Source of the DNA: Anaerolineae bacterium
Lineage (GTDB): Bacteria; Chloroflexota; Anaerolineae; Aggregatilineales; Aggregatilineaceae
Reading direction: 5' to 3'
DNA length: 54,994 nucleotides
NCBI GenBank assembly: GCA_023382715.1
Contig: JAHDWP010000022.1
Coordinates: 1 to 54,994, forward strand
A model generated the notes under the pieces. That model was not told the origin of the DNA. It saw nothing but the letters and a program-made list of their open reading frames with translations, and did not search any database. Made by a program: the position numbers and the translations under genes. Below, piece after piece: positions 1 through 54,994 of the stretch. Numbering within the stretch: position 1 is the first letter of the stretch; each line of letters begins with the position of its first letter.

Positions 1-52
1 GATCCCTCTCTTATGAATGGCCCGAAAAGTGTCCAGTTTTTCAACCGCAGGA

Positions 53-102
53 CACAGGATTTCCCCTCGCCCCGGTGAGGGAGAGGGGTGCAGGGGTGAG
101 GG
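53..102. repeat. GC-rich dispersed spacer repeat, inverted relative to 54819-54870
   Basis: This is a roughly 46-50 bp stretch rich in GGGGTGAGGG and GGAGAGGGG. Read on the other strand it nearly matches 54819-54870, with the shared core CCCCTGCACCCCTCTCCC. Similar CCCCTCACCCC blocks occur in most long spacers of this window. It has no coding signal. Positions 1-52 show nothing recognisable. Confidence 0.7.
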
Positions 103-108
103 GGCAAG

Positions 109-143
109 ACACAAAGAAAACGGCCAGCGCATTCGTCTGGCCG
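109..143 (-). terminator. Rho-independent terminator downstream of tRNA-Ser
   Basis: Read on the minus strand, a 7-bp perfect stem (CGGCCAG / CTGGCCG, 121-127 with 137-143) is followed by TTTTCTTTG. It lies about 60 bp beyond the 3' end of the tRNA, so it probably ends the tadA-tRNA transcript. A second inverted repeat (CCGGCGAAC near 152-160 with GTTCGCCGG near 185-193) lies in the trailer between the tRNA and this stem. Confidence 0.65.
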
Positions 144-204
144 CGGTAAACATGACCGGCGAACCGGCCTCTGACCGGCTTAGCGTTCGCCGGGAAAATC
201 CTGC

Positions 205-295
205 TGGCGGAGGGGGTGGGATTCGAACCCACGGTGGCGCGAAGCACCACAACGGTTTTCGAGACCGCCCCATTCAACCACTCTGGCACCCCTCC
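205..295 (-). tRNA. tRNA-Ser (anticodon CGA)
   Basis: This is a class II tRNA with a long variable arm, read on the minus strand. The acceptor stem pairs GGAGGGG with CCCCTCC, with discriminator G and an encoded CCA end. The anticodon stem GCGGT/ACCGT encloses the loop CTCGAAA, giving anticodon CGA, which reads the Ser codon UCG. The T-arm GTTCGAATCC is intact. The gene lies 23 bp after the stop codon of tadA on the same strand and may be co-transcribed with it. Confidence 0.95.
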
Positions 296-318
296 ATTTT
301 GGGCGAGCTATACAGTTG

Positions 319-780
319 TCACTTCTGACCCTGGGCGCGCAGCCCGGCGAAAAACTCGCGGATCAGCGCGGCAGCTTCGCCGGCCAGCACGCCCCCCGCC
401 ACCTCGACCCGGTGATTGAGCTGCGGGTGGTTCAGCAGGTCCAGCACGCTGCCGCTCGCCCCGGCTTTCGGGTCGGGCGCGGCGTAGACTAGGCGTGGCA
501 GCCGGGCTAAAATCATCGCCCCGGCGCACATGGCGCACGGCTCGAGCGTGCAGTACAGCGTCACGTCTTCGAGCCGCCATTGGCCCAGGACGGCGGACGC
601 GGCGCGGATGACCAGCAGCTCGGCGTGCGCGGTCGCGTCGCCATCGGCTTCGCGCCGGTTGTGCGCCCGCGCGATCACGTCCCCGCCGCGCACAGCAATC
701 GCCCCGATGGGCACGTCCTCGTGGGCCAGGGCGAGGCGCGCTTCGTCGAGCGCCAGGCGCATCCAGGTGCTATCGTCCAT
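319..780 (-). CDS. tadA: tRNA-specific adenosine deaminase TadA
   Basis: A 153-residue zinc-dependent deaminase that converts adenosine-34 of tRNA-Arg(ACG) to inosine in the cytoplasm. The fold's metal and catalytic motifs are present: HAE with the zinc-binding His and catalytic Glu (about residue 53), and PCAMC with the two zinc-binding Cys (about residues 81-85). The length matches the family. The start at 780 gives the usual short N-terminus leading into DEARLALAHEDVPIGA. It is followed on the same strand by tRNA-Ser. Guanine deaminase and CDD relatives share the motif set, but the PCAMCAGAMI block is typical of TadA. Confidence 0.93.
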   Translation of the reverse strand: MDDSTWMRLALDEARLALAHEDVPIGAIAVRGGDVIARAHNRREADGDATAHAELLVIRAASAVLGQWRLEDVTLYCTLEPCAMCAGAMILARLPRLVYAAPDPKAGASGSVLDLLNHPQLNHRVEVAGGVLAGEAAALIREFFAGLRAQGQK

Positions 781-883
781 CGCGGGCGCATTATAACACG
801 GGGTCGGGGGGAGCGGAAGTCCGAGTTGGTCAGAGTCATCCGCCGGCGCGGGCGCAAAGCGCCCACCCTGATGCAGAAACCAG

Positions 884-892
884 TGTTATAAT
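884..892 (+). promoter_or_regulatory. Extended -10 promoter for mscL
   Basis: TGTTATAAT at 884-892 is a consensus extended -10 (TGn plus TATAAT), 68 bp before the mscL start codon. No good -35 is visible at the expected distance, which fits an extended -10 promoter. A TTGACT follows at 907-912 but lacks a convincing partner. Confidence 0.5.
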
Positions 893-959
893 AGGGATTG
901 TAGTAATTGACTGAGATAAGGCTATTGCCCTTATCACCATCTACGGGGGAAAGAGCATC

Positions 960-1415
960 ATGAAGAAGTTCCTTGAAGAGTTCAAGCAATTCGCCATGCG
1001 CGGCAATGTGGTCGATCTGGCTGTGGGTATCATCATCGGTGTGGCCTTTGGCAACATCGTCAACTCGCTGGTCAATGACATCATCATGCCGCCGATCGGG
1101 TACCTCCTCAACGACATTGACTTCTCCGACCTGTTCATCAACCTGTCGGGCGGCGACTACAGCTCGCTGGCGGCGGCCAAAGATGCGGGTGCGGCGACGA
1201 TCAACTACGGCCTGTTCATCAACGCTGTGATCAACTTCATCATCGTCGCCCTGGCGGTCTTCCTTCTGGTCAAGCAGATGAACCGCTTCCTCAAGGAAAA
1301 GCCCGCCCCGCCCGCCGACCCCACGACCAAGGAATGCCCGTTCTGCCACACCGAGATCCCCATCCCGGCTGTGCGCTGCCCGCACTGCACGTCTCACCTG
1401 GAGGAGTCTAAGTAA
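960..1415 (+). CDS. mscL: Large-conductance mechanosensitive channel MscL with C-terminal zinc ribbon
   Basis: A 151-residue inner-membrane channel that opens under membrane tension to release solutes during hypo-osmotic shock. The N-terminus ([22 protein letters not shown]) and the TM1 pore helix with [10 protein letters not shown] are diagnostic. The periplasmic loop spans about residues 45-80, and TM2 ([17 protein letters not shown]) is near residues 85-103. The usual cytoplasmic helix is replaced or followed by a rubredoxin-like knuckle with CPFC (about 125-128) and CPHC (about 139-142), presumably binding zinc. It is monocistronic, with an extended -10 promoter upstream and a strong terminator downstream. 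Confidence 0.93.
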
Positions 1416-1442
1416 GTCCGCCCGAACGAGCATTGTCTGTGC

Positions 1443-1468
1443 AGGGGCGTCATGAGACGCCCCTTTTT
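1443..1468 (+). terminator. Rho-independent terminator of mscL
   Basis: A 9-bp perfect stem (AGGGGCGTC / GACGCCCCT, loop ATGA) is followed by TTTT, 28 bp after the mscL stop. The spacer from 1469 to 1774 holds only GC-rich dispersed-repeat sequence and no supported gene. Confidence 0.85.
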
Positions 1469-1774
1469 GCGCGCCGTCACGGCTCAGGAATCGCTCGGCG
1501 CGCGGGGAGGCGGGTGGTAGCGTATCGAATTCGGTTGAAATGGAGCGGAGACTGGCTGCCGTGTGCCCTCCATCCCCCGGCCCAAGCCCCTTCCCCGCCA
1601 GGAGGGTGGGGCCTGATGGATGCGCTTCTCTCCCTTCTAATTTCTATGGGGGGCCAGGGCGAGCGCACGAGTTCTCAGGCGGCCCCTGAACCGCCGAGGC
1701 GCAGAGAAAAGCAAAGAGTCTTGTGGTGATTCTCGCGTCTTCCGCGCCCTGGTGGTGATAGTCTGTGCCCCTGC

Positions 1775-2497
1775 CTAAACCTGCCCCGCCGCGCGCAGCG
1801 CGTCTTCGAGCGCGAGCGCGCCCGTGTAGAGCGCCTGGCCGATGACCACGCCCGCCACCGCGCCCGTCGCCCGCAGACGGCGCACATCGTCCAGCGACGC
1901 CACCCCGCCCGACGCGATCACCGCCAGGCCGGTCGCCCGCGCCAGCGCCGCCGTCCCTTCGACGTTTACGCCGCTCAGATCGCCATCGCGCGACACGTCG
2001 GTGTAGAGCGCGTGCAGCACGCCCATCTGCGCCAGGCGCGCGCCCAGCTCTGCCGGTGTCCACGCGCTGGCCTGCTGCCAGCCGTGCGTCGCCACGCGCC
2101 CGCCGCGCGCGTCGAGGGCCACCGTCACCGCCGGCGCACCGAAGCGGGCCACGGCCTCGCGCGCGATCTCCGGCTGCTGCACGGCGAGCGTGCCCAGCAC
2201 GACGCGCGCCGCCCCCGCGTCCAGGGCGCGTGCCGCGTCATCGAGCGAGCGCAGCCCGCCGCCGAACTGCACCGCCAGCCCCACCCCGGCGACAGCCCGC
2301 AGCGCGTCGAGGGCCAGCGTCGCTTCGCCGAGCGCCCCGTCCAGGTTGACCACGTGCAGCCAGGCCGCGCCCGCCGCGCGCCAGCGCTCGGCCACGGCTA
2401 CCGGATCGTCGCTGTGCACGGTCTCCTGGGCGGGATCGCCGTACCTGAGGCGCACCACGCGCCCGCGCCGCAGGTCAATGGCCGGATAGACGATCAT
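1775..2497 (-). CDS. hisA: HisA, phosphoribosyl-formimino-AICAR ribotide isomerase
   Basis: A 240-residue (beta/alpha)8 enzyme of histidine biosynthesis that isomerises ProFAR to PRFAR. The start at 2497 gives the family N-terminus MIVYPAIDLRRGRVVRL with catalytic Asp8. The second catalytic Asp lies in YTDVSRDG (about residue 129), and the phosphate-binding glycines in GGLRS and ASGGV are present. The frame stays open far upstream, but that extension overlaps hisH and is not used. HisH ends 2 bp before this start, so translation is probably coupled. TrpF-like PriA bifunctionality cannot be excluded by eye. Confidence 0.93.
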   Translation of the reverse strand: MIVYPAIDLRRGRVVRLRYGDPAQETVHSDDPVAVAERWRAAGAAWLHVVNLDGALGEATLALDALRAVAGVGLAVQFGGGLRSLDDAARALDAGAARVVLGTLAVQQPEIAREAVARFGAPAVTVALDARGGRVATHGWQQASAWTPAELGARLAQMGVLHALYTDVSRDGDLSGVNVEGTAALARATGLAVIASGGVASLDDVRRLRATGAVAGVVIGQALYTGALALEDALRAAGQV

Positions 2498-2499
2498 GC

Positions 2500-3098
2500 T
2501 CACAGCTCCACGAAGTTGCGCAGGATGCGCAGGCCCACCGCCTGGCTCTTTTCCGGGTGTGGCTGGATGCCGAACAGGTTGCCGCGCGCCACCACCGCAG
2601 CGAACTCCAGCCCGTAATCGGTCGTCGCCAGCACGTCGCCCGTCTCGCCCGCGTCCACGTAGTACGAGTGCACGAAGTAGGCGCAGGCTCCGTCCTCGAT
2701 GCCCACCAGCAAGGGATGCGCACGCCGGATGTGAAGCTGGTTCCAGCCGATGTGCGGCACCTTCGGCCCGGCGGGGGGAAAGCGCGTCACGCGGCCCGGC
2801 AGCAGGCCCAGCCCGCGATGCCAGCCCATCTCGTCGCTGGACTCGAAGAGGTACTGCATCCCCAGGCAAATGCCGATCAGCGGCACGCCCGCCGCCGCTG
2901 CTGCTTTCAGCGGCCCCTCGAAGCCCGCTGCACGCAGGGCATTCATCCCCGCGCCGAAAGCGCCAACGCCGGGCAGCACGATCTTATCCGCGCCGGCTAA
3001 CCCATCCGGCGTGGACAGGGTGACCACGCTCGCACCCAGGTGGATCAGGGCATTGCGCACGCTGCGCAGGTTGCCCGCCCCGTAGTCAATGAGGGCGA

Positions 3099-3102
<4 letters not shown>
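2500..3102 (-). CDS. hisH: HisH, glutamine amidotransferase subunit of IGP synthase
   Basis: A 200-residue class I glutamine amidotransferase that supplies ammonia to HisF for imidazole glycerol phosphate synthesis. It starts MIALIDYGAGNLRSV. The nucleophile Cys is in GICLGMQYLFE (about residue 79), and the His-Glu pair is in GIQPHPEKSQ near the C-terminus. Its ATG overlaps the stop of the upstream lyase fusion (ATGA), and it runs 2 bp into hisA, so the three form one operon. HisF is not in the window. Confidence 0.94.
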
Positions 3103-5006
<1,904 letters not shown>

Positions 5007-5275
5007 CAGTCCTCCCGGTTCGGCACTGCCGGACCATCGTCCGCGCAAAGTGTGGAGCGGCGTGGAGCCGCAACCATAGGGTACCGCAAAATACCCCAGA
5101 TGGGGATATCTGCCTGGGCGGGCCTCCAGAGCGCGTTATGCGCGCTCGCACCCCCATCCCCGGCCCTTTTCTGCGCAAACACGGCCCGCCCTTCCCCGGC
5201 ATCCCCTACACGTCTCCCTCACCCTGCCCGACATCAGGCGAGTCGCGGGCAATTCTTATGCGCGTTCTTCGCAAA

Positions 5276-5486
5276 GGGTGCGTGCAAAACCTGTCAGGGT
5301 GGCGCGCTGTGCTGCTGCGCTCTGGTTGATCTCACTCTCGTTCGGCTTGCCCCTTCTCCGTAAATGGAGTGGGGAAGTAAGTGCAGGGCCAAGTCCCCTC
5401 TCCGCGTGTGGAGAGGGGACTTAGGGGTGAGGCAGATCCGCCAGTCGGGCTTCTCAAACGATCGCTGACAACCGTTCCACGCGCCC
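5276..5486. repeat. Spacer element with GGGTGCGTGCAAA inverted ends (family A, copy 5)
   Basis: This element begins GGGTGCGTGCAAAACCTGTC and ends CTGACAACCGTTCCACGCGCCC, an imperfect terminal inverted repeat of about 22 bp. Inside are GC-rich arms (CCCCTCTCCG / GAGAGGGG) that can fold. There is no coding potential. Together with GC-rich repeat debris at 5140-5260 it fills the 614-bp spacer between the lyase fusion and the FHA gene. Confidence 0.65.
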
Positions 5487-5620
5487 TCGTCGTGCTGGTA
5501 AGTCGCAGAAAACGCAAAAGTGATTCATAATCAGCAGTCAGCCGTGCCGGCACGGTTCGTCAACTGCCAGCGAGCGGCGCTCCGGCGTCCGGCTCGCTCT
5601 GTGAAGCGGAACAGCGACTT

Positions 5621-6100
5621 ATGCAGACTTGTCCCCACTGTGGTTGGGAGAACTTCGAAGGGATCATTTATTGCGACCGCTGCGGGGTGGCGCTCGTCCG
5701 GTTGCCGCTCGCCACGCGCATGCTGGCCAGCTCGCCAGATGTGCAGGTGCGCGCCGATACGTTGGGGCCGGATGGCGTCATCATTTTGCAGGTGGGCGAG
5801 TCCGATCCTCCAATCATGGTCCAGATTCGGGGCGAGATCATCCTGGGCCGCATCAGCCAGGCGTCGGAAGAAGCGACCTACCTCAACCTGGCCCCCTTCG
5901 GCGCAGACGAGGCCGGAGTATCGCGCCGTCACGCGCGGCTGCTGCGCGACGGGCGCGCGGTTTACCTGATGGACCTCAACAGCACCAACGGCACGCGCGT
6001 CAACGGAGAATCGCTGGCGGCGGGCGTGGAAAAGCGTCTGCGCGATGGCGACGAACTCCTGCTGGGACGCCTGAAGATCTTCGTCTATCTCAAGCAGTAG
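5621..6100 (+). CDS. Zinc-ribbon FHA-domain protein
   Basis: A 159-residue cytoplasmic protein. Residues 1-25 form a zinc ribbon (CPHC and CDRC). Residues about 65-155 are a forkhead-associated phosphothreonine-binding domain, with the conserved GR (ILGRIS), SRRHARL and LNSTNGTRVNG motifs. It likely docks phosphorylated partners of Ser/Thr kinases such as the one at 43399-45030, although that link is inference. The stop lies 6 bp before the next lipoprotein gene, and a TPR membrane protein follows, suggesting a three-gene operon. The start ATG has only a weak purine-rich upstream sequence. Confidence 0.85.
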   Translation: MQTCPHCGWENFEGIIYCDRCGVALVRLPLATRMLASSPDVQVRADTLGPDGVIILQVGESDPPIMVQIRGEIILGRISQASEEATYLNLAPFGADEAGVSRRHARLLRDGRAVYLMDLNSTNGTRVNGESLAAGVEKRLRDGDELLLGRLKIFVYLKQ

Positions 6101-6106
6101 GGGCAC

Positions 6107-7345
6107 ATGAATCCGCTTCGACGAGCGCTAGGGGGGCTGGCGGCGCTGCTGGCGCTGACCCTCGCTGCGTGCGGCGGCAGCGTGCGCAGCAATGACCCGG
6201 TCTTCATGGTCGCTTCGCCCGTGCCGCCGGACGCGGGTTTCGTCACCTACCGGCACACTTCCGGCGCGTTCTCGCTGCGCATCCCGCCGGACTGGATCGC
6301 CGGAGAACTGCCCGACCCAGAGGGCGTGCGCGTGCAGTTCACCGCCCTGGAGGGCGTGGCGGCGGTCACGCGGCTGAGCGTGTACGTGGTCAACGTCGGC
6401 GCGCCGATGACACCCGAAGCCTTCGCCCAGGCCGCCAACGCTTACCAGCCCCCCGCCGACCTGGTCGCCTATGGCTGGCAGGAGCTTGAGCGCAGCGATC
6501 AGCGCGACGGCAGCCGCCGCCTGGTCGGGGTGCGCACCTACCCGACGCTTGGCCCGCGCTCGCTCAACATCTTCCTGCAGGGAGCCGGCTCCTTCTTCTC
6601 CGCGCTCGAAGTAGACGTGACGGGCGCTGATCCGGTGGCGCTCGACACGCTGACAGCCATCGTCAACACCTTCCGCGTGGAACCAGCCGCCGAACTTATG
6701 GCCGGGACAGTGCAGCAGGCGGCGTCGGGCGTGACCTCGTTCACTGGCGTGATCGGCTTCAACGGCTACCTGGCCTGGACAGACGTTGACGGCGTCTTCC
6801 ACCTGACGGGCGAAGCTGTCAACACGACGCCGGACACCCTGGAAGCGGTGCGACTGTCCGGCGTGCTCTACGACGCGCAGGATCGCCGCCTCGCCGAGCA
6901 GTCGGACATCCTGTCCCTGGACGTGCTGGGGCCGGGCCAGGGCGCACCCTTCGATCTGCGCTTCGAGGGCGGGCGTCCGCCCAGCGCCGTGCGCTACGAG
7001 CTGAACGTGGCCGGGCGTGCGGCAGACTACGCGCTGAACACCTTCTACGGGCCGGAGAACTTCGCCATCGCCAACGACCGCGCCGACTACAACGCCCAGG
7101 GTCGCCTGGTGGTGCGCGGCGAGCTGGCCAACATCGGGCCACACAGCGCGCAGAGCGTCAAGGTGATCGTCGCCATCTGGGACGACCAGGGGCACGTCGC
7201 CGCCGCCGAGACCGTTTTCGTCGCCAAACCGCAGCTTGTCCCCCAAGAAGCGGTTGCTTTCGAGGTGCCTTTCTACGCGCTGGGCGGCCCGGCGGTCACC
7301 TATACGCTGACGGTGGTGGGCACTGTGGCGAGCGCGGCGTCATGA
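6107..7345 (+). CDS. Predicted lipoprotein with C-terminal FxLYD-like domains
   Basis: A 412-residue protein with a lipoprotein signal (basic MNPLRR, hydrophobic core, lipobox LAAC at about residues 19-22), so it is probably anchored outside the membrane. Residues about 45-190 resemble a PsbP/DUF-type domain often found in Chloroflexota lipoproteins (SLRIPPDWIAGELPDPEGVRVQF). The last roughly 180 residues contain two beta-sandwich segments of the kind that compare bulk and modified side chains (LTGEAVNTTPDTLEAVRLSGVLYDAQ and LVVRGELANIGPHSAQSVKVIV), similar to FxLYD domains. No catalytic motif is visible. It probably belongs to the FHA-TPR operon. Confidence 0.75.
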   Translation: MNPLRRALGGLAALLALTLAACGGSVRSNDPVFMVASPVPPDAGFVTYRHTSGAFSLRIPPDWIAGELPDPEGVRVQFTALEGVAAVTRLSVYVVNVGAPMTPEAFAQAANAYQPPADLVAYGWQELERSDQRDGSRRLVGVRTYPTLGPRSLNIFLQGAGSFFSALEVDVTGADPVALDTLTAIVNTFRVEPAAELMAGTVQQAASGVTSFTGVIGFNGYLAWTDVDGVFHLTGEAVNTTPDTLEAVRLSGVLYDAQDRRLAEQSDILSLDVLGPGQGAPFDLRFEGGRPPSAVRYELNVAGRAADYALNTFYGPENFAIANDRADYNAQGRLVVRGELANIGPHSAQSVKVIVAIWDDQGHVAAAETVFVAKPQLVPQEAVAFEVPFYALGGPAVTYTLTVVGTVASAAS

Positions 7346-7387
7346 CGGCGCGGCTGGCGTCCGACTCCCCCTGCCCTGGACAGGCTG

Positions 7388-8401
7388 ATGACTGAGCGCA
7401 GACCCCCGTGGAAAACCATCGGCCCGCTGGAGGCCGTCGGGCTGATCGCCTTTGGGATCGCGCTGGCGCTGATTGTGGCCGGCGGTCTGGATCCCATCGC
7501 GCTGATCATCCTGCTGGTGCTGACTTATTTCGCCTACATGGCGCGCGGTGTGCTGCGCCAGGCGCGGCGCTTCCGCCCGGTGGAGCCGCCGCGCACCTGG
7601 GCGATCACTGCCCTGGCCAACCTGCTGCTCATGGCTCTGGGCATCGGCGCGTTCGGCTGGTACCTGGCCGGGGGCGGGGCGCTGGCCTGGGTGCCGTTCC
7701 TGCTGTTCATGGCTGGGATGATGGCCCTGCGCTGGTGGCGGCGCGGCGTTGTCCGGCAGTTGTACGCCTGGCGCGGGCCGGCGCTGACCCTGTTGCAGCG
7801 CGGTGAGTACCGCCAGGTGGTGCGCAACCTGGAAGGCGAAGCGACCGCCGGGCGCGGCCATCCCGACAAGCTGGCGGTCGTCGCCCTGGCCCTGATCGAG
7901 CTGAACAAATGGGAGCACGCCGACCGGCTGCTGGCCCAGGCGCGGCAGCTTGCGCCGGAGTACGCCTCGGTCAACGGGGCGCTTGGCTCGCTGCGCCGCC
8001 ACCAGGCGCGCTATGCCGAAGCTGTGATCGCGCTGCAAGCGGCGCTCGCCTTTGAGGAAGACCCCAACTCGCGCTACTACCTGGGGCTGTGCCAGTTCCT
8101 GGGCGGCGACCGGTTGGGCGCGTGGGAGACGCTGCAGGGCGTGATAGACGACCCGCTGCTCTTCCGCCAGGGGCAGACCTTCGGCGCGTACATCCTGGGC
8201 CAGGTCGCAGAAGGAGACGGCGACGCAGAGGCTGCGCGGGCCTGGTATGCGCGCATGGCCGAGGTTGCCCCGAAGGTCATCCCGGCGCTGGAAGAAGAAG
8301 CGCGTCGCCACAAGCAGACGCCCTATGGTGAGACGCTCAAGGACCATGTGCGGACCATGCAGCGGATCATCGCCCGCCGCCCGCTCGAAGAACGCCCATG
8401 A
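7388..8401 (+). CDS. Membrane-anchored TPR protein
   Basis: A 337-residue protein with about four N-terminal membrane segments (residues about 17-35, 38-52, 70-90 and 95-113). A cytoplasmic or extracytoplasmic part follows with three or more tetratricopeptide-like helical repeats (residues about 130-310, e.g. KLAVVALALIELNKWEHADRLL and YAEAVIALQAALAFEEDPNSRYYLGLCQFLGG). It is 42 bp downstream of the lipoprotein gene on the same strand. The function is unknown; TPR proteins usually scaffold complexes, and the FHA and lipoprotein neighbours suggest envelope signalling. Confidence 0.75.
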   Translation: MTERRPPWKTIGPLEAVGLIAFGIALALIVAGGLDPIALIILLVLTYFAYMARGVLRQARRFRPVEPPRTWAITALANLLLMALGIGAFGWYLAGGGALAWVPFLLFMAGMMALRWWRRGVVRQLYAWRGPALTLLQRGEYRQVVRNLEGEATAGRGHPDKLAVVALALIELNKWEHADRLLAQARQLAPEYASVNGALGSLRRHQARYAEAVIALQAALAFEEDPNSRYYLGLCQFLGGDRLGAWETLQGVIDDPLLFRQGQTFGAYILGQVAEGDGDAEAARAWYARMAEVAPKVIPALEEEARRHKQTPYGETLKDHVRTMQRIIARRPLEERP

Positions 8402-8519
8402 CAGCAGCGTTTCCGCCCAGATTGTTGTGAAATCGTTGAGATTGACGACCTTGCTCGCGTCACTTGTTCATGCTACGTGAATATTTTGTGAAATTGGCGT
8501 AAAACCGCCTCCCGGGGGA

Positions 8520-8548
8520 TTGTAACGCCAGGGGATGCATGATACTAT
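8520..8548 (+). promoter_or_regulatory. Candidate promoter of the Flp-like pilin gene
   Basis: TTGTAA (8520-8525) and TACTAT (8543-8548) are separated by 17 bp, each matching the sigma-70 boxes at four of six positions. They lie about 55 bp upstream of the start codon in a locally AT-richer spacer. Confidence 0.35.
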
Positions 8549-8603
8549 CAGGGCACTATCGGGTAGATCAAACCCAACTCATTCTATCTAAGGGAGGTCT
8601 CAT

Positions 8604-8750
8604 ATGTTGTACCAGCCGCGTGAAGAGGGTCAAGGTCTCGTTGAGTACGCGCTCATCCTGGTCCTGGTGGCCGTCGTCGTGATCATTATTCTGGCCCTGC
8701 TCGGCCCGGTGATCGGCAACGTCTTCTCGAACATCGTTTCAGCCCTGTAA
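8604..8750 (+). CDS. Flp/Fap-type pilin-like small protein
   Basis: A 48-residue protein with a short polar leader (MLYQPREEGQG), then LVEYALILVLVAVVVIIILALLG and a short tail ending in SNIVSAL. The G/E-x4-Y arrangement (GQGLVEYALI) before a hydrophobic helix is the hallmark of Flp pilins, which are cleaved by a TadV-type prepilin peptidase and assembled by Tad machinery. It has an excellent Shine-Dalgarno (AAGGGAGGTCT), its own candidate promoter and a strong terminator, suggesting high expression. No tad/cpa genes are in the window, so assembly genes must be elsewhere. Confidence 0.8.
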   Translation: MLYQPREEGQGLVEYALILVLVAVVVIIILALLGPVIGNVFSNIVSAL

Positions 8751-8770
8751 TCGTCCGCTCTTCTTGACCC

Positions 8771-8806
8771 GCGAAGCCCCGCGCCCTGCGGGGCTTCGCT
8801 GTTTCT
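8771..8806 (+). terminator. Rho-independent terminator of the pilin gene
   Basis: A 12-bp perfect stem (GCGAAGCCCCGC / GCGGGGCTTCGC, 8771-8782 with 8788-8799, loop GCCCT) is followed by TGTTTC, 20 bp after the pilin stop codon. Confidence 0.8.
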
Positions 8807-8900
8807 GGGCACCAGGTGTGGCGTCCGGCAAGCGTAGGAGACGAGCGCGGCATTTTGCGCTAAACTCTGTCCGGCGACGCGCTGGCAAGGAGAAATGCCC

Positions 8901-9665
8901 ATGCATGGTGTGGCGAGATTTGCGCCGCTGGCCCTGCTGCTAGCACTAACGGCGTGCAGCACGCTCACCGGCAGCGCCGAGATAGAGCAACTGGAGACGC
9001 GCAACGCCCAGCTTCAGAGCACCATCGAGGTGCTGGGCACACCGCTGGCGACCATCACCTCTCTGCAGGATGCGGCGACACAGGCCGTGCTGCTTGAGGC
9101 GCAGCTTGCCGCCGCCCAGAACGAGGCGCTCGCGGCCAGGGCCACGCTCACTGTGCTGGAACTGACCGGTGGGGGCGCTGTCGTCCCCACACCCCAGGCG
9201 CTGGCAGCACCGCCCGGCGATCAGCCGTCTATGCTGGCGACAAGCGCCCCCACGCCCAGCGGTACAGGCACGCGCTTTATGGACACGGTGACGGCCACCG
9301 GGCGCGACACACAGGACTGCCCGACAGGCGTGACCTCCGTCTTCGCCCCTGATACGCGCACGATCTACGTGATCACGCGGGTCAATGTCCTGCCCGCCGG
9401 CTCGACGCTCAGCGCGCGCTGGACGGCCAACGGCCAGTTGTTCTACGACGATACGCAATGCTGGGTCACTGACAGTGAATGGGTGGACATCTGCGCCTAT
9501 TGCTCCATCGTCCCCGAAGGCGCCGCGTTCGAGAGCGGTGAGTGGGCTGTGGAATTGCTGCTCGATGGGCAGTTGATGTCACAGGCGCAGTTTCGCGTCG
9601 GGGAGGCCGCCGCCGTCATGCCGGAGGGCGGAAGTGCTGTGACTCCCGGCACCACGACACAGTGA
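8901..9665 (+). CDS. Predicted lipoprotein with coiled coil
   Basis: A 254-residue protein with a lipoprotein signal (hydrophobic stretch then LTAC at about residues 16-19). A heptad-like coiled coil follows (IEQLETRNAQLQSTIEVL through AAAQNEALAARATL, about residues 28-85), then a Pro/Thr-rich linker. The C-terminal domain of about 130 residues (RFMDTVTATGRDTQDCPTG onward) has conserved-looking Cys and Trp residues and resembles the ligand-like domains of Chloroflexota secreted proteins. The start at 8901 is preferred over the ATG at 8895 because AAGGAG lies 8 nt before it. A terminator follows. The function is unknown. Confidence 0.75.
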   Translation: MHGVARFAPLALLLALTACSTLTGSAEIEQLETRNAQLQSTIEVLGTPLATITSLQDAATQAVLLEAQLAAAQNEALAARATLTVLELTGGGAVVPTPQALAAPPGDQPSMLATSAPTPSGTGTRFMDTVTATGRDTQDCPTGVTSVFAPDTRTIYVITRVNVLPAGSTLSARWTANGQLFYDDTQCWVTDSEWVDICAYCSIVPEGAAFESGEWAVELLLDGQLMSQAQFRVGEAAAVMPEGGSAVTPGTTTQ

Positions 9666-9695
9666 CGCTCTGCGGTTCCCTCGCCTGATGGCAAC

Positions 9696-9725
9696 GGGCG
9701 CGTCCGCTGGGCGCGCTCTTTGTTT
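9696..9725 (+). terminator. Rho-independent terminator of the lipoprotein gene
   Basis: An 8-bp stem with one G-U pair (GCGCGTCC / GGGCGCGC, 3-nt loop), extendable outward by two pairs, is followed by TCTTTGTTTG, about 30 bp after the stop at 9665. Confidence 0.65.
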
Positions 9726-9756
9726 GCGGGGAGTATCTGCCGGATAGGAGAGAAAA

Positions 9757-10533
9757 TCAGGAGGAGCGCGCGTCCAGCTTGCTCAGCCGGCGGCGGATGC
9801 GCTGCTGCAGGCGAAGCGTTAACGGCGGCAGCGCGATCGGCTCCTCGCCATCGCCCAACCAGTCGGTGACGCGCCCTCCCAGAAAAAGCCCGCCATAGTA
9901 GCCGCCGACCGCGAACAGGTAGCCGCTGATCAGGTCAGGCGAATTATGGCGCATGGTCAGCACCGTGGATGCTGAGATCAGCGCGCCCATCGCCACCCCG
10001 ACGAGGAAGATACGCCGTGTGGGGCGGAAGCGAATCACGAAGCACATAATGATCAGCGCGTAGAAGACATGCTGGCTGGGCGCAGCGTTATGCGTGCTGG
10101 CTGCCGCATCCACCCCATAGCTATCGCGCAGAAGCTGGGCCAGCGCGTGCGTGCCGGGCACCTGTTCTGGCGCGGGCTTGGTGACATATGTGGGAACGAG
10201 GATGTAGACCAGGTAACCGACCAGGGCCGTCGTGGCCATCGCCAGGATGAACTGGCGATAGAGGCGGTTGGGCATGGCGAACATGGCCCACAGCGGCACC
10301 AGGACTGACAGCACAAAGCCGACTGAGTACGGGATCAGCCACAGGCCGTTGGGGGTCAGATTGTCGTCTATGGCCGCGATCTTCAGTTCCCAACCGTCGG
10401 TTGGCTCGCGGAACTGCGCGTTGAGCAGGTTGATCGTGAAGAACTGGAGTTGGATCAGCAGCAGCGCCAGGAACAGCACCAGGCGATCTTGGAACAGCCG
10501 TCGCAGCAGCGACGTAGCACCAAAGGCGTGCAT
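9757..10533 (-). CDS. PAP2-superfamily membrane phosphatase/transferase
   Basis: A 258-residue polytopic membrane protein with five to six hydrophobic helices. The PAP2 active-site blocks are seen in the second half: the PSQH region (HNAAPSQHVFYALI, about residue 155) and RHNSPD (about residue 204), with a histidine-containing RHxxxD arrangement. This resembles the Aur1/Ipt1-like branch of PAP2, enzymes that hydrolyse or exchange lipid phosphates. The start at 10533 has a GAGAGGGGA Shine-Dalgarno; upstream in-frame starts reach into repeat sequence. The substrate cannot be inferred. Confidence 0.75.
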   Translation of the reverse strand: MHAFGATSLLRRLFQDRLVLFLALLLIQLQFFTINLLNAQFREPTDGWELKIAAIDDNLTPNGLWLIPYSVGFVLSVLVPLWAMFAMPNRLYRQFILAMATTALVGYLVYILVPTYVTKPAPEQVPGTHALAQLLRDSYGVDAAASTHNAAPSQHVFYALIIMCFVIRFRPTRRIFLVGVAMGALISASTVLTMRHNSPDLISGYLFAVGGYYGGLFLGGRVTDWLGDGEEPIALPPLTLRLQQRIRRRLSKLDARSS

Positions 10534-10664
10534 CGTCCCCTCTCCCACAGCCATCGGGATGGCACGCCGATGACTCGCGAGTGGCAAACTGCGCCGGAGG
10601 GCAGGCTTCTGTCTGGGAGTATTATACGGTCTTGATCGGCCATTGGCGAAAAAAGTGGGGGCGG

Positions 10665-10703
10665 CGGAGGGATTGCGAATTGCGGATTGCGGATTGCGGA
10701 TTG
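10665..10703. repeat. Short tandem repeat of ATTGCGGA
   Basis: About four imperfect 8-bp units (GATTGCGAATTGCGGATTGC...) lie in the 297-bp spacer between the PAP2 gene and the histidine kinase gene. A related CACAATCCGCAATTC lies at about 10807-10821 in inverted orientation. The spacer shows nothing else recognisable. Confidence 0.7.
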
Positions 10704-10830
10704 AAGAACCGCTCTCCGCAGGCGGCTCAGAGGCGGGCAGCAGCCTGGGAGGCTCCGGCCAGGCGCAGCACCTGCCCGCTCCTGAGTCCCGCACAGGGAA
10801 GAAATCTCACAATCCGCAATTCACCAGGGG

Positions 10831-13800
10831 TCAGCCGGCCTCCGGGTTGGAGTCTGGCTCCGCGTTGCCGGGCGGCACAGGCGGCAGGGTGAAGTAGAAC
10901 AGGCTGCCCTGGCCAGGGGCGCTCTCTACGCCGGCCTCGCCGGAGAGCCGCTCGACAATGCGCCGCACGATGGACAGACCCAGCCCGTACCCCTCCACGT
11001 GGACCGTGCGAAGCTGCGTGAACGGCGTGAACAACTGCGCCTGCTGCTCCGGCGACAGCCCTTCACCGTTGTCGCGCACCCAGAAGCGCGGCGTCCCGTC
11101 GGGCAGCACATCGGCGCCTAGCTCGACGCGCGGCGGACGCCCGCCATATTTCAGCGCGTTGCTGATATAGTTGACCCACACCTCAGCGACCCACGCGCCA
11201 TAGCCGAGCGCCGAAGGCCAGGTATCACTGACGACAACTTCCCCGCCAGATTCCTTGACCATGTAGGCCAGCCGGCTCAGCGCATCGTCCACGATGCTGG
11301 CCATGTTCAGGGGGCGAGCCTGCACCTGGCCCTGGCGCATTCGGGCCAGCAGCAGCAATTCATCAATGATGTTGCCCATGCGCTTGGCGCTGTCGGCGAT
11401 GATCTGCGCGAAGGAATGCCGCGACTCCTCATCCATGGTGCCGTCATCGCTCAGCAGCAGGTCGGCATAGCCGAGAATGGGACTCAGCGGACTCTTAAGA
11501 TCATGGGCGACGGTGCGCGCAAACGCATCCAGTTCCTGGATGAGCTGTTCGCGCTCCTGGGTTGCCTGGATGCGCTCGGTGATGTCCTTGGCGATGGTCA
11601 GTAGGCAGCGCTCGCCATCCAGTTCGACCACTTCGGCAGAAAGAAGCGCGACTCCGATCTCGCCGGACTTGTGGCGGAAAGGGACTTCCAGGTTATGCGC
11701 CGCGCCCTCTGTCGTCGCCAGGCTCAGAAAGGCGTCGCGCCTGTTCGGGTCTGGCCAGATATCCACTTCGCCGATGGTGCGCCCTATGACTTCGTGCCGC
11801 TCGTGCCCGACGATCTCCAGAAAGCTGTCGTTGACATCAATGAAGCGCCCGCCGTCCAGCGCATTGATCATCATTGCATCCGGGCTGGCGCGAAAAGCGT
11901 GCGAGAACTTCTCCTCGGACTGGCGCAGCGAATCCACCAGGTGCGCGTTGACAATGGCGATGATGGACTGGCTGGCCAGGGCCATCATCAGTTCCAGGTC
12001 CTGGTGCGTAAAGCTGCGCCCGTTGGGCGAATTAATCGCTGTCAGGGTGCCCACGTTGCCATCATGAAAGTGCATGGGCACCACAATGATGTCGCCGTAG
12101 CCCGATTCTATCCGCTGCTGCTGGATCGCCGGCGATTCGCGGGGGTCTGGCTCGTCTTTAGAAGAGAGCGCCGGGCGATCCTCACGCAGCACCCAGCCGC
12201 TCAATCCATCCCACAGCTCGTCAAGTGTTGGCAACTCTGCGTCGTTGGCTGCGCCCGGCCCTCCCCGAACGCACTGCAGGATCGTCCGGGCATCGCGGTC
12301 GAGCATGACCAGCATCACGCGGTCGGCGTACAGCGCGGCGGCCACGCTGTCTACTACCGCCTGGAGAAGCTCCGGCACGCTCTGAGCCGTGGCGAGCAGC
12401 GAATGGCTGGCATTGTAGAGAATCTGCGTGCGGAACAGGCTCTCCTGAAGGGCCTGCTCGGCGTGCTTGCGCGCGGTGACGTCTTCCTTGATGCCGAGGA
12501 AGTGCGTGATGCGCCCGCCAGCATCCCGGATCGGCAGAATGGTCGCCAGCTCCCAGTACAGATCGCCGTTCTTTTTCTTGTTCAGGAACTCGCCACGCCA
12601 CTCGCCGCCAGCGGTGATCGTCTCCCACAGCTCTTCATATTCAGCGTCCGTGGTATGGCCGGACTTGAGCAGGCTGGGCTGCTGCCCAATCGCTTCGCTG
12701 GCTGTGTAGCCGGTCAACGCTGTGAAGCGCGGGTTCACGTACTCAATCGTGCCCTCTACATCCGTGATCACGACCACGCTGGGGCTTTGCTCAACCGCTC
12801 TGGAGAGCTTGCGCAGCTCGTGCTCGATGCGCCGGTGCTCGGTGACATCCACAAACGCTTCGATGCCGCCGATGATCTGCCCTGTCGGATCGGTGAGCAT
12901 CTCGATATTCTTGACCACCGTGTGGGGGGTGCCATCCTTCGCGCGCAGCGTGCACTCGACATCGCTCACCGCCTGGAGCGGGCCTTCGCCACACAGGCCG
13001 CAGGTCACGGGGCACGGCTGGCCCATCAGCACCCGGCAGGACTGGCCGACGAGTTCATCTGCGCTGTAGCCCAGAATCTCGACGGCCTTATCATTCAGGC
13101 TGGTGATCACGCCGCTGCGATCCACCGTGAAGACGGCGGCTGGCACGGCGCGATAGAGCAGTTCCGTGTATTCGCGCGCCCGGCGCAGCCCGCGCTCGGA
13201 TTCTCTGCGCGCGCTAATGTCGTGCACGGCCATCAGGCGGACCGGCTGGCCGCGATACGTCCAGTCCTGGCAGTAGACATCCGCTGTAAAGCGCGTCCTG
13301 TCCCGGCGCACCAGGGGGAGTTCGGTCATCGTCTCGCCAGGCCCCAGCAGCCGCTCGCGGGCCTGGGCGCGGGCGTCCGGCGCGATGAGGTCGAGCACAG
13401 CCTTGCCGGCCAGCTCGCCCGGCGCATAGCCCAACTGCCGGATCAGCGCGCGGTTGACTTCGAGGATGGTGCCGTGTTCGTGGACAAGCAGCCCTTCGCC
13501 GACGACTTCGGCGAGCTGACGCACGCTCCCTTCGGTCGTCTGGGCGGCCCGCTGCGCGCGTTTCAGCGCCGCCGCCAACCGCCGGTCGCGGATGCGCAGC
13601 CGTTCCAACTGGCGCAGCGTGCGCAGGCGCGCGACGTGGATGATCGCTGCCAGCACCGTCGCCGCCAGCAACCCAACCGCCCAATTATCAGCGCGTCCGT
13701 CCAGGTCGGCGCTCCACACGACCACCGCCCAGGCTCCCCAGCTCAGCGCGACGATCAGCCCCAACCAGAGCGGCGACAGCAGGAAGATCGCCGCGCCGAC

Positions 13801-14208
13801 GAGCAGCAGAATAACGCTGATGGTTTGTTCCAGCCGCTCGGTGAGATAAAGATGCAGCAGGCCGTTGGCCAGCACCAATCCGGTCACCCCCGTCGCGAGC
13901 GGGTAGACCCAGCTCGCCGGGAGCCTTCGCCGCCATATGGCCAGGCGCATCCCCAGCAGCGCGCCCGCCGTCAGCAGCGCGAACAACGCCAGCACCGGCG
14001 CCGCATCGCCGTCAAGCAGCAAAAAGTGACCTGCCGCCAGCACGACGTACAACGCGCTCAGCCCCGCCATCACCGGGCGCAGGCTGGCGCGCATTCTCCT
14101 CACCAGCGCGGCGCGCAATTCTGCGTCGCTGACTTCCCCCTCAGCCTGGCGATCCGCCAGAGCCAGACTCTCCCCCGCCGTTTCACCCCTGAACGGCTCA
14201 CCGACCAT
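10831..14208 (-). CDS. Multi-PAS/GAF membrane sensor histidine kinase
   Basis: A 1125-residue kinase. Five to six membrane helices lie at about residues 40-185 and a linker coiled coil at about 195-225. PAS domains lie near 225-335, 340-455, 465-590 and 765-890, with a GAF domain at about 600-755. HisKA follows with phospho-acceptor His near 900 (RTVAHDLKSP), then HATPase_c at about 1005-1115 (NALKYGG, DNGEGLSP, GYGLGLSIV). The second PAS contains a Cys cluster (CRVLMGQPCPVTCGLCGEG) that could bind a metal or sense redox. No response regulator is adjacent. The N-terminal membrane module and kinase core are paralogous to the kinase at 52017-53747. The start lacks a clear Shine-Dalgarno. Confidence 0.9.
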   Translation of the reverse strand: MVGEPFRGETAGESLALADRQAEGEVSDAELRAALVRRMRASLRPVMAGLSALYVVLAAGHFLLLDGDAAPVLALFALLTAGALLGMRLAIWRRRLPASWVYPLATGVTGLVLANGLLHLYLTERLEQTISVILLLVGAAIFLLSPLWLGLIVALSWGAWAVVVWSADLDGRADNWAVGLLAATVLAAIIHVARLRTLRQLERLRIRDRRLAAALKRAQRAAQTTEGSVRQLAEVVGEGLLVHEHGTILEVNRALIRQLGYAPGELAGKAVLDLIAPDARAQARERLLGPGETMTELPLVRRDRTRFTADVYCQDWTYRGQPVRLMAVHDISARRESERGLRRAREYTELLYRAVPAAVFTVDRSGVITSLNDKAVEILGYSADELVGQSCRVLMGQPCPVTCGLCGEGPLQAVSDVECTLRAKDGTPHTVVKNIEMLTDPTGQIIGGIEAFVDVTEHRRIEHELRKLSRAVEQSPSVVVITDVEGTIEYVNPRFTALTGYTASEAIGQQPSLLKSGHTTDAEYEELWETITAGGEWRGEFLNKKKNGDLYWELATILPIRDAGGRITHFLGIKEDVTARKHAEQALQESLFRTQILYNASHSLLATAQSVPELLQAVVDSVAAALYADRVMLVMLDRDARTILQCVRGGPGAANDAELPTLDELWDGLSGWVLREDRPALSSKDEPDPRESPAIQQQRIESGYGDIIVVPMHFHDGNVGTLTAINSPNGRSFTHQDLELMMALASQSIIAIVNAHLVDSLRQSEEKFSHAFRASPDAMMINALDGGRFIDVNDSFLEIVGHERHEVIGRTIGEVDIWPDPNRRDAFLSLATTEGAAHNLEVPFRHKSGEIGVALLSAEVVELDGERCLLTIAKDITERIQATQEREQLIQELDAFARTVAHDLKSPLSPILGYADLLLSDDGTMDEESRHSFAQIIADSAKRMGNIIDELLLLARMRQGQVQARPLNMASIVDDALSRLAYMVKESGGEVVVSDTWPSALGYGAWVAEVWVNYISNALKYGGRPPRVELGADVLPDGTPRFWVRDNGEGLSPEQQAQLFTPFTQLRTVHVEGYGLGLSIVRRIVERLSGEAGVESAPGQGSLFYFTLPPVPPGNAEPDSNPEAG

Positions 14209-14265
14209 ACAGCCCTACCTTGCTCCGTACACCGCCATTTACTGCGGCCTGGCCGCCCCGCATAT

Positions 14266-14271
14266 ATTATA
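14266..14271 (-). promoter_or_regulatory. Candidate -10 box of the histidine kinase gene
   Basis: On the minus strand a perfect TATAAT sits in an AT-rich run (GATATAATATATG) 58 bp upstream of the start at 14208. No clear -35 box is visible 16-18 bp upstream. Confidence 0.35.
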
Positions 14272-14344
14272 TCTCCCCTGTCTCGAGTATGCCGGTGTGA
14301 AGGGTACATTTCACAAAAATTTACGACAGAGATCCACTGACAGA

Positions 14345-14640
14345 TCGCTTCTCGCCCCTTCCTGCAAGGGGTTACGCCTTACCCACAAGTGCCCCCATCC
14401 CGCGGCCCTTGCCTCTGCGCGGAGAGAAGGGGGGCGGGAGAGGTACACAGAGGCGCTCGGTGATGAGGCTTCCGAAGTCTGCTGCGGCAGAAAGCCCCGC
14501 CCTCTGGCTCTCGTAGGGGCGTATGGCCATACGTCCCTGCGAGACATTTCGCCAACAGCTTCCCTCGTGGGCGAAGGACCGGGGATGGCGAAGCGGGCAC
14601 GATCTAAGATGTGGGTAATGTATGGCGCGAGAAGGGAAGG
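14345..14640. repeat. Non-coding composite repeat region with inverted edges
   Basis: The spacer between the histidine kinase and the secreted protein holds GC-rich repeat debris. Its edges are imperfectly inverted: CTTCTCGCCCC and TTACCCACA on the left, TGTGGGTAA and GCGAGAAGGG on the right. It contains the AGGCTTCCGAAG motif also seen at 45149-45161 and palindromic CGTATGGCCATACG. No supported ORF is present. Confidence 0.5.
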
Positions 14641-14657
14641 GGGAAGAGCGCCCTCGC

Positions 14658-15974
14658 TCACGCCTCGCGGCGCAGCGCCAGCAGCACCAACGCCCCCCCG
14701 CCACCGATCAGCACAGCCGCCGCCAGCACCAGCAACCCGCTGTACTCGTAGAGCTGATCGAGCAGCGCGCTGTCATCATCGGCGGAGTCTCCTGCCGCGT
14801 CGAGCGACGGCGCGACGAGTCCTGGATCGGGCGCGCCGGCTTCGACGGTCGGCGCTTCGCTGGCCGGAAGCGGCGTGGCAACGTAGCCCGGCGCCGCGCC
14901 AAAGGCTGCGGCCACTTCTCGCCCGGCGAACACCTGGATCAGGGCCGTCCCCGACCCCGTCAGGCCGAATCCATCAGGTGGCATGGCGGCGATCTCGTAC
15001 CAGCCAGGCGCGAATTCAGTGCACAGCGGGTCGGAGTCCTCGGCGCTGATCAGCGTGATGACGCGATCCGTGCCCGTCACCAGCAGGCGCAGGTCAGGCA
15101 GGGCCGCTTCGTCGGGATCGCGGGCGGCGTTGAGGTTCTCGTCGTGGAAAGCGGTGACGCATAACGTGCCCGTCTCAGCGGCCAGCGCGGCGGGCAGCGG
15201 CGCGAGCGGCGTGGGCGTGAGGGTGGGCGTCGGCGTCGGCGTAGCGGTCGGCGGCGGCGCAGTCGGGCTGGGCGTGGTCGCGACCACGGAGGCTGTTCCG
15301 CTCGCGGCCCCCTCGCCGGACGTTTCGCTCAGCGAGACAGCGTCCCAATAGATGCCGTTGAGCGCCAGGGGCGTCTGCTGCGTCATGAACAGGTAGACGG
15401 TCACCGTCTCGGCCTGGGCGGTGGCCGTCACGCGCAGCGCCGCCCACTGATCGTAGGGGGCCGCGTCCGCCGACCATTGCACGGCAGAGGACAACGGGTC
15501 GAGGCCGCCAGTCGGGTCAAGGCCCACGCGCAGGGTCGTGCCCGCCGCTTCGTCGGACTGCGCGTAGGGGAATGTGGGGATGGCGCAGCGGGTGGCCGCG
15601 TCCGCGCAGGCGAAGGCCCAGCCATGCGCGACCAGCTCCAAGACCGTGCCGGGCGCGATCTCGCTCACCTGCTGGTAGCCCGCCGCCGTGAACACCGCCC
15701 CGTTCTGGCGCAGGTGCCACGCCACCGCGCCGCTGCGCACCTGTGGGCTGTCTTTGTTGGGCAGGGCGTCGGGCGTTCCTGCGCCGATCCACAGCCCCCA
15801 CCCCTGCGGCACCGTGCGCGTGGGCGCGCCCTGCGCGTAGTAGGGCGTTTCGAGGTCGCCGTTGGTCAGCAGGTTGGGGACGGGCTGTTGAGCGCGCGCG
15901 CCGGACACAGTGCCCAGGCTCGCCGCCAGAAAGAGGGCGAGCGCCAGCGCACCCCAGCATCGCTTTCGGATCAT
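14658..15974 (-). CDS. Secreted, C-terminally anchored surface protein
   Basis: A 438-residue protein with a signal peptide (MIRKRCWGALALALFLAASL..., cleavage near ARAQQ). A carbohydrate-binding-like beta-sandwich follows (residues about 38-220; NLLTNGDLETPY start, typical of CBM-like domains), then a Thr/Pro-rich linker (SPTAPPPTATPTPTPT). An SdrD/SpaA-like B domain comes next (GTLCVTAFHDENLNAARDPD, about 265-360). The C-terminal hydrophobic helix ends in LRREA, a membrane anchor without LPxTG. The start at 15974 has AGAAGG upstream; an in-frame ATG at 15998 lacks one. The role is probably cell-surface binding, by inference. Confidence 0.75.
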   Translation of the reverse strand: MIRKRCWGALALALFLAASLGTVSGARAQQPVPNLLTNGDLETPYYAQGAPTRTVPQGWGLWIGAGTPDALPNKDSPQVRSGAVAWHLRQNGAVFTAAGYQQVSEIAPGTVLELVAHGWAFACADAATRCAIPTFPYAQSDEAAGTTLRVGLDPTGGLDPLSSAVQWSADAAPYDQWAALRVTATAQAETVTVYLFMTQQTPLALNGIYWDAVSLSETSGEGAASGTASVVATTPSPTAPPPTATPTPTPTLTPTPLAPLPAALAAETGTLCVTAFHDENLNAARDPDEAALPDLRLLVTGTDRVITLISAEDSDPLCTEFAPGWYEIAAMPPDGFGLTGSGTALIQVFAGREVAAAFGAAPGYVATPLPASEAPTVEAGAPDPGLVAPSLDAAGDSADDDSALLDQLYEYSGLLVLAAAVLIGGGGALVLLALRREA

Positions 15975-16175
15975 GACCGGCCTTCTCAGAAATGGCATGG
16001 TGGTTGGTTGTTGGTGGCTGGTGACAGGTGAGCGGATTTCAGTTGAGTAGGCGCGCACCTGCTGCCCGCGATAACCGGCTACGGGCCGCCGAAAGCTGAT
16101 CGCCGAGCACTGCAAGCTGGCCAGCGACCGCGCCTCGTCGCCCGCGCCCTCAGTGTAACACGTCCCCGGCGGCCC

Positions 16176-17096
16176 TCAAAGCGGTTCGGCGGGCGTGTCG
16201 GCCAGGAAAGTATCCAGGAGCAGCGCCAGCCCGTCCGGATCGTCCTCAGAGAGGAAATGGCGCGCCCCGGCGATGAAATGCGGCCCCCTGGCGCGCGGCA
16301 GCGCCTTTTTCCAGTGGTTGGCCAGCTCTGGTGGGAAGATGGGGTCTTCCTGCCCCCAGACGATCAGCGCGGGCACCTGGTGCAGGGCCGTCAACCCGCT
16401 CTCAATCTCGCGCATTGCCTCAGCCGAGGGATGGTGCGGCGACAGGCTGATCATGCGCGGGAACTGCACCAGAGCCGCTCGCTGACGCGCCTCGCGGAAG
16501 GGCGAGCGGTACGCCATCATCACCCCCGCCGAGAGCTGGCGCGCAGTCCAGCGCTGCAATCCCAGGGGAAAAGCCAGGTTCAGCACGCCGAGCGCCAGCT
16601 CGCCAACAGCCGGCCAGGTCAGCAGGCGCACCAGCAGGGGCACGCGATGCTCGAACGTGTCCTGAAATACCCACGAGTTCATGATCACCAGCCGCCGGAT
16701 GTTCTGCGGGTGATGGACGGCGTAACCCAGCCCGAAGGCAGTGCCCCAGTCCTCCATGATCAACGTCACCTGGCGCAGGTCCAGGGCTGCCACGAACTCC
16801 AGCACGTTGTGAATGTGGCGACGCAGCGTGTGATAGCTGCGATTGGTCGGCTTGTCGCTGAGACCATACCCGATATGATCCATCGCCACGCAGCGATAGC
16901 CCAGCGCCGCGTAATAGACGATCAACGCGCGATAGGCAAAGCTCCACATCGGGTAGCCATGCAGGAAAACGAGCGGCTCGCCATCTGGCGGCCCCTCGTC
17001 CACATAATGCATCCGCTGACCATCGTCGAGCGTGAAGAAACGCGATGAGAAGGGGTACAGCGCGCGCGTCGTTTCGGGCAGCACCGCCGTTGCCAT
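16176..17096 (-). CDS. Alpha/beta hydrolase, haloalkane-dehalogenase-like
   Basis: A 306-residue protein with a cap-domain alpha/beta hydrolase fold. The oxyanion motif is FLHGYPMWSF (about residue 44). The nucleophile elbow is an Asp followed by Trp (EDWGTAFG, about residue 112), as in haloalkane dehalogenases and fluoroacetate dehalogenases rather than Ser esterases. VWGQEDPIFPP carries a likely acid, and a late His is in ARHFLSEDDPD. The Trp after the nucleophile is the usual halide-stabilising residue. The start at 17096 has AAAGGA upstream. The natural substrate is unknown; epoxide hydrolase-type activity is the main alternative. Confidence 0.82.
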   Translation of the reverse strand: MATAVLPETTRALYPFSSRFFTLDDGQRMHYVDEGPPDGEPLVFLHGYPMWSFAYRALIVYYAALGYRCVAMDHIGYGLSDKPTNRSYHTLRRHIHNVLEFVAALDLRQVTLIMEDWGTAFGLGYAVHHPQNIRRLVIMNSWVFQDTFEHRVPLLVRLLTWPAVGELALGVLNLAFPLGLQRWTARQLSAGVMMAYRSPFREARQRAALVQFPRMISLSPHHPSAEAMREIESGLTALHQVPALIVWGQEDPIFPPELANHWKKALPRARGPHFIAGARHFLSEDDPDGLALLLDTFLADTPAEPL

Positions 17097-17296
17097 GAGT
17101 GTCCTTTCCTGCACTGCTGGCGATCTCGCCGCCCGTACATATCGTCCATTCTGACTAATCCTCGTCCATTATACAGCGGGGCGCGTTTTTTCGCGGACGG
17201 GGTATACTTGTTACGGGCTGCCAGAACACAGCCCCGGCAACGGGCAGCTTTCGTTGCTGGCCCTCTTTCATCCCAGGCGAGGAGCACGACGCGATC

Positions 17297-18277
17297 ATGG
17301 ATGTTCTTTGCATCGGCGAAGCGTTAATTGACTTTGTCTCGCGCGAGCACGGTGGGGCGCTGGAAACAGCCACCCAATACACGGCGGCCACCGGCGGCGC
17401 GCCGGCCAATGTCGCCGCCGGGCTGGCCAAGCTGGGTCGGGAGGCGCAGCTCATCGCCACCGTCGGCGATGACGCATTCGGGCGCAAGATTCTGCACGAT
17501 CTGGAGGCCCTGGGCGTCGTCTGCACCCTGCGCATTGACCCCGATCACTTTACAACGCTGGCGTTCGTCCGGCAGGGCAAGGCCGGCCAGCGCGACTTTG
17601 AGTTCTGCGCCGGCGCGCACGATTATCTGCTGCCCGACCAGGTGACCGAGGAAACCGTGCGCGGCGCGCGCGTGCTGCACTATGGCTCGATCAGCCTGCG
17701 CGCGCCCCAGTCCCACGAGGCGACGCTCAAAGCGATCCGCATCGCCAGGGAGACGGGCGTGCTCACCTCGTGCGATCCCAACTGGCGTCCCGATCTGTGG
17801 CCCGATCACGACGCGGGCCGGGCGGCCATGCGCGAGGCCATCGCCTACGCTGACGTGCTCAAGATCAGCCGCGGCGACCTGGCTTTCCTGGCCCCCGAAC
17901 ACGGGGACGACTACGCGGCGGCACTGGCCAGCCTGGGGTTTGCCGGACGGCTGGCGACCGTGACCCTGGGGCGCGATGGCTCGTGGTACCAGGCGGGCGG
18001 GCGCACCGGCGTGGTACCCTCGCCGCACGTGCAGGTCATCGAGACGACTGGCGCGGGCGATGGTTTCATCGCCGCGCTGCTGGACTGCCTGCTCAAGCGC
18101 GATCTGGCCATTGAGACGCTCGACGACGACACGCTGCGCGGCATCGTGCAGCGGGCGTGCGCCGCCGGCGCGCTGACAGCGACCGGCTACGGGGCCATCC
18201 CCTCGCTGCCCGACGCGGCGAGCCTGGAGGCGATGCTGCGCATGGTCGGCACGCTCGGGGATCGGATTGAGGCGTAG
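17297..18277 (+). CDS. PfkB-family sugar kinase (fructokinase-like)
   Basis: A 326-residue ribokinase-fold kinase. The N-terminal substrate motif is TGGAPANVAAGLAKLG (about residues 31-47), with VGDDAFG following. The C-terminal PfkB signature with catalytic Asp is ETTGAGDGFIAALL (about residue 250). The GGAPANVA form is most common in fructokinases and 2-keto-3-deoxygluconate kinases. It phosphorylates a sugar with ATP in the cytoplasm; specificity cannot be decided here. It is a single gene with no sugar transporter next to it. Confidence 0.88.
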   Translation: MDVLCIGEALIDFVSREHGGALETATQYTAATGGAPANVAAGLAKLGREAQLIATVGDDAFGRKILHDLEALGVVCTLRIDPDHFTTLAFVRQGKAGQRDFEFCAGAHDYLLPDQVTEETVRGARVLHYGSISLRAPQSHEATLKAIRIARETGVLTSCDPNWRPDLWPDHDAGRAAMREAIAYADVLKISRGDLAFLAPEHGDDYAAALASLGFAGRLATVTLGRDGSWYQAGGRTGVVPSPHVQVIETTGAGDGFIAALLDCLLKRDLAIETLDDDTLRGIVQRACAAGALTATGYGAIPSLPDAASLEAMLRMVGTLGDRIEA

Positions 18278-18294
18278 CAGCTCGCTCTATGCGC

Positions 18295-18440
18295 GAGAGA
18301 CCCTATGAGAAGCTCTTTCCCCCCACCCCCAAACCCCTCCCCCGCAAGGAGGGAGGGGCATAGCGGGTGTGCTCTTCTCCCTTCCTCCCTCGTGGGGGAA
18401 GGGCCGGGGCTGGGGGGCAAAGGCAGGCGCACGACTTCTC
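18295..18440. repeat. GC-rich spacer repeat, family B copy 1
   Basis: About 145 bp run from AGAGACCCTATGAGAAGCT through CCCTCGTGGGGGAAGGG to GGCAGGCGCACGACTTCTC. The reverse complement of 45198-45341 matches it over most of its length, so the two are inverted copies of one dispersed repeat. Both lie in spacers beside gene 3' ends or starts and contain no ORF. Confidence 0.75.
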
Positions 18441-18512
18441 GAACGACCTCTGAAGAAGCCGCCCCCGTCCGGCTGGCCGGGGCGGCGGCAGCTTGCCGGG
18501 AAAAAACAGGCG

Positions 18513-19208
18513 CTACTTGACGACGGCGGTCGGCAATGGCGTGCCGTTCCACACGGCGTCATAGTTAGGGCCGAGCGTGCCCACCGGCACCCACACAAAA
18601 TTGCAGGCCCAGATGATCTTGTAGTACTGCCCCGTAGCGTCCAGGCCAATGACCCGCGCCGAGTTGCCGGCAGGGATGGTGATCAGCGGGCTGGTCGCCT
18701 GACCAGGTTCCCAATAGACTGGCGCGTCGGCCACGAAGGTGCCGCCCACTGCCGTCGCCGGGATGGATAGCAGCGCATCGCAGCCGGGCGTGGCTGGCCC
18801 TTCGTACCAGGGCAGGCCCGCACATTCACCCACCGCAGTAAAGAGGATCTGCTCCGGCAGCCCCCCATACGCCGGGCTGATGAAGCTCACTGTCAAAGGA
18901 TTATAAGCGGGCGTGGCGCGCCAGAGATAGACCGCAGAAAAATCCACATTATCACCAATCTCGCGTGTGGTCTGTATTAAGAGAAGCCCCCGGCCAGCCC
19001 CGTCATGTGCGGTCAGATAAGCGTACTCGCTCCCGTTGCCAGTATTATCGCGAGTGGCCACATACAGAGAATTCGGCGAGAAATGGACTCCGTCGCACTC
19101 AGGCGAGGGAATCCCGACGAAGAGACCAGCCTGTACGCCCGGCACAGCTAGCACGAACGCGGCGATCAGCACGAGAACAGCCACCGCCCTTCCGCGTGGT
19201 CTTTTCAA
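18513..19208 (-). CDS. Secreted protein of unknown function
   Basis: A 231-residue protein with an N-terminal signal peptide (MKRPRGRAVAVLVLIAAFVLAVPGVQA, residues 1-27). The mature part has four Cys (in SPECDG, VGECAG, TPGCDA and WACNFV) that could form two disulfides. It ends in an SH3-like segment (NSARVIGLDATGQYYKIIWACNFVWVP), resembling bacterial SH3 domains of Chloroflexota envelope proteins. No enzyme motif is visible. It is a single gene between two repeat-filled spacers. Confidence 0.7.
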   Translation of the reverse strand: MKRPRGRAVAVLVLIAAFVLAVPGVQAGLFVGIPSPECDGVHFSPNSLYVATRDNTGNGSEYAYLTAHDGAGRGLLLIQTTREIGDNVDFSAVYLWRATPAYNPLTVSFISPAYGGLPEQILFTAVGECAGLPWYEGPATPGCDALLSIPATAVGGTFVADAPVYWEPGQATSPLITIPAGNSARVIGLDATGQYYKIIWACNFVWVPVGTLGPNYDAVWNGTPLPTAVVK

Positions 19209-19292
19209 GGTTGCGCTCCTTCCTGAAAGCCGATCCCTGGGCCAATCTTATCATGTTGTCCGCGATCCTGCTCGGAGGGGGAAATCGAGGGA

Positions 19293-19571
19293 GGGGTGTG
19301 TGCCAGACCTGTCCGGTAGGGGTGCAGCAGAGCAGCGCCCTGGCTGACCTCACCCCCGCTCGGCGGTGAACCGCCTCGACTCCCCCTCTCCACACGCGGA
19401 GAGGGGGCAAGCCAAGCGTAGCGCGGCTGGGGGTGAGGTAAAGCTCTGCTGCGCCCTGGCTGACCTCACCCCCGCTCGGCGGTGAACCGCCTCGACTCCC
19501 CCTCTCCACACGCGGAGAGGGGGCCGGGGTGAAGTTTCCACAGGACCTCTGACAGGTTTTGTACGCACCCC
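19293..19571. repeat. Spacer element with inverted ends (family A, copy 3) containing an internal duplication
   Basis: This element starts GGGGTGTGTGCCAGACCTGTC and ends CTGACAGGTTTTGTACGCACCC, an imperfect terminal inverted repeat. Inside, a unit of about 95 bp (from CCCTGGCTGACCTCACCCCC through the GAGAGGGGG hairpin) is present twice in tandem, which makes this copy longer than the others. It lies between a secreted-protein gene and the MFS gene 3' end. Confidence 0.7.
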
Positions 19572-19593
19572 AATCAGGCAGGAGTTAAGGGAG

Positions 19594-21075
19594 CTAATTG
19601 CTCGCCGGGCCGTGCAAGTGGACGGCGTCCGGCGCGGCGACTCTGCGCCGCCGGTCCAGCCGGAAGGCGAGCACGGCCAGCACCACGCCGATCGCGACCA
19701 GCACCGCCCCGGCCAGGAAAGCTGCCTGCACCCCTTCGACGATGGCCCAGGCGGGCGCGTTGCTGGCGTCCACCCCGTGATCCAGGCGAGTCACCGCGTA
19801 GACGCGGCTGGCGAAGACCGCGCCGATCAGCGGCAGGCCGGTCACCTGGCCGAAAGCGCGCGACAGTGACAGCAGCCCCGAAGCCACGCCCAGCCGTTCG
19901 CGCGGGGCGGCCCCCATGATCGCGCTGTTGTTGGGCGACTGGAACATGCCCGCGCCCAGTCCCAGCGGCAGCAGGCGCACGATGTAGCCGATTGTAGAGG
20001 TGTCTTCGCGCAGCGAGGCGATGCTCAGGCACGCGCCCACGACGATCACCAGCCCCACCAGCGAAATGCCGCGCGAGCCATAGCGATCCGACAGCGATCC
20101 GGCGATGGGCGCGGTCAGGCCGAGCGCCGCCGGCACGACCGTCAGGAACAGCCCGACCTGGCGTGGATCGTACCCCTTGACCCGTTCCAGATAGAAGGGC
20201 AGCACGAACATTCCGGCGATGACAATAAAGACCAGGAAACCGGTCAGCAGGCTGATGCTGAACAGCGGGTCGCGGAACAGGCGCAGGTCTACCATCGGCT
20301 GGGCCAGGCGCTTCTCAACAGCCAGGAACACAGCGAATCCTACCACTGCGCCGGTTAGCAGCGCGATGATGGCCGGGCTGTCCCAGCCCCGTTCCGGGCC
20401 GAAGGTCAGGCCGAGCGCCAGCGTCAGCAGGGTGATCAGCAGCAGGACAGCGCCCGCCCCGTCGAAACGCTGGCCGCCGGGCGGGCGCCAGTCGGGGACA
20501 TGGCGCTGCACCAGGATCAGCCCGGCAATGCCCACCGGCAGATTGACCAGGAAGATGGCCCGCCAGCCGACCGAGCCGATCAGCAGCCCGCCGACCGTCG
20601 GGCCGATGCTGATGCCCAGCGAGACGATGGTGCCCATGATGCCCAGGGCGCGCCCGCGCTCGGTGCGCGGGAAGGCCTCGGTGACGATGGCCATGCCCAG
20701 CGCCTGCATCATCACCGCGCCAACGCCCTGCACGACGCGGAAAGCGATCAGAAAGCCGACCGATGGGGCCAGCCCACATAGCAGCGAGGCGGCGGTGAAA
20801 ACGACCATGCCGGCCAGGTAGATGCGCTTCTTGCCGATCATGTCGCCCAGCCGGGCCACACCCAGAATCAGCGAGGTGACGACCAGCAGGTAGGCGACGA
20901 CGACCCACTGCACAGTGGCGAAATGGGCGTTGAGCTTTTCTTCGAGCGTGGGCAGGGCCACATTGACGATGCTGCTGTCAATGGTCGAGAGGAAGGTGCC
21001 CATTGCGATGCTGAGCAGCACCCACCATTTGCGCGAATAGTCGGCCTGGGGGGTGGGGGCAGTTGCTGATGTCAT
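19594..21075 (-). CDS. DHA2-family MFS drug-type exporter
   Basis: A 493-residue inner-membrane proton antiporter with about 14 predicted helices. Family motifs are visible: TFLSTIDSSIVNVALPTL in TM1 (motif D1), GDMIGKKRIYLAG in the first cytoplasmic loop (motif A) and the RVVQGVGAVMMQALGMAI region (motif B/C). This is the EmrB/QacA type that exports hydrophobic compounds. Its ATG overlaps the stop codon of the DUF262 gene (ATGA) and no Shine-Dalgarno is evident, so expression may depend on translational coupling. The substrate is unknown. Confidence 0.88.
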   Translation of the reverse strand: MTSATAPTPQADYSRKWWVLLSIAMGTFLSTIDSSIVNVALPTLEEKLNAHFATVQWVVVAYLLVVTSLILGVARLGDMIGKKRIYLAGMVVFTAASLLCGLAPSVGFLIAFRVVQGVGAVMMQALGMAIVTEAFPRTERGRALGIMGTIVSLGISIGPTVGGLLIGSVGWRAIFLVNLPVGIAGLILVQRHVPDWRPPGGQRFDGAGAVLLLITLLTLALGLTFGPERGWDSPAIIALLTGAVVGFAVFLAVEKRLAQPMVDLRLFRDPLFSISLLTGFLVFIVIAGMFVLPFYLERVKGYDPRQVGLFLTVVPAALGLTAPIAGSLSDRYGSRGISLVGLVIVVGACLSIASLREDTSTIGYIVRLLPLGLGAGMFQSPNNSAIMGAAPRERLGVASGLLSLSRAFGQVTGLPLIGAVFASRVYAVTRLDHGVDASNAPAWAIVEGVQAAFLAGAVLVAIGVVLAVLAFRLDRRRRVAAPDAVHLHGPASN

Positions 21076-22865
21076 TGATCGCTAGCTGCGTCTGCCTGGT
21101 AGCTTGAGCACGGGATAGTCTCAAACCCCTCCCGAATAACGTACGCCATGAGCATACGCCGCTGCGCCAGAAATGTCTCGTAGTCCATTGTATGCCAGTT
21201 TTTGGGTAAGGCGTGCCATTTCATCATCTGGCTCAAACCGTACTCCGAGAATCGAGACGCATACTCAGGATAGTATTCTGAAGGCGCAGCATCAGCGATG
21301 CCAGCGTTGTCTCCCCATTCCACGAGAGCATAGTTGGCAATCTGATTTGTATCACGCACGGCGTCATAACCCAGCCTCTTGAGATAACCTCTGGGGAAAA
21401 GATGATGTCTTTCAACCGAGCTACGGTAGCTTTTCAAGGCAGGATCGAGTAACTCGGACACCTTGAGATGCGAGAATAGGACGCGAGCATCCAGAAGATT
21501 TAGAGCCGCATAATAGGCAGACAGAGCGGGGCTTCTGGCAGCCGATGTCTCTAGCTCGGCGGGTAGAGTGATTTGCCAGAAATCATTCGTGAGCACACTG
21601 TCAGTGAGGCGCTCGAGAGTCAGTTCAAACTCGTTGGCGCTGTTTATACCGCGCAGGCGAGCCAAGTCCTGATCCATCATGCTCTCTGGCGACCCAGTGT
21701 AGCGCCGAGTCAACGTGGTCATGAAGAACCAACGAGCCATCACATTCCGTAGTGTGAAAGGGTCAACATTATACTGATACTTGCCAATAAGATAGAAGGC
21801 GTAAGCATAGAATAGAGAAACCTCTGAAGTGATCATCGCGTTACTGCGAAAACCAGCACGAATGAGCACTTTGAGATAATCGTGCCAGTTTTGTAGGTGG
21901 AGGACTTTGCTTTGCGCTTCTTTGAGTACCTGGAATTGTTGGACTCGGCGTTCGTCAGAGAACAGCTCGGTCTCAAGGTCTTTCCCACGCAAGATTGAGT
22001 ACACATGTTGCAGACGTGCACGCTTGAAACCAAACGCCACCGCTGTTCGCAGCAACTGATCTGGCTCAGGATTCACAAAGTGATTGTGCGGGGATGGCTC
22101 GCCACTGAGAGCAGGGTGTCGGGACTCACGGGAGAAACGCTCCAGATCGGCACGCCCTTCATCCCAAAACACTGATAGCAAGGTGAGGATAAAGTCTGCC
22201 TGGCGGAGTTGAACGCCTTTGCTGTTGATGCGCACAAAAATGTCGGCTACCTGCTCCTCATCAACAGTAGAGGCAATTTCCAGTGCGGTAAACGGGTAGT
22301 TCTGCAAATCAAACAGGCGATCAATGGCTTCGCTGATTAGTTCCTCTTCGTCTGCTGCTACCTCTTTGGAGTGACGCAATTTCGACAAGAAGTCCTTGAC
22401 GAGTTTGTATGATGATGCGCCTTCCGTCCACAAGGTGGAAATATCGTAAATGAACTCCGGATCTCGTTGAATGGCAGCATCACTGACCTCGAACAGGGCG
22501 TCGCGCGGGCGGAATGCGATCCGTATTTGCGACTCTCGATAGTCTTTGGTCAAGACAGGCAAACCACGCAGGACCGCGTACAAAGAAGTCAGCCTCTGCT
22601 GTCCATCTACAATCAACAGTCGCGGGACCTTCTTTTGTCTCCCCAGGGTGCCGATTTGCCGAGTGCCACTGAAATGATCGTTGGCCCAAAACAGCAGGTA
22701 TCCAACAGGGAAGCCCTTGTACATCGAGTCAAAGAGATCGCGAACTTTGGCGGGCGTCCACACAAATGGACGTTGTATGTCTGGCAATCCGATGTCGCCA
22801 AACTCAATGTCTTGAATGAGCTTTGAGAGAGAGTAGTCCACTTTCTTAAACAAAGTTGCGCTCAT
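21072..22865 (-). CDS. DUF262 (GmrS/ParB-like) protein with C-terminal HNH-type region
   Basis: A 597-residue protein. The N-terminal DUF262 domain (GDIGLPDIQRPFVWTPAKVRDLFDSMYKGFPVGYLLFW, then LLIVDGQQRLTSLYAVL with the DGQQR nucleotide-hydrolysis motif) spans residues about 15-230. A helical middle follows. The C-terminal HHLFPRGYLKRLGYD (about residue 515) is a DUF1524/HNH-like nuclease motif. Related proteins include GmrSD-type type IV restriction enzymes, so a defence role against modified DNA is plausible but inferred. The start at 22865 has GGAG 8 nt upstream. Base composition is clearly AT-richer than its neighbours, suggesting horizontal acquisition. It overlaps the MFS gene start. 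Confidence 0.8.
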   Translation of the reverse strand: MSATLFKKVDYSLSKLIQDIEFGDIGLPDIQRPFVWTPAKVRDLFDSMYKGFPVGYLLFWANDHFSGTRQIGTLGRQKKVPRLLIVDGQQRLTSLYAVLRGLPVLTKDYRESQIRIAFRPRDALFEVSDAAIQRDPEFIYDISTLWTEGASSYKLVKDFLSKLRHSKEVAADEEELISEAIDRLFDLQNYPFTALEIASTVDEEQVADIFVRINSKGVQLRQADFILTLLSVFWDEGRADLERFSRESRHPALSGEPSPHNHFVNPEPDQLLRTAVAFGFKRARLQHVYSILRGKDLETELFSDERRVQQFQVLKEAQSKVLHLQNWHDYLKVLIRAGFRSNAMITSEVSLFYAYAFYLIGKYQYNVDPFTLRNVMARWFFMTTLTRRYTGSPESMMDQDLARLRGINSANEFELTLERLTDSVLTNDFWQITLPAELETSAARSPALSAYYAALNLLDARVLFSHLKVSELLDPALKSYRSSVERHHLFPRGYLKRLGYDAVRDTNQIANYALVEWGDNAGIADAAPSEYYPEYASRFSEYGLSQMMKWHALPKNWHTMDYETFLAQRRMLMAYVIREGFETIPCSSYQADAASDQ

Positions 22866-23112
22866 AGCTATGACTCCATCATGAGTCTTGCACAAGACCG
22901 AAATGCTGTCGTCATGCGGGCAGCATAGTCTTATTCTAGCTAATATCCATGAGGCTCTAGAATATGCCAGTGAGACAAGATGCACAAGTGGGGCTGGTCA
23001 AGTATACCGTAACTTTATACAATCGTGTCCTGACCCACCCCGTCGAGGGCCAACAGAACAGCGCCCTGGACGCGGTGACAGGCCGGCCAATCTACCAGGA
23101 TCGGATCGCTCG

Positions 23113-24087
23113 ATGAACATTCACTACACACTGGACGACAGCGCCGCCCGCTTGCCGCTCTCCATTCGCAGCAGCGAAGCCGTCTGGGATCGCGCCGCCG
23201 ACCTGCGCTCGTCGCCAGGCGTGCAGCTTGTCGAGCTGACAACGCAGCACCTGCTGCCCACCGGCCTGACGCTGGTTGACGAGCTGGCGGACTACTTTGA
23301 GGCAGGCGCGCCCAGCGACAGCGACCCCTACGGCCTGGGGCCGTGCTTCGAGCAGCGCGCCATGCTCGAAGACCTGCTGCGCGACGTGCGCGAGACGCAG
23401 CCCGGCCTGGTGGCGCTGCACGAGGTCGCCGAGCTTTTCCCGCTCGACTTCACCCACGACCTGCAATTCATGCTGGCCCTCACCGTCATCGGCTACCCCG
23501 CCTTCGGCTACGTGCGCACCTACAAGGACTCCGAGGGCGAGGAGTATCACGGGCTGGTCGTCAACCTGGCCCAGGCCCGTCCGCACGTCGAGGGGCTGTT
23601 GGGGCACTTCTCGCTGGAGCGGCTGGTCAACCTGATCCGGCACGGCTTCTTCAACCACGAGGGGTTTCTGCTGACCTACAGCGCCTACTGCGACGCCATC
23701 GGGCGCGCGCCAGAGCACCCCGCCGAGCGCGCCAAAGACCGACTGATGCGGCGCGGCATCGCCTGGCACCTGAGCTACCGCCACGACTTCGCCTTCTACG
23801 ATCAGGTCCTGGGGCTGGACGCCGCCCAACTCTCCAGCTACGTGGCGCGGCACAACGCACACCTGGCCAGCGTGGAGAAGAAACGCGGCGATGACGCGCT
23901 CGCCCAAACCCTGGACGCGCCGGAGCCGGAGCAGCCCTGGGGCGACATCGCGGGCTACTTCGCGGCGCGGGCCATCGCTGAGGCGCACGGTGATGAAGGG
24001 CTGCGCGAGTCAGTGGCGCAGGGGGCGGCTCACTTCCTGCGGCTGTACCACGCGCTGGGCCTGCCCGCGCTGACCTTCGGCGGCTGA
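23113..24087 (+). CDS. Conserved protein of unknown function
   Basis: A 324-residue predicted soluble protein with no signal peptide. Seen: an acidic N-terminal half, a central block DFTHDLQFMLALTVIGYPAFGYVRTY, and a helix LVNLIRHGFFNHEGFLLTY with closely spaced His residues. This loosely recalls the peptidase-like DUF2268/DUF5700 families, but without an intact HExxH. A catalytic role is therefore not supported. The start at 23113 is preferred over upstream in-frame codons because MNIHYTLDD begins the conserved-looking part and the upstream DNA is AT-rich spacer. It is transcribed towards a shared terminator region with the gene at 24171. Confidence 0.6.
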   Translation: MNIHYTLDDSAARLPLSIRSSEAVWDRAADLRSSPGVQLVELTTQHLLPTGLTLVDELADYFEAGAPSDSDPYGLGPCFEQRAMLEDLLRDVRETQPGLVALHEVAELFPLDFTHDLQFMLALTVIGYPAFGYVRTYKDSEGEEYHGLVVNLAQARPHVEGLLGHFSLERLVNLIRHGFFNHEGFLLTYSAYCDAIGRAPEHPAERAKDRLMRRGIAWHLSYRHDFAFYDQVLGLDAAQLSSYVARHNAHLASVEKKRGDDALAQTLDAPEPEQPWGDIAGYFAARAIAEAHGDEGLRESVAQGAAHFLRLYHALGLPALTFGG

Positions 24088-24105
24088 GCCGCGGCTGGCA
24101 GAGAC

Positions 24106-24150
24106 TCACAACAAAACAGGGCGCAGGCTCCAATGGCCGCTGCGCCCTGT
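24106..24150 (-). terminator. Rho-independent terminator of the DUF4097-like gene
   Basis: An 11-bp stem (ACAGGGCGCAG / CTGCGCCCTGT, 24116-24126 with 24140-24150) lies between convergent genes. Read on the minus strand it is followed by TTTGTTGTG, so it serves the minus-strand gene best; the plus-strand side has no T run. Confidence 0.6.
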
Positions 24151-24170
24151 GCGCTGCGAGAAATGAGACG

Positions 24171-24992
24171 TCAGCGCGCCCGGATGGTCACATCGCCGAT
24201 GTTGGAGCGCACAGCGAGCGTCGCCCCGCCGTCTCCGGCGGTGCCGCGCACCGACGCGGCGGTTACCCCATCGCTGCGGGTTATATTACGCAGAGCGACA
24301 CCCGTGACCGTCACCCGCCCGACGCTGGTTTCTGCGTCCACGCGCGCCGACAGCGCGCCGTCCACGCGCACGGTCACGGCCCCGACGTTCGTGGTCACTT
24401 CATAGCTGCCCTGCGCGCCGAGCACCCCCTCCAGCTCGACATCGCCCACGTTGCTGGACACCGTCAACCCGGAGAGCGCCTCCACGTCCAGCAGCCGGAC
24501 GCGGCCCACATCCACCATGACAGCAGCGCCCTCGCCAAGCTGCACACCACGCACCTGCACGTCGCCGACGTTGTTAACCAGGCGCAGCCCGATTGCTGGC
24601 GGGACGGTGATCGTCAGGTCTACGGTGTTGGCACGTGTCTGGTTTTCGAGCGCCGGCTGGACGCTGTTGATGGTGATGGCCTCCGCTTCCTGGCCGATGA
24701 TCAGGGGCATCGCCGCCAGTTCCGCCTGCGCCTCCGCTTTCGTCTGGCCATAGGCTGTCTTCACATAGGCGACGACGACCTGGTTCGGGTTGTCCCCCGC
24801 CTGGATGGTGATCTCGCCGACGCCGCTAGTGAGATTGAGCGTCATCGGGGCGCCGTTGAGCGCGATAACCTCTCTGCCGGACTCGGACACGCTTTCCTTC
24901 TCGCTGATCATGGTCTCACCTCCACAGGCGGCCAGCAGAACCATCGCGAATGCGAGCACGCTCAGCACAATCACGCGCTGGTACAGCATCAT
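24171..24992 (-). CDS. Lipoprotein with DUF4097-like beta-helix repeats
   Basis: A 273-residue protein with a lipoprotein signal (LAFAMVLLAACGG, lipobox LAAC). The mature part contains recurring short beta repeats: SGVGEITIQAGD, NNVGDVQVRGVQL, VDVGRVRLLDVE, SNVGDVELEGV, TNVGAVTVRVDG, TSVGRVTVTGV and SNIGDVTIRAR. These form the right-handed beta-solenoid expected of DUF4097/DUF2807 adhesin-type proteins. The start at 24992 has AGGAG upstream. It is likely an envelope structural or adhesion protein; no catalytic residues are seen. Confidence 0.78.
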   Translation of the reverse strand: MMLYQRVIVLSVLAFAMVLLAACGGETMISEKESVSESGREVIALNGAPMTLNLTSGVGEITIQAGDNPNQVVVAYVKTAYGQTKAEAQAELAAMPLIIGQEAEAITINSVQPALENQTRANTVDLTITVPPAIGLRLVNNVGDVQVRGVQLGEGAAVMVDVGRVRLLDVEALSGLTVSSNVGDVELEGVLGAQGSYEVTTNVGAVTVRVDGALSARVDAETSVGRVTVTGVALRNITRSDGVTAASVRGTAGDGGATLAVRSNIGDVTIRAR

Positions 24993-25024
24993 GGTATTGG
25001 CTCCTGCCATATCCGGGGTTTGCC

Positions 25025-25214
25025 GGGTGCGTGCAAAGGTTGACAGCGACTCGCCGGGCGCAGGGCAGTGACCTCACCCCCAGCCGCGCTACGCTCGACT
25101 TGCCCCCTCTCCGCGTCGGAGAGGGGGTGGCGAGGCGCTGACGCGCCGCGCGGGGGTGAGGTCAAGGGGGGCCTAGCAGAGCAGTGCCCACCCTGACAGG
25201 TTTTGCGCGCACCC
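25025..25214. repeat. Spacer element with inverted GGGTGCGTGCAAA ends (family A, copy 1)
   Basis: A 190-bp element beginning GGGTGCGTGCAAAGGTTGAC and ending CTGACAGGTTTTGCGCGCACCC. It is highly similar along its whole length to 43206-43396, in the same orientation. Internal inverted arms include CCCCTCTCCG / CGGAGAGGGGG and GCGCTGACGCGCCGCGC. It has no ORF and no transposase. Confidence 0.8.
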
Positions 25215-25287
25215 GGTTTGTTGTTTTGCATCACGCTACTGCTTTACTACGCAGCGTGGGCCGCCGGGTTGCGCTCAGGGTTGCCGC

Positions 25288-25767
25288 TCAGGTATCTTCG
25301 GCGGCGAGGGCGGCGGTGCATTCGGCGCAGTAGCCGATGAAACAGGAATGCGCGGTGACGACGGTCACGCCCAGCCGGGCGGTGACTTCCTCGCGAAAGG
25401 CGTCCACGATGTCTGGCTCGACCGGCACAATCGCCCCGCAGCGTTTGCAGGTCAGCGTGTAGCTTTCGCGCCGGGCGCGGAAGCGGTATTCCTCGCGCGC
25501 CTGGTCGGTGTCCACCAGCCGCCCCTCAACCAGTCCCAACTCCTTGAACAGGGCCAGCGTGCGGTAGACCGTCGCCAGGCTGAGGTCGGCGGCGCGCAGC
25601 CCGGCCAGCCGATGCCAGGTCTCGGCGTCGAGGAAGCCGCCCTGGTCGCGCATGACGCGCAGCAGGGCCAGGCGTTGCGTGGTGATGCGCAGCCCGGCAG
25701 TCCGAAAGGCGCTGCGCAGCGCCTCGTCGTCGGCATCGTCGTGCAAGGGCAGGTGCCTGTGAGTCAT
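25288..25767 (-). CDS. fur: Fur-family metal-responsive repressor
   Basis: A 159-residue regulator. The N-terminal winged helix is at about residues 15-95 (TTQRLALLRVMRD, LSLATVYRTLALFKELGLV). The C-terminal dimerisation and metal domain has CKRCG (about residue 110) and CAEC (about residue 147), the structural zinc Cys pairs. It is divergent from an ABC importer of the siderophore/haem/cobalamin class, 234 bp away, which fits iron (Fur) sensing. Zur or PerR cannot be ruled out. Probable operators lie in the shared upstream region. Confidence 0.85.
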   Translation of the reverse strand: MTHRHLPLHDDADDEALRSAFRTAGLRITTQRLALLRVMRDQGGFLDAETWHRLAGLRAADLSLATVYRTLALFKELGLVEGRLVDTDQAREEYRFRARRESYTLTCKRCGAIVPVEPDIVDAFREEVTARLGVTVVTAHSCFIGYCAECTAALAAEDT

Positions 25768-25825
25768 GACAACCCCGCTGCTCCGCGTTCAAGATGGGCG
25801 ATGAGATGCCCTCCTCCAAGTCTGA

Positions 25826-25836
25826 TTATGTCATAA
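25826..25836. promoter_or_regulatory. Palindrome TTATGTCATAA upstream of fur
   Basis: A perfect 11-bp palindrome (TTATG-T-CATAA) in the AT-rich fur/ABC intergenic region, 59 bp from the fur start. It is shorter than a consensus Fur box, so it is only a candidate operator for autoregulation. Confidence 0.35.
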
Positions 25837-25885
25837 CATGCTGTTCGGCCAAAACGCAACACAAAAATTGCCCGAATCTATAAAA

Positions 25886-25915
25886 GTGACTGAGATTTAC
25901 TGAGATTTCTATATT
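25886..25915 (+). promoter_or_regulatory. Promoter with tandem ACTGAGATTT repeat before the ABC importer operon
   Basis: A 10-bp motif, ACTGAGATTT, is directly repeated at 25889-25898 and 25899-25908. It overlaps a candidate GTGACT -35 (25886-25891) and TATATT -10 (25910-25915) spaced by 18 bp. The repeat occupies the spacer between the boxes, a position suited to a repressor such as the divergently encoded Fur protein. Confidence 0.4.
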
Positions 25916-26001
25916 GTCATGCGCACCTTGTCCGGCTACAATCCGTCCCAATTGGCCGGAACGGTTTGCACCGTATTAGGATTTAGGCAAAAAGGAGAAC
26001 A

Positions 26002-26943
26002 ATGAAGATGCAATCTGCAACCTCCGCGCGCCGTATTATTTCCGCGCTGCTGGCGCTGATGCTGATCGCCGCGGTGGGTGTCCCCCTCGCCGCCGCCCAA
26101 GAGGCGAGCGAGCCGCGCACGATCGTGGACTTTGCGCGCCGCCAGATCACGCTCGAAGCGCCGCCGCAGCGCGTCGTGGGCATGAGCGCCTCGATCAGCG
26201 AAATGCTCTTCGCCATCGGCGTGTCCCCGGTGGGCGTCACGTCGGGCATGGACTACCCGCCCGAAGCGGCTGCCCTGCCCGACATCGGGACCGGCTATCA
26301 GCCCAACCTGGAAGCGCTGGCTGCCCTGGAGCCGGACCTGATCATCGGCAACGCCCAGCTCAATATGAATATTCTGGACAAGCTGGAAGCCATCGCGCCG
26401 ACGATCATGATCATGACCATGACGGCGAGCGATGTGCCGCAGAACGTGCGCCTGCTCGGCCAGGCGACCTGGCACGATACCGAGGCCGAGTACCTGGCCC
26501 GCGCCTATGACGGCTACCTGGCCCTGGCCGACAAGATCGGCGCATCGCACGAAGGGCCGAGCATCGTCTTCATCGTCGGCACGCTCGACGTGCCCAACTA
26601 TGGCAAGTCCGCCACCTACTTCGGCGACATGGCCAAGCGCCTGGGCGCGGTCAACATCGCCGACAGCGAAGCCGATGCCGGGCCATTCCCTGGCTACGCT
26701 CAGCTCAGCCTCGAGGCGATTGTGGATGCCGACCCGGACTTCGTGTTCACCGTGACGCGCGGCTCGCCGACGCCCATGCCAGAGACCATGGCCAGCGACC
26801 CGCTCTGGTCGTCGCTGTCGGCTTTTCAGAATGCGCGCGTGATCGAGCTGGACAACCGCCTGTTCGTCGAATCGCCCGGCCCGCGCTTCATCGAGGCGAT
26901 GGCCCAGTTGTTTGACATCCTCTACGGCGAAGGGATGGAATAA
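26002..26943 (+). CDS. ABC importer substrate-binding protein (siderophore/haem/B12 type)
   Basis: A 313-residue class III periplasmic or surface binding protein. The N-terminal signal peptide ends near AAAQEA (about residue 33). The mature protein has the typical two-lobe pattern: PQRVVGMSASISEMLFAIGV, PNLEALAALEPDLIIGN, and a closing WSSLSAFQNARVIELDNRLF. It captures a metal chelate or corrinoid outside the cell. AAGGAGAAC precedes the ATG. It is the first gene of an operon with FecCD-type permease and ATPase and is divergent from fur, so an iron-chelate ligand is the favoured guess. Confidence 0.88.
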   Translation: MKMQSATSARRIISALLALMLIAAVGVPLAAAQEASEPRTIVDFARRQITLEAPPQRVVGMSASISEMLFAIGVSPVGVTSGMDYPPEAAALPDIGTGYQPNLEALAALEPDLIIGNAQLNMNILDKLEAIAPTIMIMTMTASDVPQNVRLLGQATWHDTEAEYLARAYDGYLALADKIGASHEGPSIVFIVGTLDVPNYGKSATYFGDMAKRLGAVNIADSEADAGPFPGYAQLSLEAIVDADPDFVFTVTRGSPTPMPETMASDPLWSSLSAFQNARVIELDNRLFVESPGPRFIEAMAQLFDILYGEGME

Positions 26944-28020
26944 GTGCACGCCGAGGCTGCACCTCCGGCCTCAGCTTCTCACGCGCTCGGCCTCGCGCGC
27001 CGGCGCCTGATCACCCGCCTGATGATCATCGCCCTGAGCAGCCTGCTGCTGCTTGGGGCGATGATCCTGGCGCTGGGCAGTGGCGCGCAGTCCATCGCCC
27101 CGGACGAGGTCATCCAGGCGCTGCAAGACCGCGAGAGCGTCAGGAAGTCGGTCGCCCTGATCATCCACGAAGTGCGCCTGCCGCGCGCGCTGGCCGGGGC
27201 GCTGGTGGGCCTGAACCTGGCCGTGGCGGGCGCGCTGCTGCAAGGCGTGGTGCGCTCGCCGCTGGGCGATCCCTACATCCTGGGCGTGTCTGCCGGGGGC
27301 GGGTTCGCGGCGGCGGCCACCTCGCTGCGCGTCGAGGGCTTCCCGCCGGACGCTGTGCCGGTCATGGCCTTCATCGGCGCGCTGATCGGCGCGTTGATCG
27401 TCTACGCCATCGCCTGGGACGGCTCCGGCGTCACCACGACGCGCCTGGCCCTGGCCGGCGTCGCCCTGACGGCGATGATGAGCGCGCTGACCACGACGGT
27501 CGTCGTCATGTCCGTGCAGGGCGGCGGGCAGATCATCTTTCAATGGCTGGTCGGTGGGCTGTACACGGCGAGCTGGCGCGAGTACCACCTGATCGTCCCC
27601 TACAGCATCGCCGGGTTCGTGCTGGCCATGCTGTTGGCCAAGCGCGCCAACATCCTGGCCCTGGGCGACGAAATGGCCCAGGGGCTGGGCCTGCGCGTGG
27701 AATGGACGCGCTTCCTGATGAGCGCCGTCGCCGCTGTGCTGGCGGGCAGCGCGGTCGCTGTGGCCGGGCTGATCGCCTTCGTCGGGCTGCTGGTGCCCTT
27801 CGTGGCGCGGCGGCTGGTCGGGTCGGACTTCCGTTTTCTGCTGCCGGTGAGCGCGCTGCTGGGCGCGGCGCTGATAGTGAGCGCGGATACGGCAGCGCGG
27901 GTGACTTTTCCGGCACTGTTCCACCTGAAGAACATCGAGTTTCCGGTGGGGATCATCACCGCGCTGATCGGCGGGCCGCTCTTTCTGTGGCTGGTGCGCG
28001 CTCGCCGGACGCAGTGGTGA
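26944..28020 (+). CDS. FecCD-family ABC importer permease
   Basis: A 358-residue integral membrane subunit with about ten helices. FecCD/BtuC hallmarks: EVRLPRALAGALVGLNLAVAGALLQGVVRSPLGDPYILGVSAGGGFAAA (residues about 75-125) and LIAFVGLLVPFVARRLVGSDFRFLLP (about 275-300). It forms the transmembrane channel as a homodimer. The start is a GTG immediately after the stop codon of the binding protein, implying coupled translation; the next in-frame ATG (27019) would trim the N-terminal cytoplasmic segment. Confidence 0.9.
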   Translation: MHAEAAPPASASHALGLARRRLITRLMIIALSSLLLLGAMILALGSGAQSIAPDEVIQALQDRESVRKSVALIIHEVRLPRALAGALVGLNLAVAGALLQGVVRSPLGDPYILGVSAGGGFAAAATSLRVEGFPPDAVPVMAFIGALIGALIVYAIAWDGSGVTTTRLALAGVALTAMMSALTTTVVVMSVQGGGQIIFQWLVGGLYTASWREYHLIVPYSIAGFVLAMLLAKRANILALGDEMAQGLGLRVEWTRFLMSAVAAVLAGSAVAVAGLIAFVGLLVPFVARRLVGSDFRFLLPVSALLGAALIVSADTAARVTFPALFHLKNIEFPVGIITALIGGPLFLWLVRARRTQW

Positions 28021-28140
28021 GGGGGTGGTTGGTGGTTGGCTGGCAGTAACCGATGATTTGGGTTGAGTTATGGTAACGATCAGTCACCAAAAACCAATAA
28101 CCGTTAACCAATACCCGATAACCAATACCCGCATTCAGAG
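28021..28140. repeat. Degenerate TTGGT/ACCAA repeat spacer
   Basis: GGTGGTTGGTGGTTGGCTGG at the left is roughly inverted relative to CCAATAACCGTTAACCAATACC at the right, with several reiterations of AACCAATA. A related GGTTGGTTGTTGGTGGCTGG sits at about 16001-16021. It is non-coding and interrupts the importer operon. Confidence 0.55.
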
Positions 28141-28154
28141 CAAGAGAGCCGTCC

Positions 28155-28982
28155 ATGCCCACTCTCACCGCTGATCAACTGACGCTCGGTTACCGGCACG
28201 GCGCTGCCGTCGTGCGCGACCTGATGCTGACCGTCGAGCAGGGCGAGATCGTCACCCTGGTCGGTCCCAACGGGTCTGGCAAGAGCACAGTGCTGCGCAC
28301 GCTGGCCCGCCTGATGCATCCACAGGGCGGCGCGGTATACCTGGACGGCAAGGCGATTCACCGCATGCCCACGCGCAAAGTCGCCCAGACGCTGGCCATC
28401 CTGCCGCAGAACCCCACCGCGCCCGAAGACCTCACCGTGCACGATCTGGTCGCGCGGGGGCGCTTCGCCCGCCAGGCCTGGTGGCGCGCCTCCAGCCGCC
28501 ACGACCGCGAAGTGGTGCAATGGGCGCTGTCCGTCACGGGCATGAGCAACCTGGGCGAGCGCCGGCTGACTACCCTCAGCGGCGGGGAGCGCCAGCGGGC
28601 GTGGATCGCCCTGGCGCTGGCTCAGGAGCCGCGCATTCTGCTGCTCGACGAGCCGACGACCTTCCTCGACATCAGCCACCAGCTTGACGTGATGGTGCTG
28701 CTGCAATCGCTCAACGCTGAGACCGGGCTGAGCATTGTCATGGTGCTGCACGATCTCAACCAGGCCGCGCGCTTCAGCCACCGCCTGGTGGCCTTGCGCG
28801 ATGGCATCGTCTGCGCGGCAGGGACGCCCGCCGAAGTGATGACCGACGCCGTGCTGCGCGAGGTTTTCCAGGTGGAAGGCATCGTCGCCCGCGATCCGCA
28901 CACAGATACGCCCGTCTTCACGCCGCTGCAATCGGTGCGCGGCAGCAATGGGCGCAGCCGCTCCAACGGGACGGGTAGCTGA
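28155..28982 (+). CDS. FecE/BtuD-family ABC importer ATPase
   Basis: A 275-residue ATP-binding subunit. Walker A GPNGSGKST is at about residues 37-45, the Q-loop is in LPQNPTAP, the signature LSGGERQ near 140, Walker B ILLLDEPT near 162 and the switch His in VLHDLNQ. It powers the FecCD permease. A 134-bp gap separates it from the permease. The gap is filled with degenerate AACCAATAACC-type repeats and offers no promoter of note, so co-transcription is likely. A strong terminator follows. Confidence 0.9.
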   Translation: MPTLTADQLTLGYRHGAAVVRDLMLTVEQGEIVTLVGPNGSGKSTVLRTLARLMHPQGGAVYLDGKAIHRMPTRKVAQTLAILPQNPTAPEDLTVHDLVARGRFARQAWWRASSRHDREVVQWALSVTGMSNLGERRLTTLSGGERQRAWIALALAQEPRILLLDEPTTFLDISHQLDVMVLLQSLNAETGLSIVMVLHDLNQAARFSHRLVALRDGIVCAAGTPAEVMTDAVLREVFQVEGIVARDPHTDTPVFTPLQSVRGSNGRSRSNGTGS

Positions 28983-29010
28983 GCGGGCGAGCATTCAGCG
29001 GGCAGCAAGA

Positions 29011-29046
29011 CGGGCCGCCCACGAATGCCTGTGGGCGGCCCGTTTC
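29011..29046 (+). terminator. Rho-independent terminator of the ABC importer operon
   Basis: A 12-bp perfect stem (CGGGCCGCCCAC / GTGGGCGGCCCG, 8-nt loop) is followed by TTTCAT, 28 bp after the ATPase stop. It lies between convergent genes. Confidence 0.8.
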
Positions 29047-29076
29047 ATGTGGGGTAGCGGCATCGGCGCGCCAGGG

Positions 29077-29259
29077 TCAGTCGCGCAGATGGTCAAAGAG
29101 CCACAGCAGCCCCAGGATAACCAGCGCCGTAAAAGCCAGCGGAACCAGCGCCTTGACAATCCCAACCACGATCTGCAGGAGGATCGAGACGGCCAGCAGC
29201 GCAACGACGACGGTGATAAGCTGGCCCAGCAGCGACAGGGCGCGAAATCGCTCATACAT
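29077..29259 (-). CDS. Small membrane protein, motif IVKALVPL
   Basis: A 60-residue protein with about two hydrophobic helices (LITVVVALLAVSILLQIVVG and FTALVILGLLWLF) joined by IVKALVPLA. GGGAGA precedes the ATG. It appears paralogous to the neighbouring 65-residue protein, which has the same IVKALxPL hinge and gene orientation. The function is unknown; there is no signal peptide and no enzymatic motif. Confidence 0.65.
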   Translation of the reverse strand: MYERFRALSLLGQLITVVVALLAVSILLQIVVGIVKALVPLAFTALVILGLLWLFDHLRD

Positions 29260-29304
29260 GGTGGAGTCTCTCCCAGGGGCTGCGCGGCTGCGCGCAGCCC
29301 TCGC

Positions 29305-29502
29305 TTATGACGCTGAGCCTTGCACCTGAAGCCGGCGGAGCAGATAGATGCCGCCGCCGATCAGCGCGACCACGATCAGCAGTGGGATCAGCGCCTTGAC
29401 GATGGCCAGCACCAGGCCGATCACGATCAGCGCGAGGATCAGGAAGAAGATCAGCTTGAACATCTGGCCAGCCGAAGGCAGGTTCTGGAGCATGTCGTTC
29501 AT
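29305..29502 (-). CDS. Small membrane protein paralogous to its neighbour
   Basis: A 65-residue protein with a polar start (MNDMLQNLPSAGQMFK). Two hydrophobic segments (LIFFLILALIVIGLVLA and PLLIVVALIGGGIYLL) are joined by IVKALI, with a short basic tail. The start at 29502 has AAGGAGAGA upstream. It is 45 bp upstream of the 60-residue paralogue, so the two likely form a small operon. The function is unknown. It is shorter than almost any annotated domain family, so its reality rests on the Shine-Dalgarno and the paralogy. Confidence 0.6.
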   Translation of the reverse strand: MNDMLQNLPSAGQMFKLIFFLILALIVIGLVLAIVKALIPLLIVVALIGGGIYLLRRLQVQGSAS

Positions 29503-29728
29503 CGTCGTCTCTCCTTGCCGGACGACCCCCTCCAAGGGCGGTCGCGCGAATATCAGCGTGCGTTGTCACTGATCATTACGCGATAGCGCGGCCAGGGTTG
29601 CGCGCCGGGCACACCTTTATAAGTTTTTTGTGAGTCGCCGGGTGCAAAAGGGCGTGTTGGGGCGTGAGAGGGCTGCTCTGCTGCGCCCCTTCTCCACTCG
29701 GATGAAAAGAAGGATCGGGGGGATAGAC

Positions 29729-29760
29729 GCGCAGGGGCGCATTGTACTACGCCCCTGCGC
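29729..29760. repeat. GCGCAGGGGCG inverted repeat in a spacer
   Basis: A perfect 11-bp inverted repeat (29729-29739 with 29750-29760, 10-nt loop) lies beyond the 3' end of the L,D-transpeptidase gene. No T run follows on the minus strand, so it is a weak terminator candidate at best. The rest of the 335-bp spacer (29503-29837) holds GC-rich repeat debris, including AGGGCTGCTCTGCTGCGCCCC shared with family A elements. Confidence 0.55.
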
Positions 29761-29837
29761 AATTCTGTCTCGCCCGGCGCCCGGCGAGTTGCTGTCAACC
29801 CTGGCCCACGCTCGACTCCGGGCGTCTCTTGCCGCGC

Positions 29838-30911
29838 TCAGCGATACCGGCCCGTGCTGTAGACGTAGACGTAGGGCTTGTCGTAGCCACCGTCCTGGCT
29901 CCAGGTGTACGCCCAGTGCGCATCGGTGATCGTCATGTTGACGCAGCCGTGACTGTGCCGGTAGCCGAAGCCATCGTGCCAGTACGTGCCGTGCAGCGAG
30001 ATGGCCTGGTCGTAGTACATCACCCAGGGCACGTTCTCCAGCGAATAGAAGTCGGGCTGGCCCTCGGCCCCGCTCATGTGGCCGTTGACCTGGCGCGCCC
30101 AGACGGTGAACAGGCCCTCATTGGTCGGCCACTCCTCCAGGCCGGACGAGATCAGCGTGGCGTAGACCGGCGTCCGCTCTTCATAGGCGATGAGCACCTG
30201 CTCGTACAGGTCAATAGCGAACCAGCGCCCTTTGGCCTGCACTGGCGGCTCCACAAAGACGATGCGCGCCACGCTCGTCTGGGGAATCCACGCTTCCGGG
30301 CCGACCAGATACCACTCCCAGCCATTGGCTTCGGCGGTGGCGAAGATGTTCACCCGTGTGTAGCGCGCGATCTTCGGGCGCGAGTCGTCTCCCGCTGCGC
30401 CGGGGGACCGGCTGGGATGCGACGGGACGAGTACCCAGGCCATCGGGTAGGCCAGCTCGCTGTCGAGATAGACGCCGGTGAACTCGCTGGGGCGGGCGAT
30501 GGCAAGCTGGCTGCTGGGCATCCACTGCCCATCGTTGATCTGAATCCAGTCGCCCTGCGTGCCGGTCACCGTGACGTAATTGAACCCCTCGGCAATCTCG
30601 CCGATGGGATTGCCGCCCGGCGAGTCGTAGAGCGTCGCAGCGCCGCCGACAATGCGCCGGAAGGCAAAGCGGGCGATCTCGCTCATATTGGGGGCCAGGG
30701 GGCGCACGTCGGGCTGGGGATGCAGCAGCATCTCGTCGAGCAGCAGTTGGTATTCGACGGTGGGCAGCCCGGCGGCACAGCCCGGACCGAAGGGGGTGCC
30801 CAGACAGGCCGCGCGATCCGGGTTGACGGCGTGCGCTGTGCTGTTGGGCAGCGCAGCGCTGAGGGCTGCCAGGCCCACAATGACGACCATCAGCAGGCGG
30901 CGATGAAGCAC
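29838..30911 (-). CDS. Secreted L,D-transpeptidase (YkuD) with SH3-like domain
   Basis: A 357-residue envelope enzyme that would cross-link peptidoglycan stem peptides or attach proteins to them. The signal peptide is at residues 1-28 (LLMVVIVGLAALSAALPNSTAHA). An SH3-like region lies at about 70-130 (ATLYDSPGGNPIGEIAEGFNYVTVTG), and the YkuD domain at about 220-350. Its active-site block HGTYWHDGFGYRHSHGCVNM contains the catalytic His and Cys (near residue 323). The start is set at a GTG (30911) because GGAGGGATCATC gives a well-spaced Shine-Dalgarno; the frame extends upstream to 30959 without one. Confidence 0.87.
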   Translation of the reverse strand: MLHRRLLMVVIVGLAALSAALPNSTAHAVNPDRAACLGTPFGPGCAAGLPTVEYQLLLDEMLLHPQPDVRPLAPNMSEIARFAFRRIVGGAATLYDSPGGNPIGEIAEGFNYVTVTGTQGDWIQINDGQWMPSSQLAIARPSEFTGVYLDSELAYPMAWVLVPSHPSRSPGAAGDDSRPKIARYTRVNIFATAEANGWEWYLVGPEAWIPQTSVARIVFVEPPVQAKGRWFAIDLYEQVLIAYEERTPVYATLISSGLEEWPTNEGLFTVWARQVNGHMSGAEGQPDFYSLENVPWVMYYDQAISLHGTYWHDGFGYRHSHGCVNMTITDAHWAYTWSQDGGYDKPYVYVYSTGRYR

Positions 30912-31051
30912 GATGATCCCTCCACAAACGTCCATGAGCGCGGCGAGGCCGCAGGCCATCCGCCGGCGCTCTGGCCCGCACGATGAGCGTTCTCTCCTGC
31001 TATTCTAGCAAACTGGCGGCGTTCCTGGCATACGCTCAGGGCGCGCGAGGC

Positions 31052-31819
31052 CTACGCTTGAGGGGTTTCCTCGGCGGCAAAACGGCGCACCAGGCAGGTC
31101 AATCGCAGCCGCAGATCGGCCAGCAGCTCGCGCGCCAACCGGTCTTGTTCGGCGGGGACAGCGGCTTCCTGGGGGTCGCTCAGCGACCAGTGTATCTGCT
31201 GCACGCCGTGCAGCAGCGGGGTGACGGCACCCTCACCCTCGTGCACGATGTCGCAGACGGTGATCACCAGGTCGAAGGGCTGCCCGGCCACCTCGCCCAG
31301 CGTTTTGCCGACCAGTCCGGCGGTTGAGATGCCGCGCTTGGTCAGCACGCGCCCCACGACTTCAGGGAGCGCCTCCCCCGGCTCCTCGATGCCGGCGCTG
31401 AAGGGAACCACCGCGTCGGAGACGAGATGGCGGGCCAACGCCTCGGCCAGCAATGAGCGCGCGCTGTTGCGCCGGCACAGGAACAGCACGCGCCGGCGAT
31501 GGCTCAGGGCAGGCAGCGCCGGGTCGCGGTGGGGCGCGCACGAGCCATGCCGCTCCCACCACGCCGCGAACTGTCCCGCCCGCGCCAGGTCCACGCTGAA
31601 ATAGTGCCGCCGTGCGTCGCCAATGCTGCGCTGCACCCGCACCAGCCCGCTTTCTGCCAGGATGTTGAGATGATGCGAGAGCAGATTCTGGCGCAGACCG
31701 GTCTTGTCCATCAACTCGGAGTTGGTGAGATCGCTTTCCAGCAGCAGCCGGAACAGAGTCAGCCGGTTGGGGTCCGCCAGCGCCTTGAAGATATCAATCA
31801 CCTGTGTTTCGCTCAACAT
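31052..31819 (-). CDS. ArsR-type HTH regulator fused to a low-molecular-weight phosphatase/arsenate reductase
   Basis: A 255-residue fusion. The winged helix of the ArsR family is at residues about 5-90 (IFKALADPNRLTLFRLLLES, LRQNLLSHHLNILAESGLV). The LMW-PTP/ArsC fold is at about 105-245, with the CX5R(S) loop CRRNSARS near residue 113 and a late Asp-Pro in WSLSDP. The classical ArsR As(III) Cys motif (ELCVCDL) is absent in the HTH part. It probably couples sensing to arsenate reduction or dephosphorylation. The ATG at 31819 is preferred to an upstream TTG at 31837. No ars transporter is adjacent. Confidence 0.8.
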   Translation of the reverse strand: MLSETQVIDIFKALADPNRLTLFRLLLESDLTNSELMDKTGLRQNLLSHHLNILAESGLVRVQRSIGDARRHYFSVDLARAGQFAAWWERHGSCAPHRDPALPALSHRRRVLFLCRRNSARSLLAEALARHLVSDAVVPFSAGIEEPGEALPEVVGRVLTKRGISTAGLVGKTLGEVAGQPFDLVITVCDIVHEGEGAVTPLLHGVQQIHWSLSDPQEAAVPAEQDRLARELLADLRLRLTCLVRRFAAEETPQA

Positions 31820-31879
31820 GGCCGTCTTCTCTCGCAATCCTCGTGAGTCGTGCCGGCTTCGCGCCGGGCAGACGCCTGG

Positions 31880-34800
31880 CTAAGAGTCAGGTGGCTCTTC
31901 CAATGACTGCGCGATCTGCTCGATGACCCAGCGCAGATTACGGTTGCGCACCGCTTCCAGCGCCGAGCCGCAGGCGAACTGCGCCGTCGAGGGATCGTCG
32001 GTGCGCGTGGCGGTCAGCAGCCAGGCCAGCGCCCGCGCGTCGTCGTCGGGGTCGTCAGTGCTCAGCTCTGCCGCGCGGTGCTCCAATTCCTCGAACAGGG
32101 TATGGATCGTCGTCTCGCTGTCCTGGGGCTGGTTGAGCTGGTCGTGAGCGTGGGCGATCAGCGCGTAGATGAAGGCCAGGTCCTTGAGGGGCGGGTCTTC
32201 GCGGCGCTTGAGCAGCGCCAATGACTGCTGCGCCGCTTGCAGTGTCCCGCGCCGCCGTTCCAGCTCGTCGAGCGTCTCGCGCAGATCGTCGGAGGCGCGC
32301 CGGGCCATGTTCGAAATCATGGTCACCTTCTGGTAGAACTCGGCGGCCTTCTCCAGGTCTCCGGCAGCGCGGTAGGTGCTGGCGATGGCCCCCAGCGTGT
32401 CGCTGATGCGCTTGTCGCTGCGCGGCACGTAGTCGCCCTCGATCTCCAGCGCCTCGCTGTATGCCTTGATCGCCTCGGCAGTCTCGCCCTGCGCGCCATA
32501 CAGCCCGCCGAGAATGCGCAGCGCGTCGGCGTAAGCGACCGGCTGTAAGTCGCGATCCATGTAGACCAGCGCCTCATGATAGCGGGCGATGGCCCCGCGC
32601 AGGTCGTCGGAATGCTCGTGCGCGTCGGCCAGCAGTTGCAGCGTTTGGACGATGCGCGCGTTGGCCTGCTGCGGCTGCGCCCGCTCCACTTCCAGCGCGT
32701 CGCGCAGCGGCTCGATAGCGTCGGCAGGGCGCTCGGCGGCCAGCAAGGTCTGCCCCAGGGCGCGCAGCGCAGCGGCGGCGTGGGCCGAGCGCGGCGGCAG
32801 GTGATGCAGCGCCTCGCGAAAGCTCTCCATCGCCTCTGTGTACTGGTGCTGGCTGCGATGCGCCTCGGCGATGGCATGATGCGTCAGCCCGATCTCGACC
32901 GGCGACTGGTCGGGCAGCGACGCTGTCAGCTCCAGCGCCTCTGTCCAGGCGATGCGCGCCTCGTCATAGCGCCCCATCATCGCCAGGGCGCGGCCCAGGT
33001 TGCGCAGCGAATTGATGCGATCCTGGGCGAAGGGCGGGGCCGGCTGCTGGGCGAGCGCCGCCTGGTAATACTGGATCGCCAGCGGGAAGCGCCGCGCGTC
33101 GCGATGCACGCCGGCCAGCTCGCACAACACCTGGCCCAGTTCCTGGCCGGTGCCCATCTCGCGCGTGGCGTCGCGCACCTGCTCGTACAGCGTCACCGCG
33201 CTCTGATCGCCCAGCGCCGCCGTGACGCGGGCCAGCAGGTGCAGAATATCGCGCGACTGGCGGGGGACGTCGGCTCGCTCCAGCACGTTGAGCGCGCGGC
33301 GATACGCCTGGGCTGCTTTGGGTAGCTGGCCCTGCGCTTCGTGAGTCTGGCCGAGCGAGCGCAGCACATCGGCGGTGTGCGCGGGGCTGGCGTCCGGCAC
33401 GGCGCGCAGGGCGTTGAGCGCATCCTCGTAGACGGTGATCGCTTCGGCGTAGCGGTTCAGCCCGCCGAGCGTGTGGGCCAGCGTCGTCAGCAGACGAGCG
33501 GAGTCGGCGGCCCGCTCTTCGCGATCCAGCAACGGCAGGGCCATGCGCAGGCTTTCGACCGCTTCGCCCGGCCTGTTCAGCTCAAGCTGGATGGCGGCGA
33601 TGGTCTCGCACAGCAGCGCCCGCTCGTGATTGTTTGGCTCGTGCTCCAGCGCCGCCCGCAGATGCTCCAGGGCGCTGTCCGCCTCGCCGATCTGCCAGTA
33701 GGCGCGCCCGCTGAGGGCATGGGCGCAGGCGAAGGTTGCCGCTCCGCCGGGCGCATCGCGCACTGTTTCGCCCAGCAGCGGCTCCAGGACGAGGATCGCC
33801 TCTTCGGGGCGATCAAGCGCCCGATACGCCTCGCCCAGGTCGCGCGTGGCCGCCCAGGCGGCGAGCGTCCCCGGCAGGTGAGCGGCGGTATCGGTCTGCG
33901 CCCGCTCGGCGAGTTCGAGCGCCAGCGCCGGACGCCCCTCGGCCAGCAGCGAGCGCACCGCCAGCCCCAACGCCAGCGCGCGCAGCGCCGGGCGTTCGTC
34001 GGCGAACGCTTCGGCGGCGCGCGAGGCCAGGGCGCGCGCCCACTCGCTGAGCGACTGCCGAGCGCGGATGGGGCGCTCCATCGCCTGCTGAGTGCGGGCG
34101 CGCAGGGCCTGCACGTAGCCAAGCTGACCCAGGTCCGGGCGCTGCTGGCGCGTCAGATGGTCGAGCATCTCCTGCGATATTTCGAGCGCGGCGGGCAGCC
34201 GCTCCGTCTCGACCAGGACGCGGTGCAGGGCGAGCTGGCTGATCAGCGTGTCGTCCGGCTGTTCGGAGGGGCGCTTGTGGGTCAGCGCCAGGCGGTAATT
34301 GGCGATGGCGCGCTCGGCCTGGCCGACGGCATGACAGGAGTCGGCCAGGCGGTGCAGCGCCCGCCCGATGCGTCGCTCGTCACGCTCCGGGGCGCCCTGC
34401 GCGTTCTCGACCTCGCCCTGAAAGGCGGCCAGCGCCGCCGCGTGGTCACCTTCGCGCCACAGGGCGCGGCCCAGCGTGCGATAAGCGTCGGCGCTGTCGG
34501 CGGGCGCATCCGCGCGCTGAAGCTGGATCAGCGCTTCGCGGGCGGTGGCAATGGCCGCGTCCATGTCGCCCGCCGCCAGGTGTACAGCGGCCAGCAGGCG
34601 CAGCGTCCGCCCGATCTGCAGCGCGTTCGGCTCCATCTCGGCGCGGTAGAGGGCCAGCGCATCGCCCAGGGCGTCGCGCGCCGCGTCGTATTCCCCGGCG
34701 CTGGCCAGCGCCGCGCCCAGCCCGCGCAGCGTCTTGGCGCGGGCGCGCGGCGCGATCTCGCCAGCTTCCTCCAACGCAGCCCGATAACCGGCGATGGCGG

Positions 34801-36937
34801 CGGCGACATCCCCGCGCAGGTGGTGAATCTGGGCGCGCAGGTGCGCCGAGTCGTGGTCTTCCTGGCCGGTCAGGGCGTCCATCGCCTGGCTGTACTGCCC
34901 GGCCAGTAGGAAAATCTCGGCGCGGTCGTAGGGCACGCTCTCGGCGGCCTGGGCGATCTCAGCGACGGCAGCAGCGTATTCACCGCGCGCGCGCAGGATC
35001 GCCGCGCGCTCGGCGTGCGCTTCCGGCGCTTCGTCGAGCACGTCCAGCGCATCGCCCAGCCGCCCCAGGTGGCGATAGACGCGGGCCAGCCCGCGCCGGA
35101 TGACGCTCAGCGACCCTTCCGCGCCAAGCTGAAAGACCATCTCAGCGGCTTCGAGCAGCTTCTCGGCGGCGTCCTCGGCGTGCCCGGCCATGTCCAGCAG
35201 CCGGGCCTGGGCGACGAGCGTCTCGGCGATGGCGTGCGCGCTGTCGTGCTCCTGGCGCAGGGCCAGCGCCCGGTTGAGCGCCTCTTCCGCCGCGTAATAC
35301 GCGCCCTGGTCGGTCAGCTCGATCCCATAGCGCAGCAGGTTGGCGGCCTCGGCCCGCGCGCCGCTCAACTCCGGCGGCTCCTCGTCACCGGGCGGCAGGC
35401 CGGGCACGTATTCGCGCAGATAGGGGCGCAGGGCCTCGGCCAGCGGCTCGCCGATATAGACTGGCCCGTGCGCGTTGGCCAGGTGGTAAGCGTGAAGCAG
35501 GCCCCCCTGCGCCCGGTAGAGCGCAAGCGGGGCGCCGCTGTGCGCGCGGGCATAGCGCAGCGCCCAGGCGCGCATCTTCTTGCCGATCTTGCTCTGGGCG
35601 GGGTGCTCGTCGTCGTCGGCGGCGGCGCGCGCATAAGGGACGGGATGCATCACATACAGGTCAGGATCGCGGTGATCGCGCGCGATGAAGCCGTATTCGA
35701 TCAGCATGGTCATGCCGCGCCGCGCGCTGAGCGCGCTGCCAATGCCTGCGACCGCGCGCAGCCCGTCCAGCGGCGCGCCGACGGGCGGGAACGCGGCGAA
35801 CGCCTCGAACAGCCGCCGATAGTCGCGCGGGAGGGCGGCGACCGAAGCATCCAGCGCGCGGCTGAGGCAGACGGCGGGCGTATCGTCGCTTTGCGCCTCA
35901 GCGGGGGCGACGGCAACCGACTCTGGCGCGTCCGGCGTCGCTTCCTCGTCTTCGCTGGACGCCTGTTCGTCCGGCTCGCCCGTCTCTGCATCGCCGGCCA
36001 GTCCCGCGCCGTCCGCCGACAGCAGGCGCTCCAAGTCGTCCAGGCTCAGCCCGTCGCGGCGAAGCAGTGTCCCGGCCAGCATCAGCGCGTAAGGATGGTT
36101 GCCCAGCGCGCGCGCCAGGTGCAGCAGTTGGGGGCGCAATCGTCGCGCGTCTTCCAGGCCCGCGTGACGGGCCAGCGCGTCAATGGCCGACAGGTCGTCC
36201 AGAGCGCGCAGCGTGACCACGCCCTCCGGGTCAGGGAGCGGCTCGTCGGGCGCTGGCGCGTCCGGATCGGGCACCTCCGGCACGATCTCGGCAGCGACCA
36301 GCACGTGCTCAGACAGGGCCAGCAGCGCGTCAAAGCGGGGGTCGCCGTCGGCCAGGTTGTCCACGATGAGCAGCGTGTGCTCGTCCAGATGAGCGGCCAG
36401 CAGCCCCCAGCGGCGGGTCGGGTCCGGCTCGGTGAGCACGTGCGGCAGGTTGAGGGCCAGGGCGAGCGTCTGATCGAGGCGATCCGGGTCGTCGAACCAC
36501 CAGATGCGGCGGAAGCGCTGGCGGGTGCGCTCGTGGGCGGCGATGGTCGCTAGCAGCGTGGTCTTGCCCGCGCCCGCCTCACCGCGCACCTGCACCGGGC
36601 TGCCGGAGAGCAGCGGGCGCAGCACGCGCGCGATCTCGTTGGCGCGCCCCTCGAAGATGCGCGGGCGCGGCGGCGACTTGAGCCAGGCGCGCGCCGCCTC
36701 GATCACTGCCAGGACAGGGCGCGGATACCAGCGCGACGGCAGCGGCGGCAGCGGCGTTTCGGGGCGCGGCTCTGGCCTGTCCAGCCGGAAAGGGGCCGTA
36801 TCGAGCCGCTCCTGGCCCTGCTCGATGGGAATATCCAGCAGCGTCTCGGTGAGAGCGAGGAATTCGTCGGCGCGAAAGCCGGGCAGCGCCGGGGCGAATT
36901 CGGGCACGATCAGCGGTGGGCGCGCGTTTGCAGTCAT
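31880..36937 (-). CDS. Giant STAND-type NTPase with C-terminal TPR array
   Basis: A 1685-residue protein. The N-terminal roughly 100 residues are proline-rich and unassigned. A STAND/NB-ARC-like NTPase follows, with P-loop GEAGAGKTT (about residues 119-127), Walker B TLLIVDNL (about 188-195) and a winged-helix-like segment near 400-440. A gap rich in acidic residues at about 320-350 (EDEEATPDAPE) separates parts of it. From about 540 to 1600 there are roughly 25 tetratricopeptide-like units (e.g. AEALNRALALRQEHDSAHAIAE). Such proteins switch on ligand sensing by the repeats and act as regulators or defence sensors. No N-terminal effector domain is recognised, so the output is unknown. It is a single gene with high GC like its neighbours. 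Confidence 0.85.
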   Translation of the reverse strand: MTANARPPLIVPEFAPALPGFRADEFLALTETLLDIPIEQGQERLDTAPFRLDRPEPRPETPLPPLPSRWYPRPVLAVIEAARAWLKSPPRPRIFEGRANEIARVLRPLLSGSPVQVRGEAGAGKTTLLATIAAHERTRQRFRRIWWFDDPDRLDQTLALALNLPHVLTEPDPTRRWGLLAAHLDEHTLLIVDNLADGDPRFDALLALSEHVLVAAEIVPEVPDPDAPAPDEPLPDPEGVVTLRALDDLSAIDALARHAGLEDARRLRPQLLHLARALGNHPYALMLAGTLLRRDGLSLDDLERLLSADGAGLAGDAETGEPDEQASSEDEEATPDAPESVAVAPAEAQSDDTPAVCLSRALDASVAALPRDYRRLFEAFAAFPPVGAPLDGLRAVAGIGSALSARRGMTMLIEYGFIARDHRDPDLYVMHPVPYARAAADDDEHPAQSKIGKKMRAWALRYARAHSGAPLALYRAQGGLLHAYHLANAHGPVYIGEPLAEALRPYLREYVPGLPPGDEEPPELSGARAEAANLLRYGIELTDQGAYYAAEEALNRALALRQEHDSAHAIAETLVAQARLLDMAGHAEDAAEKLLEAAEMVFQLGAEGSLSVIRRGLARVYRHLGRLGDALDVLDEAPEAHAERAAILRARGEYAAAVAEIAQAAESVPYDRAEIFLLAGQYSQAMDALTGQEDHDSAHLRAQIHHLRGDVAAAIAGYRAALEEAGEIAPRARAKTLRGLGAALASAGEYDAARDALGDALALYRAEMEPNALQIGRTLRLLAAVHLAAGDMDAAIATAREALIQLQRADAPADSADAYRTLGRALWREGDHAAALAAFQGEVENAQGAPERDERRIGRALHRLADSCHAVGQAERAIANYRLALTHKRPSEQPDDTLISQLALHRVLVETERLPAALEISQEMLDHLTRQQRPDLGQLGYVQALRARTQQAMERPIRARQSLSEWARALASRAAEAFADERPALRALALGLAVRSLLAEGRPALALELAERAQTDTAAHLPGTLAAWAATRDLGEAYRALDRPEEAILVLEPLLGETVRDAPGGAATFACAHALSGRAYWQIGEADSALEHLRAALEHEPNNHERALLCETIAAIQLELNRPGEAVESLRMALPLLDREERAADSARLLTTLAHTLGGLNRYAEAITVYEDALNALRAVPDASPAHTADVLRSLGQTHEAQGQLPKAAQAYRRALNVLERADVPRQSRDILHLLARVTAALGDQSAVTLYEQVRDATREMGTGQELGQVLCELAGVHRDARRFPLAIQYYQAALAQQPAPPFAQDRINSLRNLGRALAMMGRYDEARIAWTEALELTASLPDQSPVEIGLTHHAIAEAHRSQHQYTEAMESFREALHHLPPRSAHAAAALRALGQTLLAAERPADAIEPLRDALEVERAQPQQANARIVQTLQLLADAHEHSDDLRGAIARYHEALVYMDRDLQPVAYADALRILGGLYGAQGETAEAIKAYSEALEIEGDYVPRSDKRISDTLGAIASTYRAAGDLEKAAEFYQKVTMISNMARRASDDLRETLDELERRRGTLQAAQQSLALLKRREDPPLKDLAFIYALIAHAHDQLNQPQDSETTIHTLFEELEHRAAELSTDDPDDDARALAWLLTATRTDDPSTAQFACGSALEAVRNRNLRWVIEQIAQSLEEPPDS

Positions 36938-37172
36938 ATCTCGAAATTGTAATTGTCCGGTAAGGGTTGCGCAAACGGGGAGGGGAGAGTAAATGAGGTG
37001 GGCGGAGCACTCGTTGCAGACCTGCCGTAATGTGAGTTTCAGCGAATTCGGCTCTGAGCCAGAACAGGGGATGATTTTGAGAGCAGCGGCAGAACGCGCC
37101 AGAATTAGAATGCTTGTTCGGCCTGAAGCCTGGGGGAAACAGCAGGATAGACCACCTAAACTGGCTACTTCT

Positions 37173-37210
37173 TGGTGTGTAAAAGATCAGACTTAACCTG
37201 ACACATGTGA
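37173..37210. repeat. Possible right end of a decayed IS481-type element
   Basis: The sequence around GTAAAAGATCAGACTTAACC and TGACACATGTGA sits about 30-70 bp beyond the transposase stop. It has the AT-rich, TGT/ACA-ended look of an insertion-sequence terminus. The opposite end was not found, so this is tentative. Positions 36938-37170 show no gene. Confidence 0.3.
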
Positions 37211-37240
37211 CTTATTCGACAACGAGAGTTGTCGCGGTGA

Positions 37241-37533
37241 TCAGGTTGTCTGGTCTTCATGCTCCTCTGCGTTGAACTGGCGCTCCAACATCTTCTGAAA
37301 CGCCAAATGCCTGGTTTCCCGAAACGTCTGGAATGGCGTGCGGCCATTACAGTGTTTGCCGCTGTGGGGGCGCTCGCGATTGTATTCGAGCAACCATTCA
37401 TCCAGATCAACTTGCAGGTTTTCCAGCGAAGCAGACAGCTTTTTGCGGAACGCAACCTGATAGAACTCATCTGGAATGGTGCGGTGGAACCGCTCGCAGA
37501 TGCCATTCTGGCGCGGCCTTCCGCCTCCACCCT
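37241..37533 (-). pseudogene. IS481/IS3-type transposase, C-terminal remnant
   Basis: About 95 codons of the integrase-core C-terminus are preserved: GRPRQNGICERFHRTIPDEF, LQVDLDEWLLEYNRERPHSGK and TPFQTFRETRHLAFQKML. These include the conserved Glu of the DDE triad (GICERF) and the ERPHSG motif. Upstream of about 37533 the frame no longer encodes transposase, so the N-terminal HTH and both catalytic Asp are lost. It is cut off 77 bp before the start of the divergently oriented GTPase-like/VOC gene. It is inactive on its own. Confidence 0.82.
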
Positions 37534-37609
37534 TTTGCGTCCGGCGCGGTATAATCCACCCCAGCGCCGCCGGAATCGCCACGCGTTCCCGGCGCAAAGG
37601 ACGACGCTC

Positions 37610-38653
37610 ATGCTCAAGATCGCCGTGTTCGGCTTTTACAGCCCCGACCAGTCGCGCCCTGCCGCGACCGACGGCTCGCCCTACCTCTCGCCAATCACAA
37701 CGGAGGAGTTCATGCGCACCGTCTGGGCGCTGGAGCCGGAGGAGCGGCGCGTGGGCGGCGCGCCGGACGCGCCCTGCTTCGTCAAGTTGACCACGCTGAC
37801 CACCCAGCCGGTGTACGTGCAGCGGCTCAGCGACGAGATGGCGCACGGCGCGGGCCTGCTGGCCTATGACGGCTACATCGCCATCATTGACGCGGTCAAG
37901 ATTCTGGCGCCGCGCGCCATTCGTAACGCGCTGCGCCGTCTGCGCGCGCAACACTCTGCCGCTCATCTGATCATCGCCGCCGGGCGACAGCACGAGCCAG
38001 ACGCCTTCTCCTCCGACGAGATTCGCCAGATGCTCGGCCTCAGCGCCTCACTGCCGATCATGCCCTACGTGCCGGGCGAGCCGAAGACGGTGCATCGCCT
38101 GGTCCGGCGCCTGGTGCGCTACATAGACAACCCGGATCGCCTTCCGCCGCCGATTTTCGCTGGCGAACCGGCCTTTGTCCCGCCAGCCCTGGCCCCTGAC
38201 GACGACGCGACCCTCGCGCCCCAGGTGACGCCCTCGCCCGCGCCGCGCGTCGAGCGCCTGGATCACGTCGCCATCGCCGTGAGCGATCTGGAACGCGCGC
38301 TGGCCTTTTACCAGGAGTCGCTCGGCTTCCGGCTCCTGGGCCAGATTGACCTGCCCGGTGACGATCCGCCGCGCACTGTCGCGCATCTGGATACCGGGCG
38401 CGGCATGCTGGCGCTGGTCAGCGGCGCAGATGACCGGGCGGAAGCCGGCGGAGACACGCGCCCCGGCCCGCTCTACGTCGCGCTGCGCGTGACCGGGCTG
38501 GAGGCTATCGTCGCGCGGCTGGCGCAGGCCGGAGTCGCCGTGCGCAGCGCGCCGGTGAGTACGAATTACGGTGTGCGCATGGCCGTGGTCGCCGACCCGG
38601 ACGGCACGCCGATCCGGCTTGTCGAAGGCGACTTTGTCTATTCACGACGCTAG
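37610..38653 (+). CDS. Degenerate small-GTPase-like domain fused to a glyoxalase/VOC domain
   Basis: A 347-residue protein. Residues about 60-180 follow the second half of a Ras/MglA/ARF-like fold: AYDGYIAIIDAVKILAPRAIRNALRRL, HLIIAAGRQHEPDAFSSDEIRQML, then MPYVPGEPKTVHRLVRRLV. However, the P-loop (GFYSPDQSRP near residue 8) and NKxD (AGRQHEPD) are not conserved, so GTP binding is unlikely. Residues about 220-345 are a VOC domain (LDHVAIAVSDLERALAFYQESLGF, AVVADPDGTPIRLVEG) with glyoxalase-like metal ligands His/Glu. The start at 37610 has AAAGGA upstream; the frame is open further up through the IS remnant. The function is unknown. Confidence 0.65.
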   Translation: MLKIAVFGFYSPDQSRPAATDGSPYLSPITTEEFMRTVWALEPEERRVGGAPDAPCFVKLTTLTTQPVYVQRLSDEMAHGAGLLAYDGYIAIIDAVKILAPRAIRNALRRLRAQHSAAHLIIAAGRQHEPDAFSSDEIRQMLGLSASLPIMPYVPGEPKTVHRLVRRLVRYIDNPDRLPPPIFAGEPAFVPPALAPDDDATLAPQVTPSPAPRVERLDHVAIAVSDLERALAFYQESLGFRLLGQIDLPGDDPPRTVAHLDTGRGMLALVSGADDRAEAGGDTRPGPLYVALRVTGLEAIVARLAQAGVAVRSAPVSTNYGVRMAVVADPDGTPIRLVEGDFVYSRR

Positions 38654-38723
38654 CGAGCCTCAGCACTGATAACCGACTGACACCTGGCAACCCACAACAC
38701 CCCAAAAGGACGCTCACAGAGCC

Positions 38724-39554
38724 ATGACATACTATCCCACTGCGAACGGGCTTTTCCCGCAGGATTACCACGTGCACACCGAGGCGAGCTGCGACTGCCG
38801 GGCGACGATGGCCGAGATGTGCCGCAGCGCCGTGCAGCAGGGCATCGCCGAGATCGCCTTCACCGATCATTTCGACCCTAAGCTCGGAGACCTGTGCTAC
38901 GGCTACTACCACCCAGAACGCTACTTCGCCGCGCTGGAAGCGGCCCGCCGCGAGTTTGAGCCGCAGGGCCTGACTATCCGCGCCGGGATCGAGCTGGGCG
39001 AGTATCACCTGTTCCACGCGGACATGGCGCCGGTGCTGGCCGCCTGGCCCTACGATTTCGTGCTGGGCAGCCTGCACTGGGTGGGCGACCAGATTGTGTT
39101 CGACAGGGAGTATTTCCGCACGAATGGCCCGCACGATTCCTTCGCCCGCTATTTCATCGAGCTGGAGCGGCTGGCTCGCTTCGGCGGCTTCGACGTGCTC
39201 TCACACCCGGACGTAGTCAAGCGCGTCGGCTATTTCGCAGTGGGCGGCTTCGACATCCGCCAGTGGGAAGACCTGGTGCGCCCGGTCTGGCGCGCCTGCA
39301 TCGAGAACGGCATCGGCATCGAGATCAACACATCATCGCTGCGCAGCGGCGTCGGTGAGGTGCACCCCGGCCCGGAGTCGCTGCGCTGGTACCGCGAGAT
39401 GGGCGGCGAAATCCTGACCATCGGCAGCGACAGTCACCGGCCCGATCATGTCGGGGCGGGGTTGAGCGAGGCCCTGGACGTGGCGCGGGCCGCGGGCTTC
39501 AGCCGGCTGACCAGCTTCGAGGGGCGGCGCATTGCGCGCTGGATTCCGATCTAG
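38724..39554 (+). CDS. PHP-family phosphoesterase (histidinol-phosphatase-like)
   Basis: A 276-residue metal-dependent phosphoesterase. The PHP motifs are complete: DYHVHTEASCD (HxH, about residue 15), EIAFTDHFDP (TDH, about 50), the Glu in IELGEYH, LSHPDVV (about 158) and IGSDSHRPDHVG near the C-terminus. This set and the length match the histidinol-phosphate phosphatase branch (HisJ/HisK) and would complete a step of the pathway served by hisA and hisH, 36 kb away. Other PHP phosphatases share these motifs. It lies just upstream of the duplicated glgB 3' end. Confidence 0.8.
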   Translation: MTYYPTANGLFPQDYHVHTEASCDCRATMAEMCRSAVQQGIAEIAFTDHFDPKLGDLCYGYYHPERYFAALEAARREFEPQGLTIRAGIELGEYHLFHADMAPVLAAWPYDFVLGSLHWVGDQIVFDREYFRTNGPHDSFARYFIELERLARFGGFDVLSHPDVVKRVGYFAVGGFDIRQWEDLVRPVWRACIENGIGIEINTSSLRSGVGEVHPGPESLRWYREMGGEILTIGSDSHRPDHVGAGLSEALDVARAAGFSRLTSFEGRRIARWIPI

Positions 39555-39634
39555 GCGCTCGCGGAAGCGAGGGCGTTAGCCCAGGGCAGCAGTGTCGGGA
39601 ATGCGCCGGGTTAGCGAACGGTGACCCCCGCTTC

Positions 39635-39720
39635 CCGTCTACTCCCCCTCCCGCTTGAGCACGACCATCCCCAGCGGCGGAATCGTCAGGCTGAGGCTCT
39701 GCGACCAGCGGTGCCAGGGG
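39635..39720. repeat. 86-bp direct repeat, displaced copy of the glgB 3' end
   Basis: Identical over all 86 bp to 40898-40983, exactly 1263 bp away in the same orientation. It covers the last 27 or so glgB codons, the stop codon and 4 bp beyond, but is not connected to the rest of glgB. It marks the far edge of the DUF3800 cassette. Confidence 0.95.
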
Positions 39721-39740
39721 GAGAAACAGACTCGGTTCTG

Positions 39741-39874
39741 GGGTGCGTGCAAAATCTGTCAGGCGGTAGGGGCGCTGCTCTGCTGCGCCCCCGGGGGGGC
39801 GTATTGCAATACGCCCACACAGGCCTCACCTCGTTGGGTGTCAAGCAAATCGCTGACAACCTTTGCACGCACCC
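39741..39874. repeat. Spacer element with inverted ends (family A, copy 4)
   Basis: The shortest copy (134 bp): it starts GGGTGCGTGCAAAATCTGTC and ends CTGACAACCTTTGCACGCACCC. Inside are GGGGCG...CGCCCC and CGTATTGCAATACG inverted repeats. It lies inside the glgB-associated cassette, 20 bp from the displaced 86-bp repeat. Confidence 0.8.
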
Positions 39875-39990
39875 CGGTTCTGGAATCACTTCCTGATCTC
39901 AGTCTTTTGACGTATAATATACATAATCCGTTTTTACGGAGCTGGATCGCCCGCAGGGGCGAGCGTAAGAGAGCCTGGAAACAGGCTTTC

Positions 39991-40827
39991 TTATTTCTGC
40001 GGCTTCGGGAAAACCACAAATCCATATCCTTCCGCCCGGCCATCATACAAATGGCGGTTGAACTTCGATTGAGCGACTTCCGCCAGTTGTTGCCCAAACG
40101 TGGTAGCACTTGGCTTTGTCAAACCATACTGATGCAGTACCCATTGCTTGACCGGATGAGCCAAGATGTCGGCCAATTGCAGCCCCGCGATGTTGGCGCG
40201 TTTGTCCTTGAGCTTCAACTGTCGGGACGAAAGAGCCGTCTGGAAAGGGCTTGCTTTCACCAGCCAGGCACCCCGCTCGTAGATGCGCGTATACGACTCG
40301 GCCAATAGACGGTCCTCCTTTGTCCCACGTGCTTCCGCCATCACGTCCCCAATGCGGTTGATATGGTTCAAATAACCCACGTACCTCTGGAGCAGAAAAC
40401 CTAGCCCCAGGTGATAGGGATGCGCCGCAGCGTCGCCGTAAGCTGCCTGTAGCGCCTGTTTGTCAATAACTACAACTACCATCTTGAACTGAGCTTGCTC
40501 AATAACCCGAAGCAGATCGGTGTCGAAGGCTTCGCGCCTCTCTTCATCTCTCAGAACTTTGAACGCACGCCGCGCATTGACCATATCTTCCCGGTGCAGG
40601 ATAACAGGTTCGTCGGGGTGATGTGGCAAGTGGTCGTATTTCAACGTCTCAAGGGCCTGATGGAAGTGCAGGTAGTCGGGGTTGCGGAACCAGCATCCAA
40701 GCAGCGCCAAGAAACGATGTGATAGCTCTTCAGTCTGCCGATAGACGTGATCGCCCGACTCATCTAGATACAGCCGGTAACGATTCTCAAAATCGCTGGG
40801 CCGTGAAGGTGGATCGGCATCGCTCAT
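39991..40827 (-). CDS. DUF3800 protein
   Basis: A 278-residue protein of the DUF3800 family. Its acidic active-site-like motifs are YLDESGDHV (about residue 19), ILHREDM (about 75), VVVVIDKQA (about 118) and GLQLADILAHPV (about 215). These suggest an RNase H-like fold nuclease. Members are common in mobile DNA and defence islands; their reaction is not firmly known. The gene is AT-richer than its neighbours and lies between two identical 86-bp copies of the glgB 3' end, in the same orientation as glgB. No Shine-Dalgarno is obvious at the ATG. Confidence 0.8.
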   Translation of the reverse strand: MSDADPPSRPSDFENRYRLYLDESGDHVYRQTEELSHRFLALLGCWFRNPDYLHFHQALETLKYDHLPHHPDEPVILHREDMVNARRAFKVLRDEERREAFDTDLLRVIEQAQFKMVVVVIDKQALQAAYGDAAAHPYHLGLGFLLQRYVGYLNHINRIGDVMAEARGTKEDRLLAESYTRIYERGAWLVKASPFQTALSSRQLKLKDKRANIAGLQLADILAHPVKQWVLHQYGLTKPSATTFGQQLAEVAQSKFNRHLYDGRAEGYGFVVFPKPQK

Positions 40828-40897
40828 GGGTGGGCATCCACGCTAAATGAGCAAACCCCAAAATAGACAGGGCATTTCCTTCTTGACGACGAACTGG

Positions 40898-40983
40898 CCG
40901 TCTACTCCCCCTCCCGCTTGAGCACGACCATCCCCAGCGGCGGAATCGTCAGGCTGAGGCTCTGCGACCAGCGGTGCCAGGGG
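40898..40983. repeat. 86-bp direct repeat, genuine 3' end of glgB
   Basis: This copy is contiguous with the rest of glgB and provides its stop codon (TAG at 40902-40904 on the minus strand). It is identical to 39635-39720. The interval between the copies, 39721-40897, holds the DUF3800 gene and a family A element. Confidence 0.95.
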
Positions 40984-43106
40984 ATCGGGTCGCTGGGCCT
41001 GCCGCCGAGGTTGCCCACGTTGCCCCCGCCGTACACGCTCGCATCGCTGTTGAGCAGCTCGCGGTAATAGCCGGGCTGCGGCACCCCGATGCGGTAGTCG
41101 TGGCGCGGCACCGGCGTGAAGTTGAGGGCCATCACCAGGCAGTCCGCGCGATCCTCGGCGTAGCGAACGTAGGTGTAGACGCTCTGTTCGGCGTCGTTGG
41201 CCTCGATCCACTCGAAGCCCGCTGGGTCGAAGTCGCGCTGCCACAGCGCCGGCTGCTCCCGGTAGAAGCGATTCAGCGCGCGCGCCCAGCGTTGCAGGCC
41301 CTGGTGCGTGGCGAAGTTCTCGACCAGGTGCCAGTCCAGGCTGCGCGCCTCGCTCCACTCGCGCCACTGCCCGAACTCCTGCCCCATGAACAGCAGCTTC
41401 TTGCCGGGGTGCGTGGCCTGGTAGCCGAGCAGCAGGCGCAGCGTGGCGAACTGTTGCCACCAGTCTCCGGGAATCTTGCTGATCAGCGCGCCCTTCATGT
41501 GCACCACTTCGTCGTGCGACAGCGACAGCACGAAGTTCTCGCTGAAGGCGTACATCAGCGAGAAGGTGAGCTGGTGATGGTGCCAGCGCCGGTAGATCGG
41601 CTCGCGGCGGATGTAGTCCAGCGTGTCGTGCATCCAGCCCATGTTCCACTTGAGGGTGAAGCCCAGCCCGCCCAGGTACGTCGGGCGCGAGACCATCGGC
41701 CAGGCTGTCGACTCCTCGGCGATGGTCAGGCAGCCGGGGCACTGGCTGTGAATCTCGGCGTTGGCTTCCTGCAGGAAGCGAATAGCCGCCAGGTTCTCGT
41801 TGCCGCCGTGCTCGTTGGGCACCCACTCGCCCGCCTCGCGCCCGAAGTCGAGGTAGATCATCGAGGAGACGGCGTCCACGCGCAGCGCGTCCACGTGAAA
41901 TTTCTTCAGCCAGAACAGGGCGTTGCTGATCAGGAAGTTGCGCACCTCGTTGCGGGCGTAGTTGAAGATGTAGGTGCCCCAGTGCGGGTGCTCGCCCTGG
42001 CGCGGATCGGCGTGCTCGTAGAGGTGCGTGCCGTCGAAGTAGCTGAGGGCGTGCCCGTCTTTGGGGAAGTGCGCCGGCACCCAGTCCACGATGACGCCGA
42101 TGCCGTGCTGGTGGCACTGGTCAATCAGGCGCATCAGGTCGTGCGGCGTCCCATAACGGCTGGTCGCGGCGAAGTAGCCGGTCACCTGGTAGCCCCACGA
42201 CATATCGAGCGCGTGCTCGGCGACGGGCATCAGCTCGATGTGCGTGTAGCCCATCTCCTGGACGTAAGGCACCAGCGTCTCGGCCAGCTCGCGGTAGGTC
42301 AGCCATTCCAGCCCGCCGGTCTTGCGCCGCCACGAGCCGAGATGCACCTCGTAGATGCTCATCGGCGCGCGCAGCGGGTCGCGCGTGGGGCGGGCTTCCA
42401 TCCAGGCCGCGTCGCCCCATTCGTAGCGGTCGAGGTCAACGACCAGCGAGGCCGTGCGCGGGCGCATCTCCTGGGCGAAGCCGTAGGGGTCGGTCTTCTG
42501 CGTCTGGTAGCCGCCGGTGCGCGTGCGCAGGTCGTATTTGTAGGCCGTCCACTCGTCCAGGCCGGGGATGAACAACTCCCAGATACCGGCGTCGGGGTGC
42601 AGGCGCATGGGGTGCACGCGCGCATCCCAGCCGTTGAAGTCGCCGATGACGCTGACACGGTAGGCGTTGGGCGCCCACACTGCGAAATGCACGCCGCGCA
42701 CGCCGTCCACTTCGCGCAGGTGCGCGCCCAGCCGCTCGTAGCTGGTGAAATGCCGCCCTTCGCTCAGCAGGTAGCGGTCGTAGTCCGTCAGCAGCGGGCC
42801 GAAGCGGTAGGGATCGTGCAGCATCTCCTCGCGCCCATCGTTTGCCTGGGCGACGAAATGATAGGGCGGGGGCGGCCATGCCGCTTCCAGCGTGACGGCG
42901 AAGAAGCCGCCTTCGTCCAGGCGGGTCATGGGCAGGCGCGCGCCGTCCCGCTCGTCCACCAGGGTCAGCGCCGCTGCCGTCGGGAGAAAGGCGCGCACCG
43001 CGATCTCCCCCTCTCCGGCGGGGTGCGGGCCGAGCAGGGCGAACGGGTCGCCGTGATCGCCGCTGAGCAGGTTGCGGATGGCATCCGGGTGCAGATCAGG
43101 GGTCAT
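40902..43106 (-). CDS. glgB: 1,4-alpha-glucan branching enzyme GlgB
   Basis: A 734-residue GH13 enzyme that forms alpha-1,6 branches in glycogen. An N-terminal CBM48-type domain is at about 15-105, and a second at about 115-215 (FAVWAPNAYRVSVIGDFNGWD). The catalytic barrel contains the nucleophile Asp in LRVDAVSSM (about residue 409), the acid Glu in IAEEST (about 460) and the HDEVVHMKG block (about 530). The C-terminal beta domain ends VVLKREGE. The length is typical for GlgB. The last 86 bp of the gene (with stop) are duplicated downstream on the far side of the DUF3800 insert. No other glg genes are present. Confidence 0.96.
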   Translation of the reverse strand: MTPDLHPDAIRNLLSGDHGDPFALLGPHPAGEGEIAVRAFLPTAAALTLVDERDGARLPMTRLDEGGFFAVTLEAAWPPPPYHFVAQANDGREEMLHDPYRFGPLLTDYDRYLLSEGRHFTSYERLGAHLREVDGVRGVHFAVWAPNAYRVSVIGDFNGWDARVHPMRLHPDAGIWELFIPGLDEWTAYKYDLRTRTGGYQTQKTDPYGFAQEMRPRTASLVVDLDRYEWGDAAWMEARPTRDPLRAPMSIYEVHLGSWRRKTGGLEWLTYRELAETLVPYVQEMGYTHIELMPVAEHALDMSWGYQVTGYFAATSRYGTPHDLMRLIDQCHQHGIGVIVDWVPAHFPKDGHALSYFDGTHLYEHADPRQGEHPHWGTYIFNYARNEVRNFLISNALFWLKKFHVDALRVDAVSSMIYLDFGREAGEWVPNEHGGNENLAAIRFLQEANAEIHSQCPGCLTIAEESTAWPMVSRPTYLGGLGFTLKWNMGWMHDTLDYIRREPIYRRWHHHQLTFSLMYAFSENFVLSLSHDEVVHMKGALISKIPGDWWQQFATLRLLLGYQATHPGKKLLFMGQEFGQWREWSEARSLDWHLVENFATHQGLQRWARALNRFYREQPALWQRDFDPAGFEWIEANDAEQSVYTYVRYAEDRADCLVMALNFTPVPRHDYRIGVPQPGYYRELLNSDASVYGGGNVGNLGGRPSDPIPWHRWSQSLSLTIPPLGMVVLKREGE

Positions 43107-43205
43107 GAAGGGCTTGCTCCAGGCTCACACAGGCTCGCTGTGGGGCGGACGGTTGCCGCCAGTATACCCTTGCGGGCAACGCCTGGGTAGGCCGGAGCTG
43201 ACTGC

Positions 43206-43396
43206 GGGTGCGTGCAAAGGCTGACAGCGACTCGCCGGGCGCAGGACAGTGAACTCACCCCCAGCCGCGCTACGCTTGGCTTGTCCCCTCTCCGTATCGG
43301 AGAGGGGGCAGCGCGGCGCTGACGCGCCGCGCGGGGGTGAGGTAAACCAGGGAGCAGCGGAGCAGCATCCCCGCCTGACAGGTTTTGCACGCGCCC
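43206..43396. repeat. Spacer element with inverted GGGTGCGTGCAAA ends (family A, copy 2)
   Basis: A 191-bp near-duplicate of 25025-25214: GGGTGCGTGCAAAGGCTGAC at the left, CTGACAGGTTTTGCACGCGCCC at the right, with the same internal GAGAGGGG hairpin and GCGCTGACGCGCCGCGCGG segment. It fills the spacer between glgB and the Ser/Thr kinase gene. Confidence 0.8.
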
Positions 43397-43398
43397 GC

Positions 43399-45030
43399 TC
43401 ACTGCACGAAGAAAGTCACCTGCGCTGGCTCGCTGGCCTGCGTCCCGCTATAGGCGATCACCGTCAATTCGTGCGTGCCGGTGCTGTTGGCCGAGTAGGC
43501 GAACCAGCCCTGGAACGCCTTCTCCCCGCTGCCCTCGATGGTGTTGAGCACCTGCCCGAAGCGGCGCAGCTCGATGCGCGTGATGCCGTCGGCGGCGCTG
43601 ACGGTGAACTGCACGGAAACCAGGCTCCCCAACTGGAGCGTCGCCCCATTCGCCGGAGCCGTGATCGTCAGCAGGGGGCGGGCAGCGGGCGCGGCGATTG
43701 TGGCAGTGGCGGCGGGCGCGCCAGGGCCGGAATCGAGTAGCAGTGCGCTGATCAGCACGATGCCCGCCATCACGATCAGCGCGGCGATCAGGACGGCGGC
43801 GATGGTCAGCAGACGCCCAAATCCACCGCCCGGCGGCCCAACGGTCCGCGCCGGCTCCGGCGCGCGGTAGGGCGGCGCGTAGCCGGTGATCAGCGGCGTT
43901 GAGGGCCGCGGCACGGACTGCGCAGGGGCCTGGTAAGGCGGCGCGCTGTAGGTGGGCGGAGAGCTAGCCGCCGGGGAATGGCGTCCGAATGGAGTCGCGC
44001 GCCGCGCCGGCGGCATGGTCTCGGCAGGGGGTAGCGGCGGGCGCACAGCGCGGTTGGTCAGCGCCATATCCGGCTGATCGGCGTCGTCCGCATGGGCCAG
44101 CAGGTCTTCTTCGGCCAGCGCGTCGGCCAGGTCTGCGTCGAGGGGCGAGTCGAGCGATTCGGGTGGCGCGTCGAAAACGGTCTGCTCCGGCAGGCGAGCG
44201 GGGAAGTTGAGCGCCCGGTCGAGGTCGCGCGCCAGGTCGCCCGCCGAGCCATAGCGCGCGCGGCGGTCTTTGGCCAGCGCTCGCCGCAGCACCAGTTCGG
44301 CGGCGGGCGGCAGGGCAGGGTTGATCTGGCGGACGGGCGTCGGCTGCTGGTCGAGATGCTGATACATCAGCCCGTGCGGAGTCTCGGCAGCGAAGGGCAC
44401 CTTCCCGGCGAGCATCTGGTAGACCATCACGCCCAGCGCGTAGACATCGGTGCGCCCGTCCACCGGCTCCGAGCGCCATTGCTCCGGGGCCATGTAGGTC
44501 GGCGTGCCCATCACGGCGTTCGGCGCGGTCAGGCCGGTGAAGACGCCGCCGACGATCAGCTTGGCGATGCCGAAGTCGGTCAGAAAGACGCGGTCGCGCC
44601 CCTCCAGCAGGACGTTGGTCGGCTTGAGGTCGCGGTGCACGATGCCGTGCCGGTGCGCATAGTCGAGCGCGTCGGCAATCTGCCCGGTTATCTGAGAGAC
44701 GCGCGCGAGAGGCAGCGGCCTGCCATGCAGCTCGTCACCCAGCGTGCCGCCCTCGATCAGGCGCATCGCCAGGAAGGTGTACGACCCCACGCGCCCGAAG
44801 TCGAAGACCGGCAGAATGTGCGGATGCTGAAGCTGGGCGATGATGCGCGCTTCGCGCTCGAAGCGGGCGCTGAACTCGGCGTCGCTGGCCAGGCTCGGCG
44901 ACAGCACTTTGATGGCTACGAAGCGCTCCATGCTCGGCTGGTAGGCGCGATAAACCATCGCCATGCCGCCCTTACCCAGCAGGCTGTGCAGCTCGTACTG
45001 CCCGATGGTCGTCCCGGAGAGGTCTTGCAT
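43399..45030 (-). CDS. PknB-type Ser/Thr protein kinase with extracytoplasmic domain
   Basis: A 543-residue protein. The Hanks-type kinase is at residues about 10-270, with G-loop LLGKGGMAMVYRAY, VAIKVL lysine, HRDLKPTN (about 128-135), DFGIAKL (about 152) and MAPEQW. A Pro-rich linker follows, then a membrane helix at about 405-431 (LLTIAAVLIAALIVMAGIVLI). The outer Ig-like domain is at about 450-543 (TITAPANGATLQLGSLVSVQF). The cytoplasmic kinase would be controlled by the external domain and may feed FHA proteins such as 5621-6100. The start MQDLSGTT is chosen over an upstream in-frame ATG at 45063. PASTA repeats are absent. Confidence 0.9.
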   Translation of the reverse strand: MQDLSGTTIGQYELHSLLGKGGMAMVYRAYQPSMERFVAIKVLSPSLASDAEFSARFEREARIIAQLQHPHILPVFDFGRVGSYTFLAMRLIEGGTLGDELHGRPLPLARVSQITGQIADALDYAHRHGIVHRDLKPTNVLLEGRDRVFLTDFGIAKLIVGGVFTGLTAPNAVMGTPTYMAPEQWRSEPVDGRTDVYALGVMVYQMLAGKVPFAAETPHGLMYQHLDQQPTPVRQINPALPPAAELVLRRALAKDRRARYGSAGDLARDLDRALNFPARLPEQTVFDAPPESLDSPLDADLADALAEEDLLAHADDADQPDMALTNRAVRPPLPPAETMPPARRATPFGRHSPAASSPPTYSAPPYQAPAQSVPRPSTPLITGYAPPYRAPEPARTVGPPGGGFGRLLTIAAVLIAALIVMAGIVLISALLLDSGPGAPAATATIAAPAARPLLTITAPANGATLQLGSLVSVQFTVSAADGITRIELRRFGQVLNTIEGSGEKAFQGWFAYSANSTGTHELTVIAYSGTQASEPAQVTFFVQ

Positions 45031-45132
45031 GAATGCCCACCCCGATCGGTGCGCACAGATCACCTGCCCGCTATTGTACCCGATCTTCGGCGGCGCTCAC
45101 GCCCCAACGAATGGGGGAGCGAATCAAGCAGA

Positions 45133-45159
45133 CTTCCGAAGTTTTGAGAACTTCGGAAG
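45133..45159. repeat. Perfect 11-bp inverted repeat CTTCCGAAGTT / AACTTCGGAAG
   Basis: A strong hairpin (5-nt loop TTGAG) about 100 bp upstream of the kinase start. Imperfect relatives occur at 14467-14478 and 49959-49991. It is not followed by T runs, so it is a dispersed motif rather than a terminator. Confidence 0.65.
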
Positions 45160-45197
45160 CCTTGCCCTGTCCAGGGCCTAGCTGACCGCTGATCGCT

Positions 45198-45341
45198 GAG
45201 ATGTCGTGCGCCTGCCTTTGCCCCCCATCCCCGACCCTTCCCCCACGAGGGGGGAAGGGAGCAGAGCGCCGGCCCCAAGCCCTTCCCTCCTTGTGAGGAA
45301 GGGGTTTGGGGTGGGGGAAAACAGCTTCTCATATGGTCTCT
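45198..45341. repeat. GC-rich spacer repeat, family B copy 2
   Basis: This is an inverted relative of 18295-18440. On the minus strand it reads AGAGACCATATGAGAAGCT through CCTCGTGGGGGAAGGG to GGCAGGCGCACGACATCTC. It is non-coding and fills the spacer between the kinase gene start and the 3' end of the beta-propeller gene. Confidence 0.75.
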
Positions 45342-45345
45342 GACT

Positions 45346-47265
45346 CTACTGCGCCACCCGCTCCAGCGTCAGCAGGTAGTCGCCGCGTCCGCCGAAACGT
45401 CCCGCCTCGATGGTGAAGGTGCCCGCCGCCGGCAGGAAGAAGTCCACCAGCGCATCGCGCTCGGCCAGGCCCTCCGGGCGCACCGCCCCCACATCGTCGT
45501 TGGCGGCGATCTCGCGCCCTTCGGCGTTGCGCAGCACCAGCCGGGGATCGAGCAGGCTCGCTCCGCTGGCGTCGCGCATGGTGATGATCACGTGGTCGCC
45601 CGCACTGCCGCTGAACGTCCACTTGTGGGACGGGTAGCGATTGTTGAGCGCGCCATACACCGTCTGCCCATAGGCGATCTCGCCGCCGCCCTGCGCCGGG
45701 TCCGCGCCCAGCCCGGCCCCGGCCTCGTCACCGGGTCCGGCGGCCATCTCCACGCCCAGCGGCAGCAGCCCATCGCCGCTGAAAGCGAAATGCTGCACCT
45801 GGCTGACACCCGCCTGTGGGTGAGTTTCCGCCCAGTAACCCGTCCCGTCCGGCCCCATCACCAGCCCGCCAGGATACAGGTACTCGCCGGGCAGGTACGG
45901 CCCGCCGCGCGCCTCGTCGTAGGGCAGGCCGAACATATCGAGCAGCTTGCCGCCGATGCTCAGCTCCAGCAAGCCGAAGCCGTCCAGCCCCGGCGCGGCG
46001 ACGGCCAGTACCAGGTTGCCGTCAGGCGTGATGGCGATGTCCAGCACGGTCAGATCGTGCAGAATCTCCTGGGCCAGGTTGACGACCAGCGGAGCGCCCT
46101 GCGAATCCACGACGGTCAGCGCGCCGCCCGCGCCGACGGCGTAGAGCGCATCGGTCTCATCGTTCATGGCCAGGCGCGCACCGCGCAGGTCGGGGTTGAG
46201 GGCGGCCAGGTCGGCAGTCAGCAGCAGGTTGCCCACAGCGTCGAACTTGTACAGACGGTCGCGGATGCCGCTGCCGTGCCCCTCAGAGACCGCCCACACG
46301 TCGCCCGCGCGGGTGACAGCGATGGTCTGCGGCATCCCCGGCGCGAACTCGCCATCGCCGTCGCCGCGCGCACCCCAGGCGCGTCCCCAGTTGCCGGCGC
46401 GATCCACGACCATGATCGCGCCGGGCGCGTCGGGAACAACATTGGCCAGGTAGAGCTTCATGTCCGGCCCGATGGCGACATCGGCGAAGTCCGCACCATG
46501 CCAGGGACCCAGATAGCTGATCTGCCGCCCGCTGTTCATCTCCAGGGTGAGCACGCCGCCCGGCCCGGCGGCGATGTACATCACGTTGAACGGATCGTAG
46601 ACCAGGCCGCCCAGCCGCACCGCGCGCCCGTCGTCCGGCTGCGGCGCAGCGAACTGCCACAGCACGCCGCCATCGTGGGTGATGATCGTCTCGACCAGGT
46701 CAGCCTCGCGCTCCGGCAGCGAGAAGGTCAGCGACGCGGCCAGCGCGTCAAACGTTGTCCCGCCGCCAGTTTCCCAGGCGGGCGTGGGCGCGATGCCGCG
46801 CACGACGGCGACGCGCCCGCCGGCGATCGCCAGCAGCGCCACGCGCATGGTCAGCCCTTCAGCGGGCTGCGTGACCTGCTCCTCGTAGCCGCTGGCGTTG
46901 CCCCAGGTGATCTGCTGCGGCCCTGTCGTCACCGCACCGCCGGCGACCAGGCGGCTGAGCAGGCCGGGCAGCTCGCTTGCGTCGGTGACGCCCAGCTCGC
47001 TGAACGTGCCGAAGACCATGCGCACGACCAGGCCCTGCGGCGGGCTGCCCGCCTGCACCAGAGCCACGTCGCCCGGCGCACCGGCGAGCAGGGCGCGTTC
47101 CTGGGCATCCACCGACCAGCCAGCGGGCAGGTCGAAGGCGACGCCCAGCGCAGAGTTCTGGTAACGCTCGCCGGTCTGGGCCAGAGCGAGCGCAGGCAGC
47201 GCGCTCAGCAGCAGCGCGAAGAGGATGATCAGCAGGGTCAGGGAGCGGATCGGGCGGGCAGACAT
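45346..47265 (-). CDS. Secreted beta-propeller protein with pre-peptidase C-terminal domain
   Basis: A 639-residue exported protein. The signal peptide is at residues 1-28 (LTLLIILFALLLSALPALALAQ). The next roughly 165 residues resemble the PsbP-like domain of the lipoprotein at 6107 (YQNSALGVAFDLPAGWSVD). An NHL/SMP30-like propeller lies at about 215-500 (DMKLYLANVVPDAPGAIMVVDRAG, MNDETDALYAVGAGG). A PPC-type jelly roll is at about 535-637 (YGQTVYGALNNRYPSHKWTFSGSAGDHVIITM). The start at 47265 has GGAGGA upstream; the frame extends to 47346 without support. It is probably extracellular; no catalytic site is seen. Confidence 0.8.
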   Translation of the reverse strand: MSARPIRSLTLLIILFALLLSALPALALAQTGERYQNSALGVAFDLPAGWSVDAQERALLAGAPGDVALVQAGSPPQGLVVRMVFGTFSELGVTDASELPGLLSRLVAGGAVTTGPQQITWGNASGYEEQVTQPAEGLTMRVALLAIAGGRVAVVRGIAPTPAWETGGGTTFDALAASLTFSLPEREADLVETIITHDGGVLWQFAAPQPDDGRAVRLGGLVYDPFNVMYIAAGPGGVLTLEMNSGRQISYLGPWHGADFADVAIGPDMKLYLANVVPDAPGAIMVVDRAGNWGRAWGARGDGDGEFAPGMPQTIAVTRAGDVWAVSEGHGSGIRDRLYKFDAVGNLLLTADLAALNPDLRGARLAMNDETDALYAVGAGGALTVVDSQGAPLVVNLAQEILHDLTVLDIAITPDGNLVLAVAAPGLDGFGLLELSIGGKLLDMFGLPYDEARGGPYLPGEYLYPGGLVMGPDGTGYWAETHPQAGVSQVQHFAFSGDGLLPLGVEMAAGPGDEAGAGLGADPAQGGGEIAYGQTVYGALNNRYPSHKWTFSGSAGDHVIITMRDASGASLLDPRLVLRNAEGREIAANDDVGAVRPEGLAERDALVDFFLPAAGTFTIEAGRFGGRGDYLLTLERVAQ

Positions 47266-47395
47266 GGGATGTCGTCCTCCACAGGGCGGGTCGGCGTCGC
47301 CCCTCATCTTAGCACGGCGCGGCGATTCTACCCCGTCTCTTGCCATGCGCCCTCCCTGCGGATGCCGGTTGGAGGTGGGGCGGGGAAGATTGATC

Positions 47396-47440
47396 GGGGG
47401 TGTGCAGAATCTGAGGGTCAGTAGGGGCGCAGCGGGGATA
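47396..47440. repeat. Partial family A end
   Basis: GGGGGTGTGCAGAATCTGAG and the following CAGTAGGGGCGCAGCGG resemble the left end of the family A elements, but no matching right end is present. The rest of the 267-bp spacer 47266-47532 shows no gene. Confidence 0.4.
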
Positions 47441-47532
47441 GCGGGGCGGTTTTGCCGTAGTCTTCCAGGAAGCTCACCTGGGCGGCGTTACGTTTTTGCG
47501 CGGCAGGGGCTACCCTTCTTATGCTGGGTGTT

Positions 47533-47999
47533 CTAGGGGCCTTCCAGTACGTCCTCAGGCGTCAGGACAGTGATCAGGGACGAAAACCGGGTGAAGTCCA
47601 CAACGTTGAGCGTCAGCAAGTGGCCGATGCCATACGCCTGCATCGTGGCGACGATGTTGGCGTCGTGCACCTGCTTGCCCCCCACAGGGATGGTCTGCAA
47701 CAGGCTGAGCAGCCTCTCAGTGACCACCGACGTGTCATCGGCGACCCAGAAATGCGCCTGGAGATAGCGCACGCGCTCAACGATGGTGGCCAGTGGGCGC
47801 GGCGCGGCGAAGGTCTGCGGGGGGAGAGAACGGCTATGAACTCGCGCAGCACCTGGCGGCTGATCCACAGCACGTCTCCTCTGACGCGCAGCGCCCTGAT
47901 CGCGGCCAGCGCTTCGGCGTGCAGCGGGGCCTCGGCGACATTGGCCCGCAGCAGGATGTTGGTGTCCAGGAAGACCGTCCTAACGCTCGTCGTCGCCAT
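47533..47999 (-). pseudogene. PIN-domain (VapC-like) toxin with frameshift
   Basis: Two overlapping frames together encode one PIN ribonuclease of about 155 residues. The first frame (from 47999) gives VFLDTNILLRANVAE with the first catalytic Asp and REFIAVL with an acidic residue. The second (ending 47533) gives VHDANIVATMQAYG and LLTLNVVDFTRF with the remaining acidic sites. The frames join at a run of six C (minus strand) near 47815-47822; one more C would restore the gene. This is either a real inactivating indel or a homopolymer sequencing error. It overlaps the antitoxin gene by 20 bp. Confidence 0.78.
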
Positions 48000-48207
48000 A
48001 CAAATCCTCGCGCCTCAGCGACAGGTCTTCCGGCCACGAGCCGTAGCTGTCTACCGGGAAGTCGGACAGGTCGCTCTGCCGCAAGTCCGTCCCTTCTGGG
48101 GCGTGACCCAACTGCTCGCGGATGAGCGCCTCGGCCTTCTCGCGCAGCAGTTCCCATAGCTCGTCCAGCGTCAAGTCCGATAGGTCTGACAGTCGTGGTG
48201 CTTTCAT
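47980..48207 (-). CDS. Antitoxin-like small protein paired with the PIN toxin
   Basis: A 75-residue, strongly acidic protein (MKAPRLSDLSDLTLDELWELLREKAEALI...). Its C-terminal tail SWPEDLSLRREDLYGDDER could wrap around the toxin. It precedes and overlaps the PIN gene, the usual VapBC order. AGGAGAG lies upstream of the ATG. No AbrB or RHH DNA-binding fold is obvious, so autoregulation is uncertain. Confidence 0.65.
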   Translation of the reverse strand: MKAPRLSDLSDLTLDELWELLREKAEALIREQLGHAPEGTDLRQSDLSDFPVDSYGSWPEDLSLRREDLYGDDER

Positions 48208-48232
48208 CGCTATTCTCTCCTAGACCCTCAAG

Positions 48233-49134
48233 TCATTTGTAGACTTGCCAGTCAACATACCGCAACAGCGTCTCGAGGTCTTTCGAATCTTCATAGTGCT
48301 GCTTCAGTATCCTGAATGCAAACTTGATGGGCGAAAGAAAAGCGTGCCCTGAGCTCGACTTTGCACATGCCAATCCTTGCTTATGGCCCTTCGGCTAGAG
48401 AAGGCCGTCAAAACCCATCAGACTTTTCTAACATCGAGGTCAGCTTATGACATTTGAAAAGTCACTGGGTCAGTTTCCGCTCACCGAAGAACGCCCGAAG
48501 ATGCGATTCTTAAGATGTGCAAAGTCGAGCTGAGCCGCTGTAGCAATAGTGAACTGGCTCGACCCCGGAATCTGCCAGCAAGTCTCGATCGCTCTTGTTG
48601 TTTCTTAGGCCTTCATAAAATTTTGCAAAAGCGGACAGAAGTTTCTGGGGAAAGCTATCGAGTAGTTCGATATGCAGGATCACGTCCCTACGTTTTCTCT
48701 GTACGGTGGCTACGGCTTGGCCGTGAGCAGCAAGGTTTCTGAGCGTCACAAGGTCATCAGTCGTATAGGTATAATATGTGCCATCGGGTAATTGGCCATT
48801 AGTTGGCACTGTAGATAGCCCAACCTCATCAATGCCCCTTCTGAGATTGGCCTGTGGATCGTGGTGGTTCTTCCCCTTCTTGCACCGTCCCAGAAGTTCA
48901 ATAGCGGTACAGGCGAGCAGATAGGACTGAAGATAGTAATTCGCAGCCAATCTACAGTCAAAGCAGAGTGAATGACCTGCCGACTCGAAATTCAGAAAGA
49001 GTAATCCCATAACGTGCAAGGCTTGGGCCTGGATTGGTTCAAGCGTTATGCCCGAATCCTTTAACTCATCCAGAATCTCCGGTTTGTTCCAATCACCCTT
49101 TACTGAGACATCCGGGGGTATCAAAAAAACTCAT
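48233..49134 (-). pseudogene. Unknown protein gene split by a 178-bp miniature element
   Basis: The upstream part (from about 49134 to 48531) encodes about 195 codons. They include ALHVMGLLFLNFESAGHSLC, LLACTAIELLGRCKKGKNHH and VTLRNLAAHGQAVATVQRK, and may be a helical HEPN-like protein (weak). The downstream part (48352 to 48233) encodes GHAFLSPIKFAFRILKQHYE through LLRYVDWQVYK and a stop. Removing 48353-48530 and one TGA duplication joins them in one frame (...CYSGSGHAFLSP...). The best start is an ATG at 49134 after GGAGGAGTA, but a run of seven T puts it one base out of frame; a TTG at 49124 is in frame. The gene is AT-rich and lies 25 bp upstream of the antitoxin gene. Confidence 0.65.
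48353..48530. mobile_element. 178-bp miniature inverted-repeat element inserted in a gene
   Basis: Terminal inverted repeats GCTCGACTTTGCACAT (48353-48368) and ATGTGCAAAGTCGAGC (48515-48530) are perfect over 16 bp. The element is flanked by a 3-bp direct repeat TGA (48350-48352 and 48531-48533). Its first 54 bp recur identically at 54941-54994. It encodes no transposase; a 28-codon frame (MTFEKSLGQFPLTEERPKM...) is probably incidental. Confidence 0.85.
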
Positions 49135-49176
49135 TACTCCTCCTCATAACTGGATGCCGTTTCGAGGCTCATCTTG

Positions 49177-49280
49177 TCAGACGACCTCCACCGTGATCCC
49201 CTTCGTCGTGTCGTTCCCCGGAATGTCAATCGCCTTGACCAGCACAGTATACGTGTCCGGCTTGCAGAACGCGAAACGTA
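49177..49280 (-). pseudogene. C-terminal tail of a DNA methyltransferase-like gene
   Basis: About 33 codons encode FAFCKPDTYTVLVKAIDIPG and NDTTKGITVEVV before a TGA. The VLVKAIDIPGNDTTK block resembles the extreme C-terminus of type III (COG2189-type) adenine-specific DNA methyltransferases. Upstream the frame is lost, so only the tail survives. It lies about 45 bp upstream of the split gene, implying that the accessory patch once followed a restriction-modification gene. Identification is by memory of the family tail and is tentative. Confidence 0.45.
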
Positions 49281-49380
49281 GGGGGCAGGCACATGGCGCA
49301 GCTACACACCCGGCGAGGAATTGGGCCAGGCGCGGGGGCGGCGAGCGACCCCGCCGCGCAGAGAATGCTCGCCGGGCGTC

Positions 49381-49734
49381 CTAGCGCGCGGCGATGCTCT
49401 CGCTTTGCGCTGCCGGCTGCATCAGCAGCAGATGGCGACGCATGTCGCGCCGCGCCTCTTCATACAGGCGCAGCAGCGCTTCATCCGGCTCCTTGAAGCG
49501 GCGCAGCGTTTGCAGCGTGCACATCACGCAGCCGCGCATGGCCCGGTAGCTGTCGGTCTCGCACGGCAGGCAGCCGTTCAGCCGGATCATCATGAGCATG
49601 AAGGCGAGCACATCTTCATGCGTTTCCGGCAACATCGAGAGCCGCTCAACGAGCGCGTCCCACTGTTCGCCGCGCGCGCTGCGCAGCTTGGGGATCGCAT
49701 GGCTAGGGAACATCAATTCATTTTGTGTATACAT
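49381..49734 (-). CDS. Conserved small protein with CxxC and Cys motifs
   Basis: A 117-residue soluble protein. The core MFPSHAIPKLRSARGEQWDALVERL is followed by LAFMLMMIRLNGCLPCETDSYRAMRGCVMCTLQTLRRFK with CxxC twice (CLPC and CVMC), likely a zinc or redox site. The tail (LYEEARRDMRRHLL) is helical. The function is not known. The start at 49734 (MYTQNE) is chosen because an AGGATGGG lies upstream; an internal ATG at 49713 is the alternative. The 379-bp spacer on its 5' side (49735-50113) holds only a degenerate CTTCC...GGAAG hairpin and a possible TATACT -10 near 50057. Confidence 0.65.
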   Translation of the reverse strand: MYTQNELMFPSHAIPKLRSARGEQWDALVERLSMLPETHEDVLAFMLMMIRLNGCLPCETDSYRAMRGCVMCTLQTLRRFKEPDEALLRLYEEARRDMRRHLLLMQPAAQSESIAAR

Positions 49735-50113
49735 CCCACCCATCCTAACCATTTTGCACCACTATACCAACCACTTTATCACTGTTTTGCGCGGCGCTCA
49801 ATCCCCGAATGTGAAAAATGTATGAACATGGTCAGCTCACCCAGGGCTACCCCACACAGCGCCAACTGTGCTCCAGGCTACACCGCCGCGCTGACCGTTC
49901 TGATTACCAGGGGAATGGCCAGAGCGCAGCAGGGCAATCTCCGGCCCCCAAAACAGGCTTCCAAAATCTTCGGAGACTCGGAAGTCTGGAAGACTCTGTT
50001 TCTGGTTAGAAAATGGTTTGTGCCGTGTGAGGGGAAGCGTGCCGGCCTGCGCTCAGGCTATACTATTGAAGACAACGGGGCGCAAACATTTCGCCAACGA
50101 GGAAGGATGTCCC

Positions 50114-50437
50114 ATGCGTTTCCCCCCCCTCAAGCCCGGTCGCTGCCTGCTGTGGATCGCCCTGGCCCCCGACCCCGCCGCCGCCACGCGCTATGCGGCG
50201 CTGCGCGCCGTGCTCAAGACCTGCCGCCTGCACCCGCTCGACGCGATGACCTGGGCAGAAGTGGTCATCGTCGAGGAGGAAGCGCTGCGCGCGCGCCTGG
50301 ACGAGGTGCGGGCGCTGCTGGGCGCAGGCGACTCCCTGCACCTGGTGACGGCGAACGGCGATCGTCTGTCCGTCGAGTCGCTGCGCGGCGGCAGAGGCGA
50401 CGGGCCGCCAGTCCGCCCGCCCTGGGCGACGCAGTAG
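50114..50437 (+). CDS. Small protein of unknown function
   Basis: A 107-residue predicted cytoplasmic protein: MRFPPLKPGRCLLWIALAPD, a helical middle (ATRYAALRAVLKTCRLHPLDA) and a beta-rich end (SLHLVTANGDRLSVESL). AAGGATG precedes the ATG; upstream in-frame starts lack a Shine-Dalgarno. No motif is recognised. It lies 146 bp upstream of lpdA on the same strand. Confidence 0.5.
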   Translation: MRFPPLKPGRCLLWIALAPDPAAATRYAALRAVLKTCRLHPLDAMTWAEVVIVEEEALRARLDEVRALLGAGDSLHLVTANGDRLSVESLRGGRGDGPPVRPPWATQ

Positions 50438-50583
50438 CCGGCGACGAGAGAAAAACGCGGCTCTTGCGGGCAGAATCGGCGCGTTTGCGCTAAGCTCTGG
50501 CAGAATAGAGACGTGAGGGCAGCGCGCACCAGTGCGCGCCCGGCCCCTCACTGCGAACGGAACAATAAGGAGCGCACTGCAAC

Positions 50584-51987
50584 ATGGCCAATGAATACGA
50601 TGTCCTGGTGCTTGGGGCCGGTCCTGGCGGCTACGTTGCCGCGATTCGCAGCGCCCAGTTGGGACTGAAGACCGCCATCGTCGAGAAGGAATGGTGGGGC
50701 GGTGTGTGCCTCAACGTGGGCTGCATCCCCTCCAAGGCGCTGCTGCGCAACGCCGAGCTGGCCCATATCGTGCAGCACCGCATGAAGGAATTTGGCTTCA
50801 ACGGCGGCGCGGGCGTGACGGTGGATTACGGCGTCGCCTTCAAGCGCAGCCGCCAGGCGTCGAGTCGGCTGGTCAAGGGCGTTGGCTTCCTGCTGAAGAA
50901 ATACAAGGTTGACACCTACGAGGGCTGGGGCACCATCCAGGACCAGTCCACCGTCAGCGTGGAACTCGGCGCGGGCGGGACCGAAACGCTCAAGACGAGG
51001 AACCTGATCCTCGCCACCGGCGCAACCGTCAACCTGCTGCCCGGCGTCAAGCTGTCCAAACACGTGATCACCTACCTGGAAGCGATCCTCTCCGAGACGC
51101 TGCCCGCCAGCGCCGTGATCGTCGGCGCGGGGCCGATCGGCGTCGAGTTCGCCTACATCATGCACAATTACGGCGTGGACGTGACCCTGGTCGAGCATCT
51201 GCCGCACCTGCTGCCCAACGAGGATGAGGAAGTCTCTGCCGAGCTGGAGAAGCAGTACAAGCGCCTGGGCGTTAAGTCCATGACCGGCACGTCCATGAAG
51301 TCGGTGGAGGACACGGGGTCTGGCGTGCGCGTCACCGTTGAGAAGGACGGCCAGAGCCAAGTCATCGAGGCCGAGTGGGCGATCATGGCGACCGGCTTCA
51401 AGCCGCGCCTGGAAGGATACGGCCTGGAGGCGCTCCAGGGCCTGGCCATCTCCAGGCGCGGCGCCATCGAGATTGACGAGCGCATGGCGACCAACATCCC
51501 CGGCGTGTGGGCTGTCGGCGATGTGACCGGCAAGCTGATGCTGGCGCACGTCGGCAGCGCGATGGGCATCATCGCCGCCGAAAACATCGCCGGCGTGGAG
51601 ACGACGACCCTCGACTATCACATGATGCCGCGCTGCACCTACTGCCAGCCGCAGGTTGCCAGCTTCGGCTACACCGAGGCCCAGGCGCGCGAGGCCGGCT
51701 ATGAGATTGAGATTGCCCGCTTCCCCTTCCAGGCCAACGGCAAGGCCCTGGGATTGGGCGAGGGGCACGGCTTCGTCAAGCTGATCCACGACAAGCAGCA
51801 TGGCGAGCTTCTGGGCGGCCACCTGATCGGCCCCGAGGTGACCGAGCTGCTGCCGGAGCTGACCCTGGCCCAGAAGTGGGAGCTGACCGCCCACGAGATC
51901 GCCCGTAACGTCCATGCGCATCCCACGCTGTCGGAGGCCCTGATGGAAGCGGCACACGGCCTGGAAGGACACTACGTCCACCTGTAG
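50584..51987 (+). CDS. lpdA: Dihydrolipoyl dehydrogenase (E3)
   Basis: A 467-residue FAD-dependent disulfide oxidoreductase that reoxidises dihydrolipoamide in 2-oxoacid dehydrogenase or glycine cleavage complexes, using NAD+. FAD motif [11 protein letters not shown] is at residues 10-20, redox Cys42 and Cys47 are in [16 protein letters not shown] motif [11 protein letters not shown] is near 180, the second FAD motif [14 protein letters not shown] is near 310, and the C-terminal His-Glu dyad is in [13 protein letters not shown]. The length is typical. AAGGAG is upstream. No E1/E2 genes are adjacent. It is followed after 29 bp by a histidine kinase gene. Confidence 0.95.
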
Positions 51988-52016
51988 GCGTCAGGTGGCG
52001 GTAAGACGGGAGGCGT

Positions 52017-53747
52017 ATGTCTCATCCGCAACACGAGCCTGATCGCGGCGCGCCCGCTGCCAGCGAGCAGCTAGCGCCTGTGGACGCCGAGATGCCCGCC
52101 GAGGCGCTGCGCGAGGCGCTCAACCGCATCGCGCGGGACAGCCTGCGCCCGGTTGCGCTGATGCTCAGCGTGCTCTACCTGCTGGAAGCGGGCGCGCTGC
52201 TGACAGGGCACAGCGGCGAGGCGCTACCGGGCCTGATCGCGCTGGCCCTGGCTTTGTCTCTGGTGTCCCTGGCGCTCTTTGTGGCGCTGGGGCGCGGCGC
52301 GCTGCCGACGGGCTGGGCGCACGCGACGGGTTCGGCGCTGGCCCTGCTGGCGATCACCGTGATGACGGCCCGCCACCTCACCACCTCACCCAGCTACACG
52401 CTCAGCTACGCTCTGCTGCTGATCACTGCCGGGTACCTCTACCTCGATACGCGCTGGCTGACTCTGGCCATAGCAGCAGCGCTTGGCGCATGGGTGGGGA
52501 TCACCCTCCGCCTGTATCCCGACATCTCCGTGGATGAGCTGGCGCCCACGGTGATCACCAGCGTGGCGATTGCCCTGGTCGTGCACTTCATTCGCCTGCG
52601 GACGCTGCGCCGGCTGGAGCGAGCGCACTTCCGCGAAGCGCGCTACCGGGCGGCCTGGCAGCAAGCTGCGGGGCAAGCGCGCCTGAGCGAAGAGCGCTTC
52701 CGTCGGCTGGCCGACGCTTCGCTGGAAGGCGTGGTTCTGCACTCGAACGACGTGATCCTAGACGGCAACCAGGCGATTCTTAACATGCTCGGCGTGACCA
52801 TGGATGAGCTGCTGGGGCGTCACCCTCTTGACTTCATCGCTCCGTCCGTGCGCGACTCCGTCCGTCAGCGGCTGGCCGAGGGGCACGAGCGCGCTTATGA
52901 GGCAGTGGGGCTGCGCCGCGACGGCAGTGAGTTCCCCGTCGAGATCAGCGCCAGAGAGATTCGCGTTGGCGACCAGCGCATGCGCGTGGCAGTGGTGCGC
53001 GATATCACCGAGCGCAAGCAAAATGAGGTCGAGCGCGAACAGCTCATCGCCGAGCTGAACGCCTTCGCCCATACGGTCGCCCACGATCTGAAGAACCCGC
53101 TAAGCCTGCTCGTTGCCTACGCCGACCTGCTGTATGATGATCTGGAAAGGCAGCCGCTTGAACGACTGCGCGAGTACATCAGCGGCCTGATGGACGGCGC
53201 GCAGAAGATGGAGCGCATCATTGACGAGCTGCTGCTGCTGGCCCAGACGCACCAGGGCGCTGCCACCACGATGCCGGTCCAGATGAGCAGCATCGTGGCC
53301 GAAGCCTGCCACGTGCTCCGACCGGCCATCGAGCGGACGGGCGCGCAGATCAGCATCCAGGCCGAATGGCCGCCCGCGCTCGGCTATGGGCCGTGGCTGG
53401 AACACGTATGGACGAACTACCTGGGCAATGCGCTGAAGTACGGCGGCAACCCGCCCCGCATCGAGCTAGGGGCCGACGAGCAGCCCGGTGGCATAGTGCG
53501 CTTCTGGGTGCGCGATCACGGGCAGGGGATCGGCGCTGACCAGCAGGCAGAGATCTTCGAGCCGTTCAAGCGCGGGCAACGTATCCGGCGCGACGGGTAT
53601 GGCATCGGGCTGTCCATTGTCCAGCGCATTGTGACACGCCTGGGTGGCCAGGTCGGAGTGGAGAGCACCGAAGGCGGCGGCAGCACGTTCTACTTCACCC
53701 TGCCGCGCGCGCCCATGCCGGAGCAGAGTCTGCCATCTCCGCGCTGA
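52017..53747 (+). CDS. Membrane PAS-domain sensor histidine kinase
   Basis: A 576-residue kinase. Five to six membrane helices lie at residues about 40-195 and one PAS domain at about 225-340. HisKA has the acceptor His near 354 (HTVAHDLKNPLS), and HATPase_c is at about 440-560 (NALKYGGNPP, DHGQGIGADQQ, GYGIGLSIVQRI). It is a shorter paralogue of the 1125-residue kinase at 10831-14208, sharing the membrane module and kinase core. GGGAGGCGT precedes the ATG, and it may be co-transcribed with lpdA. Its last codons and stop lie in an 82-bp sequence repeated 996 bp downstream. No response regulator is adjacent. Confidence 0.92.
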   Translation: MSHPQHEPDRGAPAASEQLAPVDAEMPAEALREALNRIARDSLRPVALMLSVLYLLEAGALLTGHSGEALPGLIALALALSLVSLALFVALGRGALPTGWAHATGSALALLAITVMTARHLTTSPSYTLSYALLLITAGYLYLDTRWLTLAIAAALGAWVGITLRLYPDISVDELAPTVITSVAIALVVHFIRLRTLRRLERAHFREARYRAAWQQAAGQARLSEERFRRLADASLEGVVLHSNDVILDGNQAILNMLGVTMDELLGRHPLDFIAPSVRDSVRQRLAEGHERAYEAVGLRRDGSEFPVEISAREIRVGDQRMRVAVVRDITERKQNEVEREQLIAELNAFAHTVAHDLKNPLSLLVAYADLLYDDLERQPLERLREYISGLMDGAQKMERIIDELLLLAQTHQGAATTMPVQMSSIVAEACHVLRPAIERTGAQISIQAEWPPALGYGPWLEHVWTNYLGNALKYGGNPPRIELGADEQPGGIVRFWVRDHGQGIGADQQAEIFEPFKRGQRIRRDGYGIGLSIVQRIVTRLGGQVGVESTEGGGSTFYFTLPRAPMPEQSLPSPR

Positions 53748-53754
53748 GCGGCGC
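53673..53754. repeat. 82-bp direct repeat, genuine 3' end of the histidine kinase
   Basis: It covers the last roughly 24 codons, the TGA (53745-53747) and 7 bp beyond. It matches 54669-54750 at 81 of 82 positions (A at 53735, G at 54731). A 9-bp inverted repeat, CGCTGAGCG (53742-53750) with CGCTCAGCG (53781-53789), spans the cassette junction. Confidence 0.95.
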
Positions 53755-53810
53755 ATACGGCGATAGATGGGCTGCGATGGCGCTCAGCGGGGGGAACCAA
53801 GAGGCGAGAC

Positions 53811-54191
53811 TCACCAGACAGTCTCTACCAGCCCCGCCGCGACAATCAGCGGATCAGCGGTGAGGAGAGGCGCACCTATTCTCCGGGCCAGGCCGGTGAT
53901 GATGCGATCGTGCATCTCTGGCACATTGCTGTCCTGGTCGAAATCGAGCACATCGTCCGGGACAAACGGGACAATTCGGAAATAGGGTTTGGTTTTGAGC
54001 GCCAAATAAGTCTGCTGGAAGTCCTGGAAAAGGCCATGCTTCTTATCCGCATAAAACAACTCGGCGACGACAATGACTGAAACGACGAGCCAGGTCTCTC
54101 CTCTCTCCGCCGCTGCAAAGGCTGCCGCTGCTTGAGCACCCAGCTTTCCGTCTTCCTTGAGATACCAGATCAGAGCATTGGTATCCACCAC
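53811..54191 (-). CDS. PIN-domain (VapC-like) toxin
   Basis: A PIN ribonuclease of about 126 residues that would cleave RNA when released from its antitoxin. Acidic site residues are in VVDTNALIWYL (near the start), VVAELFYADK (about residue 45), MHDRIITGLARRIG (about 95) and LLTADPLIVAAG (about 115). All four are present. The start is set at a GTG (54191) just after the antitoxin stop; a GTG at 54257 would add 22 residues and overlap the antitoxin, and neither has a good Shine-Dalgarno. It lies between the two copies of the histidine kinase 3' end. Confidence 0.82.
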   Translation of the reverse strand: MVDTNALIWYLKEDGKLGAQAAAAFAAAERGETWLVVSVIVVAELFYADKKHGLFQDFQQTYLALKTKPYFRIVPFVPDDVLDFDQDSNVPEMHDRIITGLARRIGAPLLTADPLIVAAGLVETVW

Positions 54192-54201
54192 ATAGAGCGG
54201 T

Positions 54202-54510
54202 CTAGTCGTCGTCGCAGAGATCGTCAAGGTCTTGTTCCCATTCGGTCGAGAACTCACGGATGCTGGCGCGCAGATCGTCCTCGCTCACACTGAGCGGCGG
54301 CTCGGCGTACTTGTTACGCAGGCTCTCGACTCCCTGAAATGCCCCTGCTGTGCGCAAATGCTGGTGCTCTGCAAGCAGCATGTCGCGCGTCACGCGGTGG
54401 CTGCCTTCCGGCAGAAGAGTCGCCTGCAAGCGTTGAACGAGCACAGCGCGGTCGTGTGCATCCAACTGCTCTGCCAGGTGGACAACTTGTTCAAGTGTCA
54501 CAGGTCCCAT
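54202..54510 (-). CDS. Antitoxin of the PIN toxin
   Basis: A 102-residue acidic protein: LEQVVHLAEQLDAHDRAVLVQRLQ at the N-terminus, a middle linker, and an acidic C-terminus (EFSTEWEQDLDDLCDDD). It lies immediately upstream of the PIN gene on the same strand, the standard antitoxin-toxin order. The N-terminal helices may form the dimer; no AbrB/RHH/Phd motif is clear. Confidence 0.72.
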   Translation of the reverse strand: MGPVTLEQVVHLAEQLDAHDRAVLVQRLQATLLPEGSHRVTRDMLLAEHQHLRTAGAFQGVESLRNKYAEPPLSVSEDDLRASIREFSTEWEQDLDDLCDDD

Positions 54511-54668
54511 CTCGCTGCCTCAGATGCTTTACTCTCTACCTATCGCTTTGCTCTATTATACCGGCTCTTGTCGTGGACAAGCCTCAAACTTATAGCGACA
54601 CTGACCCGGTTACCTGGCCAGGCCTCGGATCAGCCTGAAGAGGCTACCCGTCTCTCTCCCGCCCGATC

Positions 54669-54750
54669 GGCGGCGGCAGCACGTTCTACTTCACCCTGCC
54701 GCGCGCGCCCATGCCGGAGCAGAGTCTGCCGTCTCCGCGCTGAGCGGCGC
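54669..54750. repeat. 82-bp direct repeat, displaced copy of the histidine kinase 3' end
   Basis: This copy of the kinase 3' end (one mismatch) is not attached to a kinase gene. It marks the far edge of the toxin-antitoxin cassette. The remaining spacer 54511-54668 shows no gene. Confidence 0.95.
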
Positions 54751-54818
54751 GAATGGTAACGCATGAGTTGCGGCGGCTAGGGGCGCAGCGCAGCGACGGC
54801 TCAGAGCGTGTACGAAAA

Positions 54819-54920
54819 CCCCTCACCCCTGCACCCCTCTCCCTCACCGGGGAGAGGGGAAATCCTGCGCCTTGCTCCCCTTCTCCCCCTGGAGGGAGAA
54901 GGGGTTGGGGGATGAGGGGA
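54819..54920. repeat. GC-rich CCCCTCACCCC spacer repeats
   Basis: The segment 54819-54870 is near-identical in inverted orientation to 53-102. It is followed by CTCCCCTTCTCCCCCTGGAG and GGGAGAAGGGG, which can pair. It is non-coding. Confidence 0.65.
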
Positions 54921-54940
54921 GCTTATCAGACACCCTCTCA

Positions 54941-54994
54941 GCTCGACTTTGCACATGCCAATCCTTGCTTATGGCCCTTCGGCTAGAGAAGGCC
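54941..54994. mobile_element. Second copy of the miniature element, cut by the window edge
   Basis: These 54 bp are identical to the first 54 bp of the element at 48353-48530, beginning with the inverted repeat GCTCGACTTTGCACAT. The flanking sequence differs (TCA rather than TGA before the end), as expected for an independent insertion. The other end lies outside the window. Confidence 0.8.

What the first reader, a model, noticed from the sequence alone, without database searches (positions are those of the whole stretch)
39635..40983. DUF3800 cassette bounded by perfect 86-bp copies of the glgB 3' end
The last 27 or so codons and stop of glgB (40898-40983) recur without mismatch at 39635-39720. 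Between them lie an AT-richer DUF3800 gene and a family A inverted-end element. The intact gene sits on one side and an orphan 3' end on the other, as when an element integrates at a gene 3' end and restores the gene. No integrase is inside, so the mechanism is not a standard genomic island.
Basis: partly seen in the sequence, partly recalled or inferred. Interest (0 to 1): 0.85.

Follow-up and report, generated by a model that had tools for sequence, protein, structure and literature searches.

The report
Mobile nuclease-RNA unit duplicates gene ends
A tiny two-gene DNA unit, made of an RNase-H-like protein gene and a small-RNA gene on the other strand, sits flush against the ends of ordinary bacterial genes in many phyla and in some cases leaves a second copy of that gene end behind, which suggests a little-known way for a gene to move while sparing its host gene.

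Summary
Observation confirmed: the last 82 bp of glgB plus 4 bp recur without mismatch (39635-39720 / 40898-40983) around 1177 bp that hold a DUF3800 gene. Three other genomes of the genus and unrelated DUF3800 loci in other phyla show the same arrangement, so misassembly is unlikely. Direct repeats flank 10 of 78 DUF3800 loci at E<1e-10 (8 outside the window's genus) against 0 of 554 control windows. Hosts differ: glgB, lysS, purC, hsdR, a DNA methylase; the 3' end or, in mirror image, the 5' end is doubled. The shared unit runs from the DUF3800 start codon to just past a convergent small-RNA gene whose pattern I found at 96 of 118 loci; the RNA covaries strongly and matches nothing in Rfam 15 where searched. 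DUF3800 is predicted to fold like RNase HII. Best reading: a selfish nuclease-RNA unit that spreads by recombination in the neighbouring gene, bringing a fresh gene end and leaving the old one as an orphan, as endonuclease ORFs do in fungal mitochondria. That the enzyme drives this, and which end is foreign, is not shown. In the window the orphan tracks its own glgB, so conversion between the ends is likely too. The 'family A' repeat is a later MITE.

The parts
40902..43106 (-). glgB, intact host gene
   Evidence: ORF; Pfam
40898..40983 (-). glgB 3' end, element-side copy (26 codons, stop, 4 bp)
   Evidence: 100% identical to 39635-39720
39991..40827 (-). DUF3800 gene, predicted RNase-HII-like fold
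   Evidence: PF12686; AF2 pLDDT 95.4; 1eke Z 9.3
39922..40001 (+). convergent small-RNA gene (three hairpins; GGAGCTGG between the first two)
   Evidence: covariance model R1 hit 39922-40002 +, E 4.4e-19 (the model was built with this sequence among its 60); covariation
39913..39918 (+). TATAAT, candidate -10 box of the small-RNA gene; no good -35 box here
   Evidence: read; promoter scan found none; 50 of 90 distinct tails have [TA]GTCAA 25-29 nt past the hairpin, 0 at three control offsets
39738..39875 (.). 'family A' MITE, later insertion into the spacer; 6-8 bp target duplication by my reading
   Evidence: inverted arms 39740-39762 / 39853-39875; copies; absent from G004 spacer
39635..39720 (-). 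orphan glgB 3' end

Best explanation
A two-gene selfish unit (DUF3800 nuclease plus a convergent small structured RNA) lies flush with the stop codon of a host gene, or just before its start. It spreads between homologous copies of that gene: one side is joined by homologous recombination inside the gene, so that the gene's end is replaced by the donor's end travelling with the unit; the other side is joined inside the recipient gene, about 50-200 bp from its end, without homology. Result: a hybrid but complete gene, the unit, and the recipient's old gene end left as an orphan. In the window the unit is at glgB; after arrival the two ends keep exchanging sequence and stay alike. Shown: the repeats, their recurrence, the unit's limits, the RNA; predicted: the fold. 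Inferred: that DUF3800 (with the RNA) makes the break, that the element-side end is the newcomer, and the later conversion.
For: Flanking direct repeats 10/78 vs 0/554 at E<1e-10, 11/78 vs 8/554 at E<1e-3; 13/68 vs 10/295 at E<1e-3 in a wider geometry and 1/300 cross pairs. The doubled part ends within 7 bp of the host stop in the window, L057, L058, L110, L123, L125 and L133, or begins within 25 bp of the host start in L085, L119, L064 and L066; L070 is an exception (62 bp short) and L100 has no clear host. Hosts are different genes. Differences between copies lean to synonymous: 36 of 61, pN/pS 0.23; L110 10:1. In L133 the orphan's stop overlaps the start of the next ORF, as in an operon, while the element-side stop overlaps the DUF3800 start. 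In 17 pairs of related units, likeness starts at -18 to +50 of the start codon in 15 and ends at -1 to +45 past the hairpin in 15. Spacer and leader lengths vary, unlike a transposon with fixed ends. glgB of other genera: one end, no unit. G000 and G004 share junction and spacer (60/62) though glgB is 91.7%.
Against: 67 of 78 loci show no repeat even at E<1e-3. The direct test of which end is foreign was inconclusive twice: purC 5' end 38/48 (gene) vs 39/48 (orphan) to G517, 33 vs 31 to G518; lysS 3' end too far from G557. The synonymous share is below that expected for two living alleles (P 0.002), so some orphans decay. In the window the copies are identical, so no donor is visible; right of the orphan the congeners differ while the left side is shared with G001, so later rearrangement is mixed in. 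The host is not always whole: in L119 the downstream methylase ORF stops after 168 codons, before a transposase-like ORF, and in L070, L123 and L125 the host runs off the contig. L064 and L066 may be one event. No cutting or movement was observed.
Confidence: 0.45

Rival explanations
1. Insertion with long target duplication: the unit inserts at two nicks 50-200 bp apart and doubles the stretch between them; only insertions whose duplication covers a gene end leave a working gene and are seen.
For: Order B-unit-B in the positives; exact identity in the window (86/86) and G002 (61/61); restriction or methylase genes are frequent hosts (L064, L066, L133, L119), and R-M genes are the inserts in the H. 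pylori cases described in PMC1643837 and PMC3154945 (passages).
Against: The duplication stops at the stop or start codon rather than anywhere beyond; the unit's ends are not at a fixed distance from it; differences are too synonymous for one dead copy (P 3.4e-4).
Confidence: 0.25
2. Circle cycle: recombination between the two ends pops out a circle with one gene end and the unit, which re-enters any homologous gene by a single crossover; the nuclease at most makes the break.
For: Explains an orphan that tracks its own glgB in each species (G000 82/82, G002 61/61, G001 75/77, while the G002 orphan is 52/61 to G000).
Against: Does not explain how a new host gene is first taken; no circle seen; not separable from gene conversion with these data.
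Confidence: 0.12
3. Window only: an old local duplication of the glgB end, kept alike by gene conversion, with an immobile DUF3800 gene beside it.
For: Same layout in 4 of 4 glgB-bearing congeners; orphan tracks own glgB.
Against: Does not explain the same arrangement at other genes in other phyla.
Confidence: 0.1
4. Toxin-antitoxin-like pair: DUF3800 is an RNase toxin and the small RNA its antitoxin; the repeats are by-products of ordinary transformation.
For: Protein and RNA are linked (96 of 118); the RNA is kept without DUF3800 between two genes that I read as glpB and glpC in G002, G003 and G004.
Against: No toxicity data; PADLOC finds nothing for three proteins. Compatible with, rather than opposed to, the best explanation.
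Confidence: 0.08

Closest known systems
Fungal mitochondrial mobile ORFs with C-terminal duplications (Allomyces atp6; Glomus atp6, atp9, cox2, nad3; PMC3630166, passages read)
   Same: Endonuclease ORF beside a gene 3' end; an inserted end completes the gene, the native end is displaced downstream; differences largely synonymous
   Different: There endonucleases (LAGLIDADG in the atp6 case) in mitochondria, and relatives show which end is native; here an RNase-H-fold protein with a small RNA in bacteria, 5' ends too, foreign end not proven
Insertion with long target duplication of restriction-modification genes in H. pylori (Nobusato 2000, known to me through passages of PMC1643837 and PMC3154945)
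   Same: Long direct copies of the target around an inserted gene
   Different: Inserted genes are R-M there; here R-M genes are often the host
DUF3800-associated RNA motifs (Rfam DUF3800-I and -IX are named in PMC11701678, passages read; the original paper is not held, and is recalled)
   Same: Structured RNA linked by name to DUF3800
   Different: No Rfam 15 family matched the RNAs tested; no link with mobility or doubled gene ends in the passages read
TPR-DUF3800 with Cas12a2 (PMC10910872, passages read)
   Same: DUF3800 described there as an RNase H fold with catalytic rearrangement and a link to ncRNAs
   Different: No TPR here; CRISPR context not searched for

Membership tests
Integrase-borne genomic island at a gene 3' end | integrase gene inside | tested here: not met
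   DUF3800 is the only insert ORF with a Pfam match; the 217-, 116- and 91-aa ORFs match nothing
Integrase-borne genomic island at a gene 3' end | direct repeat that leaves the gene whole | tested here: met
DUF3800 (PF12686) | profile score above cut-off | tested here: met
   38 vs 21 bits
RNase HII-like nucleases | fold | tested here: met
   predicted model; 1eke Z 9.3, 173 residues, rmsd 4.4; 3puf Foldseek E 6.8e-4; modest scores
RNase HII-like nucleases | catalytic acids and activity | tested here: inconclusive
   D22, E23, D161, E165, D172, D220 invariant in 63 proteins; active sites not superposed; activity needs the bench
Gene-end-carrying homing element (fungal mORF type) | nuclease-like ORF between doubled gene ends, gene whole | tested here: met
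   glgB, L064, L066, L085, L133; not L119; not visible in L070, L123, L125
Gene-end-carrying homing element (fungal mORF type) | element-side end foreign, displaced end native | tested here: inconclusive
   only the L133 junction favours it
Gene-end-carrying homing element (fungal mORF type) | nuclease cuts the empty allele | not testable with these tools
   needs bench work
Insertion with long target duplication | closely related pair, one with A-B-insert-B, one with A-B | tested here: inconclusive
   single-ended glgB only in other genera; none in the genus
Rfam DUF3800 RNAs | match to a covariance model | tested here: not met
   window stretch and 29 loci given (at E up to 1 and 0.5; at gathering score)
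Type III toxin-antitoxin (recalled) | RNA neutralises protein toxin | not testable with these tools
   bench

The most novel reading that the evidence does not exclude
A new class of minimal bacterial mobile element: an RNase-HII-like nuclease with its own convergent small RNA recognises and opens host genes near their ends and inserts flush with the reading frame, doubling the gene end so that the host gene can stay whole at each jump; relatives carry 23 phylum labels (MAG titles).
Probability: 0.3. Interest if true: 0.92.

Novelty: new variant of a known kind. Interest (0 to 1): 0.72.

Why it matters
DUF3800 is a domain of unknown function with RNAs of unknown function. Tying both to doubled gene ends gives a testable role (movement that spares the host gene), adds an RNA family that the Rfam 15 searches did not match, warns that the last or first codons of housekeeping genes may be of foreign origin, and would give bacteria a parallel to mitochondrial endonuclease ORFs. 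Clear unit limits and many natural hosts make cutting assays direct.

Tried and rejected
Misassembly: unlikely, recurs in separate assemblies and phyla. Standard island: no integrase found. Family A as part of the unit: rejected, absent from the G004 spacer. Rfam identity: none. Defence or NCBI family: PADLOC (3 proteins) and NCBIfam (2 proteins) gave none. Empty site in a well-sampled species: S. meliloti pSymA carries a distant DUF3800 (29% identity), but its flanks gave no clean empty site. Six plasmid and phage DUF3800 loci (L185-L190) do not match the RNA pattern and gave no direct repeat. Which end is foreign: purC and lysS tests inconclusive. The G000 region between the glpB- and glpC-like genes is not a clean empty site for the solo RNA: other sequence of similar length. 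DNA copies of the RNA region elsewhere in the window genome: none better than E 0.37. Protein tree: 34 phylum changes, least possible 22, shuffled mean 42.8, so the labels are partly clustered and this alone does not prove transfer. A fold that the structure searches did not list is not excluded.

Dropped rows: one search left out 6 of 84 loci with short flanks (L123, a positive, among them). One search used 8 loci (9 blocks) and left out L066 (gaps), L100 (short), the window and L058 (identical) and L057 (one difference); its first version let the script choose frames and was wrong for L064 and L070, among others. One search aligned 60 of the 90 distinct tails. Six pairs among the 118 loci are one locus fetched twice. 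Searches also gave direct repeats outside the usual geometry (L059, L101, L121, L126), direct ones in loci without the RNA pattern (L179, L184) and inverted ones (L117, L189). In one search the pattern also hit 6 times in flanks, which I did not inspect. In one search, two of 17 pairs depart on the left (L109/L112 at -105/-100; L175/L183 share the upstream gene) and one on the right (L095/L104 at +64/+62; one not measured); flank likeness was checked only for the pairs listed.

Full report
Check. The repeat is real: one 86-bp family at 39635-39720 and 40898-40983 without mismatch. glgB (40902-43106, minus) ends in the second copy; between the copies lie DUF3800 (39991-40827, minus), a hairpin stretch and the family A repeat. 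Reading along glgB: glgB, stop, about 70 bp, DUF3800, hairpins, spacer, orphan glgB end.

Genus. Of 41 genomes searched with GlgB, matches to only the last 24-29 residues are listed in G000, G001 and G004 (the list is cut); DNA comparison adds G002. These four are the ones with DUF3800 next to glgB (in G004 the two lie on separate contigs, the glgB contig ending just before the doubled part). G003 has no glgB. The orphan resembles its own glgB: 82/82 in G000, 61/61 in G002, 75/77 in G001, while the G002 orphan is 52/61 to G000; for G004 its own end is not held. G000 and G004 share the junction and the spacer (60/62, MITE left out) although glgB is 91.7% and the orphans 89% alike. So the insert is old in part of the genus, and either the ends convert each other or the unit moved between lineages with the local end kept. 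Left of glgB G000 and G001 are alike, right of the orphan they are not. glgB of G005, G007, G012, G014, G020, G033 and G038, with 1.5 kb of downstream DNA held, shows one end at this sensitivity and no DUF3800 beside it.

Other hosts. Among 84 DUF3800 loci (80 of 119 found in genomes; 4 in viral contigs) direct repeats between the 400 bp before and 500 bp after the gene occur in 11 of 78 at E<1e-3 and 10 of 78 at E<1e-10; control windows in the same loci give 8 and 0 of 554; inverted repeats 1 and 0 of 78 against 4 and 0 of 554. Positives: L057 and L058 (window genus), L064, L066, L070, L085, L100, L110, L119, L125, L133; L123 (= L044) is a further one at a contig edge. Hosts by Pfam: SAICAR synthetase (L085), class II tRNA synthetase, lysS by my reading (L125), type I restriction R (L064, L066), an R-like helicase with EcoEI_R_C (L133), DNA methylase (L119); L110 has only sub-threshold TPR matches and, further upstream, weak AhpC-TSA; L070 reads as an hsdM 3' end before hsdS (recalled; Pfam gave nothing for the short piece). 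In L110, L123, L125, L133, L070 and the glgB group the 3' end is doubled; in L085, L119, L064 and L066 the 5' end is doubled and the gene starts again downstream. L100 has a 32-bp repeat and no clear host. Relative to the stop codon the doubled part ends at +4, -1, -7, 0, 0, -4, +1 bp (window, L057, L058, L110, L123, L125, L133); L070 falls 62 bp short. In L123 and L133 the DUF3800 GTG overlaps the host stop. The host is whole in G000-G002, L064, L066, L085 and L133; it is cut by the contig edge in L070, L123 and L125 and broken after 168 codons, before a transposase-like ORF, in L119; in L110 it holds an in-frame TGA.

Nature of the difference between copies. In 9 blocks of 8 loci 36 of 61 differences are synonymous, pN/pS 0.23; a dead-copy model expects 37% (P 3.4e-4), two living alleles 76% (P 0.002 the other way) (the selection strengths in both models are my assumption). 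L110 alone is 10:1. So at least some pairs look like two alleles, with some decay added. A direct test with relatives did not decide.

The unit. In 17 pairs of related units likeness starts at -18 to +50 of the start codon in 15 and ends at -1 to +45 bp past the third hairpin in 15. The tail pattern is present in 96 of 118 loci (window, 84, and 33 others, six pairs being duplicates) against 6 matches in 1.23 Mb of flanks, both strands. Read on the other strand it is a small-RNA gene: 50 of 90 distinct tails have a TTGAC[TA]-like -35 at the right distance against 0 of 90 at each of three control offsets; then TATAnT-like letters, three hairpins and in many a T run. The window itself has TATAAT at 39913-39918 but no good -35 box, and the promoter scan finds none. 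RNAalifold on 60 sequences: 10 pairs, 7 with double changes, 4 of 600 cells broken; 20 G-U and no A-C cells, which favours the strand opposite DUF3800. Rfam has no match in the window stretch and 29 loci given. In 61 relatives the model hits 9 genomes, including a solo RNA without a DUF3800 ORF between glpB- and glpC-like genes (named by my reading) in G002, G003 and G004 and one weak hit (G022).

Protein. AlphaFold2 model pLDDT 95.4 from 63 sequences. Best matches are RNase HII/H2 (1eke Z 9.3; 3puf Foldseek E 6.8e-4), then Argonaute PIWI and RNase HI. An earlier paper already calls DUF3800 an RNase H fold with ncRNA links (PMC10910872, passages).

Literature. 'DUF3800' is in 11 papers (10 listed), of which I read passages of three; further searches (15 of 68 listed, 3 listed) showed no listing that links DUF3800 to doubled gene ends. 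Subscription papers and preprints are not held, so prior description cannot be excluded. The nearest precedent is the fungal mitochondrial mobile ORF (PMC3630166, passages), then long target duplication of R-M genes.

Conclusion. A recurrent, probably mobile nuclease-RNA unit with doubled gene ends is well supported; how the ends become doubled is inferred. I favour one-sided recombination in the host gene over true target duplication.

Noticed in passing
39738-39875: Family A repeat is a MITE: about 135 bp, inverted ends GGGGTGCGTGCAAA, 45 other matches in the genome (some pieces of one copy), entered the spacer after G000 and G004 parted.
   Followed up: partly
L197, L200, L201 (G003, G004, G002): Solo copy of the small RNA between glpB- and glpC-like genes without DUF3800; identical over about 60 bp in G003 and G004 although the flanking gene differs.
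   Followed up: partly
L141, L142, L149, L148: The ftsW-murG boundary (genes named by my reading) holds a DUF3800 in G003 and G002, a truncated DUF3800-like ORF in G000, and a UvrD-like helicase ORF plus a DUF3800 3' remnant in G001: a possible hotspot.
   Followed up: partly
L110:3110-3200: In-frame TGA at 3152-3154 (WASW-TGA-GCR) in the thioredoxin/AhpC-like host gene, at the place of an active-site cysteine: candidate selenocysteine codon.
   Followed up: no
L175, L183: gatA-like gene followed by a 96% identical DUF3800 in G290 and G272, with unlike DNA after it (gatB-like in L183).
   Followed up: no
37241-37993: Minus-strand ORF with an rve_3 integrase core (IS fragment) near glgB.
   Followed up: no
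L064, L066: Related DUF3800 units (75% identity) at the 5' end of hsdR in Verrucomicrobia and Deltaproteobacteria MAGs: may be one event spread with the R-M genes.
   Followed up: no
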